A stretch of 58,066 nt of DNA from Geobacillus icigianus (GTDB taxonomy: Bacteria > Bacillota > Bacilli > Bacillales > Anoxybacillaceae): NCBI RefSeq assembly GCF_000750005.1, contig NZ_JPYA01000019.1:1-58066 (forward strand), read 5' to 3'. Made by a program: the position numbers and the translations under genes. Position 1 is the stretch's first letter. Each line of letters begins with the position of its first letter. The notes under the pieces were generated by a model that ran no database searches, was not told the origin of the DNA, and worked only from the letters and a program-made list of their open reading frames with translations. Below are positions 1 to 58,066 of this stretch, piece by piece.

Positions 1-104
1 AAACCGCTGATTCCTTTCATCAATGGGGAACGTGTAAAAAGCAGGACCGATGCAACAAGGTTTTTCTAATTGAAAAATGAAATGGTAAAGCCATATCCAG
101 CCCT

Positions 105-818
105 CTATGTCCGTCGCTTTTCTTTTTCCTGACGGTAAAACTCATGAAACATTTTCATCAAGGCCCGCTTTTCGATGCGCGAAACGTAGCTTCTTGAGAT
201 GCCGAGCTCTTTGGCGATTTCCCGCTGCGTTTTCTCGCGCTGGCGGCCGAGGCCAAACCGGCTGATGATCACTTCTTTTTCGCGCTCATCGAGCACCTCG
301 ATATATTTTTTCACCTGTTCGATCTCCATGTTCAGCTGAATTTCGTCGGCAATATCTTGGCCTTCGGACTTTAAAATATCAAGCAGGCTGATTTCGTTTC
401 CTTCCTTGTCCTGGCCGATCGGTTCATGCAGTGAGACATCTTTGCGTGTTTTTTTCAGCGAGCGCAAGTGCATAAGGATTTCATTTTCGATGCAGCGGGC
501 AGCGTACGTCGCCAGTTTCGTCCCTTTTCCCGGCGAATAGCTCTCAATGGCTTTAATGAGGCCGATCGTGCCAATCGAAATCAAATCGTCCACTTCTTCA
601 CCGGTATTTTCAAACTTTTTCACAATATGGGCGACAAGGCGCAAGTTATGTTCGATGAGCCGGTTGCGGGCTTGTTCGTCGCCTTTCGCCATCAGTGCCA
701 AATAGTTTTCCTCTTCTTTGGCGCTTAACGGCTGGGGAAATGCATTGTTTTTAATATACGAAACAAGAAACGTCAGCTCTTTCAGCAAAAACGCAAACAC
801 CGAAACAATGCCGGACAT
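105..818 (-). CDS. sigK: RNA polymerase sporulation sigma factor SigK, late mother cell
   Basis: This is the sigma-70 family factor that directs late mother-cell transcription (coat, cortex, mother-cell lysis). The 237-residue product begins MSGIVSVF and has a hydrophobic 20-residue pro-segment ending FLVS before YIKNNAF, where pro-SigK is cut by SpoIVFB in B. subtilis. Region 2 is visible ([19 protein letters not shown]), as is a region 4 helix-turn-helix near the C-terminus ([18 protein letters not shown]). I chose the ATG at 818 over the longer frame because GGGGGTGAG sits just before it and the pro-sequence then has the right length. The frame is continuous, so it is not split by a skin-like element as in B. 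subtilis. Identity is very secure. Confidence 0.96.
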
Positions 819-863
819 GCTCTCACCCCCGCCTGCTGTCATTGACGGAAACCGTCTATGATG

Positions 864-872
864 ATGTATATG
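864..872 (-). promoter_or_regulatory. Candidate SigE/SigK-type -10 element before sigK
   Basis: Read on the minus strand, CATATACAT lies about 45 bases before the sigK start. It resembles the CATA-based -10 elements of mother-cell sigma factors. No convincing -35 element was found at the expected spacing, so this is a weak call based on position and partial match. Confidence 0.35.
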
Positions 873-899
873 CGGGAGCGACGTTGTCCGTGTCTGGAC

Positions 900-935
900 A
901 AAAAAATAGCGCCGGCTCTTAAAACAAGCCGGCAC
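900..935 (-). terminator. Intrinsic terminator after the micropeptide operon
   Basis: On the minus strand, arms AGCCGGC and GCCGGCT flank a short A/T loop and are followed closely by a run of seven T. It lies between the last small ORF (stop at 979) and sigK, so it should isolate sigK from the upstream operon. Confidence 0.8.
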
Positions 936-978
936 TCGTGGAACACCGCTCTAGGCGCTGAACGAACCAACCGTCCGC

Positions 979-1065
979 CTAAGCCTCCGCCTCGACGCTC
1001 ACTTCCGCAGCGATGACGAGCGCGATGGACACTGTAATCACCACTGCCATGACGATGGTGAACAT
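979..1065 (-). CDS. Small hydrophobic peptide (28 aa), micropeptide operon gene 4
   Basis: Found by reading the sequence. The ATG at 1065 is preceded by AAGGAGGGAACGGGG, an excellent ribosome-binding site. The 28-residue product starts MFTIVMAVVITVSI, continues hydrophobic for about 20 residues, and ends in an acidic tail (VSVEAEA). It looks like a single membrane-spanning peptide. It is the last of four tiny ORFs on the same strand, each about 21 to 33 bases after the previous one. No homologue is recognised, so the function is unknown. A type I toxin-like or membrane-regulatory role is possible but purely inferred. Confidence comes from the ribosome-binding site and the serial arrangement. 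Confidence 0.6.
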   Translation of the reverse strand: MFTIVMAVVITVSIALVIAAEVSVEAEA

Positions 1066-1093
1066 CCCCGTTCCCTCCTTGACTCGTTTGTTT

Positions 1094-1180
1094 TTATTTT
1101 ACCAAAGGAAACGAGGAACGCTTGCGCCACAGTTTGAACAATTGGTGAAATTCGACCGTCAACAACAGCACACGCAGCAT
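1094..1180 (-). CDS. Small basic peptide (28 aa), micropeptide operon gene 3
   Basis: The ATG at 1180 follows GAGGAGGGACGCGC, again a near-perfect ribosome-binding site. The 28-residue product begins MLRVLLLTVEFHQLFKLWRK and has five further hydrophobic or basic residues before TAA. Such a peptide could form a short amphipathic helix. It lies 28 bases upstream of the next small ORF and 20 bases downstream of the preceding one. No family is recognised. A chance origin is possible at this length, but four consecutive ORFs each with a strong Shine-Dalgarno sequence argue for translation. Confidence 0.5.
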   Translation of the reverse strand: MLRVLLLTVEFHQLFKLWRKRSSFPLVK

Positions 1181-1200
1181 GCGCGTCCCTCCTCGCCGAG

Positions 1201-1260
1201 TCAAGTCGAATCGCCCGTCCGTTCAAGCCACATCATCAACCATCCTCGTGCCATCAGCAT
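1201..1260 (-). CDS. Very small peptide (19 aa), micropeptide operon gene 2
   Basis: The ATG at 1260 follows AGGGGA with eight bases of spacing. The product, MLMARGWLMMWLERTGDST, is 19 residues with a Met/Trp/Leu-rich first two thirds. It sits between the YrzI-family ORF and the 28-residue basic peptide on the same strand. No family is recognised. It is the weakest of the four ORFs because of its length, although spacing and ribosome-binding site fit the pattern of the other three. Confidence 0.4.
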   Translation of the reverse strand: MLMARGWLMMWLERTGDST

Positions 1261-1288
1261 GAATCATCTCCCCTTTCCTCTGTCATTT

Positions 1289-1432
1289 TTAAAACAGCCG
1301 GTGATGGACAGAACATTTGCGGTCAAGCAGCTCCTCTTCGGCGGCACGCCGCAACCGCTCTTGTTCGATGTTGCGCCGCCGCGGGGCCTTCCGCTCGATC
1401 GTGATCGTCACAAAAAACAAATGGATCGTCAT
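1289..1432 (-). CDS. yrzI: YrzI family small protein (47 aa), micropeptide operon gene 1
   Basis: The 47-residue product begins MTIHLFFVTITIERK, matching the start typical of the small YrzI family (MTxxLFFxTITI). A highly charged basic/acidic stretch follows, then a Cys-containing tail. The start is fixed by AAAGGGGGGAGGAAG directly before ATG. In B. subtilis, yrzI also lies beside the mccB-yrhC end of the cysteine operon, so synteny supports the call. From memory and unverified, B. subtilis yrzI belongs to an operon of several tiny peptides connected with the small RNA RoxS, whose C-rich loops bind G-rich ribosome-binding sites. The G-rich site here would suit that. The biochemical role is unknown. 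Confidence 0.8.
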   Translation of the reverse strand: MTIHLFFVTITIERKAPRRRNIEQERLRRAAEEELLDRKCSVHHRLF

Positions 1433-1453
1433 CTTCCTCCCCCCTTTCGAAAC

Positions 1454-1484
1454 AAAAAGCCGCAGAAGGAAAACGCCTCTGCGG
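1454..1484 (-). terminator. Second of two tandem terminators before yrzI
   Basis: On the minus strand, CCGCAGA and TCTGCGG arms enclose a T-rich loop and are followed by CTTTTTG. It shares its arm sequence with the hairpin immediately upstream (1502-1533), so the pair looks like a duplicated terminator. It lies 22 bases before the yrzI start codon. Confidence 0.7.
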
Positions 1485-1494
1485 CCTTGCCAAG

Positions 1495-1533
1495 CAAAAA
1501 ACCGCAGAAAGCGAGACTACTCTCCTTCTGCGG
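1495..1533 (-). terminator. First of two tandem terminators in the yrzI leader
   Basis: On the minus strand, CCGCAGAA pairs with TTCTGCGG around an inner GAGA/TCTC stem and is followed by a run of six T. It lies about 140 bases downstream of a strong SigA promoter and is entered by a 13-codon micro-ORF, which makes it look like an attenuator rather than a simple operon end. Confidence 0.75.
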
Positions 1534-1558
1534 CCCGATGGCTGTTGTTCGTGGTCAT
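1517..1558 (-). CDS. Possible 13-codon leader ORF running into the terminator arm
   Basis: The ATG at 1558 opens a 13-codon frame, MTTNNSHRAAEGE, whose TAG lies in the loop region of the first terminator hairpin. Its last codons cover the whole 5' arm. The ribosome-binding site is weak (GGGA ten bases upstream), but the frame starts six bases after the stop of the preceding small ORF, so translational coupling is possible. A translating ribosome here would be expected to prevent hairpin formation. This is inference from geometry only. Confidence 0.3.
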   Translation of the reverse strand: MTTNNSHRAAEGE

Positions 1559-1564
1559 GGTGCG

Positions 1565-1642
1565 TCATTCCCGGTCAGCGGAAGGTCGAATAGCCTTTAG
1601 TTGGCAAGCATCGAGCGGTGTCGTCCACATCGTCATGATCAT
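1565..1642 (-). CDS. Possible 25-codon leader peptide
   Basis: The ATG at 1642 is preceded by AAGGGAGG with nine bases of spacing and opens a 25-codon frame beginning MIMTMWTTPLDACQLK. It is the first ORF after the strong promoter at 1682-1710. No homologue is recognised. It could be a true small protein, a leader peptide controlling the terminators behind it, or a chance frame in a small RNA. The good ribosome-binding site favours translation. Confidence 0.4.
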   Translation of the reverse strand: MIMTMWTTPLDACQLKAIRPSADRE

Positions 1643-1681
1643 CGTCTTCGACCTCCCTTCGGAAATGACGTTACGAAGGTA

Positions 1682-1710
1682 ATTATATCCAAAATCAGTT
1701 CCGTTGTAAA
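1682..1710 (-). promoter_or_regulatory. Strong SigA promoter of the yrzI leader
   Basis: On the minus strand the sequence reads TTTACA, 17 bases, TATAAT. This is one mismatch from consensus at ideal spacing. Transcription would begin near 1675 and run through the leader ORFs to the tandem terminators. Confidence 0.8.
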
Positions 1711-1778
1711 CCATTCTTTTGAAAAATAAGACAACATCCCTGCTTTCGGTTCGTCTCTCAATGACGAAGTTGTTCGGC

Positions 1779-1887
1779 TTTTTGTGAAAATGCCGGACTG
1801 GCGCGAATTTCCATCCCCGGGTGGATGGAAAAACATTTCTGTGAAAATGATGAACTAGCATGGATTTCCATCCCTAGATGGAGAGCA
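1779..1887. repeat. Two diverged tandem copies of a 57-base unit, each with a dyad
   Basis: TTTTTGTGAAAATG at 1779 and TTTCTGTGAAAATG at 1836 are 57 bases apart. The same 57-base offset recurs for ATTTCCATCC (1807 and 1864). Copy one contains the dyad TTCCATCC-6-GGATGGAA (1809-1830). Copy two contains TCCATC-4-GATGGA (1867-1882). The block lies downstream of yrhC and 70 to 180 bases upstream of the yrzI leader promoter. Nothing else was recognised in this gene-free stretch. Confidence 0.75.
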
Positions 1888-1977
1888 GATCGCGCTGCCC
1901 ATGGAACTTTCCGCCCCCTCTCCGCGCTTTACGCTTCCGCCGCGGATCCCGGTAGACGGGCTTTTGAACAAGTCCTT

Positions 1978-2226
1978 TCACGATTCAAACGGATTGTCTT
2001 GTTCCTCGAGCTGATGGCGATAGCGGGCGGCGCGGCGCGAGCAATACAATGCCGCGGCCAAACAGCCGGCGACAGCCAGCAAAGCGAACGGTTTGTCCGC
2101 CGCCGCCAGCGCGCCCGGGATGATCGTACCTAAATAGAGAAACGCGCCAAGCGCGAACAAAACTAAGCTGTACATCGTGAAATCGCCCGCTTTCGCACGC
2201 AGCTCGTTCCGTTGTCGTTCAGTCAC
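1978..2226 (-). CDS. yrhC: YrhC-like small membrane protein
   Basis: This 82-residue protein (MTERQRNELRAK) has two hydrophobic segments, roughly residues 19-42 and 45-62, followed by an Arg-rich segment, so it is probably a two-span membrane protein. It starts with GTG at 2226, supported by AGGAGG eight bases upstream. It directly follows mccB on the same strand, as yrhC does in B. subtilis, where it is the last gene of the yrrT operon. Its biochemical function is unknown. The name rests on position and general character rather than on a conserved motif. Confidence 0.8.
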   Translation of the reverse strand: MTERQRNELRAKAGDFTMYSLVLFALGAFLYLGTIIPGALAAADKPFALLAVAGCLAAALYCSRRAARYRHQLEEQDNPFES

Positions 2227-2287
2227 TGCCGATTCCTCCTCTCGCCCTCACTGTACCATAACGGGCGAAAAAGGGGGAGCGGCAATT

Positions 2288-4347
<2,060 letters not shown>

Positions 4348-4375
4348 CGGTGTCACTCCGTTTCCTTCCACTCGT

Positions 4376-5080
4376 TTAACTTCTCGCGCTGAGAATGGAA
4401 AGCATCGATAAAACAAGCTCAGCCGAGTGTTTCGCCGCCGTCTCCAAAAACTGTTCAAACGATACGTCCGATTCCTGACCGGCGATGTCGGAAAGCGCCC
4501 GGATCACGACAAACGGCACACCAAACTGCACGCACACTTGGGCGATCGCCGCCGCCTCCATCTCAACGGCGCACAGTTCCGGGAACTGGCTGCGCACAAA
4601 CTCGACGCGCTTCGGATCGCTCATAAACGAATCGCCGGTGGCGATCAAGCCAACGGCCGCTTGGAGGCCTTTAAGCTGGGTTGCCGCTTGTTTCGCCGCC
4701 TCAACAAGCGTCTCATCGGCCCGGTAGCGCGCCGGCAAGCCGGGCACTTGCCCATACGCATAGCCAAAGGCGGTCACATCCACGTCATGGTGCACGACCT
4801 CTTCCGAAATGACGAGATCACCGACGCGCAATGACGGCAAAAATCCTCCGGCGGAGCCGGTGTTGATGACGACATCGGGACGGAAACGGTCAAGCAACAG
4901 CGTCGTCCCCATGGCGGCATTCACTTTGCCGATGCCGGACTTCAACAACACCGCCTCCACTCCGTTAAGGCGCCCAGCGGAAAATTCGCATCCGGCGATG
5001 GCTGTATCCTCGCGTCCTTCCATGCGCGCGCGCAGCATCGCTACTTCTTCTTCCATTGCTCCAATAATCGCTGCTTTCAT
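4376..5080 (-). CDS. mtnN: 5'-methylthioadenosine/S-adenosylhomocysteine nucleosidase MtnN
   Basis: This enzyme removes adenine from methylthioadenosine and S-adenosylhomocysteine, feeding methylthioribose salvage and the LuxS step towards homocysteine. The 234-residue protein starts [13 protein letters not shown] (with the catalytic Glu), contains NTGSAGG, and has the substrate-binding segment [12 protein letters not shown] and the catalytic Asp in RALSDIAG. The length is normal for the family. It lies between yrrT and mccA with short gaps, so it supplies the SAH-recycling step of the SAM-to-cysteine route. Confidence 0.96.
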
Positions 5081-5095
5081 CGTTCTCCCTCTTTC

Positions 5096-5743
5096 TCAGT
5101 CGATTTGTTTTACCGCCTCCATCAGCCAGACGAACGCGTTTTGCTGGGTAAAGGAAGCGGAAAAGCCGTGGGTGGCAAACAGCGCGGCCAATACGTCGAG
5201 CGTCGTATAATATTCGCGCTCCAGATCGTCGGCCAAATCGTGGAACCCGCGCGCCCGCGCCGCTTCAACCGCTCGGCGGAACGCGTCTTTATCACGAAAC
5301 GCTGTGTCGGCAAACACTATTTTACCACCAGGGCGGAGCAGTTGGCTATATTTGGCGATGGCCTCTCCTTTTTCCGCATCGGTCAAATGATGAAAAGCAT
5401 ACGTGCTCGCCACCGTGTCGATCGGCTCCGACGGCAGCGGAAAACGCAAAAAGTCGCCGTCCATAATGACGGCCCGACCGCCGAGTTTTTCCAACGCTTT
5501 TTTGCGCATCGGCGCTGACGGCTCAATGCCGTACACCGTTTTGCCGCGTTCGAGCAGCTTTTTCGTCAAATTGCCGGTGCCGACGCCAAATTCGAGCACT
5601 ACTTGGCCCGCTTTGTCGGCGACCGCGTCCAAAATGCGGCCGTAGCCGGCAAACACATCGCGATATTGTTCATCATGGCCTTCCACCGATTGGTCGTACG
5701 ACTCAGCCCATTGTTCGAATAAATCAAGAAATTCTCTACCCAT
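5096..5743 (-). CDS. yrrT: YrrT, class I SAM-dependent methyltransferase
   Basis: This is a methyltransferase with motif [14 protein letters not shown] (residues about 49-61) and a post-motif acidic residue in VYGIEPS, so it should bind SAM and yield SAH. Its substrate is unknown. The 215-residue start [19 protein letters not shown] is chosen because GGAG lies nine bases before the ATG at 5743; an in-frame ATG five codons earlier lacks a site. It is the first gene of the yrrT-mtnN-mccA-mccB-yrhC operon, consistent with converting SAM to SAH at the head of the cysteine-forming path. Confidence 0.92.
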
Positions 5744-5764
5744 ACGGTCACGCTCCATAAAAGT

Positions 5765-5790
5765 TTATAATTCCTATAAATATAGTATGT
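5765..5790 (-). promoter_or_regulatory. Candidate CymR operator in the yrrT leader
   Basis: Between the promoter and the yrrT start lies an AT-rich block that includes TAGGAATTATAA on the minus strand. The GGAATT core resembles my recollection of CymR sites in B. subtilis, where CymR represses yrrT. The exact consensus could not be checked, so this is a tentative assignment. The regulator itself is encoded at 26020-26436. Confidence 0.35.
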
Positions 5791-5811
5791 CTTTTGCGCG
5801 GTCCTGTTCTC

Positions 5812-5840
5812 AATGTAGCATAAGTTTTTTCTTTGTTCAA
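5812..5840 (-). promoter_or_regulatory. SigA promoter of the yrrT operon
   Basis: The minus strand reads TTGAAC, 17 bases, TACATT, about 70 bases before the yrrT start. This leaves a leader long enough to hold the candidate operator. No SAM riboswitch is seen in the leader. Confidence 0.6.
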
Positions 5841-5883
5841 CGATCATGCCGATTGATCATTCGTATTGTTCCCCGGCACCCGG

Positions 5884-5912
5884 TGGATGACGGCGGGAAA
5901 ATTTGCTACACT
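5884..5912 (+). promoter_or_regulatory. Candidate promoter of yrzA
   Basis: On the plus strand TGGATG, 17 bases, TACACT lies 24 bases before the yrzA start, with TGC in front of the -10 hexamer as in extended -10 promoters. The -35 match is poor. Confidence 0.4.
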
Positions 5913-5935
5913 GGCAATGGAAAGGAGGGAGCGCG

Positions 5936-6145
5936 ATGGTCAACATTTCCCTTGATCTGATCGAGGACAAAATTGAATTTTTTGAGGCGGATGATTTGCG
6001 GACGCTCGAGAAAAAGATTAACGAACAAATTGAGCATAATAAAGCGCTGCTGCTTTCCGTCCATCACGTTGCCCATCAAATGCATGTGATGGAGAACGGA
6101 AAACGGTTTTACAGCGCCGTCGTCCATTTTAAAGCGAAAAAATAA
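5936..6145 (+). CDS. yrzA: YrzA, DUF2536 family small protein
   Basis: This 69-residue protein starts MVNISLDLIEDKIEFFEADD and is rich in charged residues, with no signal or membrane segment. It resembles YrzA of B. subtilis, a DUF2536 protein of unknown function. The start at 5936 follows AAAGGAGGGAGCGCG; an earlier in-frame ATG lacks a site. It is transcribed divergently from yrrT and is followed immediately by its own terminator, so it is monocistronic. Confidence 0.85.
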   Translation: MVNISLDLIEDKIEFFEADDLRTLEKKINEQIEHNKALLLSVHHVAHQMHVMENGKRFYSAVVHFKAKK

Positions 6146-6180
6146 CAGGTGCCCAGACGGCGGTTGGGCACCTGCTTTTT
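6146..6180 (+). terminator. Terminator of yrzA
   Basis: CAGGTGCCCA and TGGGCACCTG form a ten-base stem directly after the yrzA stop and are followed by CTTTTTG. The convergent yrrS gene ends at 6217. Confidence 0.85.
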
Positions 6181-6216
6181 GCTCCCGCCGCCATCCATGC
6201 CGCGCGTTCGCCGGCA

Positions 6217-6843
6217 TTATGACGGCCTTTGCTTTAATTTTTGCACCTTTGTCGGTTTCCAGCCTTCATTGGTTACCCATTCGATATACACTCTGTAGTG
6301 AGCGGTTTGCCCCTTCGTCGAGATCGTCGCCACCGCTTTGTTCGGCCCATTGTTGCCAATGAACCAAACGATCATCTCCTCCGGCGCGATGCCGGTCGCA
6401 TAGCTGACGGCATCAAGCATTTCTTTCCAATCGACCGAGTTTTCGTCAAACACGGTTTTATGAGGCTCGGATTGCGTCGTGCCGACGGGCTGCCAAGCCG
6501 GATTGACGATCTCTTTTTCGATATTTGACCCCGGAGGTCCCGGGGTTTCCGTCACCTTGGTGGATTCCTCTTCCTTCGTTTCGGCGGTCTCCTCGGTTTC
6601 CCCACCAGCGGTGTCGCTTCCCGCTGCGGGCTTTTTTTCTTCGTTCGAGACAACCGCCGCGCCCGTTTCCACTTCCGTCCGCTTCGTTTTGCCGGCCGCT
6701 TGCTGATCCGCTTTTCCGCCAAAAAGCAAATTCCAAGCGACCATCACAATCAGCAGCAACACCACCGCAATCGCCCCGTTGAGCCAACGGTTCATTTTGC
6801 GCCGTTTGGCACGGGCGGCAAAGCGCGTTTCCGTTTGCGCCAT
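6217..6843 (-). CDS. yrrS: YrrS, DUF1510 membrane-anchored protein
   Basis: This 208-residue protein has a basic N-terminus, one membrane span at about residues 20-40 (GAIAVVLLLIVMVAWNLLF), a long Glu/Thr-rich low-complexity linker, and a folded C-terminal domain of about 85 residues (from NPAWQPVG to the end) typical of DUF1510. The C-terminal domain should be outside the membrane. The start at 6843 is supported by GGAGAGGGAAC. It follows pbpI with a 59-base gap, matching the yrrR(pbpI)-yrrS pair of B. subtilis, so a role beside PBP4b in the cell wall or sporulation is likely but unproven. Confidence 0.88.
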   Translation of the reverse strand: MAQTETRFAARAKRRKMNRWLNGAIAVVLLLIVMVAWNLLFGGKADQQAAGKTKRTEVETGAAVVSNEEKKPAAGSDTAGGETEETAETKEEESTKVTETPGPPGSNIEKEIVNPAWQPVGTTQSEPHKTVFDENSVDWKEMLDAVSYATGIAPEEMIVWFIGNNGPNKAVATISTKGQTAHYRVYIEWVTNEGWKPTKVQKLKQRPS

Positions 6844-6902
6844 GTTCCCCTCTCCTTTCCTCGCTGTAGATGTCAACCAAATTCGCTCTCTACATCGATT
6901 CG

Positions 6903-8672
6903 TTATTCGTTTTCCTTTTGCGCGCGGTCATGGGCGTAAAGCGCTTCAACCGCGGCGGCAAACACTTCGTTGGTCGCCGCGCGCCCGCTCGGGACGTCCA
7001 GTTCGACAACGGCGAGGGCGTATTTCGGACGGTCGGCGGGAAAATAGCCGGCAAACCATTTATTGATCAGTTCGACGTCCCCTTCCCTTTTTCCTGTCTC
7101 CGCTGTTCCTGATTTGCCGGCAACTGGATACGGCAGCGTCTGAAAACGGCGGCCGGTGCCTTTCTGATTCGTAACGACGCCGCGCAAAAGCTGCTGCAGC
7201 TGCCGAACCGTTGCCGGGGTAATCGGTTCCAGCCCGGTCGCCGGCTCGGCGGAAAACGAGAACAGCGGGGCTCCGTTTTTGTACAGCACTTGATCGACGG
7301 CCCGCACTTTCCACGCCTTGCCGCCACGGGCGATCGTCGCCATCATGTTGGCAACCCCAAGCGGCGAAACGCGCACATCTTTTTGCCCGATCGCCGTTTG
7401 CGCAACCGCCAGCGGCACCCGCTTGTCGCGTGCATCGTGCCAAATCGTTCCTTTCCGTTCCTCGGGAAACTGGCGGAAATGTTCTTCATGGTAAACCGGC
7501 CCTTCCCAGCCGGCCGTCGGATACAGCCCCAGTTTTTCGGCATACGTTTCCAACGCGCCGGGATCATGCCGGATCAGCTCTTTGCCGAGCGTGGCGAAGG
7601 CATTGTTGCAGCTGACGGCAAAGCTGTCCGTCAGATCGAGCGTCCCGTAGTCGTGCTCCCGGTCTTCCTCGCCAGCAATCGTTTTGCGGCAATCAAACGT
7701 GGTCGTCGGCGAAGCGATTCCCTCGTCAAGCGCCGCGGCGGCGATGACGGTTTTAAAAACAGAGCCGGGGATGTGCGGCAGCACCATTTGGTTTTCCGCC
7801 CCGCCGTTTTTGTACGGATCACGCGGATCCATATTCGGGCGGCTGACCATGGCCACTACGCTGTTAGTGTCAACGTCAAGCAAGACGAGGCCGCCTTTTT
7901 TCAATCCGAATCGGTCGACGATCTGCTCCATCTCGCGCTGCACGTCGCGGTCTAGCGTCGTTTTTACCGTGACCGGGTAAAACGAATTGCTCGGATCGCT
8001 GTACTTGACATCGAGCCCGAACAGCGGCCGCCCTTCCGCATCGACGTGATACAGCAATTTCGTCTCGGCGTCGGCGAGCAAAAATTCGTCAAACGCCTTC
8101 TGCAACCCTTGAATGCCGACTTCCGTCCCAGGCGGAAGCGGCCGTTTCGGATAGCGTTGGCGCAACAGCTCGCGGTCCGGCCGCGTAAAGCCGAGCAAAT
8201 GCGGAGCGTACAGCGTCTCGAGCGGATATTGTTTATGGACGGCAAAGACGCCCGGGATGCGCAAGCGGTTCATTTGCCTCATTTGTTCAGCGCTTAAGGC
8301 GAGAGGTTCGCCGTTTTTCTCTAAGACGAACGGGCCGTCCGCCCGCTCGAGCTGGCGACGGATTTCTTCTTCGGAAACGCCGGTCACGCGGGCGACTTGT
8401 TCGATCGGCCATGGCCTCATCTTCAAAAACGGAAATAAGACAAGCGACGGTACGGATCGTTTCGTCAGCGGCTTGCCGTTTCGGTCCACAAATGAACCGC
8501 GCCCGTCATCGATGACCAATTCCTGTGTGCGCTGGGCGACGCTTTCGGCGATTAAATTATGATTCGCGAACGATTCGGTGTCAATCAACTGAATTTGCGC
8601 GAGCCGCCCCACGATGAAAAACAGCGCCGCTTCGATCAAGACAAGCATGACAATAGCCCTTTTCTTCCACAT
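6903..8672 (-). CDS. pbpI: Class B penicillin-binding protein PbpI (PBP4b)
   Basis: This is a transpeptidase that cross-links peptidoglycan; in B. subtilis it is made in the forespore. The 589-residue protein has an N-terminal membrane anchor (about residues 7-22), a pedestal/dimerisation region, and a transpeptidase domain. That domain has the active-site serine in SVFK (residues 304-307), SCN (354-356), and KSGT (520-523). All three catalytic boxes are intact. The start ATG at 8672 is preceded by GAGGTG, which is itself the 3' arm of a hairpin that ends the greA transcript, so initiation may be controlled. yrrS follows downstream. Confidence 0.94.
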   Translation of the reverse strand: MWKKRAIVMLVLIEAALFFIVGRLAQIQLIDTESFANHNLIAESVAQRTQELVIDDGRGSFVDRNGKPLTKRSVPSLVLFPFLKMRPWPIEQVARVTGVSEEEIRRQLERADGPFVLEKNGEPLALSAEQMRQMNRLRIPGVFAVHKQYPLETLYAPHLLGFTRPDRELLRQRYPKRPLPPGTEVGIQGLQKAFDEFLLADAETKLLYHVDAEGRPLFGLDVKYSDPSNSFYPVTVKTTLDRDVQREMEQIVDRFGLKKGGLVLLDVDTNSVVAMVSRPNMDPRDPYKNGGAENQMVLPHIPGSVFKTVIAAAALDEGIASPTTTFDCRKTIAGEEDREHDYGTLDLTDSFAVSCNNAFATLGKELIRHDPGALETYAEKLGLYPTAGWEGPVYHEEHFRQFPEERKGTIWHDARDKRVPLAVAQTAIGQKDVRVSPLGVANMMATIARGGKAWKVRAVDQVLYKNGAPLFSFSAEPATGLEPITPATVRQLQQLLRGVVTNQKGTGRRFQTLPYPVAGKSGTAETGKREGDVELINKWFAGYFPADRPKYALAVVELDVPSGRAATNEVFAAAVEALYAHDRAQKENE

Positions 8673-8675
8673 AAA

Positions 8676-8716
8676 GAAAACACCTCATCAACAGTTTCGA
8701 CGAGGTGTTTTCATTT
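8676..8716 (-). terminator. greA terminator hairpin containing the pbpI ribosome-binding site
   Basis: On the minus strand AACACCTC (arm) and GAGGTGTT (arm) pair around a 16-base loop and are followed by TTCTTT. The 3' arm supplies GAGGTG, the only good ribosome-binding site for pbpI at 8672. The element can therefore terminate greA transcripts and mask pbpI translation in read-through RNA. Confidence 0.7.
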
Positions 8717-8780
8717 GAAACGTGCCTAGGACGGCGATTTTTCCGCGCTGCGGCCGCTTTGCGGGTCGAACATAGCGCGC

Positions 8781-9257
8781 TTAGTTGACGGCGACGATTT
8801 TCACCATCATTTCCCCGCCCGGCGTCTGTACCGTCACTTCATCGCCGACGCGGCGACCAAGAAGCGACTTCGCGATCGGCGAGTCGTTGGAAATTTTCCC
8901 TTCGAACGGATCCGCTTCCGCGCTACCAACGATCGTGTACGTCTCCTCTTCTCCGTCCGGAAGTTCGATAAACGTCACTGATTTGCCAAGCGAGACCACA
9001 TCCGGGTTTTCCGTATCTTCTTCGATAATGACGGCGTTGCGAATCATATTTTCAAGCATTTGAATGCGCGACTCAACAAACGCCTGCTCGTCTTTCGCTG
9101 CGTCGTACTCTGAATTTTCCGACAGATCCCCGAACCCACGCGCAATCTTAATGCGTTCGACCACTTCTTTGCGCTTGACCGTTTTTAAATACTCCAGCTC
9201 TTGTTCCAGTTTCTCTTTTCCCTCTTTCGTCATCGGGTACTGCTTTTCGTTCGCCAT
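8781..9257 (-). CDS. greA: Transcript cleavage factor GreA
   Basis: GreA enters the secondary channel of RNA polymerase and stimulates cleavage of backtracked RNA. The 158-residue protein has the N-terminal coiled coil (about residues 8-75) with the tip acidic pair in [16 protein letters not shown], followed by the C-terminal FKBP-like domain ending [21 protein letters not shown]. The length is typical. The gene follows udk on the same strand after a 109-base gap that holds a perfect hairpin. Confidence 0.97.
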
Positions 9258-9291
9258 TCATCTCACTCCTCTATATATTGTGCATTATGTA

Positions 9292-9327
9292 AAGCGTACG
9301 AACAGAAAAATCGCTGTTCGTACGCTT
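9292..9327. repeat. Perfect 14-base inverted repeat between udk and greA
   Basis: AAGCGTACGAACAG and CTGTTCGTACGCTT are exact reverse complements separated by eight bases (AAAAATCG on the plus strand). There is no long T-run on either side, so it is either a T-poor terminator for udk or a leader hairpin of greA about 34 bases before its start codon. Confidence 0.85.
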
Positions 9328-9366
9328 ACTTGTTATATACTATATTGTTTTGTCTCTGTTATGTTA

Positions 9367-10002
9367 TTATAAAAACGCTTTTTGTTCAAGAACCGTGCGA
9401 ATTTTTGCGACCATTAAATCGATGGCGACGGTGTTGTGCCCGCCTTCCGGAATGATGACATCGGCATAACGCTTCGTCGGTTCGACAAACTGGTTGTGCA
9501 TCGGCCGCACGACGGACAAATATTGTTCGATCACCGAGTCAAACGTGCGGCCGCGCTCTTTCACATCGCGAAGGAGGCGGCGGATGATGCGGATGTCCGG
9601 ATCGGTGTCGACGTACACTTTAATATCCATTAAGTCGCGAAGCCGCTCATCTTCTAGCACAAGAATGCCTTCGACGATGATGACCTCTTTCGGCTCCACG
9701 CGGATGACCTCACGGGAGCGGGTGTGAAGCGTATAGTCATACACCGGCTTGTCGATCGGCTCGTAGCAAAGCAGCTTATGAATATGTTCAATCAACAAGT
9801 CGTTGTCAAACGCCAGCGGATGGTCGTAGTTCGTCTTCAGCCGCTCTTCAAATGGGAGATGGCTTTGGTCTTTGTAATAAAAATCTTGCTCCAAGACAAG
9901 GATCGAACGGTCGCCGAAATGATCATAAATCGCCCTGGCGACGCTCGTCTTCCCGGAGCCGGAACCGCCGGCGACGCCGATGACAACGGGCTTCTTCCCC
10001 AT
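9367..10002 (-). CDS. udk: Uridine kinase
   Basis: Phosphorylates uridine and cytidine to UMP and CMP in pyrimidine salvage. The 211-residue P-loop protein begins [20 protein letters not shown], so the Walker A motif is at about residues 11-18. DFYYKDQ and the nucleoside-binding region NYDHPLAFD are present, as is [12 protein letters not shown] in the lid. It follows trhP2 with only a one-base gap and has AGGAGAATTAAG before its ATG. It is therefore in the trmR-trhP1-trhP2-udk operon. Confidence 0.96.
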
Positions 10003-10003
10003 C

Positions 10004-11272
10004 TTAATTCTCCTTTCTCATCATGTTGTACGGGAAGAGTGGCCGTTTCACTTTCATCTTGACGATTTGCAGCGGATGGCGCGCCGCATCGAGTTCGTTG
10101 CCCTCTTCATCCCAAATCGTTTCAATCACTTGGGTAAAGTTGTCGATTTCCGGGCCGAAAAATTCGACCTCGTCGCCGGGCCGGAAATGGTTGCGCTGCT
10201 GGATGGTGGCGATGCCCGTCTCCGGGTCGTAATCAAGCACTAAGCCGGCGAACTCGTGCGTCGGTTTTCGGCTGTGGGTGCCATACATATGGTTCGTATG
10301 GTCGGGAAAGCCGGCAAAAAACGACGGCGCCGTCTCGCGGTTGGCGCATTTGTCGAGCTCGCGCACCCACTCGTCGCGAATCGTGAAATGGTCGGGATCG
10401 GCGCAGTACGCGTCGATCACTTTCCGATAGACGCTGACGACTGTCGCCACGTAATGGATCGACTTCATCCGCCCTTCAATTTTCAAGCTGTCGACGCCAA
10501 GTTCAATCATCGCCGGAATGGCGCGGATCAAGTTCAAATCTTTCGCGCTCATGGCGAACGGGGCGTCGCCTTCGGAAAACAGCGGGATTTCCCGGCCGTC
10601 AGACAGCTGGTATAAATCGTAATCCCAGCGGCACGACTGGCAGCACCCGCCGCGGTTGGAGTCGCGCGCCGTCATATGGTTGCTCAACACGCAGCGGCCG
10701 GAATAGGCGGAACACATCGCTCCATGGATGAACGCCTCAATTTCAATATCGACGTTCTCTTTGATTTGGCGAATTTCTTCGGCGCTCACTTCGCGAGCGA
10801 GCACGACCCGCTCGAGCCCTTCCTCTTTCCAAAATTGGACCGCTTTCCAGTTGGTGAGCGACTGCTGGGTGCTTACATGCACTTCAAGCCTCGGCGCCAC
10901 CCGGCGCGCCGTTTCGATAATGAGCGGATCGGCGACGATGATGCCGGAAACGCCGGCCTCCTCTAACGCCCGCAAATAGTCGTCAAGGCCGGGAATGTTT
11001 TCATTATGGGCGTAAATGTTGGCGGTGACGTACACCTTCGCCCCGTACCGGTTGGCAAATTCCACCCCTTCGCGAATCTCCTCGATCGTAAAGTTGTCGG
11101 CGTTGGCGCGCAAGCTGTACTCTTGACCGCCGATAAAGACGGCGTCCGCCCCGTAGTGGACGGCGATTTTCAGCTTTTCCAAGTTGCCGGCCGGCGCCAG
11201 CAGCTCCGGCTTTTTCACGATGACGCGCTTGCCGTCAACGATCTCGGAGATGCGGTCATTTTTTACAAGCAT
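10004..11272 (-). CDS. trhP2: tRNA U34 hydroxylation protein TrhP2 (peptidase U32 family)
   Basis: This member of the U32 family, historically annotated as a collagenase-like protease (YrrO), is now linked in B. subtilis to prephenate-dependent 5-hydroxyuridine formation at tRNA position 34. The 422-residue protein has the U32 signature region, including [20 protein letters not shown], and the cysteine cluster GGCCQSC, which fits iron-sulfur cluster binding. A C-terminal beta domain (residues about 330-422) completes it. It sits between trhP1 and udk, with trmR at the operon head. The functional assignment is by homology and context. Confidence 0.92.
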
Positions 11273-11290
11273 GACGTGTCCCTCCTTTTC

Positions 11291-12220
11291 TCAATAAATG
11301 GTTTCCTTGAAGAAAAATCCGGTGTCGATGCGGCGGTGCGGCGGCTGAAGCGCTTCAACGGCCGCCAGCAGCTCCTCTTTTTCCCGCTCGTAGCGCTCGC
11401 GGTCTTCCGTACATAAGTCGATGGCGCGGCGGTACAGCTTCGTCACTTCCGTAATGTAGTCCGCGGTGTGCAGAACGCCGTCGATTTTGAAGCTGTCGAT
11501 GCCGGCTTCCACCATATCGCCCAGTTCGTCAATGATGCAAAGATCGTTCGGGCTCATAATGTGCGTGCCGTTTTCGTCTTCAAAAATCGGGTATTTATAG
11601 TCGCGCTCTTTGTCGTACAGGAACATCCCTTTTTCGTACTTTTTCCGTTCGATTTCCATCACTTTTCCTTGATAGGCAAAATAGTTGCCAATCAGCGAAC
11701 GCTTCGACTGGTACATGCACGTCATGCCGTGCACTTGCACTTCAATTTCCACTTCAGCATGGGCTTTGATTTCCAAAATGGCGTCCATGTTCAGCTCGCG
11801 CGCCAAGACGGCGCGTTTCGCCCCTTTTCGCCCCCAGTAGTTGCACGCATACCAGTTCGTCGCTGTCGTCTCCGTACTCCAGTGAAGCTTCATGTGAGGC
11901 GCCGTTTCTCGGACGGTCAAAAGCACCGCGGGATCGCCGAAGACGATGGCATCGGCGCCGACTTCAGCTAAAAACGCCACGTAGTCGGCAAGCTCGTCCA
12001 CTTTGTCGTTATGAAAAAGGGCGTTCATCGCCACATACACGTTCATGCCGCGCCGGTGGGCCGTTTCAACAGCCGCGGCCACATCCGAACGGGAAAACTC
12101 GCCGGCGAGCCGCAAGCCATAGCGCTGCTCACCGATGATGATGGCGTCCGCCCCGGCTTCCGCCAGTTCATCAATATGGGAAACGCTCGTCGGCGTGACG
12201 AGCAATTCCGGTTTTTTCAT
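11291..12220 (-). CDS. trhP1: tRNA U34 hydroxylation protein TrhP1 (peptidase U32 family)
   Basis: Paralogue of TrhP2 (YrrN in B. subtilis). The 309-residue protein starts MKKPELLVTPTSVSH; the ATG at 12220 is favoured over an upstream GTG because GAGGTG is nine bases away. It has the U32 core (TATNWYACNYWGRKGAKR, VQVHGMTCMYQSKRS) but lacks the second cysteine pair and the C-terminal beta domain seen in TrhP2, so it is the shorter partner. The two are thought to act together in ho5U34 formation. It overlaps trmR closely, indicating translational coupling. Confidence 0.91.
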   Translation of the reverse strand: MKKPELLVTPTSVSHIDELAEAGADAIIIGEQRYGLRLAGEFSRSDVAAAVETAHRRGMNVYVAMNALFHNDKVDELADYVAFLAEVGADAIVFGDPAVLLTVRETAPHMKLHWSTETTATNWYACNYWGRKGAKRAVLARELNMDAILEIKAHAEVEIEVQVHGMTCMYQSKRSLIGNYFAYQGKVMEIERKKYEKGMFLYDKERDYKYPIFEDENGTHIMSPNDLCIIDELGDMVEAGIDSFKIDGVLHTADYITEVTKLYRRAIDLCTEDRERYEREKEELLAAVEALQPPHRRIDTGFFFKETIY

Positions 12221-12228
12221 TTTCTCGT

Positions 12229-12873
12229 TCACCTCATTTTTTTCGATATCGCGAGCCCATCGCCGACCGGAATGATGACGGTGTCATAATCGCCCCGGGC
12301 CATCAACCACTCATTATAGCGGCGAATTTTTTGGGCGAGATTCCAAAGCCGCTTATTGCCCCCGGGCGTTTCAGCGGCGACAAGCCCTTTAAACAGCACG
12401 TTGTCGGTAATGACGAGGCCGCCTTCAGCGAGAAACGGCTCATAGAGCGTAAAGAAGCGCTCATATTGCCCTTTGGCGGCATCGATCACCAACGCGTCAA
12501 ACGGCGCGGCCGACGCCACCTTCTCCGTCACCGCCAAGGCGTCGCCCCACACCGCTTCAATTCGCTGGGCGCAATCGGTCTTTTCCATATAAAAACGGGC
12601 GCGCTCATACCGCTCCCGGTCTTTTTCTATCGTTACAATGTGCGCCTCCGGCAGCACTTTTGCCATCCGGATCGCCGAATAGCCGATCGCCGTGCCGATT
12701 TCTAAAATGCGGCGCGGCTTCGCGAGCTTGAGCACGAACAACATCGTTTCGATGCTCACCGAATCCATGATCGGCACCCGCTGTTCGCGGGCTTCGCGCT
12801 CGATCTGTTCCACATCCGCATCCAACGCCGGCCGCAGCCGCTGCAAGTACGAAACGACCTCATCAGTCAGCAA
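12229..12873 (-). CDS. trmR: tRNA 5-hydroxyuridine methyltransferase TrmR
   Basis: SAM-dependent O-methyltransferase (YrrM) that in B. subtilis methylates 5-hydroxyuridine at tRNA U34 to methoxyuridine, downstream of TrhP1/TrhP2. The 214-residue protein has the AdoMet motif ILEIGTAIGYSAIRMA, the acidic residue in IVTIEKDRERYERAR, and the catechol-O-methyltransferase-like DALVIDAAKGQYERFF and ITDNVLFKG metal-binding motifs. It starts with TTG at 12873, seven bases after AAGGAGG. It heads the operon; a 37-base direct repeat lies immediately upstream and includes this ribosome-binding site. Confidence 0.92.
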   Translation of the reverse strand: MLTDEVVSYLQRLRPALDADVEQIEREAREQRVPIMDSVSIETMLFVLKLAKPRRILEIGTAIGYSAIRMAKVLPEAHIVTIEKDRERYERARFYMEKTDCAQRIEAVWGDALAVTEKVASAAPFDALVIDAAKGQYERFFTLYEPFLAEGGLVITDNVLFKGLVAAETPGGNKRLWNLAQKIRRYNEWLMARGDYDTVIIPVGDGLAISKKMR

Positions 12874-12881
12874 ACGGAACC

Positions 12882-12989
12882 CTCCTTGCCATCAACAAGC
12901 GGAAAAGCGCCCGCCCCGTCGCGAAAATAAAGCAGCGATCGCCGGGCTTGTGCTCCTTGCCATCAACAAGCGGAAAAGCGCCCGCCCCG
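12882..12989. repeat. Two identical 37-base direct repeats before trmR
   Basis: The 37-base sequence from 12882 to 12918 recurs exactly at 12953 to 12989, 71 bases away. The first copy carries the trmR ribosome-binding site; the second carries an identical but unused one. The sequence between them is unique. This looks like a recent local tandem duplication in the leader. Confidence 0.9.
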
Positions 12990-13077
12990 GGCCAAGCGGC
13001 GGCCCGAGGTGCTGCGCCCATCCGTTCCAAATAAGAGCCGCTACCGGACCCTTATCGCTCCCTGTTCAACTTTCTTT

Positions 13078-13107
13078 ATCTTACCATAACTCGGCGGAAA
13101 AGCGAAA
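13078..13107 (-). promoter_or_regulatory. Candidate promoter of the trmR-trhP1-trhP2-udk operon
   Basis: TAAGAT preceded by TATGG on the minus strand resembles an extended -10 element. The -35 region (TTTCGC) is poor and overlaps the mltG terminator hairpin. Confidence 0.4.
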
Positions 13108-13116
13108 CCGTTTCGC
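13098..13116 (-). terminator. Short terminator after mltG
   Basis: GCGAAAC and GTTTCGC form a seven-base perfect stem with a one-base centre and TTTT immediately after on the minus strand. It lies about 30 bases downstream of the mltG stop. The tight loop makes the structure only moderately convincing. Confidence 0.45.
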
Positions 13117-13144
13117 CTAACCCGCCAGCAACTTCCGTTTTGCG

Positions 13145-14236
13145 CTATCGTTTCCCAATATGCTTCGCCTTTTCCCGGTTGTGCTCGGCCAGCGTTTTCG
13201 TGAAAATGACATCGCCTGTGGGGGTGGCTAAAAAATACAAATAATCGGTTTGCGCCGGCTCAAGCGCCGCTTCAATCGACATTGCGCCCGCGTTGGCGAT
13301 CGGCCCTGGCGGCAGCCCTTTATGAAGGTACGTATTGTATGGCGAATCAACTTTTAAATCGTTGTAAAACACGCGCGCTTTATGTTTGCCAAGCGCGTAT
13401 AAAACCGTCGGATCGGTTTGCAGCGGCATGCCTAGGCGCAGCCGATTGTAAAAGACGCTGGCGATTTTTTTGCGGTCGGCTTTTTCTGTCGCCTCCTCTT
13501 CGATCAGAGAGGAAAGCGTCAGCAGCTGGTGCGGCGACAGCTTCCGTTCCCCTCTTTCCTCTTCGTACGAAGCAAGCACCGCTGCCGTTTTGGCGACCAT
13601 CGTTTCAATGATCTCAGAAAGCGGCGGTTTTTTGTCAGCGAATACATAGGTGGCTGGAAATAAATAACCTTCCAGCGGATAACGAACGTTCGGATGGAAT
13701 ACGTCTTTCGTTATGACACGCGGATACTTTTTCATTAACTGCTCGATGTACGCGCGGTCGTTCAGCTGCTTCATGACGTCTTCTTTTTTGTATCCCGTTC
13801 GCGCGGCGATGAGATCGGCAATCTGTACAAGCTGCGACCCTTCGGGGATCGTCAATTTCAAGCCGACTTTCAACGATTTCCCCGTTTGCAGCAGCGCTAT
13901 GATGCGCGTCATCGGCATGGCCCGCGTCAGTTCGTACTCTCCGGCTTGAAACCCGGACTCGCGTTTCCAACGGACATAAAGCCGAAACACGCTAGCGCTT
14001 CGAATGAGCCGTTTTTGTTCGAGCCGCTCTGCGATTTCTGTCGCCGATGAACCGACAGGAATCGAGACATGAACCGGAGTGTGATCATGAGGATCGACCG
14101 GTTTGAGCGCCAAGCGAATATATAGAAAGCTGCCGGCACTGATCAACACAACCAGCGCCAGCAAAACGCTGCCTGCGATCAACATCCGTTTTCGCCCACG
14201 CCGCCCCTCGTTCCCTGTCCAATGCTTTTCCCCCAT
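13145..14236 (-). CDS. mltG: Endolytic murein transglycosylase MltG
   Basis: Cuts nascent glycan strands at the membrane and so limits chain length. The 363-residue protein starts MGEKHWTG, has a basic stretch then one membrane span (about residues 18-40), a LysM-like segment (VSIPVGSSATEIAERL), and the YceG catalytic domain. The Glu in SLIEEEAT corresponds to the catalytic residue, and the conserved SPYNTYLHKGLPPGPI closes the domain. The start at 14236 is supported by AAAGGAGGTGCGCT; a frame ten codons longer has no site. B. subtilis YrrL is the equivalent. Confidence 0.95.
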   Translation of the reverse strand: MGEKHWTGNEGRRGRKRMLIAGSVLLALVVLISAGSFLYIRLALKPVDPHDHTPVHVSIPVGSSATEIAERLEQKRLIRSASVFRLYVRWKRESGFQAGEYELTRAMPMTRIIALLQTGKSLKVGLKLTIPEGSQLVQIADLIAARTGYKKEDVMKQLNDRAYIEQLMKKYPRVITKDVFHPNVRYPLEGYLFPATYVFADKKPPLSEIIETMVAKTAAVLASYEEERGERKLSPHQLLTLSSLIEEEATEKADRKKIASVFYNRLRLGMPLQTDPTVLYALGKHKARVFYNDLKVDSPYNTYLHKGLPPGPIANAGAMSIEAALEPAQTDYLYFLATPTGDVIFTKTLAEHNREKAKHIGKR

Positions 14237-14308
14237 AGCGCACCTCCTTTCCCGTCCATCGGTCATATTATACTACAAGTTTTTGCATCTCTCGCCCTTT
14301 TTTCCGAC

Positions 14309-14338
14309 AAAAAAGCGGCCGCCTTTAGGCAGCCGCTT
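14309..14338 (-). terminator. Terminator of the alaS-yrzL-yrrK-yrzB group
   Basis: AAGCGGCTGCCT and AGGCGGCCGCTT arms on the minus strand, with a short loop and six T in total after the stem, lie just behind the yrzB stop at 14343. Confidence 0.85.
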
Positions 14339-14342
14339 CGGA

Positions 14343-15073
<731 letters not shown>

Positions 15074-15076
15074 CGG

Positions 15077-15343
15077 TCAGTCCTTTCGTTGCCCCTGTAA
15101 ATAGAATTTCACCAATTCCTCGATTAATTCGTCGCGCTCGATTTTGCGGATGAGGGCGCGCGCGTCGTTATGGCGCGGGATGTAAGCCGGATCGCCGGAC
15201 AACAAGTAGCCGACAATTTGGTTGATCGGGTTGTAGCCTTTTTCTTGCAAAGCCTCATACACCGTCAGCAGCACTTCGCGAACGTTCGTTTCAGCCGGCT
15301 CTTCCGGAAAATGAAACTGCATCGTTTGATCAAACGAGCTCAC
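15077..15343 (-). CDS. yrzL: YrzL, IreB family regulatory phosphoprotein
   Basis: DUF965/IreB family; IreB of Enterococcus is a substrate of the PASTA kinase. The product is 88 residues with [20 protein letters not shown] and [24 protein letters not shown] conserved segments (here [10 protein letters not shown]). I place the start at the GTG at 15343 because GAGGTGGAG lies just before it and the length then equals the 88 residues of B. subtilis YrzL. The N-terminal Ser-Thr segment (VSSFDQTM) carries the residues phosphorylated in IreB. Confidence 0.88.
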
Positions 15344-15411
15344 CGTCTCCACCTCGCTCTTGATTCGGGCCATTCCTCCATCTTACATCCATTGTACACG
15401 ATCCGCGCCAT

Positions 15412-18048
15412 TTAGGAAATGGATTTGACCCACGTTTCGACGTAATCAAGCGCTGCCCCGACTTTGTCCGCGTCCTTTCCTCCGGCCTGCGCCATATCCG
15501 GGCGTCCGCCACCCCCGCCGCCGCAGCGGGAAGCCACTTCTTTGACGAGCTTGCCGGCGTGATATCCTTTTTTCACTAAGTCATCGGTCACCGCAGCGAT
15601 CAATTGGACTTTGCCGCCTTGCACCGCCGCCAACACGATGATTGCCGTGCCGAGTTTTTGCTTCAAATCGTCGGCCATCGCCCGCAATTGGTTCATGTCG
15701 TTCGCCTGCACTTTCGCCGCCAGCACCGGCACGCCGCCGACGTCTTTGACTTGGCGGGCGAGGTGCTCCGCTTCCATACGGGCAAGGCGAGCGGCAAGCG
15801 ATTCGTTTTCGCGCTCGAGCTCTTTCAGTTCGGCAAACAGTCCGTCAAGACGGGCATTCAATTCTTTCGGGCTTGTTTTCAATTTTTGCGCCGCCTCTTG
15901 CAAAATGGCGAGCTGTTCGTTCATCAAACGGTACGCCGCCTCTCCGGTCACCGCTTCAATCCGGCGCGTGCCGGCGCCGATGCCGGATTCAGAGACGATT
16001 TTAAACAGCCCGATGGCCGCTGTATTCGGCACATGGCAGCCGCCGCACAGCTCGAGGCTGTAGTCGCCGACCTTGACGACGCGGACAATGTCGCCGTATT
16101 TTTCGCCAAACAGCGCCATCGCGCCCATCGCTTTCGCTTCCTCAAGCGGTTTATAGAAAATGTCAACTGGGGTACTCTTCCAAATTTGTTCATTGACGAT
16201 CGCCTCGATGCGCTCGAGCTCGTCCGGCTTCACTTGGCCAAAATGGGTGAAGTCAAAGCGCAGCCGATCCGGAGCGACGAGCGACCCCGCTTGGTTGACA
16301 TGGCGGCCGAGCACGTCTTTGAGCGCCTGATGGAGCAAATGGGTCGCCGTATGGTTTTTCACGATGCGCGCCCGCTTCGCCTCATCAACGCGCGCCGTAT
16401 AGCGGGCTCCTTTTTTTACCGCGCCGCGCTCGACGACAATCGAGTGAAGGTGCTGGCCGTTCGGCGCTTTTTGCACATCTTTGACGACCGCTCTCCCGGT
16501 CTCGCTTTCAAATACGCCTTGGTCGGCGACTTGACCGCCGCTTTCGGCGTAAAACGGCGTCACATCGACGATGATCTGCGCCTCTTCACCGGCTTTCACT
16601 TTCTCGACAAGCCGTCCGTCTTTAACGATGGCGAGGACCGTCGACGAGGCAACAAGCTCATCGTAGCCGACAAACCGGCTTTCGTCTTTCAAATCGCCGA
16701 GCACGCCGCCTTGCACTTGCATCGAATCGACGTCTTGGCGAGCGGCGCGGGCCCGTTCGCGCTGGCGCTCCATCTCGCGCTCAAAACCGGCGTGATCGAC
16801 CGTCATGCCTGCCTCGGCGGCGTACTCTTCCGTCAGCTCGAGCGGGAAGCCGTACGTATCATACAAGCGAAACGCCTCTTCCCCCGGAAGGACGGTGCTT
16901 CCTTGCGCTTTCGCCTTTTCGATCACTTCCGCCAAGATGGCGAGCCCCTCATGAAGCGTTTCGTGGAACCGCTCTTCTTCCGTGCGGATGACGCGAGCGA
17001 TAAAATCGGCTTTTTCTTTCACTTCCGGATAGTAGTCGTGCATAATTTCGCCGACAACCGGCACGAGCTCGTACATAAACGGGCGGTCAATGCCGATTTG
17101 TTTCGCGTAGCGCACCGCGCGGCGGAGCAAGCGGCGCAATACATAGCCGCGCCCTTCGTTCGACGGCAGCGCCCCGTCGCCAATCGCAAACGTCACGGCG
17201 CGAATATGGTCGGCGATCACCTTAAAGGCGACGTCTTTGTCCGGATCGTCGCCATACCGCTCGCCGGCGATTCGTTCGGTAGCGCGGATGATCGGCAAGA
17301 ACAAGTCGGTTTCAAAGTTCGTCGGCACGTCCTGCAAAATCGAGCACATCCGCTCCAACCCCATGCCGGTATCGATGTTTTTCTTCGGCAGCGGCGTGTA
17401 CGTGCCGTCCGGGTTATGGTTGAACTGGGAAAACACTAAGTTCCATACTTCCAAATAGCGGTCGTTTTCCCCGCCCGGGTACAGCTCCGGATCGTTCGGA
17501 TCGTTGCCGAACGCCTCGCCGCGGTCGTAAAAAATTTCCGTGTTCGGACCGCTCGGGCCTTCGCCGATGTCCCAGAAGTTTCCTTCGAGACGGATGATCC
17601 GTTCTTCCGGCAGTCCGATTTCGTTATGCCAAATGTTGTACGCTTCCTCGTCCTCCGGATGGACGGTGACGGACAGCCGTTCCGGATCAAAGCCAATCCA
17701 CTTTTCGCTCGTTAAAAACTCCCACGCCCAGTGGATCGCTTCCCGCTTGAAGTAATCACCGATCGAAAAGTTGCCGAGCATTTCAAAAAACGTATGGTGG
17801 CGCGCCGTTTTCCCGACGTTTTCGATGTCGTTGGTGCGGATCGATTTTTGCGCATTGCAAATGCGCGGGTTGTCCGGGATGATGCGGCCGTCAAAGTATT
17901 TTTTCAGCGTCGCGACGCCGCTGTTGATCCATAACAGCGATGGGTCGTCGACCGGAATAAGCGAGGCGCTCGGTTCAACCGCGTGGCCTTTTTCTTGGAA
18001 AAACTGCAAAAACATGCGCCGCACTTCGGCAGATGTCAGCTTTTTCAT
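15412..18048 (-). CDS. alaS: Alanyl-tRNA synthetase
   Basis: Charges tRNA-Ala and edits mischarged Ser/Gly. The 878-residue protein has the class II catalytic domain at the N-terminus ([10 protein letters not shown], then [18 protein letters not shown]), the tRNA recognition region, and the editing domain with [11 protein letters not shown] and the CGGCHV zinc site. It ends with the C-Ala domain, whose last segment is Gly-rich ([17 protein letters not shown]). It is preceded by a T-box leader (18078-18335) that should couple expression to uncharged tRNA-Ala. Confidence 0.98.
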
Positions 18049-18077
18049 GATGATCCTCCCCTTTCGCCTTTTTATAT

Positions 18078-18335
18078 AAAAAAACTCCCATCCCCTGCAG
18101 GGACGAGAGTTGTGCTCGCGGTACCACCCTGTTTATGGGCGAAAAACGCCCATCACCTCTTTGGCCGTAACGCAGCCTTGCGTCAGGTTTTGCCTGCGCT
18201 CCGGATTAGCCTTCTGTTGCCCTTCATCTGGAATTTCTTTCAGCCGCGGAAATTCCTCTCTGTGCGCGAGCCCGCGCGTTAAGATGGACTGCAACATACT
18301 CGATCCGTCATCGCGTTATGTATTCGCTTTTACAT
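18078..18335 (-). promoter_or_regulatory. T-box riboswitch of alaS
   Basis: The minus strand carries the T-box sequence GGGTGGTACCGCG (18117-18129). The terminator AACTCTCGTCCC...GGGGATGGGAGTT with a T-run follows at 18078-18115. Upstream is a stem I with the typical distal loop region (AGAGAGGAATTTCC). The best specifier codon is GCT at 18208-18210, in the context AAGGCTAATC. This is an Ala codon followed by A, as expected for alaS. The leader should read tRNA-Ala charging and control transcription antitermination. Confidence 0.93.
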
Positions 18336-18341
18336 TGAAAA

Positions 18342-18370
18342 ATTATAGACAAGCACCGCTCGTTTGTCAA
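18342..18370 (-). promoter_or_regulatory. Consensus SigA promoter of alaS
   Basis: TTGACA, 17 bases, TATAAT on the minus strand is a perfect match to consensus. The TTGACA includes the stop codon of yrrI (18367-18369). Confidence 0.92.
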
Positions 18371-19428
18371 TGCAAGGCATAGCGCTCCTTCCAGTGGACG
18401 ATGGCCACTTTCAGCACCGCCGCCGTCGGAACGGCGAGGATGAGGCCGAGCACGCCGGCGAGCTCACCGCCGGCAAACAGCGCGAGCATAATGACAAGCG
18501 GATGCATGTGCACGCTTTTGCCGACGATCAGCGGCGACAACACGTTGCCTTCTAAAAACTGCAAAGCGAAAATGATGACCAGCACCACCAAGACCATTTT
18601 GAGCGATACGGTCGCCGCTAAAATGGCGGCCGGAATGGCGCCGATCAGCGGCCCGAAATACGGGATGATATTCGTCATCCCGATGATGAGCCCAAGCAAA
18701 AGCGGATAGTCCATGCCGGCAAGCCACAATCCGAGCGCCGCGGCCGAACCGATCGCCGCGCAGACAAAGAGCTGGCCGCGGATGTAACCGCCGAGCGACT
18801 CGTCAACGTCTTGTAAAAACGCCAGCCCCGGTTCGCGCCACCGCTTTGGCGTCAAATACCAAACGGCTTTTTTCAGCACCTCAACGTCCTTGAGCATGTA
18901 AAACACAATAAACGGGATCAGCACGAACGTCGCCGCCGAGCTGATCAGCGATTTCATGGCGCGAATCGCCATCTCGACCGCCGAGGCGGCCGCCCGCTCC
19001 AGCTCAGCGAGCATCGTTTCCACCCGCGTATGCACTTCCATCGGCCATGTCGATGTTTCATCGTGAATGTGGCGCACCCATTGGCGATATGTATTCATCA
19101 GCGAGGGCAGCTGTTCGTCCAACGCGCGCAGCTGGGCGATCAAAACCGGAATGCCGCGGTACAAGCCGTAGCCGACCGAGCCAAAAAACAGCAAATAAAT
19201 GAGCAAAATGGCAAGCGCCCGCGGCACCCCTTTGCCATGAAGATATTCAACGAGCGGGTGCAGCAAATACGTGATAAACGCCGCCAGCAAAAACGGCGTC
19301 AACACCGTGGCGACAAAATCGATCACCGGCCACCAAACGCTTTTCATCCGGACGATTAAATAGACGATCGCCGTCACCAACAGCCATTTGCCGATGCGGA
19401 AGAACGACTGCCATTGTTGCTCCCCCAT
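18367..19428 (-). CDS. yrrI: AI-2E family transporter-like membrane protein YrrI
   Basis: This is a 353-residue polytopic membrane protein of the AI-2E (UPF0118, PerM-like) family. It has hydrophobic segments near the N-terminus (about residues 14-60 and 70-90) and four or more in the C-terminal half. The family-typical segment GMTNIIPYFGPLIGAIPA is visible. The transported substrate is not known for this subgroup. The ATG at 19428 follows AGGAGG by seven bases, preferred to two upstream GTG codons. It sits just upstream of alaS as in B. subtilis. Confidence 0.88.
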   Translation of the reverse strand: MGEQQWQSFFRIGKWLLVTAIVYLIVRMKSVWWPVIDFVATVLTPFLLAAFITYLLHPLVEYLHGKGVPRALAILLIYLLFFGSVGYGLYRGIPVLIAQLRALDEQLPSLMNTYRQWVRHIHDETSTWPMEVHTRVETMLAELERAAASAVEMAIRAMKSLISSAATFVLIPFIVFYMLKDVEVLKKAVWYLTPKRWREPGLAFLQDVDESLGGYIRGQLFVCAAIGSAAALGLWLAGMDYPLLLGLIIGMTNIIPYFGPLIGAIPAAILAATVSLKMVLVVLVIIFALQFLEGNVLSPLIVGKSVHMHPLVIMLALFAGGELAGVLGLILAVPTAAVLKVAIVHWKERYALH

Positions 19429-19513
19429 CACCACACCTCCTACCGTTTAGTGTAGGGGATGCGGGCGGGAATATGCCTTTAGCGCTTTGGCACTATTTGA
19501 CAATCACAAAGCA

Positions 19514-19545
19514 CCGCCCCCGCGCAAGGCGAGGGCGGCAACGCC
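19514..19545 (-). terminator. Probable terminator after yrzQ
   Basis: GCCGCCCTCGC and GCGGGGGCGG-type arms on the minus strand form a GC-rich hairpin just after the yrzQ stop, followed by only a short T-containing stretch (TGCTTTGTG). The stem is convincing but the T-run is poor. Confidence 0.5.
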
Positions 19546-19546
19546 G

Positions 19547-19681
19547 TCAGCGGATCGCCTGCATCAAGCGGCGGCGCATTTTTCGCATCGTGCGCCCGTT
19601 CATCCAGTTGTTGCGCTGGGCCAACTGATACGCGGCGACACCCAACCCGACAGCCAACAGCGATGTCATCGTCCGGTTCAT
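19547..19681 (-). CDS. yrzQ: YrzQ, DUF3918 family small protein
   Basis: Found by reading the strand: a 44-residue product starting MNRTMTSLLAVGLGVAAYQL, followed by a strongly basic tail (NGRTMRKMRRRLM). The short hydrophobic N-terminal stretch could touch the membrane. It resembles YrzQ of B. subtilis in sequence and position beside yrzR and yrrD. A good GGGGGGA site precedes the ATG at 19681. Function unknown. Confidence 0.8.
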   Translation of the reverse strand: MNRTMTSLLAVGLGVAAYQLAQRNNWMNGRTMRKMRRRLMQAIR

Positions 19682-19692
19682 GACTGTCCCCC

Positions 19693-19884
19693 CTAAAGTT
19701 GAATCGTGCGCTCATAATCGTCGAACAAATCATCAAGAGAGCTTAACGTCCCGTCCTCCTCCACTTGATGGACATGGATGACTCCTTTCGAGACGGAAAG
19801 CTCGATGAAACAATCCCAGCAATAATATTGGTTGACGCCGATTTTTCCTAAATTTTTCCGTTTGCAGTTCGGGCAAATGAGCAC
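19693..19884 (-). CDS. yrzR: YrzR, small zinc-ribbon protein
   Basis: The 63-residue protein contains two CxxC pairs (CPNCKRKNLGKIGVNQYYC, then CWDC), a probable zinc ribbon, followed by an acidic tail with DDLFDDYE. It lies between yrrD and yrzQ on one strand with short gaps, matching the B. subtilis order. Function unknown; a nucleic acid or protein adaptor role is typical for such ribbons but not shown. Confidence 0.85.
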   Translation of the reverse strand: MLICPNCKRKNLGKIGVNQYYCWDCFIELSVSKGVIHVHQVEEDGTLSSLDDLFDDYERTIQL

Positions 19885-19899
19885 CGACAGCCACTCTCC

Positions 19900-20373
19900 T
19901 TACTTTGTTGTGTCCACCATCACAACCCCTTCTTTCGCCGTGAACGGGGCAAGCGGCATTCGCTTCTTTCCTTCTGTCAAATCGGAAAAAAATCCCTCAC
20001 TGATCTCGTATCCATCAATTCTGCCCCATTGCCCGTCGAAATATACGTCATCTAACAATCCGATCGTCGTCCCGTCGGCGGCGACAACCATGTTGCCGGC
20101 GATGCCTCGTTCACCGTAAAGAGAGTGGCCGCTGTCAGAGGAAGGCAAGGGCTGGAAACTTCGCGCGTCGTCGATGAGCATTCGATCGTTTTGCAGCGCT
20201 CGCACGGCCGCAAGCGGCAAATAGCGGCGGCGGCCAAACAAGCCGCGCTGTTCGGCAACAAACCCTTGCACCGTGCCGTGGCTGGTAAACCAAACATCCG
20301 CGATCGTTCCGACGTTTTTCCCTGTCGCTTGTTCGTAAATGGGAAGACCTTTCATGTCGGAAAACGTTCGCAT
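19900..20373 (-). CDS. yrrD: YrrD, PRC-barrel domain protein
   Basis: A 157-residue protein with two PRC-barrel-like repeats, each opening with a LPIYEQATGKNVGTIADVWF- or VVAADGTTIGLLDDVYF-type strand pattern. PRC barrels are small beta barrels found in RimM and photosynthetic proteins. The start at 20373 (MRTFSDMKGLPIY) follows AAAGGTGGGAGAGCG; the longer frame has no site and overlaps recD2. Function unknown. Confidence 0.87.
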   Translation of the reverse strand: MRTFSDMKGLPIYEQATGKNVGTIADVWFTSHGTVQGFVAEQRGLFGRRRYLPLAAVRALQNDRMLIDDARSFQPLPSSDSGHSLYGERGIAGNMVVAADGTTIGLLDDVYFDGQWGRIDGYEISEGFFSDLTEGKKRMPLAPFTAKEGVVMVDTTK

Positions 20374-20398
20374 CGCTCTCCCACCTTTCCAGCCACCT

Positions 20399-22756
20399 TT
20401 AGCTTGACTCATCGCTCATAAAGTCATACGGCGTAACGTTTTCCATTCCGACGTTCGCATCCTCAAGCGGCAGTTCGACCTCGACAACCGGCGCCATCGC
20501 CGCCGTCAGTTTTTCCGCCAGCGCCGTCCGCCGCGCCCCGTCGCTCTGCTTGGCGACGCCGGCCCGAAACGCTTCCTCTTCGCCGCATAAAATCAAAAAT
20601 TGTTTGCTTCTCGTCACCGCCGTATACAGCAAGTTCCGCTTCAACATCCGATAGTAGCTTTTCACGACGGGCAAAATGACGATAGGGAATTCGCTTCCTT
20701 GCGCTTTATGCACAGAGCAGCAGTACGCATGGGTGATTTGCGACAGCTCTTGCCGGGTGTAGGTCACTTCCACGCCGTCAAACGAGACAACGAGCAAGTC
20801 TTGCTTGTCGGTGTTCTCTTTCGCGTAAAAAATGGCAACGACTTCGCCGATATCGCCGTTAAACACGTTGTCTTCCGGCTGATTGACGAGCTGAAGCACC
20901 TTGTCGCCGACGCGGTACACCACCTCGCCGGCCGCCAGTTCCCGCTTCCCGGCGGATGGCGGATTGAAGAGCTCTTGAAGCGCTTTGTTGAGCCGATCAA
21001 TGCCGGCCGGGCCTCGGTACATCGGGGCGAGCACTTGAATATCTTTGACCGAAAAGCCTTTTTTTCGCGCATTGTCCGCGATTTGCCGGACGACATCCAC
21101 GACTTGGCCGGCGCGGCAGCGAATGAACGAGCGATCCGCCTTTGGCGCAGTCAAATCGGGCGGCACGGCGCCGCGCTTTACCTCATGAGCGAGCTCGATG
21201 ATCGACGATCCTTCCGCCTGACGGTACACATCTGTCAGCCGCACCGAAGGAACGACGCCGGACTCGAGCAAATCTTTCAGCACTTGGCCGGGCCCGACGG
21301 ATGGCAGCTGGTCTTCATCGCCGACCAGCACGACTTGCATGCCGTTTGGCACCGCTTTGAACAGCTGATTAGCCAGCCATGTGTCGACCATCGACATTTC
21401 ATCGATGACAAGCAGCTTGCCGGCAAGCGGTTCATGTTCATCGCGGCTGAACCCTTCCACTCCGTTCCAACCGAGCAGCCGATGAATCGTCGCCGCCGGC
21501 AGGCCAGTCGCCTCGCTCATCCGCTTGGCCGCCCGTCCGGTCGGAGCGGCGAGCACGACCGGGAACGGCTCACCTTGCTGGTAGCGGGCCGGATCTAACG
21601 ATAAGCCGTTAAGAGCGGCGAACAGCTCGACAATCCCTTTGATGACCGTTGTTTTTCCCGTGCCCGGACCGCCGGTTAAAATGAACAACGGGGAGGAAAG
21701 CGCCCGCTGAATCGCCTCTTTTTGCTGGGGCGCGTACTGCATGCCAAGCCGCTCTTCAAGCGCCCCGAGCGCCAGCAAAAACTCCGATTCCGCAAACGGC
21801 ACCGCCGTTTGCCGGAGCAGCCGCTTGACGTTGGAAACGATGCCTTTTTCGGCAAAGTAAAGCGACGGGAGATAACAACGGCCTTGCTCAACGACCAGTT
21901 TTCCTTCTTCACTCAACATCAGCAGCGTCCGTTGAATGGCTTGTCCGTCGACCGCCCCGCTCGGCCGGCCATCCAGCAGTTCAGCAATGCGGCCGACCAG
22001 CTCTTCCTCGGCCATGTACACATGCCCTTCCTGCAGGCAAACTTGCTCGAGGACAAACAAGGAAGCGGCGCGCAGCCGAGCCGGGTGGCTTCCGGAAATG
22101 CCGAGCTGCCGCCCAAGCTCATCGGCGCGACCGAACCCGATCCCCTCAATGTCTTCGACGAGCTGATACGGATTGGCTTGGATGATTTCGATCGCTTCCT
22201 CGCCGTACGCTTGGTAAATTTTCATGGCCAGCTGGGGGCCGAAGCCGAGCTGAGCGAGGGTGATCATCGTCTGCTCAAGCCCTTCGTGGGCGCGGAGCGT
22301 TTCATACAGCTGCTTGGCCTTTTGTTTGGACAGTTTCGGAATGCGCTCGAGCGCCGCTGGATCGCGCAAAATCACGGCAATCGCCTGCTCGCCGAGCGCT
22401 TCGGCGATGGCCGCAGCCGTTTTTTTGCCGATCCCTTTAAACAAACCGCTTGATAAATACTGAATGATTCCTTCTTTCGTGTTGGGAAGCTGTTTGCGGA
22501 ACTGGCTCGCCGCATACTGGCGGCCAAAGCGCGGATGATGGCGGAATTGACCATAAAACACATAAACGTCTCCCTCGCTGATCCGCGGGAAATGGCCGGT
22601 GACGATCACTTCCTCTTCAACCGGCGCTTCGTTCGTTTCCTCAACGCGAATGCGGACAACGGTGTAAAGCGTTTCTTCGTTATGGAAAATGACGGATATG
22701 CACGTTCCTTTAATAAAGGTGCACCCCTCAATGGCCAGCGTTTGCTGCTCTTGCAA
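20399..22756 (-). CDS. recD2: RecD2-type ATP-dependent DNA helicase
   Basis: A superfamily 1B helicase that moves 5' to 3' and acts in recombination and repair without RecBC. The 785-residue protein has the long RecD2 N-terminal region with HhH-like motifs (GLFKGIGKKTAAAIAE), Walker A GGPGTGKTTVI, the Walker B-type DEMSMVDT, GDEDQLPSVGPGQVL (motif III), and the late VHKAQGSEFP and YTAVTRSK motifs. All helicase motifs are intact. It begins with TTG at 22756 after AGGGG. It follows yrrB with a short gap. Confidence 0.95.
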   Translation of the reverse strand: MQEQQTLAIEGCTFIKGTCISVIFHNEETLYTVVRIRVEETNEAPVEEEVIVTGHFPRISEGDVYVFYGQFRHHPRFGRQYAASQFRKQLPNTKEGIIQYLSSGLFKGIGKKTAAAIAEALGEQAIAVILRDPAALERIPKLSKQKAKQLYETLRAHEGLEQTMITLAQLGFGPQLAMKIYQAYGEEAIEIIQANPYQLVEDIEGIGFGRADELGRQLGISGSHPARLRAASLFVLEQVCLQEGHVYMAEEELVGRIAELLDGRPSGAVDGQAIQRTLLMLSEEGKLVVEQGRCYLPSLYFAEKGIVSNVKRLLRQTAVPFAESEFLLALGALEERLGMQYAPQQKEAIQRALSSPLFILTGGPGTGKTTVIKGIVELFAALNGLSLDPARYQQGEPFPVVLAAPTGRAAKRMSEATGLPAATIHRLLGWNGVEGFSRDEHEPLAGKLLVIDEMSMVDTWLANQLFKAVPNGMQVVLVGDEDQLPSVGPGQVLKDLLESGVVPSVRLTDVYRQAEGSSIIELAHEVKRGAVPPDLTAPKADRSFIRCRAGQVVDVVRQIADNARKKGFSVKDIQVLAPMYRGPAGIDRLNKALQELFNPPSAGKRELAAGEVVYRVGDKVLQLVNQPEDNVFNGDIGEVVAIFYAKENTDKQDLLVVSFDGVEVTYTRQELSQITHAYCCSVHKAQGSEFPIVILPVVKSYYRMLKRNLLYTAVTRSKQFLILCGEEEAFRAGVAKQSDGARRTALAEKLTAAMAPVVEVELPLEDANVGMENVTPYDFMSDESS

Positions 22757-22772
22757 CAGCGATCCCCTGCCT

Positions 22773-23435
22773 TTACGGCGAAAGCCGCTTTTCCATCATT
22801 TTCTTTCCATACCCCGCCAGCACGTGGTCTGGCTTCGCCTCCAACGCGGCGGCGAACCAATCGCGGGCGGCAGCCGGCTCGTCCTTGTTCGCATAAATGA
22901 CCCCTAAATTGTAGCAGGCGTCGGCATGGTGCGGCTTTAGCGCCAACGTTTTTTCAAAGCAACGCTTCGCCTCGTCAACATAGTCGAGCGCCGCCAAACA
23001 AAGGCCGAGCTGAAAGAACGCTTCGGCATCCCCTTCGTTCAATTCGGCGGCCCGCTGCAAATACGGAAGAGCGAGCCGCGGCATCTCGAGCCGCCATAGC
23101 GACATGCCGAGCATAAAATGCGTGTCGGCGTCATCGAGCCCCAGCCCGAGGGCCCGTTCAAACATGTCTTTCGCCTCGGCAAACCGCCCGCGCTGATAGT
23201 GGAGCGTGCCGATGCCATAGTAAGCGGCCGCGGCCCGTTCATCGCGACAAAGCGCCTGCTGGAAGAAAGCGAGCGCTTTCTCCTCTTCGCCGGCGGCGGC
23301 CAGCACGGTGCCGACGTTGATGTAGCCGGTCGGGTCGTCCGGGCGATCGTCCACCGCTTTGGAAAAGCAGCGGAGCGCTTCTTCGTACTCCCCGGCGCGC
23401 AAATGCGCAAGCCCTTGTTCATTCCAATCCGCCAC
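22773..23435 (-). CDS. yrrB: YrrB, TPR-repeat protein
   Basis: A 220-residue protein made almost entirely of tetratricopeptide repeats: about six 34-residue units beginning GLAHLRAGEYEEALRCFSKA, GYINVGTVLAAAGEEEKALA, and so on. TPRs form a superhelical scaffold for protein partners, so it is probably an adaptor. It is directly upstream of recD2 and downstream of mnmA on the same strand. B. subtilis YrrB is the counterpart; partners are not established here. Confidence 0.92.
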   Translation of the reverse strand: MADWNEQGLAHLRAGEYEEALRCFSKAVDDRPDDPTGYINVGTVLAAAGEEEKALAFFQQALCRDERAAAAYYGIGTLHYQRGRFAEAKDMFERALGLGLDDADTHFMLGMSLWRLEMPRLALPYLQRAAELNEGDAEAFFQLGLCLAALDYVDEAKRCFEKTLALKPHHADACYNLGVIYANKDEPAAARDWFAAALEAKPDHVLAGYGKKMMEKRLSP

Positions 23436-23492
23436 CGCTCATCCCTCCTGACTATAGTTTAGCACATACGTTCGTTTTTTTCGAGCAATTGC

Positions 23493-23523
23493 AAAAACAC
23501 CCCAACCCCAAGCCGGGTTAGGG
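23493..23523 (-). terminator. Terminator of mnmA
   Basis: CCCTAACCC and GGGGTTGGGG arms on the minus strand are followed by TGTTTTTG, about 30 bases after the mnmA stop. Confidence 0.75.
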
Positions 23524-23552
23524 CTTTCACCGCCGGTGCGGCAGCTTAGCGG

Positions 23553-25827
<2,275 letters not shown>

Positions 25828-26019
25828 CGGTCATTCTCCTTTCTTGTCGCCCGAACCTCTTCCGCCCACAGCGGCCGTCCCTTGCCCGAGCGGATTCCGC
25901 CCGTTGGGGGAACCGCCCGCTGCGGCAAACGGCGAGGCTTGGCCATGAAGGTGTAAATAGTAAAAACACGTCCATGTCATCCGCTCGTGGTTGATGACAT
26001 GCGACCGCTTGATCAATGG

Positions 26020-26436
26020 TTAAATATAAAACATGTATGCCCCTTCATCCCCATCGCTATACTCCGCTAAATCTTCAAGCGTCGTGCTGTCGAGCACTTC
26101 CTCGACCGCATCGCGGATGCGGATCCACAGCTCGCGCTTCGCCGGCTCCTCCTCTTCGAGTTCCTCGACCGGGGTGAGCGGGCCCTCAAGCACGCGCAAA
26201 ATATCACCGGCCGTAATTTTGGCCGGATGCTCGGCCAATACGTAACCGCCGTACGCCCCGCGGATGCTTTTGACAAGCCCGGCGTTGCGCAACGGCGTCA
26301 CTAGTTGCTCCAAGTAGTGCTCGGACAAATTGTTCGCCTTGGCGATCGAGCGGAGCGAAATCGGACGGTCGCCGTACTTTTTCGCCAGTTCAATCATAAT
26401 CGTCAATCCGTAACGGCCTTTGGTTGAAATCTTCAT
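26020..26436 (-). CDS. cymR: CymR, Rrf2 family repressor of cysteine metabolism
   Basis: Rrf2-type winged-helix regulator that, in complex with CysK, represses cysteine uptake and synthesis genes when cysteine is plentiful. The 138-residue protein starts MKISTKGRYGLTIMIELAKK and has the winged helix (LRSIAKANNLSEHYLEQLVT) and an acidic dimerisation region without the cluster cysteines of FeS Rrf2 proteins, as expected for CymR. The second ATG (26436) is preferred for ribosome-binding spacing and because it matches B. subtilis. Its likely target yrrT-mccAB lies at 1978-5743 in this window. Confidence 0.95.
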   Translation of the reverse strand: MKISTKGRYGLTIMIELAKKYGDRPISLRSIAKANNLSEHYLEQLVTPLRNAGLVKSIRGAYGGYVLAEHPAKITAGDILRVLEGPLTPVEELEEEEPAKRELWIRIRDAVEEVLDSTTLEDLAEYSDGDEGAYMFYI

Positions 26437-26446
26437 CATATCCCCC

Positions 26447-27097
26447 CTAACGACTTAACCCTTGCGCCCGAACGTTGGCGGCTCCCAACAAGCGGTCGGC
26501 CATTTTCCGGCATTGCGGCAGCGCCAAACCGGCGACCGAACCGATTGTGACGCAAAAAAGAAACGTGCCAAACGACACCGGACCGCCAAGCAGCCAGCCG
26601 ACAAGCAACACGAGCGCTTCCATCATCACGCGAATGTATGCCACGTTCCATCCGGTCAACTCGGTCAAGGCGAGCATCAAACTGTCGCGCGGACCGGCGC
26701 CGACGTCGGCGGAAATATATAGCCCCATGCCGTAGCCGGACACGACGATGCCGACTAGCAGCATCGCATATTGTTCAAGCAGTTGTGGCGGCGTTTTCAG
26801 CGGTGGGATCATCATCCACACGTCAATCAAAACGCCGACAGTGATCATATTGAGGAAGGCGCCAAGCTGCGGTCTCCGCTTGACAAGCAGCGCCGAAGCC
26901 GCAAGCACCACCATCCCAACGATGATCGACCACGTCCCGACCGTCAGGCCAAATGTTCGCTCTAAACCAATATGAAGGACATCCCATGGCGCACAGCCAA
27001 CATCGGCTTTCATCGTCAGCACAATGCCGAATGACATGACGAGCAAACCGGCAAAATAAATGCTCCATCGCAGCCATGGGACCGAAGGATGGACCAT
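26447..27097 (-). CDS. YczE/YyaS/YitT family membrane protein
   Basis: A 216-residue polytopic membrane protein with about five hydrophobic segments and the family-type repeated half motif LTMKADVGCAPWDVLHIGL and ISADVGAGPRDSLMLAL, indicating an internal duplication. No transported compound is established for the family. It sits between rarA and cymR on the same strand, ten bases upstream of cymR, and starts MVHPSVPW at an ATG preceded by GGGAGGCGCATGTGCG. As I recall the B. subtilis order, no such gene lies at this point, so it may be a lineage-specific insertion. Confidence 0.85.
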   Translation of the reverse strand: MVHPSVPWLRWSIYFAGLLVMSFGIVLTMKADVGCAPWDVLHIGLERTFGLTVGTWSIIVGMVVLAASALLVKRRPQLGAFLNMITVGVLIDVWMMIPPLKTPPQLLEQYAMLLVGIVVSGYGMGLYISADVGAGPRDSLMLALTELTGWNVAYIRVMMEALVLLVGWLLGGPVSFGTFLFCVTIGSVAGLALPQCRKMADRLLGAANVRAQGLSR

Positions 27098-27161
27098 CGC
27101 ACATGCGCCTCCCTATCCAGTCAATCGCCGGTGTTATTATACCATAAATGACGCGCTCCGT

Positions 27162-28457
27162 TCACGGCCCAATCGCGCTTTCCCGCTTCAATTGCTCCAG
27201 TCGCCGGTACACTTTCGCATAATGTTTCTCGTCGCCGTGCTCTTTCGGCTCATAATAGCGGACGCCGGCAAGCGTTGCCGGCAAATACGATTGCGCCACC
27301 CAACCGTTCGGGTAATCATGCGGATATAAATAGCCTTGGCCATGTCCGAGCACGGCTGCCCCTTGATAATGGGCGTCTTTTAAATGGTCGGGAATCTCGC
27401 CAACCTTTCCGGCGCGCACGTCGGCGAGCGCCGCGTCCAACGCCTTGTAGGCGCTGTTGGATTTCGGGCTTAGGCAAAGCTCGATCGTCACGGTCGCGAG
27501 CGGAATGCGCGCCTCCGGCAGTCCGATCCGCTCCGCCGCCGCCACAGCTGCCTGCACTTTCACCCCCATCAACGGGTTCGCAAGCCCGATGTCTTCATAG
27601 GCGATGACGAGCAGCCGGCGACAGACCGCGGCCAAATCCCCGCCTTCGAGCAGGCGCGCTAAATAATGGAGAGCAGCGTCCACATCGCTGCCGCGCACGC
27701 TTTTTTGGAATGCCGACAACAGCGAATAGTAATGGTCGCCGTATTTGTCATGAGTGAAGCCGCGATTGGCCGTGCACGAAGCAACGATCGCCTCATCCAC
27801 ATACAAACCGTCATCGCGTTCATCGGCCGCCGCCACGGCCGCTTCAAGAAGCGAAAGCGCCGCGCGCGCATCGCCGCCCGCGGCTTCCGCAATTCGCCAT
27901 AACAGCGCCTCATCGATCTTGACGGGCTGCGCTCCGAGCCCGCGCACCGAATCGGTAAGCGCCCGCTTTAAAACGATAAGCAAGTCGGCCGGCTCAAGCC
28001 GCTTTAATCGCTGAATTTGTCCGCACCGGCTACGGATCGCCGGATTCACCTCGTGAAACGGGTTTTCGGTCGTCGCCCCGATTAACGTGATCAGCCCGGA
28101 TTCAAGGTGTGGAAGCAGCACATCCTGCTGCGCCTTGTTCAAACGGTGAATTTCATCGATAAACAAAACGACATTGCCGGACCAGCGCGCCGCTTCGGCC
28201 GCCTCTTCAATCTCCTTTTTCCCGGCTGAGGTCGCGTTGATGGCGACCAGCTCCCGCCCAGCCGTGCGAGCGATGGCGTAGGCGAGCGAGGTTTTTCCCG
28301 TCCCGGGTTCCCCATACAACAATAGCGAAGGAACATATCCTTTTTTTACCATTTTGTACAACGGCGTCTCCGGCCCAATCACATGCGCTTGTCCGACGAT
28401 GTCGTCGATCGTGCGCGGTCGCATCCGCAGCGCGAGTGGCTCTGACCTGTTCCGCAT
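27162..28457 (-). CDS. rarA: Replication-associated recombination protein RarA
   Basis: An AAA+ ATPase (MgsA/WRNIP1 family) that acts at blocked replication forks with SSB and RecA. The 431-residue protein has Walker A GEPGTGKTSLAYA, Walker [12 protein letters not shown], the sensor region ATTENPFHEVNPAIRSRC, and the C-terminal tetramerisation region with HDYPNGWVAQSYLP. It starts MRNRSEPLALRMRP after AGGAGGGGAACGAC. The protein is of normal length with all ATPase motifs. Confidence 0.95.
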   Translation of the reverse strand: MRNRSEPLALRMRPRTIDDIVGQAHVIGPETPLYKMVKKGYVPSLLLYGEPGTGKTSLAYAIARTAGRELVAINATSAGKKEIEEAAEAARWSGNVVLFIDEIHRLNKAQQDVLLPHLESGLITLIGATTENPFHEVNPAIRSRCGQIQRLKRLEPADLLIVLKRALTDSVRGLGAQPVKIDEALLWRIAEAAGGDARAALSLLEAAVAAADERDDGLYVDEAIVASCTANRGFTHDKYGDHYYSLLSAFQKSVRGSDVDAALHYLARLLEGGDLAAVCRRLLVIAYEDIGLANPLMGVKVQAAVAAAERIGLPEARIPLATVTIELCLSPKSNSAYKALDAALADVRAGKVGEIPDHLKDAHYQGAAVLGHGQGYLYPHDYPNGWVAQSYLPATLAGVRYYEPKEHGDEKHYAKVYRRLEQLKRESAIGP

Positions 28458-28517
28458 GTCGTTCCCCTCCTCGTTTCATTGTACAGCGCCGGTCCACCCG
28501 AATACAACCGTGCGGTG

Positions 28518-28609
28518 TCAAAAGGCGGACCGCTACGGTTCAAACTAAGTTTTGATTGAGTGCTGACCTTGATTGATTGATTGAGGTCGAAAGGCGGAAC
28601 CGCTAGTTT
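28518..28609. repeat. Pair of similar 23-base segments before the RsfA-type gene
   Basis: TCAAAAGGCGGACCGCTACG at 28518 and TCGAAAGGCGGAACCGCTAG at 28587 are near-identical and 69 bases apart. An ATTG-rich stretch (GATTGATTGATTGAG) lies between them. The block is in the divergent region between rarA and the RsfA-type gene. Confidence 0.55.
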
Positions 28610-28720
28610 CTCTTTTGTTTGGCATCGCCCATTGTCCCCGTGCCAAAGGGAGAAGTTTAAAGTGAAACAAGAACGGAAAAACTAGGATCATATCAACATT
28701 ACATTTGTGGGGTGGACAGC

Positions 28721-29371
28721 ATGAAAACGAGACAAGATGCATGGTCGCATGAAGAAGACGTGCTATTGGCCGAAACGGTGCTTCAATACATACGGGAGGG
28801 AAAAACACAACTCGCGGCCTTTGCAGACGTCGGAAAAAAGTTGCACCGAACTGCGGCGGCATGCGGCTTCCGCTGGAATGCCGAGGTGCGGAAACGACAT
28901 CTCGAGGCCATCGAACAGGCGAAGAAGCAACGAAAAGAGCGAAAACGGGCGTTGGAAATGATGAAAAAATGGCAGAAGGAACAAGATCCGTTCCCGTTTC
29001 CTTCCGCAGGCAGCAGCCAAGAGGCGGAAGGGTCATCCCCCTTTCTCCCGGCTGCCCCTCTGACGCTCGATCAGTGCATTTCTTTTTTGCAGGCGCTGCG
29101 ACACGATGCCAAACAGCTTGAAACGGCGGAGCAGGAAAACGAACGGCTGAAGCGGGAGCACGCCGAATGGCGGGCGCGCAATGAGCAGCTGGCGCAAAAA
29201 ATTGAACGCCTTGAAGCACGACAAACGACGGTTCAAGAAGATTACGAGGCGCTTGTCAAAATTATGGCCCGCGCTCGCCAACTCGCCGCCGAAGAAGGCG
29301 ATCGCCTTCCGTTCGCGCAATGGCTTTTGGCCGAAGCGAGAGAACAAAACGAACGAGCCGCCCATTCGTAA
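28721..29371 (+). CDS. RsfA family transcriptional regulator
   Basis: A 216-residue protein with an N-terminal Myb/SANT-like helix-turn-helix (residues about 4-60, including [17 protein letters not shown] and [15 protein letters not shown]). A Lys/Glu-rich linker and a C-terminal coiled coil (about residues 130-185) follow. This layout is typical of RsfA, YlbO/GerR and related Bacillus sporulation regulators. RsfA itself tunes SigF-dependent forespore genes. I cannot tell which paralogue this is, so no symbol is given. The start at 28721 (MKTRQDAW) follows GGGGTGG. It is one of the few plus-strand genes and ends with a strong terminator. Confidence 0.85.
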
Positions 29372-29380
29372 CTAGCCAAA

Positions 29381-29414
29381 GAGGGTGTCCCAAAAGGATC
29401 GGGACACCCTCTTT
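29381..29414 (+). terminator. Terminator of the RsfA-type gene
   Basis: GAGGGTGTCCC and GGGACACCCTC form an eleven-base perfect stem ten bases after the stop codon, followed by TTTC. The same hairpin could act on the minus strand. Confidence 0.8.
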
Positions 29415-29416
29415 CA

Positions 29417-29595
29417 TCGCTATATAAGCCCCAACTGCTTCTGCCGCACGATCGGTTGTGCCGATCTTAAAGGCAGACGACCTTTTGTCTTATCGCTATA
29501 TAAGCACTAACCGTTTTCCCGCCACACGATAGGCTCTGTCTTTCTTGAGGGGAGATCGCCTTTTCGGTCAGCTCTTTTTTCGTCGCAATATAGAC
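29417..29595. repeat. Degenerate repeat with a recurring 13-base core
   Basis: TCGCTATATAAGC occurs at 29417-29429 and 29493-29505, and TCGCAATATAGAC at 29583-29595. Sequence after the first two copies is also similar (AGGCAGACGACC versus GGGGAGATCGCC). This suggests two or three diverged units of about 76 to 90 bases in the gene-free stretch between the RsfA-type gene and tcdA. No gene is recognised in it. Origin unknown; a mobile-element remnant is possible. Confidence 0.5.
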
Positions 29596-29737
29596 GGGTG
29601 TACCGGTCATCGACATGGCAAAGCGAGCAAACGCCGTGTTTGTTCGTTTCCCGCTTCCGCGACACCATCCTAGCTTGACGACAGGCGACCGGCTTCCTAC
29701 CGGCGAGCCTCGCTCGCTTGGTCCAGCGACCGGCTCG

Positions 29738-30496
29738 TCACTCACCGACGCGGGCAATCGGAATTTCCTTCAACAATTCCTGAATGACATATGATGCCAT
29801 GATGAGCCCGGCAACGGACGGCACAAAAGCGTTCGATGACGGCGGCATTTTCGCCTTGCGGATCGGTGAAGCGTCATTGCCGACAACTTGGCGGATATCT
29901 TCGCGGATTTTCACCGGCTTCTCGTCAGAAAAGACGACCGGAATGCCGCGGCGAATCCCTTCTTTGCGCAGTTTGGCGCGGATGACTTTCGCGATCGGAT
30001 CGGTGTGTGTCTTGGAAATATCGGCGATGCGAAAGCGGGTCGGATCCATTTTGTTCGCCGCCCCCATGCTGGAGATGATCGGAATGCCGCGCTTGAGGCA
30101 TTGTTTCATCAAATGTACTTTATACACAATCGTGTCGGAGGCATCGATGACAAAATCGAGATCATAGGCAAAAAACTGCTCATACGTCTCTTCCGTATAA
30201 AACATTTGCAGCGCGATGACCTCGCACGCCGGGTTGATGTCGGCGATGCGCTCTTTCATCAGCTCGACTTTCGGACGGCCAATGGTCGAGAGCAACGCAT
30301 GGATTTGCCGGTTGATGTTGGTGATATCGACGTTATCGCGATCAACAAGCACCAAGCGGCCGATTCCGGAACGGGCGAGCGCCTCGACGGCGAACGACCC
30401 GACGCCGCCGATGCCAAGGACGGCGACGGTGGCGTTTTTTAATTTTTCCAGCCCCTCAGGGCCAATGGCTAACTCATTGCGGGAAAATTGATGCAG
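29738..30496 (-). CDS. tcdA: tRNA threonylcarbamoyladenosine dehydratase TcdA
   Basis: An E1-like ATP-dependent enzyme that cyclises t6A37 to ct6A in ANN-decoding tRNAs. The 252-residue protein starts MLHQFSRNELAIGPEG, with the nucleotide-binding motif VLGIGGVGSFAVEAL and the arginine/lysine region DNVDITNINRQ typical of the UBA/ThiF fold. DASDTIVYKVHLMKQC and SSMGAANKMDPT are family-conserved. The ATG at 30496 follows GAGAGGAGAACG. The B. subtilis counterpart is YrvM, beside aspS as here. A YgdL/CsdL-like name also fits. Confidence 0.93.
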   Translation of the reverse strand: MHQFSRNELAIGPEGLEKLKNATVAVLGIGGVGSFAVEALARSGIGRLVLVDRDNVDITNINRQIHALLSTIGRPKVELMKERIADINPACEVIALQMFYTEETYEQFFAYDLDFVIDASDTIVYKVHLMKQCLKRGIPIISSMGAANKMDPTRFRIADISKTHTDPIAKVIRAKLRKEGIRRGIPVVFSDEKPVKIREDIRQVVGNDASPIRKAKMPPSSNAFVPSVAGLIMASYVIQELLKEIPIARVGE

Positions 30497-30591
30497 CATC
30501 GTTCTCCTCTCCATGTGCGCAAAAATTGAGTGATACACCGTTTTTTATCGTACATGAAGCCCGCTTGTGTGGCAATGGGTCTTTTGCTGGC

Positions 30592-30649
30592 AAAACAAAC
30601 GAGGCTGACCCGAGAGCCCGCCAAAAAGCGGACGTTTGAGTCAGCCCCA
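30592..30649 (-). terminator. Terminator downstream of the 6S RNA
   Basis: On the minus strand GGGGCTGACTC and GGGTCAGCCTC-type arms, with an inner CCGC/GGCGG stem, are followed by GTTTGTTTTG. It lies about 30 bases after the probable 3' end of the 6S RNA. Confidence 0.75.
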
Positions 30650-30675
30650 CCATCGTGTTTATCGCTCTTCTGTAC

Positions 30676-30870
30676 ACTAGTCCCAATCGTGCCGTCGCTG
30701 CCTTCGTTTTGAACCCGCTCTCCCATAGGTGGGTGCCCTGTTCCAAGGTTTGCGCTTCCCCTGTGACGAAGGGGCGTGCACGCCGCTTGGAAACCCCGGA
30801 CTCCCGGATATTGACTGTTCGGTCAAAACGATCGGTGATGCGACGAACACATTAGGACGGGTGGTTGATT
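30676..30870 (-). ncRNA. ssrS: 6S RNA
   Basis: The aspS to tcdA gap on the minus strand holds the hallmarks of 6S RNA. The 3' half has GGCACCCACCT and GGGTTCAA, which are strongly conserved. A closing stem forms between GTCCTAAT-GTGTTCGTCGC near the 5' end and GCGACGGCAC-GATTGGGAC near the 3' end, allowing G-U pairs. A promoter lies directly upstream. 6S RNA mimics an open promoter and sequesters SigA-RNA polymerase in stationary phase. B. subtilis has one of its two 6S RNAs at the same aspS-yrvM position. Ends are estimated to within about ten bases. Confidence 0.88.
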
Positions 30871-30876
30871 GCTTAT

Positions 30877-30905
30877 ATTTTATCATATTTTTTTGTGTTT
30901 GTGAA
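30877..30905 (-). promoter_or_regulatory. SigA promoter of the 6S RNA
   Basis: TTCACA, 17 bases, TAAAAT on the minus strand, placing the start near 30870. It lies about 50 bases after the aspS stop codon. Confidence 0.7.
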
Positions 30906-30951
30906 CACCTGCCGCTCATGTTTCCTTGCCGGCTGATGTTTTCTCGGCGAG

Positions 30952-32724
30952 CTATTCTTGGTCAGGCAGCACGACCGCCAAATGCAGCTCGTCCAGCTGT
31001 TTTTCGCTGACCGGGCTCGGCGCTTCCGTGAGCAGGCAGCCGGCGCTCGCCGTTTTCGGGAAGGCGATCGTATCGCGCAAATTCGTGCGCCCAGCAAGCA
31101 ACATCACAAGCCGGTCAAGGCCAAGCGCGATGCCGCCGTGCGGCGGGGTGCCGTACTCAAACGCCTCAAGCAAGAAGCCGAACTGACGGCGCGCTTCTTC
31201 TTCGCTGAACCCTAAGGCGCGGAACATTTTTTCTTGCACGTCCCGCTCAAAGATGCGGAGCGAGCCACCGCCAAGCTCATAGCCATTTAAGACGAGGTCA
31301 TACGCCTGCGCCCGAACCGCGCCCGGGTTGGTTTCAAGCAGCGGAATGTCGTCGCGTGCCGGCATCGTAAACGGATGGTGGGCGGCGTAATAGCGGCCTT
31401 CCTCTTCGTCATATTCCAACAGCGGCCAGTCCGTCACCCACAAAAACGCGAGCTTCGTTTCGTCGATCAAGCCGAGCTCCTTGCCGAGCCGAAGCCGCAG
31501 CGCGCCGAGGGCCGCGGCCACGACCGCCTTTTGGTCGGCGACAAACAACAGCAAATCCCCGTCTTCGACCGCCAGCGTTTGGCGAAGCGCAGCCTGTTCT
31601 CCCTCGGTGAAAAACTTGGCGATCGGCCCTTTCAGCTCATCGCCTTCCGCTTTCAGCCACGCCAGCCCTTTCGCTCCATAGCGGCCGACAAACTCGCCCA
31701 ACGCGTCGATCTCCTTGCGCGAATAGCGGGGCGCCGCGCCTTTGGCGTTGATCGCCTTCACTTGCCCTCCCTCTTTGACCGCGCGGGCAAACACTTGAAA
31801 CGCGGAATCGCGGACGATGTCCGATACGTCGACGAGCTCGAGGCCAAAGCGTATATCCGGCTTGTCCGAGCCATAGCGGTTCATCGCCTCATCATACGTG
31901 ATGCGCGGAAACGGGCGCGGAATGTCGGTTCCTTTCGCCGCTTTGACGACCGCCGCCATCATCCGTTCGGTGACATCGATGATGTCTTCTTGATCGATAA
32001 ACGACATTTCGATGTCAATCTGCGTAAACTCCGGCTGGCGGTCGGCGCGCAAGTCTTCGTCGCGGAAGCAGCGCGCGATTTGATAGTAGCGCTCAAACCC
32101 GCCGACCATCAGCAGCTGCTTAAAAATTTGCGGCGACTGCGGCAAGGCGTAAAATTCGCCTGGATGGACGCGGCTCGGCACTAAATAGTCGCGCGCCCCT
32201 TCCGGCGTGCTTTTCGTCAACATCGGCGTCTCCACTTCCAAAAAGCGCTCGCTGTCCAAAAAGTCGCGCACCGCTTTCGTGACCTTATGCCGGAGCTCCA
32301 GCGTTCGAAACATGACCGGGCGGCGCAAATCCAAGTAGCGATATTTTAAACGCACGTCTTCCGCCGCGTCGGTGTCATCCGTGATCGCAAACGGCGGCGT
32401 TTTCGCTTCATTGATAATGTCGATGCGCTCCGCCTGCACTTCGATGCGGCCGGTCGCGATGTTCGGGTTGACCGTCTCCGGCGCGCGGGCGACGACCGTC
32501 CCTTCCACGCTCAGCACATATTCGCTCCGCACGCGCTCAGCGGCCGCCAGCGCTTCAGCCGACACATCCGGGCTGGCGACGATTTGCACGATGCCGGTCC
32601 GGTCGCGCAAATCGATGAAAATGAGCCCGCCTAAGTCGCGGCGCTTTTGCACCCAGCCTTTGAGCACGACGCGCTCACCGACCGCCGTTTCCGGCACTTC
32701 ACCGCAATAATATGTCCGTTTCAT
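30952..32724 (-). CDS. aspS: Aspartyl-tRNA synthetase
   Basis: Charges tRNA-Asp. The 590-residue class IIb enzyme has the N-terminal OB anticodon-binding domain ([21 protein letters not shown]), the catalytic motifs [27 protein letters not shown] (motif 2 region), and [15 protein letters not shown] (motif 3), plus the bacterial GAD insertion. The start at 32724 ([10 protein letters not shown]) follows GGGGGAGTAAACG; the longer frame runs into hisS. It is four bases from the hisS stop and shares its T-box. Whether it is discriminating or non-discriminating was not determined. Confidence 0.97.
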
Positions 32725-32728
32725 TCGT

Positions 32729-34012
32729 TTACTCCCCCTCTCTCCTCGTCCGTTCTGTGAAAAATGAAGCCAGTTCGCCGAACGGCACGTTCGTTTGTTC
32801 GCCGCTCGCCATCTCCTTGACGGTCGCGATTTGTTTGTCGAGCTCTTCATCGCCAATCATGACGACAAACGCCGCTTTGAGGCGGTCGGCTGCTTTCAGC
32901 TGCGCCTTCAGTTTTCGGCCGACATAGTCTTGATCGACGCGCAAACCGGCGCGGCGCAATTGATAGACGAGGCGGACCGCTTCCTCTTTCGCCCGTTCGC
33001 CGAGCGCAGCCACATAGCAATCGATCCCTTCGCCGGTCGGAAGCTCCACCCCCTCCGCCTCCAGCGCTGCGAGCAGCCGTTCGATGCTTAGCGCAAAACC
33101 GATCCCCGGCATTTCCGGCCCGCCGATTTCCTCGACAAGCCCATTGTAGCGCCCTCCGCCACACAGCGTCGCGGCTGCGCCAAACCCTTCCGCTTCGCTC
33201 ATAATTTCAAATGTCGTATGGTTGTAATAGTCAAGCCCGCGCACCAACCGCGCATCGATGACAAACGGAAGGCCAAGCATGGCCAAATAATGTTTCACCT
33301 TCTCAAAATACGCGCGTGATTCATCATTCAAGTAATCCAAAATCGACGGCGCCGTCGCCATCAGTTCATGATCGCGGTCTTTTTTGCAGTCGAGAATGCG
33401 GAGCGGATTCGTCTCGAGCCGCGCCTGACAATCGGCGCACAGTTCATCGATGCGCCCCGAAAAATGGCGCACGAGCGCCTCGCGATGTGCCCGGCGGCTG
33501 TCGAGGTCGCCCAAGCTGTTGATGACAAGCCGGATCCGTTTTAAGCCAAGCGCTTCGTAAATGTGCATCGCCAGCGCCATGACCTCGGCATCCATGGCCG
33601 GATCGCCGCTGCCAAGCGCTTCGACGCCAAACTGGACGAATTGGCGGAACCGCCCGGCTTCCGGCCGCTCGTAGCGGAACATCGGCCCGCTGTAATACAG
33701 TTTCAGCGGCTGGTTCGGGCTGCCGTACAGCTTATGCTCGACGAACGCCCGCACGACCGGCGCCGTGCCTTCCGGGCGGAGCGTGAGCGCACGCCCTCCC
33801 TTGTCCTCAAACGTATACATCTCTTTTTGGACGATATCGGTCGTATCGCCGACGCCGCGTAAAAACAGTTCAGTATGTTCGAAAATCGGCGTCCGAATTT
33901 CCCGATATCCGTACCGGGAACATAGTTCGCGGGCGACTTGCTCCACGTACTGCCATTTTTCGCTGTCTCCCGGCAAAATATCTTGCGTTCCTCTTGGAAT
34001 TTGAAACGCCAT
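32729..34012 (-). CDS. hisS: Histidyl-tRNA synthetase
   Basis: Charges tRNA-His. The 427-residue class II enzyme starts [20 protein letters not shown] and has motif 1 ([18 protein letters not shown]), motif 2 ([20 protein letters not shown]), the His-binding [14 protein letters not shown], and a C-terminal anticodon-binding domain. The start at 34012 follows AAAGGAGGATCCGC. It forms a two-gene operon with aspS behind a T-box leader. Confidence 0.97.
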
Positions 34013-34035
34013 GCGGATCCTCCTTTTGCTCAAAA

Positions 34036-34308
34036 TAAAAACGCCCTGATCCCCTTGATAGGGACGAGAGCGTCATTCCCGCGGTGCCACCCTAATTGAA
34101 GCCATTCAGCTTCCGCTTGTCGCCGCTAACGCCAGGCGCGCGTTCCCTTTTACTGACGCCACGCGCGTTCAAAGGGAAACCTACGGAGTGTCTTTCGCTA
34201 AGCCATCATGGAGAAACGCTTCCAGCCTAAGGCGTTTCCTCTCTGGCCATGTGGGTCTTACCTACTTCTCTCCATCATCGGTTGTTCACTATCGCCCATC
34301 TGAATCGT
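34036..34308 (-). promoter_or_regulatory. T-box riboswitch of hisS-aspS
   Basis: The minus strand has the T-box sequence GGGTGGCACCGCG (34080-34092). A terminator stem (GACGCTCTCGTCCC with GGGGATCAGGGCGTTTTT) lies at 34036-34075. Stem I has AGAGAGGAAACGCC and the matching GGAAGCGTTTCTCC. The specifier region reads AAAGACACTCC (complement of 34188-34192 is GACAC), in which GAC (Asp) and CAC (His) overlap. GAC is followed by A, the usual context, while CAC is followed by T. The operon encodes both enzymes, so either or both tRNAs could be read. Confidence 0.92.
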
Positions 34309-34314
34309 AATTTT

Positions 34315-34344
34315 ATATTACGGAGAAAGCGGACCGTTTGTCAA
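34315..34344 (-). promoter_or_regulatory. SigA promoter of the hisS-aspS operon
   Basis: TTGACA, 18 bases, TAATAT on the minus strand directly precedes the T-box leader. Confidence 0.8.
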
Positions 34345-34390
34345 GCCGCCTTGAAAAAAAGCGTCCCGCCGCTTGGCCGGCCGTTGATGC

Positions 34391-34421
34391 AAAAGAAGGC
34401 GCCCCGCCTTGGCGGGACGCC
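34391..34421 (-). terminator. Terminator of ahpC-ahpF
   Basis: GGCGTCCCGCC and GGCGGGGCGCC arms on the minus strand, with a two-base loop, are followed by TTCTTTTG, ten bases after the ahpF stop. Confidence 0.8.
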
Positions 34422-34430
34422 GTGGTCGCC

Positions 34431-35954
34431 TTAATGGCGAATCAAATAATCGAACGCGCTTAACGCCGCCGTCGCTCCGGAGCCCATCGAAATAATGATT
34501 TGCTTGTAGGCGCTGTCCGTGCAGTCGCCTGCGGCAAAGACGCCTTCGACGTTGGTCGCGCCGCGCTTGTCGACGATGATTTCGCCGAAGCGGTTCCGTT
34601 CCACCGTTCCTTCCAGCCACTCTGTATTCGGCACGAGGCCGATTTGCACGAACACGCCTTGCAGTTCGATATGGTGTTCTTCCCCTGTCGCCCGGTCGAC
34701 GTACGTCAAACCGTTCACCTTATCCGTGCCAGTGATTTCCTTCGTTTGCGCGTTTTTGATCACCGTCACATTTGGCAAGCTGTACAGCCGGTCTTGCAAA
34801 ACGGCATCCGCTTTCAGTTCGGGAGCGAACTCCAACAGCGTTACGTGGCTGGCGATGCCGGCCAAGTCAATGGCCGCTTCCACGCCGGAGTTCCCGCCGC
34901 CGATGACCGCCACGTGCTTGCCTTCAAACAGCGGGCCGTCGCAATGCGGGCAGTAGGCGACGCCTTTGTTTTTGAACTCTTCCTCGCCCGGCACGCCAAG
35001 GTTGCGCCAGCGGGCGCCGGTGGAAATGATGACCGTTTTGCTTTTCAGAACGGCGCCGTTTTCCAACTCCACTTCAATCAAGTCTTTTTTCGCAAGCCGT
35101 TTGGCGCGCTGGATCATGATATCGACATCGTACTGTTTGACATGCTCTTCGATGCTGGCCGCGAGCTTCGGCCCTTCCGTATATTTGACGCTGATGAAGT
35201 TTTCGATGCCGAGCGTATCCAAAATTTGCCCGCCAAAGCGATCCGCCACGATGCCGGTGCGAATGCCTTTGCGCGCCGCATAAATGGCAGCTGTCGCCCC
35301 CGCCGGGCCGCCGCCGACGACGAGCACGTCAAACGGCTCTTTATCGGCAAACGACGCGGCGTCCGCCTCGCTTCCTAGTTTGGCGAGAATGTCTTCAATC
35401 GACATGCGGCCGCTGGCAAACATCTCACCGTTTAAAAAGACGGTCGGCACGGCCATAATGCCTTTTTGTTCCACTTCGTCCTTAAACGCCGCCCCGTCGA
35501 TCATCGTATGGGAAATGTCGGGATTCAGGACGCTCATGATGTTGAGCGCTTGAACAACGTCCGGGCAGTTATGGCACGTTAAGCTCACGTACGTTTCAAA
35601 ATGGTGCTTGCCCCGGATTTGTTGAATGCGGCGCACGACGTCTTCGCTCACTTTCGGCGGCCGGCCGCTCGCTTGAAGCAGGGCCAGCACCAGCGAGGTA
35701 AACTCATGACCGAGCGGGACGCCGGCGAACGTGATGCCGGTGTTTTCGCCAACCCGGTTGACGCTGAAGCTCGGCGTGCGTTCAAGCTTTGCTTTTTTCA
35801 CTTTGATTTTCGGCGACATGGCCGTCAACTCATCGACTAAAGCAAGCATATCGCGGGAAACGTTGTCGTCTCCCGCGCTAACCGTCAAGACAATGTCATT
35901 TTCAAGCAATTGCAAATACTGAGCGAGTTGTGCCTTGATGTCCGCATCGAGCAT
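34431..35954 (-). CDS. ahpF: Alkyl hydroperoxide reductase subunit F
   Basis: An NADH-dependent flavoprotein that re-reduces AhpC. The 507-residue protein has an N-terminal double thioredoxin fold with [13 protein letters not shown] (CxxC), the FAD-binding [19 protein letters not shown] (about residue 212), and the redox CPHC in [16 protein letters not shown] binding is at [14 protein letters not shown], and [15 protein letters not shown] closes the fold. The ATG at 35954 is preferred because AAGGAGG is nine bases away. It lies 14 bases after ahpC, so both are one operon. Confidence 0.96.
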
Positions 35955-35968
35955 GGTCAAAAGCCTCC

Positions 35969-36532
35969 TTAAATTTTGCCGACAAGGTCAAGGCTCGGTT
36001 TCAGCGTTTCACCGCCCTCTTGCCATTTCGCCGGGCAAACTTCACCCGGATGGTTGCGCACATATTGGGCGGCTTTAATTTTATCAATCAGCGTGCTCGC
36101 TTTGCGGCCGATGCCGTCGGCGTTGATTTCCACCGCTTGAATGACGCCGTCCGGGTCGATGAGGAACGTGCCGCGTTGCGCCAACCCTTGCTCTTCGTCA
36201 AGCACATCAAACATGCGCGACAGCTGGTGCGAAGGATCGCCAATCATGATGTATTCGATTTTGCTGATGGCCGGCGATGTGTCATGCCATGCTTTGTGAG
36301 TAAAGTGCGTGTCGGTCGACACCGAGTACACCTCTACTCCCAATTCTTTGAATGTCGCATAATGGTCTTGTAAATCCTCGAGCTCCGTCGGGCAAACGAA
36401 CGTAAAGTCGGCCGGATAAAAGCAGACGATGCTCCATTTGCCCATGAAGTCTTGTTCTGTCACCTCGATGAACTCCCCATTGTGATACGCTTGAGCGCGG
36501 AACGGTTGTACTTTTTTCCCAACTAAAGACAT
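35969..36532 (-). CDS. ahpC: Alkyl hydroperoxide reductase subunit C (peroxiredoxin)
   Basis: Typical 2-Cys peroxiredoxin that reduces hydrogen and organic peroxides. The 187-residue protein has the peroxidatic Cys in [17 protein letters not shown] (about residue 47) and the resolving Cys in [13 protein letters not shown] (about 166). It starts [14 protein letters not shown] after AGGAGGTAGATGAAGCA. A strong promoter with a PerR box lies upstream, so it should be induced by peroxide. In B. subtilis ahpCF is elsewhere, so this is a different position. Confidence 0.97.
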
Positions 36533-36561
36533 TGCTTCATCTACCTCCTGTGACTGTTAAT

Positions 36562-36576
36562 TTATAATAATTTTAA
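36562..36576 (-). promoter_or_regulatory. PerR box before ahpC
   Basis: TTAAAATTATTATAA on the minus strand matches the PerR consensus TTATAATNATTATAA at all but one defined position. It lies about ten bases after the -10 hexamer, where a bound repressor would block transcription start. The match and the gene agree with known PerR control of ahpC. Confidence 0.85.
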
Positions 36577-36586
36577 ACCGATATTT

Positions 36587-36616
36587 ATTATCATATAGAG
36601 ACCCTTACTTTGTCAA
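36587..36616 (-). promoter_or_regulatory. SigA promoter of ahpC-ahpF
   Basis: TTGACA, 18 bases, GATAAT on the minus strand. A one-base shift to TGATAA would give a 17-base spacer. Confidence 0.7.
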
Positions 36617-36699
36617 TACATATGCATTCGGAAATGTCCGTTACGGCAGACGGAACGAACGTCGCCAGCTCTTTACGGGCCTTGCCACTCCGTCTGCTG

Positions 36700-36873
36700 T
36701 CACGGGCGAAACCGCTGCTTTTTTAGCATTTGCACCTCTTTGCCTGCGACGCCAAGCTCGGACGACAGCTCAAACGCACTACACTGGTCCTCAAGCCGCA
36801 CCCACTCATGAAAATCGGCCGAAAGCACATCGCTCGTTCGGTGGGCCTGCTCCCCTCGCTTCGTTTGTCGCAT
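36700..36873 (-). CDS. yrzK: Small YrzK-like protein with helix-turn-helix character
   Basis: A 57-residue protein starting MRQTKRGEQAHRTSDVLS. The ATG at 36873 follows AAAGGAGGGGGGCG, a very strong site, so the longer frame overlapping dtd is rejected. The C-terminal half FELSSELGVAGKEVQMLKKQ has the pattern of a sigma-factor or transcription-factor helix-turn-helix. It lies directly after dtd, where yrzK sits in B. subtilis between yrvI/yrvJ and hisS. The name is from position. No function is known. Confidence 0.65.
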   Translation of the reverse strand: MRQTKRGEQAHRTSDVLSADFHEWVRLEDQCSAFELSSELGVAGKEVQMLKKQRFRP

Positions 36874-36930
36874 CGCCCCCCTCCTTTCCGTTCGGATCAA
36901 CCTGTTTTCATCATTCCCATTTCTTGTGAA

Positions 36931-36974
36931 AAATAAAAAAGAAACCGGAAAACGATTATTCGTTTCCCGGTTTC
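36931..36974 (-). terminator. Terminator overlapping the end of dtd
   Basis: GAAACCGG and CCGGTTTC arms with further inner pairing (AAACG/CGTTT) on the minus strand are followed by TTTTTTATTTTTC. The 5' arm contains the last codons of dtd, so it ends the relA-dtd transcript before yrzK. Confidence 0.85.
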
Positions 36975-37414
36975 TCACAGCTGTCGATGATCAAGGTGAC
37001 CGGCCCGTCGTTGATGAGCGACACGCCCATCATGGCGCCGAACATCCCTGTTTCGACATGGACGCCTTTTTCGCGCAGAAAGGCGTTGAACGCTTCATAC
37101 AGCGGCAAAGCATGGTCGGGCTTGGCCGCCGCCATAAAATTCGGACGCCGCCCTTTTCGACAGTCGCCATAAAGGGTGAACTGCGACACGGACAACACGG
37201 CGCCGCCGACATCAAGCAGCGAACGGTTCATTTTTCCTTCCTCGTCTTCAAAAATGCGCAAATGGGCGATTTTCTCGGCCAAATAGGCCGCATCGGCCTC
37301 GGTATCGCCGTGCGTGACGCCAAGCAGCACGACAAGCCCTGCCTTGATGGCGCCAACGACCCGCCCATCGACGGTGACGTTGGCTTCTTTGGCTCGCTGG
37401 ATGACCGCTCTCAC
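36956..37414 (-). CDS. dtd: D-aminoacyl-tRNA deacylase
   Basis: Frees tRNA from D-amino acids and glycine mischarging. The 152-residue protein starts [17 protein letters not shown] and carries both conserved motifs: [11 protein letters not shown] and [10 protein letters not shown] (the Gly-cisPro type loop). The length is typical. It lies 24 bases after relA on the same strand, an old conserved pairing in Firmicutes. Confidence 0.96.
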
Positions 37415-37438
37415 TTCTTCTCCTCCTTTTCGCCGCCG

Positions 37439-39637
37439 CTAGTTGTTCATCAAGCGCTGGACGGAATAAATGTCGGGAATTTGCTTGATCCGCTCCACGA
37501 CTTTTTGCAAGTGGCCCAAGTTGTGAATGGCGATCGTCATATGGATCGTCGCGATTTTGTGCCGATGATCCGAGCGGCCCGAAACGGCAGAAATATCGGT
37601 GCGCGTCTCGTTCACCGCCTGCAGCACTTCATTGAGCAGCCCGCGGCGGTCAAAGCCGGTGATTTCGATATCGACGTTGTACTCGCGCTCGCCGCCGGCT
37701 CCGCTTTCCCATTCGACGGTGATGAGCCGGTCGGCCGCTTCTTCCGTCTTGACGTTCGGGCAATCGGCGCGGTGGACGGAAATGCCGCGCCCGCGGGTGA
37801 TAAAGCCGATGATTTCATCGCCCGGCACTGGATTGCAGCAGCGCGACAGACGAATGAGCAAATTGTCGACGCCTTGGACGCGAATGCCGCAGTCGCGTTT
37901 TTTTCCGGCCGGCAGCTTCGCCTCGGAAAACGCCTCGGCCAACTTGCGCTGCTGTTCCTCGAGATCGCGCTGCTTCCGCCATTTTTCCGTCAGCCGGTGG
38001 GCGATTTGCGCCGCCGTGATCCCATGATAGCCGACCGCCGCGTACATATCGTCTTCGTTTGAGAAGTTGAACTTCTCGGCGACGCGCTTCATATTGTCGG
38101 CCGTCATTACCTCTTTCGGCTCAAAGCCGAGGCCGCGCACTTCCTTTTCGACCATCTCTTTGCCTTTTTCAATATTTTCCTCGCGCCGCTGCTTTTTGAA
38201 AAACTGGCGGATTTTGTTGCGCGCCTGCGACGTTTTCGCCAGCTTCAGCCAGTCTTGGCTCGGTCCGTACGAATGTTTCGACGTTAAAATTTCAACGATG
38301 TCACCCGTCTGCAGCTTGTAATCGAGCGGCACCATTTTGCCGTTCACTTTCGCGCCGATCGTTTTGTTGCCGATTTCCGAATGGATGCGGTAAGCGAAAT
38401 CGATCGGCACCGAGCCGGCCGGCAGCTCGATGACGTCGCCCTTTGGCGTGAAAACGAACACCATGTCGGAAAACAGATCCATCTTGAGCGATTCCATAAA
38501 TTCCTCGGCGTTGCTGGCGTCGTTTTGCCACTCTAAAATTTCCCGGAACCAAGAAAGCTTCTCCTCAAACGAATTCGGCTTGATCGTCTTCCCTTCTTTG
38601 TACGCCCAGTGAGCGGCAATCCCGAATTCGGCGATTTGGTGCATTTCAAACGTGCGGATTTGCACTTCAAGCGGCTCGCCTTTCGGACCGATGACCGTCG
38701 TATGGAGCGATTGGTACATGTTCGGCTTCGGCATGGCGATGTAGTCTTTGAAGCGTCCGGGCATCGGCTTCCAGCACGTATGGATGATGCCAAGGACCGC
38801 ATAGCAGTCTTTGATGCTGTTGACGATAATGCGCACAGCCAGCAAATCGTAAATTTCGTTAAACTGTTTGTTTTGCATCACCATTTTTCGGTAGATGCTG
38901 TAAATATGCTTCGGACGTCCGGAAATTTCGCACGGAATGTGCACTTCGTTCAGCCGTTCCCGCACTTCTTGGATGACTTCCTCCAAATATTGCTCGCGTT
39001 CGGCCCGCTTTTTCTTCATCAAATTGACGATGCGGTAATACTGCTGCGGATTTAAATAGCGAAGCGCGGTATCCTCAAGCTCCCATTTGATTTTTGAAAT
39101 GCCGAGCCGATGCGCTAGCGGGGCGAAAATTTCGAGCGTCTCATTGGCGATGCGCCGCTGTTTTTCCGCTGGCAAATGCTTCAACGTCCGCATGTTGTGC
39201 AAGCGGTCGGCGAGCTTGATCAAAATCACCCGAATGTCTTGGGCCATCGCCAAAAACATTTTCCGATGGTTTTCCGCCTGCTGCTCTTCTTGCGACTTAT
39301 ATTTGATTTTGCCAAGTTTCGTCACGCCGTCAACGAGCATCGCCACCTCGGCGCCGAACTCGCGCTCAAGGTCTTCTTTCGTCGCCTCGGTGTCTTCAAT
39401 GACATCGTGCAAAAACCCGGCGGCGATCGTTGTCGCGTCCATTTTCAAGTCCGCCAAAATGCCGGCGACTTGAATCGGATGGATGATGTACGGTTCGCCG
39501 GATTTCCGAAATTGGTCGCGATGGGCGTGCTTCGCAAATACATACGCCTTTTTTAAAAAGGCGACATCTTGTTCGGATAAATAACAGCCCGCTCGTTCAA
39601 ACACTTGCTCCGCTGTCAACACTTGTTCATTGGCCAT
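37439..39637 (-). CDS. relA: Bifunctional (p)ppGpp synthetase/hydrolase RelA
   Basis: The long RSH protein that makes and degrades (p)ppGpp for the stringent response. The 732-residue protein has the HD hydrolase domain ([17 protein letters not shown], then [23 protein letters not shown]), the synthetase domain ([20 protein letters not shown]), the TGS domain ([26 protein letters not shown]), and a C-terminal ACT domain. Both catalytic domains look intact, so it should be bifunctional. It starts [11 protein letters not shown]; a weak AAAGGTG lies eleven bases upstream. Confidence 0.97.
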
Positions 39638-39722
39638 AGGGTTGAATCACCTTTTGAATAAAATTCAGACTGCCAACACTGGACATCCATTGCCCCCACC
39701 ACGTTACGGTTAATAAGAAAGA

Positions 39723-39738
39723 GCACTCGTGCGAGTGC
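39723..39738 (-). other. Hairpin at the start of the relA leader
   Basis: GCACTCG and CGAGTGC form a seven-base stem with a two-base loop (CA). It lies only about 16 bases after the -10 hexamer, so it starts near position +10 of the relA transcript. It is preceded by GGGG on the minus strand and followed by TCTTTCTTATT. It may be an attenuator, a 5' stabilising stem, or the terminator of apt. Confidence 0.55.
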
Positions 39739-39753
39739 CCCCCTTTTTTCTCT

Positions 39754-39782
39754 ATTATATCCGAAGATGCGAACGATGTCGA
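39754..39782 (-). promoter_or_regulatory. SigA promoter of relA
   Basis: TCGACA, 17 bases, TATAAT on the minus strand, in the gap between apt and relA. The rest of the gap (39783-39908) shows no gene or other motif. Confidence 0.7.
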
Positions 39783-39908
39783 CTGTGCGGCCTCGCGCTG
39801 CTTGCGCCCCGCTTTCCGCCGCTTCGCTCCCCGGACTTTCCGCGTTCTTCGTCCCGCCGCAAGCGCGATGATGGGAGCGCCTAACCGCTCGGCTGGCCCC
39901 ATCAATCG

Positions 39909-40421
39909 CTAAAACTGCATGAGCGTCAAAATGTCGTAGCCTTCTAGTTTTTGTCGCCCGCCAAGCTCCGTCAGCTCAATCAAAAACGCCAACCCGGCGA
40001 CCACTCCGCCAAGCTGTTCCACGAGCTCGATCGTCGCGCGCATCGTCCCGCCTGTCGCCAGCAAGTCGTCGGTGATCAACACGCGCTGTCCCGGTTTGAT
40101 CGCGTCTTTATGCATCGTCAGCACATCGGTTCCATACTCGAGACCATACTCGACGCGGATGACTTCGCGCGGCAGCTTCCCTTCCTTGCGCACCGGCGCA
40201 AATCCGACGCCAAGCGCATAAGCGACCGGACAGCCGATGATAAAACCGCGCGCTTCCGGCCCAACGACGATATCAATTTGCTTTTCACGTGCGTATTGGA
40301 CGATTTGGTCGGTCGCGTATTTGTACGCCGGCCCATTGTCCATCAGCGTCGTAATGTCTTTAAACAAAATGCCCGGTTTCGGAAAATCGGGAACGATCGT
40401 AATATATTGTTTTAAATCCAT
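39909..40421 (-). CDS. apt: Adenine phosphoribosyltransferase
   Basis: Salvages adenine to AMP with PRPP. The 170-residue type I PRTase starts [24 protein letters not shown] and has the PRPP-binding motif [16 protein letters not shown] and [19 protein letters not shown]. The length is standard. Its start overlaps the recJ stop region, implying co-transcription with recJ. relA follows after a separate promoter. Confidence 0.97.
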
Positions 40422-42778
40422 GATGCGCTTGCCTCCTCATTCGTTTGCGAACGAATCATTTCCGTCAAACAGCGTTTCAGCTGCTCGTAAGTGGAGTATA
40501 ATAACTGATGTTCCGCCTCCAGCTCGTCCCGGCGCCGACGGTACGCCGAGGATTCGGTGAGATCGCGCTTTACAGGCTGGCGAACGAGCGTGATAACGCC
40601 GTTTTGCTCGCGCACAAACCCCAGCTCCAAAAAGACTTCGGCCATAAAATGGACCGTTTCTGTCGTCCAGCCGCGGGCGCGCGCCAATTCGCCGCCGCGT
40701 TCGGCGAGCGGGAACGAACGATGCTTATGCAAAAAGGCATAAAACCACTTGAAATGGTCGCGCGTCGGAAACGTGCGGAAAAATTGCCCTTCCGGCTGCG
40801 CGAACACGGCATAAATGCGCGCCGGCTGCCCGTCGCCTAAAAGCGCCCCCAACAAATCAAGCCGCGGCGGCAAATCAAGCAGCACGACATAGCGGCCGTC
40901 AATCGGCAAAGCCTCCGCCTCTTTCTCTGTCATGACGAAATGAAGCTCCCGGCAAAACGGCGCCAAGTCAGGGCGGGTTTCCGTCTGGCGCCGAAAGGCC
41001 ACCAGCAGCCGCTTCTCCTCTGGCAGCCGCTCAAGAAGCGAATGAACGTCCCGGCAGCCGCGGGCATCAAACAGCTGCCAGCGGTTGACCGACACGTCGC
41101 ATAGCGACAACTGCGGCTTCGCCATCCCGTTCCACTCGTTCACCAACAGCTCTCCCACGGCCGAGACGCACGTCCCCGGAGCGATCTCCTCGCACAAGGG
41201 ACCGAGGCCGAAACCGATGACATCAATCGCCGCCTGCTGTTGCGAAAAGACCGCCTTCATATGGGCGCCGTTCGCCCCGACGCGCCGCATCGTTTCCACC
41301 GCGGCTTCTTCAATGAGCAAAAGCGGTCGCGGATTGCCGACACCGAATGGGGCGAGCCGCTCGAAACTGCGGGCGGCCGACAGCGTCAGCTCTTCGACCG
41401 AGCAAACCGCATCGATGAACGTCGGCGGGATAAAATCGTCCTCGACCAACGTCTCCGCCGCGATCGCGTTCAGCCGCTGCCGCAACCGCTCGACGTCGTC
41501 CAACGCCAAGGTCATCCCCGCCGCCATCGGGTGGCCGCCAAAATGCGGCAACATATCGCGGCATTTGGAGAGACTGGCAAACAAGTCAAATCCGTGGATG
41601 CTGCGCGCCGAACCTTTGGCGATGCCTTTGTTGCGGTCAATGGAGAGCACCACCGCCGGCCGGTAAAACTGTTCGACGAGCTTGGAAGCGACGATGCCGA
41701 CCACTCCGGGATTCCAGCCTTCGCCAGCCACGACCAAAACGCGATGCTGCTCCGGCGGATATTGGCGGCGCACGATGTCTGCCGCCTCATCGGCGATTTG
41801 CGCGACGAGCTGCTGGCGCTCGCGATTCCGCTCGTCCATTTCCGCCGCCAGCTGCATGGCCTCGTCTTCATCATCGGTCATTAACAGCGCCACCGCCGGA
41901 TCGGCGCCGCCCAGACGCCCGACCGCGTTCAAACGCGGCGCGATGGCGAAGCCGACCGTCTGTTCATCGATCTGGGATGGTTGGATGCGGCATTGCTGAA
42001 ACAGCGCGCGCAAACCGATGCGGGTTGTCTCGCGCAATACCGCCAGCCCTTGCGCAGCCAAGAGCCGGTTCTCCCCGACAAGCGGCACTAAATCAGCAAT
42101 CGTGCCGATGGCCACCAAATCAAGCAAATGGCGCGGCACCCGTCCGAGCAGCGCATGGGCTACCTTGAACGCGACGCCGACGCCGGCCAAACTATGGAAC
42201 GGATATGTACTTCCGGGATGCTTCGGGTGAATGATCGCATACGCTTCCGGAAGCGAGGGCCCTGGCTCGTGATGATCGGTCACGATCACATCAAGCCCCC
42301 ACTCGCGGGCAGCGGCCACTTCCTTCAGCGCCGCAATTCCGTTGTCAACTGTCACAATGACGGACACGCCGCGCTCCTTTGCCGCGCGAAACGCCGCCAA
42401 GTTCGGGCCGTATCCTTCGGTAAAGCGGTTGGGAATGTAAAATTCCACCGCTGCTCCTGCCTCTTGAAGAGCGCTCACCATCACCGATGTGCTGCAAACA
42501 CCATCCGCATCATAGTCGCCATAGACGAGCACGCGTTCACCATGGTGAATCGCTCTTTCTAGGCGGCGAACGGCGCGCTCCATCCCATGGAGCAAGAACG
42601 GATCGTGAAACGGCTGTCCAACGGGATGGAGAAACGCCTCCGCTTCCGCTGCTGTCCGCACGCCGCGACGAACGAGAAGCCGCGCCAGCAGCGGTTCGAT
42701 GCCGGCTTCCTCCGCCAGGCGCCTCACCGCCTGCTCGTCGGGACGCTCCACCTCCCAACGCGTTTTCGCTTGTAACAT
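40412..42778 (-). CDS. recJ: Single-stranded-DNA-specific exonuclease RecJ
   Basis: A 5' to 3' ssDNA exonuclease of recombination and repair. The 788-residue protein has the DHH phosphoesterase motifs [16 protein letters not shown] and [15 protein letters not shown], then [19 protein letters not shown] and the DHHA1 domain with [12 protein letters not shown]. An OB fold and a C-terminal extension typical of Bacillus RecJ follow. The ATG at 42778 ([10 protein letters not shown]) is chosen because GAGGTGG is seven bases or so away. All metal ligands appear present. Confidence 0.96.
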
Positions 42779-42835
42779 GTCCCCCACCTCAACTCTCCCT
42801 ATTATACAAAAAGGAGAAAAGAGCAGGCAACGACA

Positions 42836-43738
42836 TTACGACTTTTTTTCCGGGTCGTACGGATTGATATGAACGAGCACGTTGCGGACGCGCGGAAACG
42901 TCAGCAGTTTTTCTTTCACTTTTTTTCCGATCCGGTGCCCCTCTTCCACGGTCAGCTGTGGATCAACGGCAATTTTTAAATCAACGATTACATCATGGCC
43001 ATGCTCGCGCGCGTACAGCTCATTGATTTGCCGCACATCAGGGACAGACAACACCGCCGCGCGCAAGTCGGCGGTCTCCTCTTCATGAAGCACATGATCA
43101 ATGGCCGTATGAATCGATTGACGTCCGAGATCCCAAGCCATTTTCAATACGAGCAAGGCGACGAACAGTCCGGCCAATGGGTCGGCATACACGAGCCAGT
43201 CAATGCCCCACCTCCCGCCGGCAATCGCGGCGCCGACGCCGAAAAGCGCCGCCAGCGAAGAAAACACGTCGGAGCGGTGCTCATACGCATTGACGATCAA
43301 CGCTTCGCTGTTTAACGCTTTCCCAAGCCGATACTTGTAACGGAACATCGCCTCTTTGGCGACGATCGACACCAGCAGGACATAGACGGCCGCCATCCCC
43401 GGCGGCGCCAAGGGGGCGAAAAACGACAGGAAGGCAGAGCGCCCGATCTCCAGTCCAACGAGGAAAAGAAGCACGGCCACGATAATGGCGGCGATCGATT
43501 CGGCCTTTCCGTGTCCGTATGGATGGTCTTCATCCGGCGGACGCGCCGCCGCCCGCAGCCCGACCCAAACGGCGAACGACCCAGCAACATCGGAAGCCGA
43601 ATGAGCAGCATCAGCGATCAGCGCTTGACTTTGGCTCCACAAGCCGACCACCGCCTTGACGGCCGCGAGGATCAAATTGCCGACGATGCCGACCATCGCT
43701 GCCGTTTTCGCTTTGTTGAATCGCTGTTCGTGTTCCAC
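42836..43738 (-). CDS. Cation diffusion facilitator family transporter
   Basis: A proton-coupled metal efflux protein in the cytoplasmic membrane. The 300-residue product has six probable membrane spans and the paired metal-binding motifs ADAAHSASDV (span 2) and EHRSDVFSS (span 5). A cytosolic C-terminal domain follows (from about residue 205). Substrate could be Mn, Zn, Fe or Co; the Ala/His context resembles Mn exporters but is not conclusive. I use the GTG at 43738 because GGGAGG lies seven bases upstream. Confidence 0.9.
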   Translation of the reverse strand: MEHEQRFNKAKTAAMVGIVGNLILAAVKAVVGLWSQSQALIADAAHSASDVAGSFAVWVGLRAAARPPDEDHPYGHGKAESIAAIIVAVLLFLVGLEIGRSAFLSFFAPLAPPGMAAVYVLLVSIVAKEAMFRYKYRLGKALNSEALIVNAYEHRSDVFSSLAALFGVGAAIAGGRWGIDWLVYADPLAGLFVALLVLKMAWDLGRQSIHTAIDHVLHEEETADLRAAVLSVPDVRQINELYAREHGHDVIVDLKIAVDPQLTVEEGHRIGKKVKEKLLTFPRVRNVLVHINPYDPEKKS

Positions 43739-43746
43739 GGCCACAC

Positions 43747-43841
43747 CTCCCATCTTTGCCTCTTGTTGTCATCGATCCGGATCAAAAAATCCATCCCCTG
43801 CGTAAACTCAATCTCCCATCTTTTTCCTTTTGTTGTCATCG
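43747..43841. repeat. Imperfect 28-base direct repeat upstream of the cation transporter
   Basis: CTCCCATCTTTGCCTCTTGTTGTCATCG at 43747-43774 recurs with a few changes at 43813-43841, 66 bases away. The first copy includes the ribosome-binding region of the transporter gene. No other feature is seen between them, and the rest of the gap to 43980 shows no gene. Confidence 0.7.
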
Positions 43842-43979
43842 TCCCCCCTGTTCCACCATCATGGCCGGCGCCTCTCGCTCTCGTCTGTCGATGTTCCGCC
43901 GGCGCGGTTGGGCGCTGGATTCACCTTGTAGAAATCCTCTTGCTTTAGTCTGCCCATTTTCCGCCTCAAGCATGGCGAC

Positions 43980-44020
43980 AAAAAAAAACGCCGAAAAAAG
44001 CGCGGTCGCTTTTTCCGGCG
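43980..44020 (-). terminator. Terminator of secDF
   Basis: Long arms CGCCGGAAAAAGCG and CGCTTTTTTCGGCG on the minus strand with a four-base loop, followed by eight T, lie just after the secDF stop. Confidence 0.9.
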
Positions 44021-44026
44021 CAGTCA

Positions 44027-46279
44027 TTACAGATGAGGCTCGGCTTCCGGAGCCGCTTTGTTCGCCCCTTTGCCTTTCTTGAGGGCGCTCCCTTTCCAAA
44101 CGACCCACAGCTGCGAAGCGATGCAAAGCGAAGAGTAGACGCCGCACACGAGCCCGACAAGCAAAGCGAGGTTAAAATTGCGAATCGCCTCACTGCCGAA
44201 CAGCAGCAGCGCCACAACGGTCAACAACACCGTCAAAACCGTGTTGATCGAGCGGGTAAACGTTTGCTGCAGGGCGCGGTTAACGATATGTTTCAAATCG
44301 TCAACCGTTTTTACTTTCCGTTTTTTCATCAAGTCACGGATGCGGTCAAAGGTGACGATCGTATCATTGATGGAATAGCCGATAATCGTCAATACCGCGG
44401 CGATAAACGTCAAATCGACCTCAAGCCTCGTCAAACTGAACACGGTGATGATGAAAAACGCATCGTGCAACAAAGCGATGATCGCGGCCAAGGCCATCCG
44501 CCATTCGAAGCGGATCGTCACATACAGAATGATGCCAATCGACGAGATGAGCACGGCAATGAACGCGTTGCGCGCCAACTGCTTGCCGACGACCGGCGAA
44601 ACTGTGCTGATGTTCGGCTCGTGGCCGTACCTCTTGTTGAGTTCGTTTTTGATTGTCGCAATTTCTTTTTTGTCGAGCACCCCGATTAAACGGACGACGC
44701 CCGTTTTTCCGTCCGTCCCGGACAGCACGACATCCTCCGGCTTATGGCCAAGCCGCTCAAAATAGTCGCCTAGCTCTTTCGCATCCAGCGGCTGGTTGCT
44801 CGTCACCTCAATGCGCGTACCGCTTGTGAAATCAATGCCGAGATTCAACCCGAGAGCAAAAAGGGAAATGACGCCGGCAATCGTCAATGCTCCGGAAAAA
44901 ATGAAAAAGGTTTTGCTATATTTGACAAAATCCCACCGGTCGAATCTCGTCGGCACTTCGGTTTCGTCGTTGACCTCGGCGATGTTTAAGATGTCCGACT
45001 TTTTCACGCCAAACCACTCGGGCTTTCGATCGAGCCAGCGGCTTGACACCAACAGCCCAAGCAGCAGCCGCGTGCCGTAAACAGCGGTGACAAAGCTGGC
45101 GACAATGCTGATGATGAGCATCGTCGCAAACCCTTTGACCGAGCTTGTCCCGTAAATGAACAGGACGGCGCCGGCGATGATCGTCGTAATGTTGGCATCA
45201 AAAATGGTCGCAAACGACCCGCGGTTGCCGGCGCGAAACGCTGACAGCATCGACTTGCCGAGCTTCAACTCCTCCTTGATCCGCTCGTACGTAATAATGT
45301 TGGCGTCAACGGCCATCCCGACCCCTAAAATGAGGGCGGCGATCCCCGGCAGCGTCATAACGCCGTTCATCCAGTCAAACAGCAGCAAAATCAAATAAAT
45401 GTACACCGACAGCGTGATCACAGCGATGAGCCCTGGAAGCCGGTAAAACCAAATCATGAACAAAAAAATCGCCGCGACGCCGATGATGCCGGCTACGACC
45501 GTTTTTTGCAAGGCGTTTTTTCCGAACTGAGCGCCGACGGAGGTGGAGTAAATTTCATGCAGTTCGACCGGCAGCGCCCCGGCATTGAGCAAGTCGGCGA
45601 GCTGTTGGGCTTCTTTCACCGTGAAATTGCCGACGATCGACACATCGGTTTGATTGAACACTTGATCGACCGACGCGGCGGAAATGAATTTCGGATCGGC
45701 TTTGCCCGCTTCTTTCCGGTAAGAATCGACCCCTTCTTTAAAATCAAGCCAAATGACTAAAATGTTGTTGGGCCGCCCCATTTTGTATACTTTTTCCGTC
45801 ACTTGCCGGAATTTGTCGGCGTCTTTCAATTTCAGTGCGACGCTCGGCCGGCCGTTTTCGTCAAACGACAGCTTCGCCCCGCCTTGGACGAGGTCGCTCC
45901 CGTCCATCAACACGTTGTCATTGACGTCGCGGAACGTCAATTTCGCTTGCGTGGACAAAATTTCGCGCGCCTCATTTTGGTCTTTCACCCCGGCGAGCTG
46001 AACGCGAATGCGGTTATTCCCTTCAATGTCCACGCGCGGCTCGCTGACGCCAAGGACGTTGATCCGTTTGTTCAGGGCGCTGACCGTGCTTTGCAATGTT
46101 TCGTGATCGATTTTATCGCCTTTTTTCGCTGGCTTCACCTCATAGAGCACTTCAAAACCGCCTTGCAAATCCAGCCCTAGCTTAATGTTATGTAAAATTC
46201 CTTGCGTCGTCGGCCCCATCACCCCAGCAAGCAAAAGCAGGAGCAGAAAAAAGGCGACGATGCGGCTTCGTTTAATCAT
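44027..46279 (-). CDS. secDF: Fused protein translocase subunit SecDF
   Basis: Uses the proton motive force to help export through SecYEG. The 750-residue protein is a natural SecD-SecF fusion with about twelve membrane spans. SecD part: an N-terminal span, a large external P1 domain (LKLGLDLQGGFEVLYE, RVDIEGNNRIRVQLAGV), and GVGMAVDANIITYERIKEEL. SecF part from about residue 430: LGLNLGIDFTSGTRIEVTS and GYSINDTIVTFDRIRDLM. The conserved proton-path Asp in span 4 is present. B. subtilis also has the fused form. Confidence 0.97.
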   Translation of the reverse strand: MIKRSRIVAFFLLLLLLAGVMGPTTQGILHNIKLGLDLQGGFEVLYEVKPAKKGDKIDHETLQSTVSALNKRINVLGVSEPRVDIEGNNRIRVQLAGVKDQNEAREILSTQAKLTFRDVNDNVLMDGSDLVQGGAKLSFDENGRPSVALKLKDADKFRQVTEKVYKMGRPNNILVIWLDFKEGVDSYRKEAGKADPKFISAASVDQVFNQTDVSIVGNFTVKEAQQLADLLNAGALPVELHEIYSTSVGAQFGKNALQKTVVAGIIGVAAIFLFMIWFYRLPGLIAVITLSVYIYLILLLFDWMNGVMTLPGIAALILGVGMAVDANIITYERIKEELKLGKSMLSAFRAGNRGSFATIFDANITTIIAGAVLFIYGTSSVKGFATMLIISIVASFVTAVYGTRLLLGLLVSSRWLDRKPEWFGVKKSDILNIAEVNDETEVPTRFDRWDFVKYSKTFFIFSGALTIAGVISLFALGLNLGIDFTSGTRIEVTSNQPLDAKELGDYFERLGHKPEDVVLSGTDGKTGVVRLIGVLDKKEIATIKNELNKRYGHEPNISTVSPVVGKQLARNAFIAVLISSIGIILYVTIRFEWRMALAAIIALLHDAFFIITVFSLTRLEVDLTFIAAVLTIIGYSINDTIVTFDRIRDLMKKRKVKTVDDLKHIVNRALQQTFTRSINTVLTVLLTVVALLLFGSEAIRNFNLALLVGLVCGVYSSLCIASQLWVVWKGSALKKGKGANKAAPEAEPHL

Positions 46280-46355
46280 TCAACATCCTCCTTCGATTCG
46301 TCTTCACGCCCGGAAGCTGGCGGCCACGATCCACACAACATCGATTCCGCTTTTC

Positions 46356-46384
46356 ATTATGAATCAGCCGGCAGGAGCTGTCAA
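46356..46384 (-). promoter_or_regulatory. SigA promoter of secDF
   Basis: TTGACA, 17 bases, CATAAT on the minus strand, about 75 bases upstream of the secDF start. Confidence 0.7.
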
Positions 46385-46445
46385 CGTTCAGCCCTTACCG
46401 ACGGCGCCCCGGGTATAGCGCCGGTCAAAAGGCGGCCGCCTCCGC

Positions 46446-46730
46446 TCATAACAGCTCTTTCAGAACGCGCTCCAACTCATCGCCACCCGCCGCCTGCTGA
46501 TAGGACTGCCTCGTTACAAACGCCATATATTCCCCCGGCGAAAGCGACAAAATATCGCTGACAAGCTCGTGCAGCTTCTGATCTGCCAATTCGCCCTTCC
46601 ATTTCCGCGTCCATAAACATTCCCACAGCCCATCGATGGTGACGTGCTTGTAGCCGAGCAGCCGGAACTCCTCATATTTGCACTCGAGCGCCGGCAGGAG
46701 CTGTTCCCGCCACCGTTGTTTTTCCTCCAT
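46446..46730 (-). CDS. comN: ComN-family post-transcriptional regulator
   Basis: The 94-residue acidic protein starts MEEKQRWREQLLPALECKYEE and has the ComN/YrzD pattern. In B. subtilis ComN promotes comE operon expression after transcription and is located at the poles through DivIVA. It lies between secDF and spoVB as yrzD does in B. subtilis. The start follows AGGGGGGATGGGAG. A GGCGGCCGCC-TTTT hairpin at about 46431-46440 after the stop may terminate it. Confidence 0.88.
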   Translation of the reverse strand: MEEKQRWREQLLPALECKYEEFRLLGYKHVTIDGLWECLWTRKWKGELADQKLHELVSDILSLSPGEYMAFVTRQSYQQAAGGDELERVLKELL

Positions 46731-46839
46731 CTCCCATCCCCCCTCGGTGATTGTCGCCGATCAGCCTTGTCATGCTTGGCCATAGGCCTTGCATATATTG
46801 TATAAAAGAGAAAGGCATTTGAGAAGGCAGGGGGAAAAT

Positions 46840-48402
46840 ATGTCCAAATTTTTACAAGGAACTATGATTTTAATCATTGCCGGCTTGATCACTAAAATAC
46901 TCGGTTTCATGAACCGAATTGTCGTCGCCCGGATGATTGGCGACGAGGGAGTCGGGCTGTACATGATGGCGGTGCCGACGCTTGTGTTGGCGATTACGGT
47001 GACGCAAATGGGCCTGCCGGTAGCCATCTCCAAGCTCGTCGCCGAGGCGGAAGCGACCGGCGACCGGCAACGGGTCAAAAAAATTCTCGTCGTCTCGCTC
47101 GCGACGACCGGAGTGCTGAGCCTCCTATTCCTGCCGGCGCTCCTTGCCGCAACGCCGTGGCTTTCGCGGACGATGTTCACCGACCCGCGCATCTATTATC
47201 CGCTCCTAGCCGTCGCCCCGATCGTGCCGATCGTCGCTATTTCATCGGTGCTGCGCGGCTATTTCCAAGGGCGCCAACAAATGAAGCCGTACGCTTACTC
47301 GCTCCTGATCGAACAAATCGTCCGCATCAGCTTGATCGCCTTATGCACGAAACCGCTGTTGCCGTACGGCGTTGAATACGCTGCCGCCGGTGCCATGGCG
47401 GCTTCTGTCCTCGGCGAACTGGCAGCCTTATTGTATTTATTGTTCCTGTTTCAACTGAAAAAATCGATCCGCCTGCGGACGAAGTTTTTTCATTCCATTC
47501 ATGCCGGCAAAGACACGTTCATCCGCCTGATGCGGATCGCCCTGCCGACAACCGGCGGCCGCTTGATCGGCTCGCTTTCTTGGTTTTTTGAACCGATCGT
47601 CGTTGCCAACAGTTTGGCGCTCGCCGGCATCGCCGCCTCCGCCGCCACCAAGCAATACGGCCAGCTCGTCGGCTATGCCTTGCCGTTGCTCACCTTGCCG
47701 TCGTTCATCACCTATGCGCTCGCCACCGCGCTCGTTCCGGCCATTAGCGAAGCGGTGGCCCAAAACAAACCGCTGCTCGTCCAATACCGGATCGCCCAAG
47801 CGATGCGCCTGTCGCTCGTCACCGGCGGACTGTCGGCGGTCGTTCTTTACCTTTTTGCCGAGCCGCTCATGCGATGGATGTACGGAACAGGCGAAGCAGC
47901 CATTTTTATTCAAGTAATGGCGCCGTTTTTCCTGTTTTATTATTTCCAAGGCCCGCTCCAAGCGGTGCTGCAAGGGCTTGATTTAGCCAATGTGGCAATG
48001 ACGAACAGCCTCATCGGGGCGGCGGTGAAATTGGCGTGCATCTTCGTCTTGGCGTCGCGTCCGTCTTTAGGGATTATGGGAGCGGCGCTCGCCACCTCGG
48101 TGAGCACGGTGCTCGTCACCCTTCTTCATTTTGCCGCCGTCGCCAAAGCGACATCGTTCGTGGTGGACGCCCGTGACTATGTAAAGGCCGGCATCGCCAT
48201 CATCGCCGCCGGCGCTGCCGGCGGGCTGCTCTTCTATCATCCGCCCGCCTCGGTACCGCCGTCGTTTTGGACGCTGCTGGCCATGGCCGCGACCATCTTG
48301 TTGTATAGCGGCTTCCTGATCGCCTTTCAGCTCATCCGGCGCGAAGAGCTCATCTACCTTCCGGGTCTTGGATGGCTGGCGGGAAAAAGAAAACGAAAAT
48401 AA
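46840..48402 (+). CDS. spoVB: Stage V sporulation protein B, MurJ-like lipid flippase family
   Basis: A polytopic MATE/MOP-type protein needed for spore cortex synthesis, thought to move a peptidoglycan precursor across the outer forespore membrane. The 520-residue protein has about 14 hydrophobic segments and begins MSKFLQGTMILIIAGLITKI. The length fits B. subtilis SpoVB (518). The ATG at 46840 follows AGGGGGAAAAT. It is one of the few plus-strand genes and is divergent from comN. CATATATT at about 46792 could be a SigE -10 but no -35 was found. Confidence 0.94.
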   Translation: MSKFLQGTMILIIAGLITKILGFMNRIVVARMIGDEGVGLYMMAVPTLVLAITVTQMGLPVAISKLVAEAEATGDRQRVKKILVVSLATTGVLSLLFLPALLAATPWLSRTMFTDPRIYYPLLAVAPIVPIVAISSVLRGYFQGRQQMKPYAYSLLIEQIVRISLIALCTKPLLPYGVEYAAAGAMAASVLGELAALLYLLFLFQLKKSIRLRTKFFHSIHAGKDTFIRLMRIALPTTGGRLIGSLSWFFEPIVVANSLALAGIAASAATKQYGQLVGYALPLLTLPSFITYALATALVPAISEAVAQNKPLLVQYRIAQAMRLSLVTGGLSAVVLYLFAEPLMRWMYGTGEAAIFIQVMAPFFLFYYFQGPLQAVLQGLDLANVAMTNSLIGAAVKLACIFVLASRPSLGIMGAALATSVSTVLVTLLHFAAVAKATSFVVDARDYVKAGIAIIAAGAAGGLLFYHPPASVPPSFWTLLAMAATILLYSGFLIAFQLIRREELIYLPGLGWLAGKRKRK

Positions 48403-48468
48403 ACGTCTAAACATGTCCGGCCGCGAATATATTGTGGTAAAACCGTTTTGTCCAAGGAGGGGTTGCGG

Positions 48469-48852
48469 TTGTCGCGGCTTGGCAGCGCGCTCGTATATGG
48501 AATGGCCACGATTTTCGTTTTGGCGGCATTGGTCAGTTTTGTCGTTTCGCTGCTGCTTAAATGGACCGATATTCATGAATCCTCGCTGACATGGCTCGTT
48601 TTTGCCGCCTCGATGATCTCGATGTTTCTCGGCGGCGTCGTCGCCGGGGGAAAAAGCCAAGAAAAAGGATGGCTCGCCGGCGGGCTGACCAGCGTAGGCT
48701 TTACGTCGATCGTCTTTTTGTTTCAGTTCCTCGGCATCGACAAACCGTTTACCGCCGAACAATGGCTGTATCATCTCGCTTTCCTTGTCGCCTCTGCTCT
48801 CGGCGGCATCGTCGGCGTCAACTTGTCACCGTCACGCCGCGAGCGGGCGTGA
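48469..48852 (+). CDS. yrzE: TIGR04086 family membrane protein (YrzE-like)
   Basis: A 127-residue membrane protein with four hydrophobic segments (about residues 10-30, 39-58, 66-85, 98-120) and the conserved Gly-rich FLGGVVAGGKSQEKGWLAGG. The product begins SRLGSALVYGMATIF after a TTG start at 48469, chosen because AAGGAGG is eight bases upstream. It is on the plus strand just after spoVB. Function unknown; B. subtilis yrzE occupies the same neighbourhood. Confidence 0.82.
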   Translation: MSRLGSALVYGMATIFVLAALVSFVVSLLLKWTDIHESSLTWLVFAASMISMFLGGVVAGGKSQEKGWLAGGLTSVGFTSIVFLFQFLGIDKPFTAEQWLYHLAFLVASALGGIVGVNLSPSRRERA

Positions 48853-48855
48853 ACG

Positions 48856-48891
48856 AAAAACAGCGGCTGCTTTCGGTGGAAGCAGCCGCTG
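48856..48891 (-). terminator. Terminator of the queA-tgt-yajC operon (also faces yrzE)
   Basis: CAGCGGCTGCTT and AAGCAGCCGCTG form a perfect twelve-base stem; five T follow on the minus strand. On the plus strand the same stem lies just after the yrzE stop but is followed by few T, so it may work mainly for the minus-strand operon. Confidence 0.85.
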
Positions 48892-48926
48892 TGTTCATGG
48901 CAGGGCGGCACGGAGGGGGGCTTTTT

Positions 48927-49199
48927 TTACGCCTTGTTTTCCGCCACGACTTCCCGAACCGCGGTGCGGTCGAACGTGAGCCGCGTGCCGTCGCCGGCGC
49001 GAACGATGATTTTATCCTCATCGACCGAGTCGATGATGCCGTGCAAGCCGCCAATCGTAACGATTTTATCGCCTTTTTTCAAACTCGCCTGCATTTGCTG
49101 GACGGCGCGCTGCCGTTTTTGCTGCGGGCGAATGAGCAAAAAGTAGAAAATCACAAAAAACAGCACGATCGGCAACAAATTAGCGATGGTCGCGTTCAT
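48927..49199 (-). CDS. yajC: Preprotein translocase subunit YajC
   Basis: A small SecDF-associated membrane protein. The 90-residue product has one N-terminal membrane span (NLLPIVLFFVIFYFLLIRPQ) ending in the family-typical RPQQKRQR, then the YajC cytosolic domain with LKKGDKIVTIGGLHGIID. The start follows AAAGGAGGGAAACGGA. It lies directly after tgt, as in most bacteria, and within a few kb of secDF. Confidence 0.95.
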   Translation of the reverse strand: MNATIANLLPIVLFFVIFYFLLIRPQQKRQRAVQQMQASLKKGDKIVTIGGLHGIIDSVDEDKIIVRAGDGTRLTFDRTAVREVVAENKA

Positions 49200-49222
49200 T
49201 CCGTTTCCCTCCTTTCCGATGG

Positions 49223-51411
<2,189 letters not shown>

Positions 51412-51426
51412 GATGTTCCCCTTCCT

Positions 51427-51633
51427 TCAGCGAAATCGTCCGAGCACATAAAAAAGCAACGACAGCACCACACTGAGCAATAAGGACGTCACGATCGGAA
51501 AATAAAACGTCATATTCCCTTTGCGAATGACAATATCCCCCGGCAAACGGCCGAGTTTGATAAACTGCATAACAAATCCGACAATGATCAGCACGGCGCC
51601 AATTGTCATAATCAACTTCGGCAAGCTGTTCAC
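51427..51633 (-). CDS. DUF2905 family small membrane protein
   Basis: A 68-residue protein with two membrane spans (about residues 5-23 and 46-65). Between them is the family-typical [21 protein letters not shown]. It begins with GTG at 51633, which overlaps the ruvB stop; GGAGG lies ten bases upstream. It lies between ruvB and queA on the same strand. Function unknown. Confidence 0.9.
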
Positions 51634-52631
51634 TGCTTCGGAACCTCCATTCCTAAGTGGGCGTAGGCGGCCGGCGTCACCACACGTCCGCGCGGCGTCC
51701 GCTGCAAGAGGCCGATTTGCAGCAAATACGGCTCATACACTTCTTCGATCGTTTGCGCTTCTTCGCCAATCACCGCGGCGATCGTCTCGAGGCCAACCGG
51801 ACCGCCGGCGAATTTTTCAATCATGGCCGTCAACAGCTTATGGTCAATGTGATCGAGCCCGAGCCGGTCGACTTGCAGCCGCTCAAGCGCTTCAACGGCC
51901 AACGGAAGCGAAATTTCCGCCTCCCCGCGCACTTGGGCGAAATCGCGGACGCGGCGAAGCAAGCGATTGGCGATGCGCGGCGTGCCGCGCGCCCGGCGAG
52001 CGAGCTCAAACGCGGCTTCACGGGCGACAGCCATATGCAAAAGCGCCGCCGTTCGCTCAACGATTTGCACGAGCTCATCGACGCGGTAATATTCCAAGCG
52101 GCTGATGACGCCAAACCGGTCGCGCAGCGGAGCCGATAGCGCCCCCGCCCTTGTGGTCGCCCCGACGAGCGTAAACGGGGGCAAGTCAAGGCGAAGCGAA
52201 CGCGCATCCGGCCCTTTGCCGATCGTAATATCGAGGCAATAATCTTCCATGGCCGGATAGAGCACTTCTTCTACCGGGCGCGGCAAGCGGTGAATTTCAT
52301 CAATAAACAACACATCACCCGGCTCAAGGGAAGCGAGCAGCGCCGCCAAATCGCCAGGCCGCTCGAGCGCCGGCCCCGACGTCGCCCGCAGCTTAACCCC
52401 CATTTCGTTGGCGATCACGGCAGCGAGCGTCGTTTTTCCAAGCCCCGGCGGCCCATACAGCAACACATGGTCAAGCGTCTCCTGACGCAGCTTGGCCGCC
52501 TCAATAAACACTTTTAAATTTTCCTTGACTTGATTTTGGCCGATGTACTCCTGCAACGACTGCGGCCGCAGGCTCGGCTCGAACGCTGCTTCCCCTCCTA
52601 ACACCGCGCCGGATACGAGCCGTTCGTCCAC
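51630..52631 (-). CDS. ruvB: Holliday junction branch migration ATPase RuvB
   Basis: The AAA+ motor that drives Holliday junction branch migration with RuvA. The 333-residue protein has [20 protein letters not shown], Walker [14 protein letters not shown], Walker [12 protein letters not shown], sensor 1 [20 protein letters not shown], and a C-terminal winged helix. It begins with GTG at 52631 after GGGAGGG. The gap to ruvA is 86 bases. No obvious LexA box was found upstream of ruvA. Confidence 0.97.
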
Positions 52632-52717
52632 CGGTCATCCCTCCCTTTCGATCATCCGCCTCGCTGTCGCGCTTCGTTCCACCCAAACAAGAGCGCCTTT
52701 GGAGGCAGCTGCCGCAC

Positions 52718-53302
52718 TCATTTCAACAACATAGCCAACGCTCGTTTCACGTACTCCTCTGTCGACAGCTGCTCAAGGCCGAGCGCTGGAACGATCTTTT
52801 CAATTTCCCGCTCCGCATAGCCGAGCGTCTTCAGTGCGGCCACCGCCTCGGCAAGCGCCTCGGAGCGCAACGCAGAGGCGCGCGCGGCCGAAGACGCCGG
52901 GAACGTCCCCAGCTTTCCTTTCAGATCCAAAATCATTTGTCGGGCCGTCTTTTTTCCGACCCCCGGAAACTTGCACAAAAAGGCTTCATTTTCCTCTTCA
53001 ATCGCCCGCACCACCTCGTCCGGGCGCCCGGCCGCCAAAATGGCGAGACCGCCCTTCGGACCGATGCCCGACACTTGCAAAAGCTTGGCGAACAACCGGC
53101 GTTCCTCGCGCGTTAGAAAGCCGTATAGGGCGCGCACATCTTCGCGAACGTATTCGTATGTATAAACCGTCACCAGCTTGTCGCGGCTTTCCTGAAAAGC
53201 AAATGGGTTCGGCGTAAACACCTCATAGCCAATGCCCTGATGGTCAATGACGATATACTCGGGACAGACATAATCGATATACCCGCGGATAAACTCGATC
53301 AA
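52718..53302 (-). CDS. ruvA: Holliday junction branch migration subunit RuvA
   Basis: Binds the four-way junction as a tetramer and loads RuvB. The 194-residue protein starts at the TTG at 53302 (translated [19 protein letters not shown]) with GGGGAGG upstream; the upstream in-frame extension lacks family similarity. It has the OB domain I, two HhH motifs ([16 protein letters not shown] and [19 protein letters not shown]), and the C-terminal domain III that contacts RuvB. Confidence 0.96.
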
Positions 53303-53333
53303 GGCGATGCTCCTCCCCTTCTCTTGCTTTTCC

Positions 53334-53362
53334 ATTGTATCATACGACAGAGGATCGCAAAA
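53334..53362 (-). promoter_or_regulatory. Candidate promoter of ruvA-ruvB
   Basis: TACAAT preceded by TGA on the minus strand resembles an extended -10 promoter about 30 bases before the ruvA start. The -35 region is weak. Confidence 0.4.
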
Positions 53363-53513
53363 GGGAACAGCGGCAACCGGATGACAAAAGGAAATCCCGC
53401 AATGCTTATTCGCACGGCGGGATCGATGCACAATGGGAAAACAAAGCGGGCGCAAACCCCATCCTCTTGAGGGAAAACTATGGCGCGCCAAAGATGGGAG
53501 AGGGGGAAGCGCT

Positions 53514-53990
53514 TTATTGGGCAACCGCAAAATGGCGATACAGCTCAATCACTTGTTCATACCGTTCTTTGGAGAGGACGCGAATTCCTTGCCGCAACCT
53601 TTCCTGCTGGCGGCTTTCGAGTTTTTTCACATCAATCTGAAAAAACGACTGAATAATCGGGCTGGACCGCCCCGGCCTGCCATTGAAAATGGATAACGTG
53701 CCATCGTCAGTGATGCCAAAATAGCCGTTCGCTTTCAAGAGCGGAGAAATGTCGTTGACCGTTTTCCGAAACACGATCGTCCGGTCATCGAGATCAACCA
53801 GCTGCCAATCGCGGTACTTTTTCCAGATGTTCGTCAATGAATCAACCGTCTCCGTCTTTTTCTCCTCGCTGATTTCCCCGTCCAAATAGTGCTGCTGCAA
53901 GACGATCGTCATGCTGACAGGGGCGGAGGACGCCCGCTGGCCCGGCAGCACAAGAGCGACGGTCAACAGCAGGATGGAAAGAACTCGCAT
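53514..53990 (-). CDS. bofC: BofC, intercompartmental signalling factor of sporulation
   Basis: In B. subtilis BofC is a forespore-secreted inhibitor of the SpoIVB protease and so delays SigK activation, which makes it relevant to the sigK gene here. The 158-residue product starts [20 protein letters not shown], a signal peptide ending near SSA. It has conserved [20 protein letters not shown] and [21 protein letters not shown]. The ATG at 53990 follows AGAGGAACAGGCG. Confidence 0.92.
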
Positions 53991-54070
53991 CGCCTGTTCC
54001 TCTCTTCCCAGATGATGATTCGTTTGCATCATTAGTTTCGCCGACAGGATCCATTTTATTCCTGCCGCGC

Positions 54071-55081
54071 TCAGCTTTTTTGCAAAGCGAGCTGCTGGCG
54101 GTCCAAAAAGTGGGGCGGGTATTCGAGCCAGCGGCGCTCGATCATCATATTGGCTCCATCTTCTGTGAACGCGCCCGCTTTGGCGATCAAGCTGGCATAC
54201 AAAGCGATAATATCGCGCCTTAGGCTCACCGCCATCGCCGCTCCGTATTCGGCCGTGCCAATGGCGGACAGCGCGTTAATCACCGCCATCATCAGCTGAT
54301 CGGAAAACGGCGGCTTCGTGGAATCGGTGACCGTCACATCCGGAGACATGACCGCCGGCACGTTGCTTTCCCGCAACACGTCATGAACGGTGTTCATAAT
54401 ATCAGAACAGACGCGCACTCCGCGCAGGAAAAAGTTGCGGATTTCCGGGTCAACAGCCACTTGGGCAAATCCGGTCAGCGTCGCTTTGCCGAGTTCGTTG
54501 TTGCGCGCTGTCGTAAACAAGTGCGCCACCTCAATCGCAAGCAGCGGGCGGCGCGGGCCGAACCAGCCCGTCAAAAAGCGCTGCTTTTCAATAAACTCGG
54601 CCTGTTTCGGATACACCATATACGGCGGGCGAATGTACACTCCTTTTTCCAAAAGAACATGACGGGTGCGGTCGTTGAACGTCACGGCTTCATTTAAAAA
54701 CGCGCGGAACAAATCGGCGATATCTTGGCGTGACGATAAAGCGATTGCTCCGCTGTGCGCAGTGATGCCAAACTTCGTCATATGATACATGTACTCTAAG
54801 TAGAAGATGTCGCTAAACAGTTTCGGGGCGCCGGAATAAACATGCTTCTCAACCGGATAGCCGACCGGCTTGGCGATGCCTTCGGCGGCAAACAGCTGCT
54901 CAATGGCGCGCAAATGCCCGTTGGCAACGTTCAACATTTCATCAATGAGCGGACGAATTTCATCATCGGTCACCGTTTCGGCAAAATGCGTCAACAAACA
55001 AGCGACAATGCTGTCATGGACATACGCGCTCCAAAGATTGGAAATTTCTGCACTCGTTAATGAAGTTACATTTCCTTCCAC
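54071..55081 (-). CDS. DUF3231 family protein
   Basis: A 336-residue cytosolic or spore-associated protein with two similar halves (about residues 10-165 and 175-330), a duplicated helical domain of the DUF3231 type related to CotF-like spore proteins. Shared features are the repeated WS-AYV-HDSI / ELGKATLTGF helices and SGAIALSSRQDIADLFRAF versus YGAAMAVSLRRDIIALYASL. It starts with GTG at 55081 after AAGGAGGTGCTACGCTG. Function unknown; a role in spores or stress is often suggested but not shown. Confidence 0.85.
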   Translation of the reverse strand: MEGNVTSLTSAEISNLWSAYVHDSIVACLLTHFAETVTDDEIRPLIDEMLNVANGHLRAIEQLFAAEGIAKPVGYPVEKHVYSGAPKLFSDIFYLEYMYHMTKFGITAHSGAIALSSRQDIADLFRAFLNEAVTFNDRTRHVLLEKGVYIRPPYMVYPKQAEFIEKQRFLTGWFGPRRPLLAIEVAHLFTTARNNELGKATLTGFAQVAVDPEIRNFFLRGVRVCSDIMNTVHDVLRESNVPAVMSPDVTVTDSTKPPFSDQLMMAVINALSAIGTAEYGAAMAVSLRRDIIALYASLIAKAGAFTEDGANMMIERRWLEYPPHFLDRQQLALQKS

Positions 55082-55146
55082 CAGCGTAGCACCTCCTTAT
55101 TCCCCGTTATTATGTTTCATCCTTTTTGGGTGTATGCCACACGGAC

Positions 55147-55178
55147 AAAAAAATCCGCCGGCCTCTTCACCGACGGAG
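55147..55178 (-). terminator. Terminator of yebC
   Basis: TCCGTCGG and CCGGCGGA arms on the minus strand, with one bulge, are followed by seven T just behind the yebC stop. Confidence 0.8.
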
Positions 55179-55922
55179 TTACGCTTCATCAAGCACCGAT
55201 TCATCCAAATTATGGTAGATGTCTTGCACATCGTCATCGTCTTCAAGCGTATCGATCAGCTTCAGCATTTTTTTCAATTCATCGCCGGATAAGGTGGTGT
55301 ACGTTTGCGGGATCATCGTGATTTCGGCGCTCGCAAACGTGAATCCTTGCTGTTCGAGCTGTTCTTTCACTGCCTCAAACGACTCGGGCGCCGTATAGAC
55401 TTCAAACGACTCGTCCGTCGTTTCCATCTCCTCGGCCCCTGCTTCAATCGCCAGCAGCAGCAGCTCGTCTTCGTCTACATCGTGCTCCCCGCGGTCGATC
55501 ACGAGCAAGCCTTTGCGTTCGAACAAATACGAAACGCAGCCCGTTTCCCCCAAGTTCCCGCCGTTTTTGGAAAAGGCGGCACGCACGTTGGCGGCGGTGC
55601 GGTTCTTGTTATCCGTAAGGCAGACGACCATGACGGCAACGCCGCCCGGCCCATACCCTTCGTAGCGAATTTCTTCGTAGTGAGTATGCTCTTGGTTTCC
55701 GGTCGCTTTTTTAATCGCCCGTTCAATGTTTTCGCCCGGCATGTTGGCGGCCTTCGCCTTTTCGATCACAAGGCGCAGGCTCGGATTGGCTGCTGGATCG
55801 CCCCCGCCGTTTTTAGCGGCCACGTAAATTTCTTTGGCCAATTTCATAAACAGTTTGCCCCGCTTGGCATCTTGGGCATTTTTCCGCCGTTGGATATTTT
55901 TCCACTTCGAATGTCCAGCCAT
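55179..55922 (-). CDS. yrbC: YebC/PmpR family protein
   Basis: A conserved protein long annotated as a transcriptional regulator; recent work on the family points to relief of ribosome stalling at proline-rich stretches. The 247-residue protein starts [21 protein letters not shown] and contains [43 protein letters not shown], and the acidic C-terminal [11 protein letters not shown]. The length is normal. B. subtilis YrbC is the counterpart. The start follows AGGAGAAGCTATCG. Confidence 0.95.
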
Positions 55923-55964
55923 CGATAGCTTCTCCTCTCATCACAACGGAATGTTCCGATACTT

Positions 55965-55993
55965 ACTATACCAGAAAACAAGGAAAATGTCAG
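55965..55993 (-). promoter_or_regulatory. SigA promoter of yebC
   Basis: CTGACA, 17 bases, TATAGT on the minus strand, with TGG before the -10 as in extended -10 promoters. It lies near the edge where composition shifts to AT-rich. Confidence 0.65.
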
Positions 55994-56055
55994 CCGAGCC
56001 CAGCGCGAGAAGTTCTTCATCTTGGAAGCTTTCACGGCAATCAGCGAACGAACGC

Positions 56056-56181
56056 TTATTCATTTTTTATGGGAAAGGCAATATCATATCTAGGAGACTG
56101 GTGATTGAAGGGAGCATACCGCCTATCAACCTCGTTTCTCAAATAGAAAAACTCCGTATCGCCTTTCACCCGCTCCCCCAT
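56056..56181 (-). CDS. Possible small ORF (41 aa) after the ABC ATPase
   Basis: The ATG at 56181 opens a 41-codon frame beginning MGERVKGDTEFFYLRNEVDRR and ending at a TAA at 56056. It lies 45 bases after the ABC ATPase stop on the same strand. The ribosome-binding site is poor, and no family is recognised. It may be a real small protein, a truncated remnant, or chance. The rest of the gap 55994-56226 shows no other gene. Confidence 0.25.
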   Translation of the reverse strand: MGERVKGDTEFFYLRNEVDRRYAPFNHQSPRYDIAFPIKNE

Positions 56182-56226
56182 TGCTTTTTGGGTCAGTCCC
56201 TACTTTTATACAGCGTGAATCCCGAC

Positions 56227-56892
56227 TCACGATTGTTTGAAACGATGCCAAGCGCGCAATCGTCCCTTATCCATTTGATAAACCTCATCGCAAAGAAGAT
56301 TGATGTCTTCAGAGTTATGACTTGATAAGAGAATCGTTACATTTTGCCTTTTTAAATTTTGGATTAAATTTCTTATGTCCGCTACGCCTTCCTCATCTAA
56401 TCCATTCATCGGCTCATCTAAAATCAGAAGATTTGGTTTTTCCATAATCGCTTGCGCTATCCCCAGTCGCTGCTTCATTCCTAAAGAATAATATTTGGTG
56501 GGTCTTTTATCTTCGGGGTCTAATCCTACCATTTCCAAAGTTCTTTTGATTTCTTCCAACGAAATCAGCTGATTAATGGAAGCCAATAGTTTCAAATTCT
56601 CAAGAGCTGAATAATGAGGAAGCAAACCGTTTTTATCTAACAACAACCCTATGTTTTTAGGAAATTTACCTGAGGTTATCGGTTCACCAAATATTTCAAC
56701 AACGCCTGAGGTAGGTCTTATGAGTCCAGCGATCACTTTAAACAACATCGTTTTTCCCGATCCGTTCCTCCCTACGATTCCACAAACTTTCCCCCTGCCA
56801 ACTTCTAAATGAATATCGTTTAAAATCGTATGGCCCTTTATCTCTTTATTAAGATGTTCAATTTTTACTGCACTGTCATTATGGCCTTTCAT
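56227..56892 (-). CDS. ABC transporter ATP-binding protein
   Basis: The ATPase of an ABC transporter. The 221-residue protein has Walker A IVGRNGSGKTMLFKV (about residue 40), the Q-loop-like LLLDKNGLLPHYSALENL, the signature YSLGMKQRLGIAQA, Walker B LLILDEPMNGLDE, and the switch His in ILLSSHNSEDI. All ATPase motifs are intact. It is the short exporter/antibiotic-type (BcrA-like) class. Base composition is clearly AT-rich compared with the rest of the window. It follows the membrane protein gene by a 12-base gap, so they form one operon. Confidence 0.92.
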   Translation of the reverse strand: MKGHNDSAVKIEHLNKEIKGHTILNDIHLEVGRGKVCGIVGRNGSGKTMLFKVIAGLIRPTSGVVEIFGEPITSGKFPKNIGLLLDKNGLLPHYSALENLKLLASINQLISLEEIKRTLEMVGLDPEDKRPTKYYSLGMKQRLGIAQAIMEKPNLLILDEPMNGLDEEGVADIRNLIQNLKRQNVTILLSSHNSEDINLLCDEVYQMDKGRLRAWHRFKQS

Positions 56893-56904
56893 CGTATCCC
56901 CACC

Positions 56905-57705
56905 TTATAGTGTATTCTTATTATGTAATAGGCTGTCAATGCGCTTATAGCATATATAGTGAAAGAGTAGGATCGCTATAAAAATAGCGAAGAAATAGTA
57001 CATCAATGACCAAGCAAACGAATAAAACTCTAAGTTTCTTCGGACAAGAACGCCCTGCGAAAACGGCATCCATTTATTTACATGTGGCGAACTTTGGAGG
57101 AAACCTACCGATATGAAAATAAACATAATCGAAACGCTAAAACCTGCTATTGCGTTGTTAGCCAATATTGACACGACATGGCTAATTAACACAACGAAAA
57201 AAGTCAACAAAATCAGTAAAACAAATTGAATGAACATTAGTTTTAAGGGAGGGTAAGTTTTCAACAAAGAACTACCATTTAAACCAGCACGTATGCTTTT
57301 TTCGCCATTTGTCACATATGATAATAGGATTGAAATGAAGTAACCTATTGAATAGTAAATAACGATAAATAGAAAATTAGCCGAAATCACCCCATTTAGC
57401 CATAAAGAAAAATTACCTACTCTTGGAAGTATCCAAAGATTGTTTTCATTCAGTTGTTTATTCAAAAAATTACCACTAAAAATGTAGATGGGAGTTTGAT
57501 GCAACAACCATCTGAACAAATCGAAATGAAAATAAGAAGGTCCATAGTAAAATATGATTAAAATAGAGACAACACTGGCATTTTGAAAATTATAAAAGTT
57601 GAATGAAACAAAATGAAAAGCTACAAAAGTTAAAAGAATGATGAGCATATTTCTTTTATACAACAAAGTGCGAAGAAAGTACTTTAAAAGACGTAAATAT
57701 TTCAT
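56905..57705 (-). CDS. ABC transporter permease-like membrane protein
   Basis: A 266-residue, very hydrophobic protein with about six membrane segments (for example ILIIFYYGPSYF, LFIVIYYSIGYFISILL, FVLLILLTFFVVLISHVV, and YYFFAIFIAILLFHYI). It has no recognised soluble domain, which fits an ABC-2-type permease partner of the adjacent ATPase. The ATG at 57705 (MKYLRLLKYFL) follows GGAGGCGATC and overlaps the upstream gene's stop codon as ATGA. AT-rich composition like the ATPase. Transported substrate unknown; lantibiotic or bacteriocin immunity/export is a guess. Confidence 0.8.
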   Translation of the reverse strand: MKYLRLLKYFLRTLLYKRNMLIILLTFVAFHFVSFNFYNFQNASVVSILIIFYYGPSYFHFDLFRWLLHQTPIYIFSGNFLNKQLNENNLWILPRVGNFSLWLNGVISANFLFIVIYYSIGYFISILLSYVTNGEKSIRAGLNGSSLLKTYPPLKLMFIQFVLLILLTFFVVLISHVVSILANNAIAGFSVSIMFIFISVGFLQSSPHVNKWMPFSQGVLVRRNLEFYSFAWSLMYYFFAIFIAILLFHYICYKRIDSLLHNKNTL

Positions 57706-58066
57706 GATCGCCTCCGATGAAAATCCATCTGTTTTCCCCTTACCATTCCTATACAAAGTAATAGGGCCAAAATGGTTCCCCAATACATGATCGACTCGAT
57801 GACGTGACTATAAACTGAGCCATCCATTTTTCCTAATAAAACATGATAAACAAAGGTAAACCGGTAAAAGAAAGCGATTTTACTTAAATATACAACCATA
57901 CTCATCCCATTAACACCTAGTGCGATGATAAAGCCAATGATATTATTTTGGACGATCAAGGTGGCAACAAAAAAAGTAATTCCCAACGTGAGAAGAAATA
58001 GATAAAGGAAGAGCAAACTAAATAATACTAAGGTCAATGGCTTTATATTGTTATATTGTAAAAAGA
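57702..58066 (-). CDS. ABC transporter membrane protein, 3' part (cut by the window edge)
   Basis: The frame runs open to the end of the window, so the start lies outside it. The visible 120 or so C-terminal residues hold at least three hydrophobic segments (LVLFSLLFLYLFLLTLGITFF, IIGFIIALGVNGMSMVVYL, SIMYWGTILALLLCIGMV). This suggests a second permease subunit paired with the next gene. A TTG at 58037 could be an internal start but has no ribosome-binding site, so I prefer a longer gene. It overlaps the next gene by four bases. Confidence 0.75.
   Translation of the reverse strand, partial: FLQYNNIKPLTLVLFSLLFLYLFLLTLGITFFVATLIVQNNIIGFIIALGVNGMSMVVYLSKIAFFYRFTFVYHVLLGKMDGSVYSHVIESIMYWGTILALLLCIGMVRGKQMDFHRRRS

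Follow-up and report, generated by a model that had tools for sequence, protein, structure and literature searches.

The operon that encodes YrzI and three further micropeptides (P2, P3 and P4) in Geobacillus icigianus is probably controlled by a transcription attenuator that senses the ribosome, similar in kind to those of bmrBCD and vmlR, and would be induced when translation is blocked. This reading is drawn from comparison of related leader sequences and from modeled RNA folding. The whole stretch of DNA analyzed (58,066 nt) is called the window, and all positions refer to it. The original prediction was right about the micropeptide genes but started the feature too late, since it missed the upstream half at 1433-1710 on the minus strand, which contains a promoter-like site, a fifth ORF (P0) and two tandem terminators.

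All four ORFs downstream of the leader were confirmed on the minus strand at the positions and lengths predicted: YrzI (1432-1289, 47 aa), P2 (1260-1201, 19 aa, MLMARGWLMMWLERTGDST), P3 (1180-1094, 28 aa, MLRVLLLTVEFHQLFKLWRKRSSFPLVK, basic) and P4 (1065-979, 28 aa, MFTIVMAVVITVSIALVIAAEVSVEAEA, a single hydrophobic span with an acidic tail). The gaps between them, expected at 20 to 33 nt, agreed in order of size and measured 28, 20 and 28 nt. Strong ribosome-binding sites and an intrinsic terminator at the end of the run had also been foreseen; the predicted Shine-Dalgarno (SD) duplexes of YrzI, P2, P3 and P4 were -12.1, -9.1, -12.5 and -12.3 kcal/mol, respectively, and a hairpin with an 11-pair stem followed by a T-run was found at 936-908 (minus). 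Terminator-like sites between 600 and 2600 numbered 8 compared to 2.9 expected from shuffled sequences. Assignment of the first ORF to the YrzI family was supported by Pfam PF09501 (38.9 bits, gathering cut-off 23), whereas the score with the stricter NCBIfam model TIGR02413 (27.5 bits) fell below its curated cut-off of 47.05. YrhC, recognized by its PF14143 match, lies upstream of the operon, with mccB/mccA-like ORFs (recognized by eye) beyond it, and on the other flank is a sigma factor (PF04542/PF04545) that we take to be SigK. Elsewhere in the window, two T-box leaders and a 6S RNA were seen at 34057-34287, 18096-18320 and 30676-30861 (minus).

Comparison within the genus indicates that YrzI, P2, P3 and P4 are real and are under codon-level purifying selection. 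The region, a YrzI-headed run beside YrhC, was matched in all 14 genus genomes, its own included, which goes beyond chance. YrzI and P0 were each present in 12 of the 14 and P2 in 13, and P4 was found in all 14 after a closer look added G002 and G005 to an initial 12. P3 was found in eight genomes by a strict pattern, with a diverged or differently started P3 in four more (L229, L230, L231 and G013). In this comparison G005 had neither a leader nor a YrzI start, and in G006 P4 was the sole operon ORF found, with no leader. The check on codon-level conservation that had been proposed gave pN/pS values of 0.23 for YrzI (11 unique sequences), 0.43 for P2 (10), 0.23 for P3 (7) and 0.19 for P4 (9), which are uncorrected genus-level point estimates without a significance test. 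Third codon positions accounted for 354 of the 531 differences in P4. The two other frames of YrzI and P4 gave 1.58-2.03; the contrast between frames was weaker for P3 and P2 because the +1 frame of P3 gave 0.49 and the +2 frame of P2 gave 0.75.

Beyond the genus, 193 of the order's 397 genomes had a PF09501 match (E <= 0.001), and an ORF of 16-22 aa, often ending in KDS or KDT, followed YrzI in other genera. Loose patterns applied to 80 named loci returned a P2-like ORF in 70, a P3-like ORF in 47 and a P4-like ORF in 35, counts that err in both directions (the P3 of L112 was wrong, and P4 was missed at L093 although its genome, G004, does carry it). Two to four tandem YrzI copies occurred in one operon at L152, L137, L144 and L100. 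The genome of the window has a second yrzI locus (L016, G000:C152; minus strand, YrzI match at 5470-5595), which likewise has a leader ORF and hairpins resembling terminators. The YrzI of this locus contains an in-frame stop, and an intact counterpart is present in the genus member G007.

The leader begins with a promoter-like site at 1710-1682 (minus; TTTACA at 1710-1705, a 17-nt spacer and TATAAT at 1687-1682), which matches the consensus at 11 of 12 positions and places the predicted transcription start at about 1676. One site of that quality was found in 2 kb and 1.2 were expected from shuffles, so the promoter call rests on the recurrence of TTTAC...GGATATAATTACC ahead of P0 at related loci. 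In the window (1681-1670) and in many other leaders, the predicted start is overlapped by a short inverted repeat, TTAC-N3/4-GTAA, which was noted by eye and could act as an operator or fold into a 5' hairpin. Reading downstream on the minus strand, the 5' arm of an outer stem (1670-1661, CGUCAUUUCC) pairs with 1572-1563 in the minimum free energy fold and is followed by the P0 SD region (1657-1647, GGGAGGUCGAA) and by P0 itself (1642-1565, 25 codons, MIMTMWTTPLDACQLKAIRPSADRE), with a predicted SD duplex of -13.7 kcal/mol. The segment that we call X (1595-1578, GGCUAUUCGACCUUCCGC) includes the anti-SD (1590-1580), which would sequester the P0 SD in an anti-antiterminator stem, and is also the putative antiterminator strand. 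Terminator T1 (1536-1496) is a hairpin of about -23 kcal/mol (-22.8 to -23.1) with a loop, GAGUAGUC, complementary to X, followed by a U-run; terminator T2 (1486-1454; -19.8 kcal/mol) also precedes a U-run and has arms cross-complementary to those of T1. The locus thus has a leader ORF with a predicted ribosome-binding site upstream of intrinsic terminators, the arrangement of a bmrB-kind attenuator. Rfam gave no match at 1433-1710, and a laxer search of window positions 1-2000 and of one subtilis-group locus returned MIR7510 alone (E 0.38), far under the cut-off.

To judge the pairings, 82 leaders were compared, these being the 112 found minus those more than 90% similar. Matched arms were set against arms permuted among leaders, and the comparison indicates that X can pair either with the P0 SD or with the 5' half of T1 and that both pairings covary between lineages. 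The outer stem, between the 5' untranslated arm and the 3' end of the ORF, averaged -9.53 kcal/mol when matched and -6.49 when permuted (sd 0.25), and the inner stem, between the SD and X, averaged -12.84 and -11.74 (sd 0.17), respectively; none of 5000 permutations equaled the matched value in either case. The matched pairing was better than the median swap in 67 of 82 leaders for the outer stem and in 51 of 82 for the inner stem. The effect of the inner stem per locus is uneven and modest; among 28 leaders with unusual SD flanks, four alone beat every common-type ORF. The anti-SD tends to change where the SD flank changes, as seen in GGCTGAA/TTCAGCC of subtilis- and pumilus-type loci, GGTTGAAC/GTTCAACC of L179 and GGCATT/TGCC of L100, L101 and L103. 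RNAalifold on the 35 leaders used for a covariance model gave seven pairs, none with changes on both sides, because that set had been chosen for the common anti-SD TTCGACC alone; permutation tests over all SD classes were used in its place.

The common anti-SD, TTCGACC, is present in 59 of the 82 leaders and falls in all three P0 reading frames (33, 17 and 9 leaders), being read as I-R-P, S-T or F-D depending on the lineage. Read from the ATG nearest the SD, the frame stayed open across the anti-SD in 82 of 82 leaders, compared to 32 of 164 for the other two frames, in leaders picked without a condition on ORF length and with corrected rules for the start codon and the anti-SD. Under earlier picking rules, which mis-picked some sites, the same leaders gave 66 of 82 and 27 of 164. 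A still earlier set, selected by ORF length (n = 90; 97 picks minus seven that had no promoter match or were YrzI repeats), kept at least one wrong pick, the second ORF of L163. At the genus level P0 had a pN/pS of 1.37 (7 unique sequences). Taken together, the use of all three frames, the open frame in every leader and this ratio suggest that the RNA and an open frame are kept, and not the peptide. The idea that P0 encodes a conserved peptide, whether functional or causing arrest, was therefore dropped, its apparent IRPS and HST..EWIA motifs being RNA arms read in different frames.

Pairing of X with T1 was assessed in 68 of the 82 leaders; the other 14, which include both retained pumilus-group leaders, had no needed anchor or no T1. 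Pairing between the T1 loop and the bases at and just before the anti-SD averaged -7.21 kcal/mol when matched and -4.85 when permuted (sd 0.24), and pairing between X and the T1 5' half averaged -14.52 and -11.23 (sd 0.29), respectively (0/5000 in both). The loop pairs differ between lineages, being CTATTC/GAGTAG in the window, TCATTC/GAATGA in L102, L104 and L116, TCTATTC/GAATAGA in L132 and L142, CACATTC/GAGTGTG in L151 and CGTTCA/TGAACG in L179. For the T1 5' half, 60 of 68 leaders had a matched partner that outdid the median swap, and in the window one of 67 swapped partners was as good; there the X:T1 duplex was -21.8 kcal/mol compared to -23.1 for the T1 hairpin. In the four subtilis-group loci (L175, L185, L192 and L193, grouped by eye) the T1-loop pairing was weak (-3.1 to -5.4 kcal/mol; 20 to 60 of 67 swaps as good), although X paired strongly with the 5' half of T1 (0 to 3 of 67). 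All four covariation tests gave 0/2000 after thinning to a similarity of at most 0.80, 0.70 or 0.65, the last leaving 28 leaders (21 for X:T1), and relatedness is modeled in these tests in part, not fully.

By script, 72 of the 82 leaders had two or three terminators in tandem ahead of YrzI, nine had one and one had none. The arm types of T1 and T2 agreed within loci (42 C/C, 13 T/T, 10 T/C and 1 C/T; Fisher p 6e-7, with kinship left in). Since the arms of the two terminators are mutually complementary, one event would be able to disable both.

The influence of the ribosome was modeled by partition-function folding of transcripts that end before the T1 3' arm, with at least five expected X:T1 pairs as the criterion. 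Pairing was predicted in 67 of 68 loci when a ribosome was held at the P0 start, the sole exception being L192 of the subtilis group, compared to 12 of 68 with no ribosome and 13 of 68 with the ribosome at the stop. In the window, the expected X:T1 pairs were 14.6, 0.0 and 0.2, respectively. When T1 halves were swapped among loci in the start-stalled state, 37, 41 and 42 of the 68 still reached five pairs, with a mean of 5.6-6.6 pairs compared to 10.6 for matched halves; part of the pairing is thus generic, between G-rich and C-rich strands. With T1 completed, the antiterminator survived at equilibrium in four of 68 loci, the window not among them, where the complete leader folded with both terminators formed and without the antiterminator. 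The model therefore needs kinetic trapping or polymerase pausing. Co-transcriptional attenuators are often kinetic switches.

We propose that the leader terminates at T1 or T2 by default. X would be either held in the SD:X hairpin of P0 or covered by a ribosome that translates as far as the P0 stop, and T1 would fold. If an antibiotic or another fault held the ribosome at the P0 start, the SD would be covered and X left free to pair with the emerging T1 5' half as an antiterminator; the freed T1 3' arm could then pair with the T2 5' arm, and polymerase would read through so that the peptides are made. P0 would count as an open frame read by ribosomes and not as a peptide sequence. Later, the message would be shut off at P2 by the ribosome-associated endonuclease Rae1, by extension from B. 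subtilis. We infer the kinetics, the T1/T2 step and the inducer, and a role of the peptides in surviving translation stress would be a guess.

Two known systems of B. subtilis resemble this arrangement; published work is cited by PMC number for the excerpts on which each statement rests. The bmrBCD operon is controlled by ribosome-mediated attenuation that requires translation of bmrB (PMC4191407). There, as is predicted here, translation of a leader ORF controls an intrinsic terminator via alternative stem-loops; bmrBCD is induced by ribosome-targeting antibiotics, and a like response is predicted for the yrzI leader. The bmrBCD terminator lies inside the 53-aa bmrB ORF, whereas that of the yrzI leader comes after the leader ORF, which is 23-42 aa long in 81 of 82 leaders and 62 aa in one. 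Unlike bmrBCD, the yrzI leader usually has two terminators in series, its X would sequester the SD of its own ORF, and its output is micropeptides. In vmlR, a uORF lies inside an anti-antiterminator hairpin ahead of a terminator, and start-stalling antibiotics are discussed in connection with uORF initiation (PMC9226507). The predicted layout of the yrzI leader is similar; vmlR differs in that its uORF is a tripeptide (MIN) and in that an ABCF resistance protein is produced.

Published observations on yrzI itself are consistent with induction by blocked translation. A yrzI-luciferase fusion is listed as a reporter of protein-synthesis inhibition, with reference to Hutter 2004 (PMC7604286), and yrzI and bmrBCD are both upregulated in a whiA mutant (PMC10714963) and on depletion of RNase P or RNase Z (PMC10100781). 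Upregulation of yrzI in a yhfW mutant (PMC7317962) and in a sigW mutant (PMC3498285) says nothing either way on the attenuator. Among the matches listed in the open-licence PMC literature, no description of a yrzI attenuator was found in titles and abstract openings; part of this account may overlap with a 2025 study of B. subtilis yrzI (spyTA) in FEBS Lett.

The leader could instead be an independent small RNA with a strong double terminator, the peptides arising from constant leaky read-through and P0 being incidental. We consider this unlikely. It would fit a 234-nt Hfq-associated small RNA, ncr2184/ncr60, reported between yrzI and yrhG in B. subtilis (PMC3574147), a short yrzI-yrhG transcript of B. 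amyloliquefaciens earlier called a small RNA (PMC4634765) and the fold of the complete window leader, in which T1 and T2 are formed. It leaves unexplained the covariation of X with the T1 5' half, the frame that stays open across X in all 82 leaders and the listing of yrzI as a reporter of translation inhibition. B. licheniformis has a 301-nt 5'UTR at yrzI (PMC3871023), and we infer that this and ncr2184/ncr60 are the yrzI leader. A toxin-antitoxin peptide module, in which YrzI or P4 is toxic, another peptide is protective and the leader keeps the module silent, is a somewhat better prospect, yet still doubtful. P4 consists of a single hydrophobic span with its tail, an in-frame stop interrupts one YrzI paralogue of the genome, and B. 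subtilis yrzI is named spyTA in a 2025 title in the reference list of PMC12320835; the module is compatible with the attenuator and does not exclude it.

Control by RoxS/RsaE, whose C-rich stretches would pair with the G-rich ribosome-binding sites of the operon, had been put forward in the original prediction and is now very improbable. A RoxS/RsaE homologue is encoded in the genome (60.8 bits, under the gathering score of 79), and together with the G-rich sites this resembles known RoxS/RsaE targets. Predicted duplexes were compared with those of 47 ordinary ribosome-binding sites in the window. Those at P2 and P4 were fairly strong (3/47 and 9/47 background sites equal or better), whereas those at YrzI, P3 and P0 were about average or weaker (22/47, 31/47 and 30/47) and here the likeness to RoxS targets ends. 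RoxS-specific control of YrzI was rejected, as its pairing does not rise above the background; a C-rich RNA is able to pair with SD sites in general, and such control would not explain the leader. Among the listed open-licence papers that mention yrzI, none was, by its listing, a RoxS study. The attenuator reading is preferred.

The proposed later step involves Rae1/YacP, which is encoded in the genome (PF05991, 201.1 bits, G000:C124). In B. subtilis, S1025 is described as the first Rae1 substrate to be characterized (PMC11780869), and S1026 lies upstream of yrzI (PMC3498285). From the order of S1025 and S1026 around B. subtilis yrzI, P2 would be the positional counterpart of S1025. The claim that three of the four peptides are undescribed would then not hold for P2. 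Rae1 cleaves inside the ORF, in a translation-dependent manner, at a Glu-Lys codon pair. The P2 of the subtilis-group loci carries EKDQ, and the P2 of the window reads ERTGDST, which has no Glu-Lys.

The leader layout recurs in Geobacillus, Anoxybacillus, Neobacillus, Cytobacillus, Mesobacillus, Robertmurraya, Rossellomorea, the Bacillus pumilus group and the subtilis-group loci. The four subtilis-group loci share with the window YrzI, a P0-like leader ORF, a 17-aa P2-like ORF and one or two terminator hairpins, and differ in that P3 and P4 were not seen. In L175, L185 and L192 an ORF of about 51 aa (PSIGHGYASMPHSFKHGYGNP..., spore-coat-like by eye) follows P2 and stands in the place of P3 and P4. 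With the covariance model, built on 35 leaders with that of the window included, 150 genomes from the order were covered, and 63 of them gave a hit at E <= 0.01. Thirteen regions with a leader match and absent or weak PF09501 were inspected, and two of them, in G097 (L222; leader E 0.0013) and G124 (L224; leader E 7.5e-5), had a BmrC-type context. Both leader hits are weak; tiny ORFs come next, and directly after them stands an ABC transporter gene whose product matched BmrC/YheI structures (201 and 320 bits, respectively). The SD/anti-SD pair of G124 was, by eye, GGTCACGA/TCGTGACC. In the other 11 regions, inspection by eye showed tiny ORFs resembling YrzI or P2; for L217 and L227 the ORF list contained P2-like ones alone. 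Diverged YrzI-like ORFs (e.g., MxPFHLxIITRVK...), some in tandem, were observed behind the leader at L216, L218, L219, L220, L221 and L223, in genomes with no listed PF09501.

A broader and more tentative possibility is that one ribosome-sensing leader RNA has been reused across Bacillales for several unrelated translation-stress operons, the yrzI micropeptides and BmrC-type exporters among them, whose mRNAs in B. subtilis are also the targets known for Rae1, an A-site nuclease. Transcription would be opened at the leader by stalled ribosomes, and working ribosomes would close the message via Rae1 at a downstream tiny ORF. If so, this would form a two-sided circuit that responds to ribosome activity, and P3 and P4 would be new families of stress micropeptides delivered by the leader.

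The leader is a conserved RNA with no Rfam match here, in which a small ORF appears to be kept open while its amino acids drift. P3 and P4 add two conserved micropeptides, with an inducing condition that the model makes testable. If the attenuator operates as proposed, the Hfq-associated small RNA beside B. subtilis yrzI could be its terminated leader, and the response of yrzI to protein-synthesis inhibitors in B. subtilis would have a testable mechanism.
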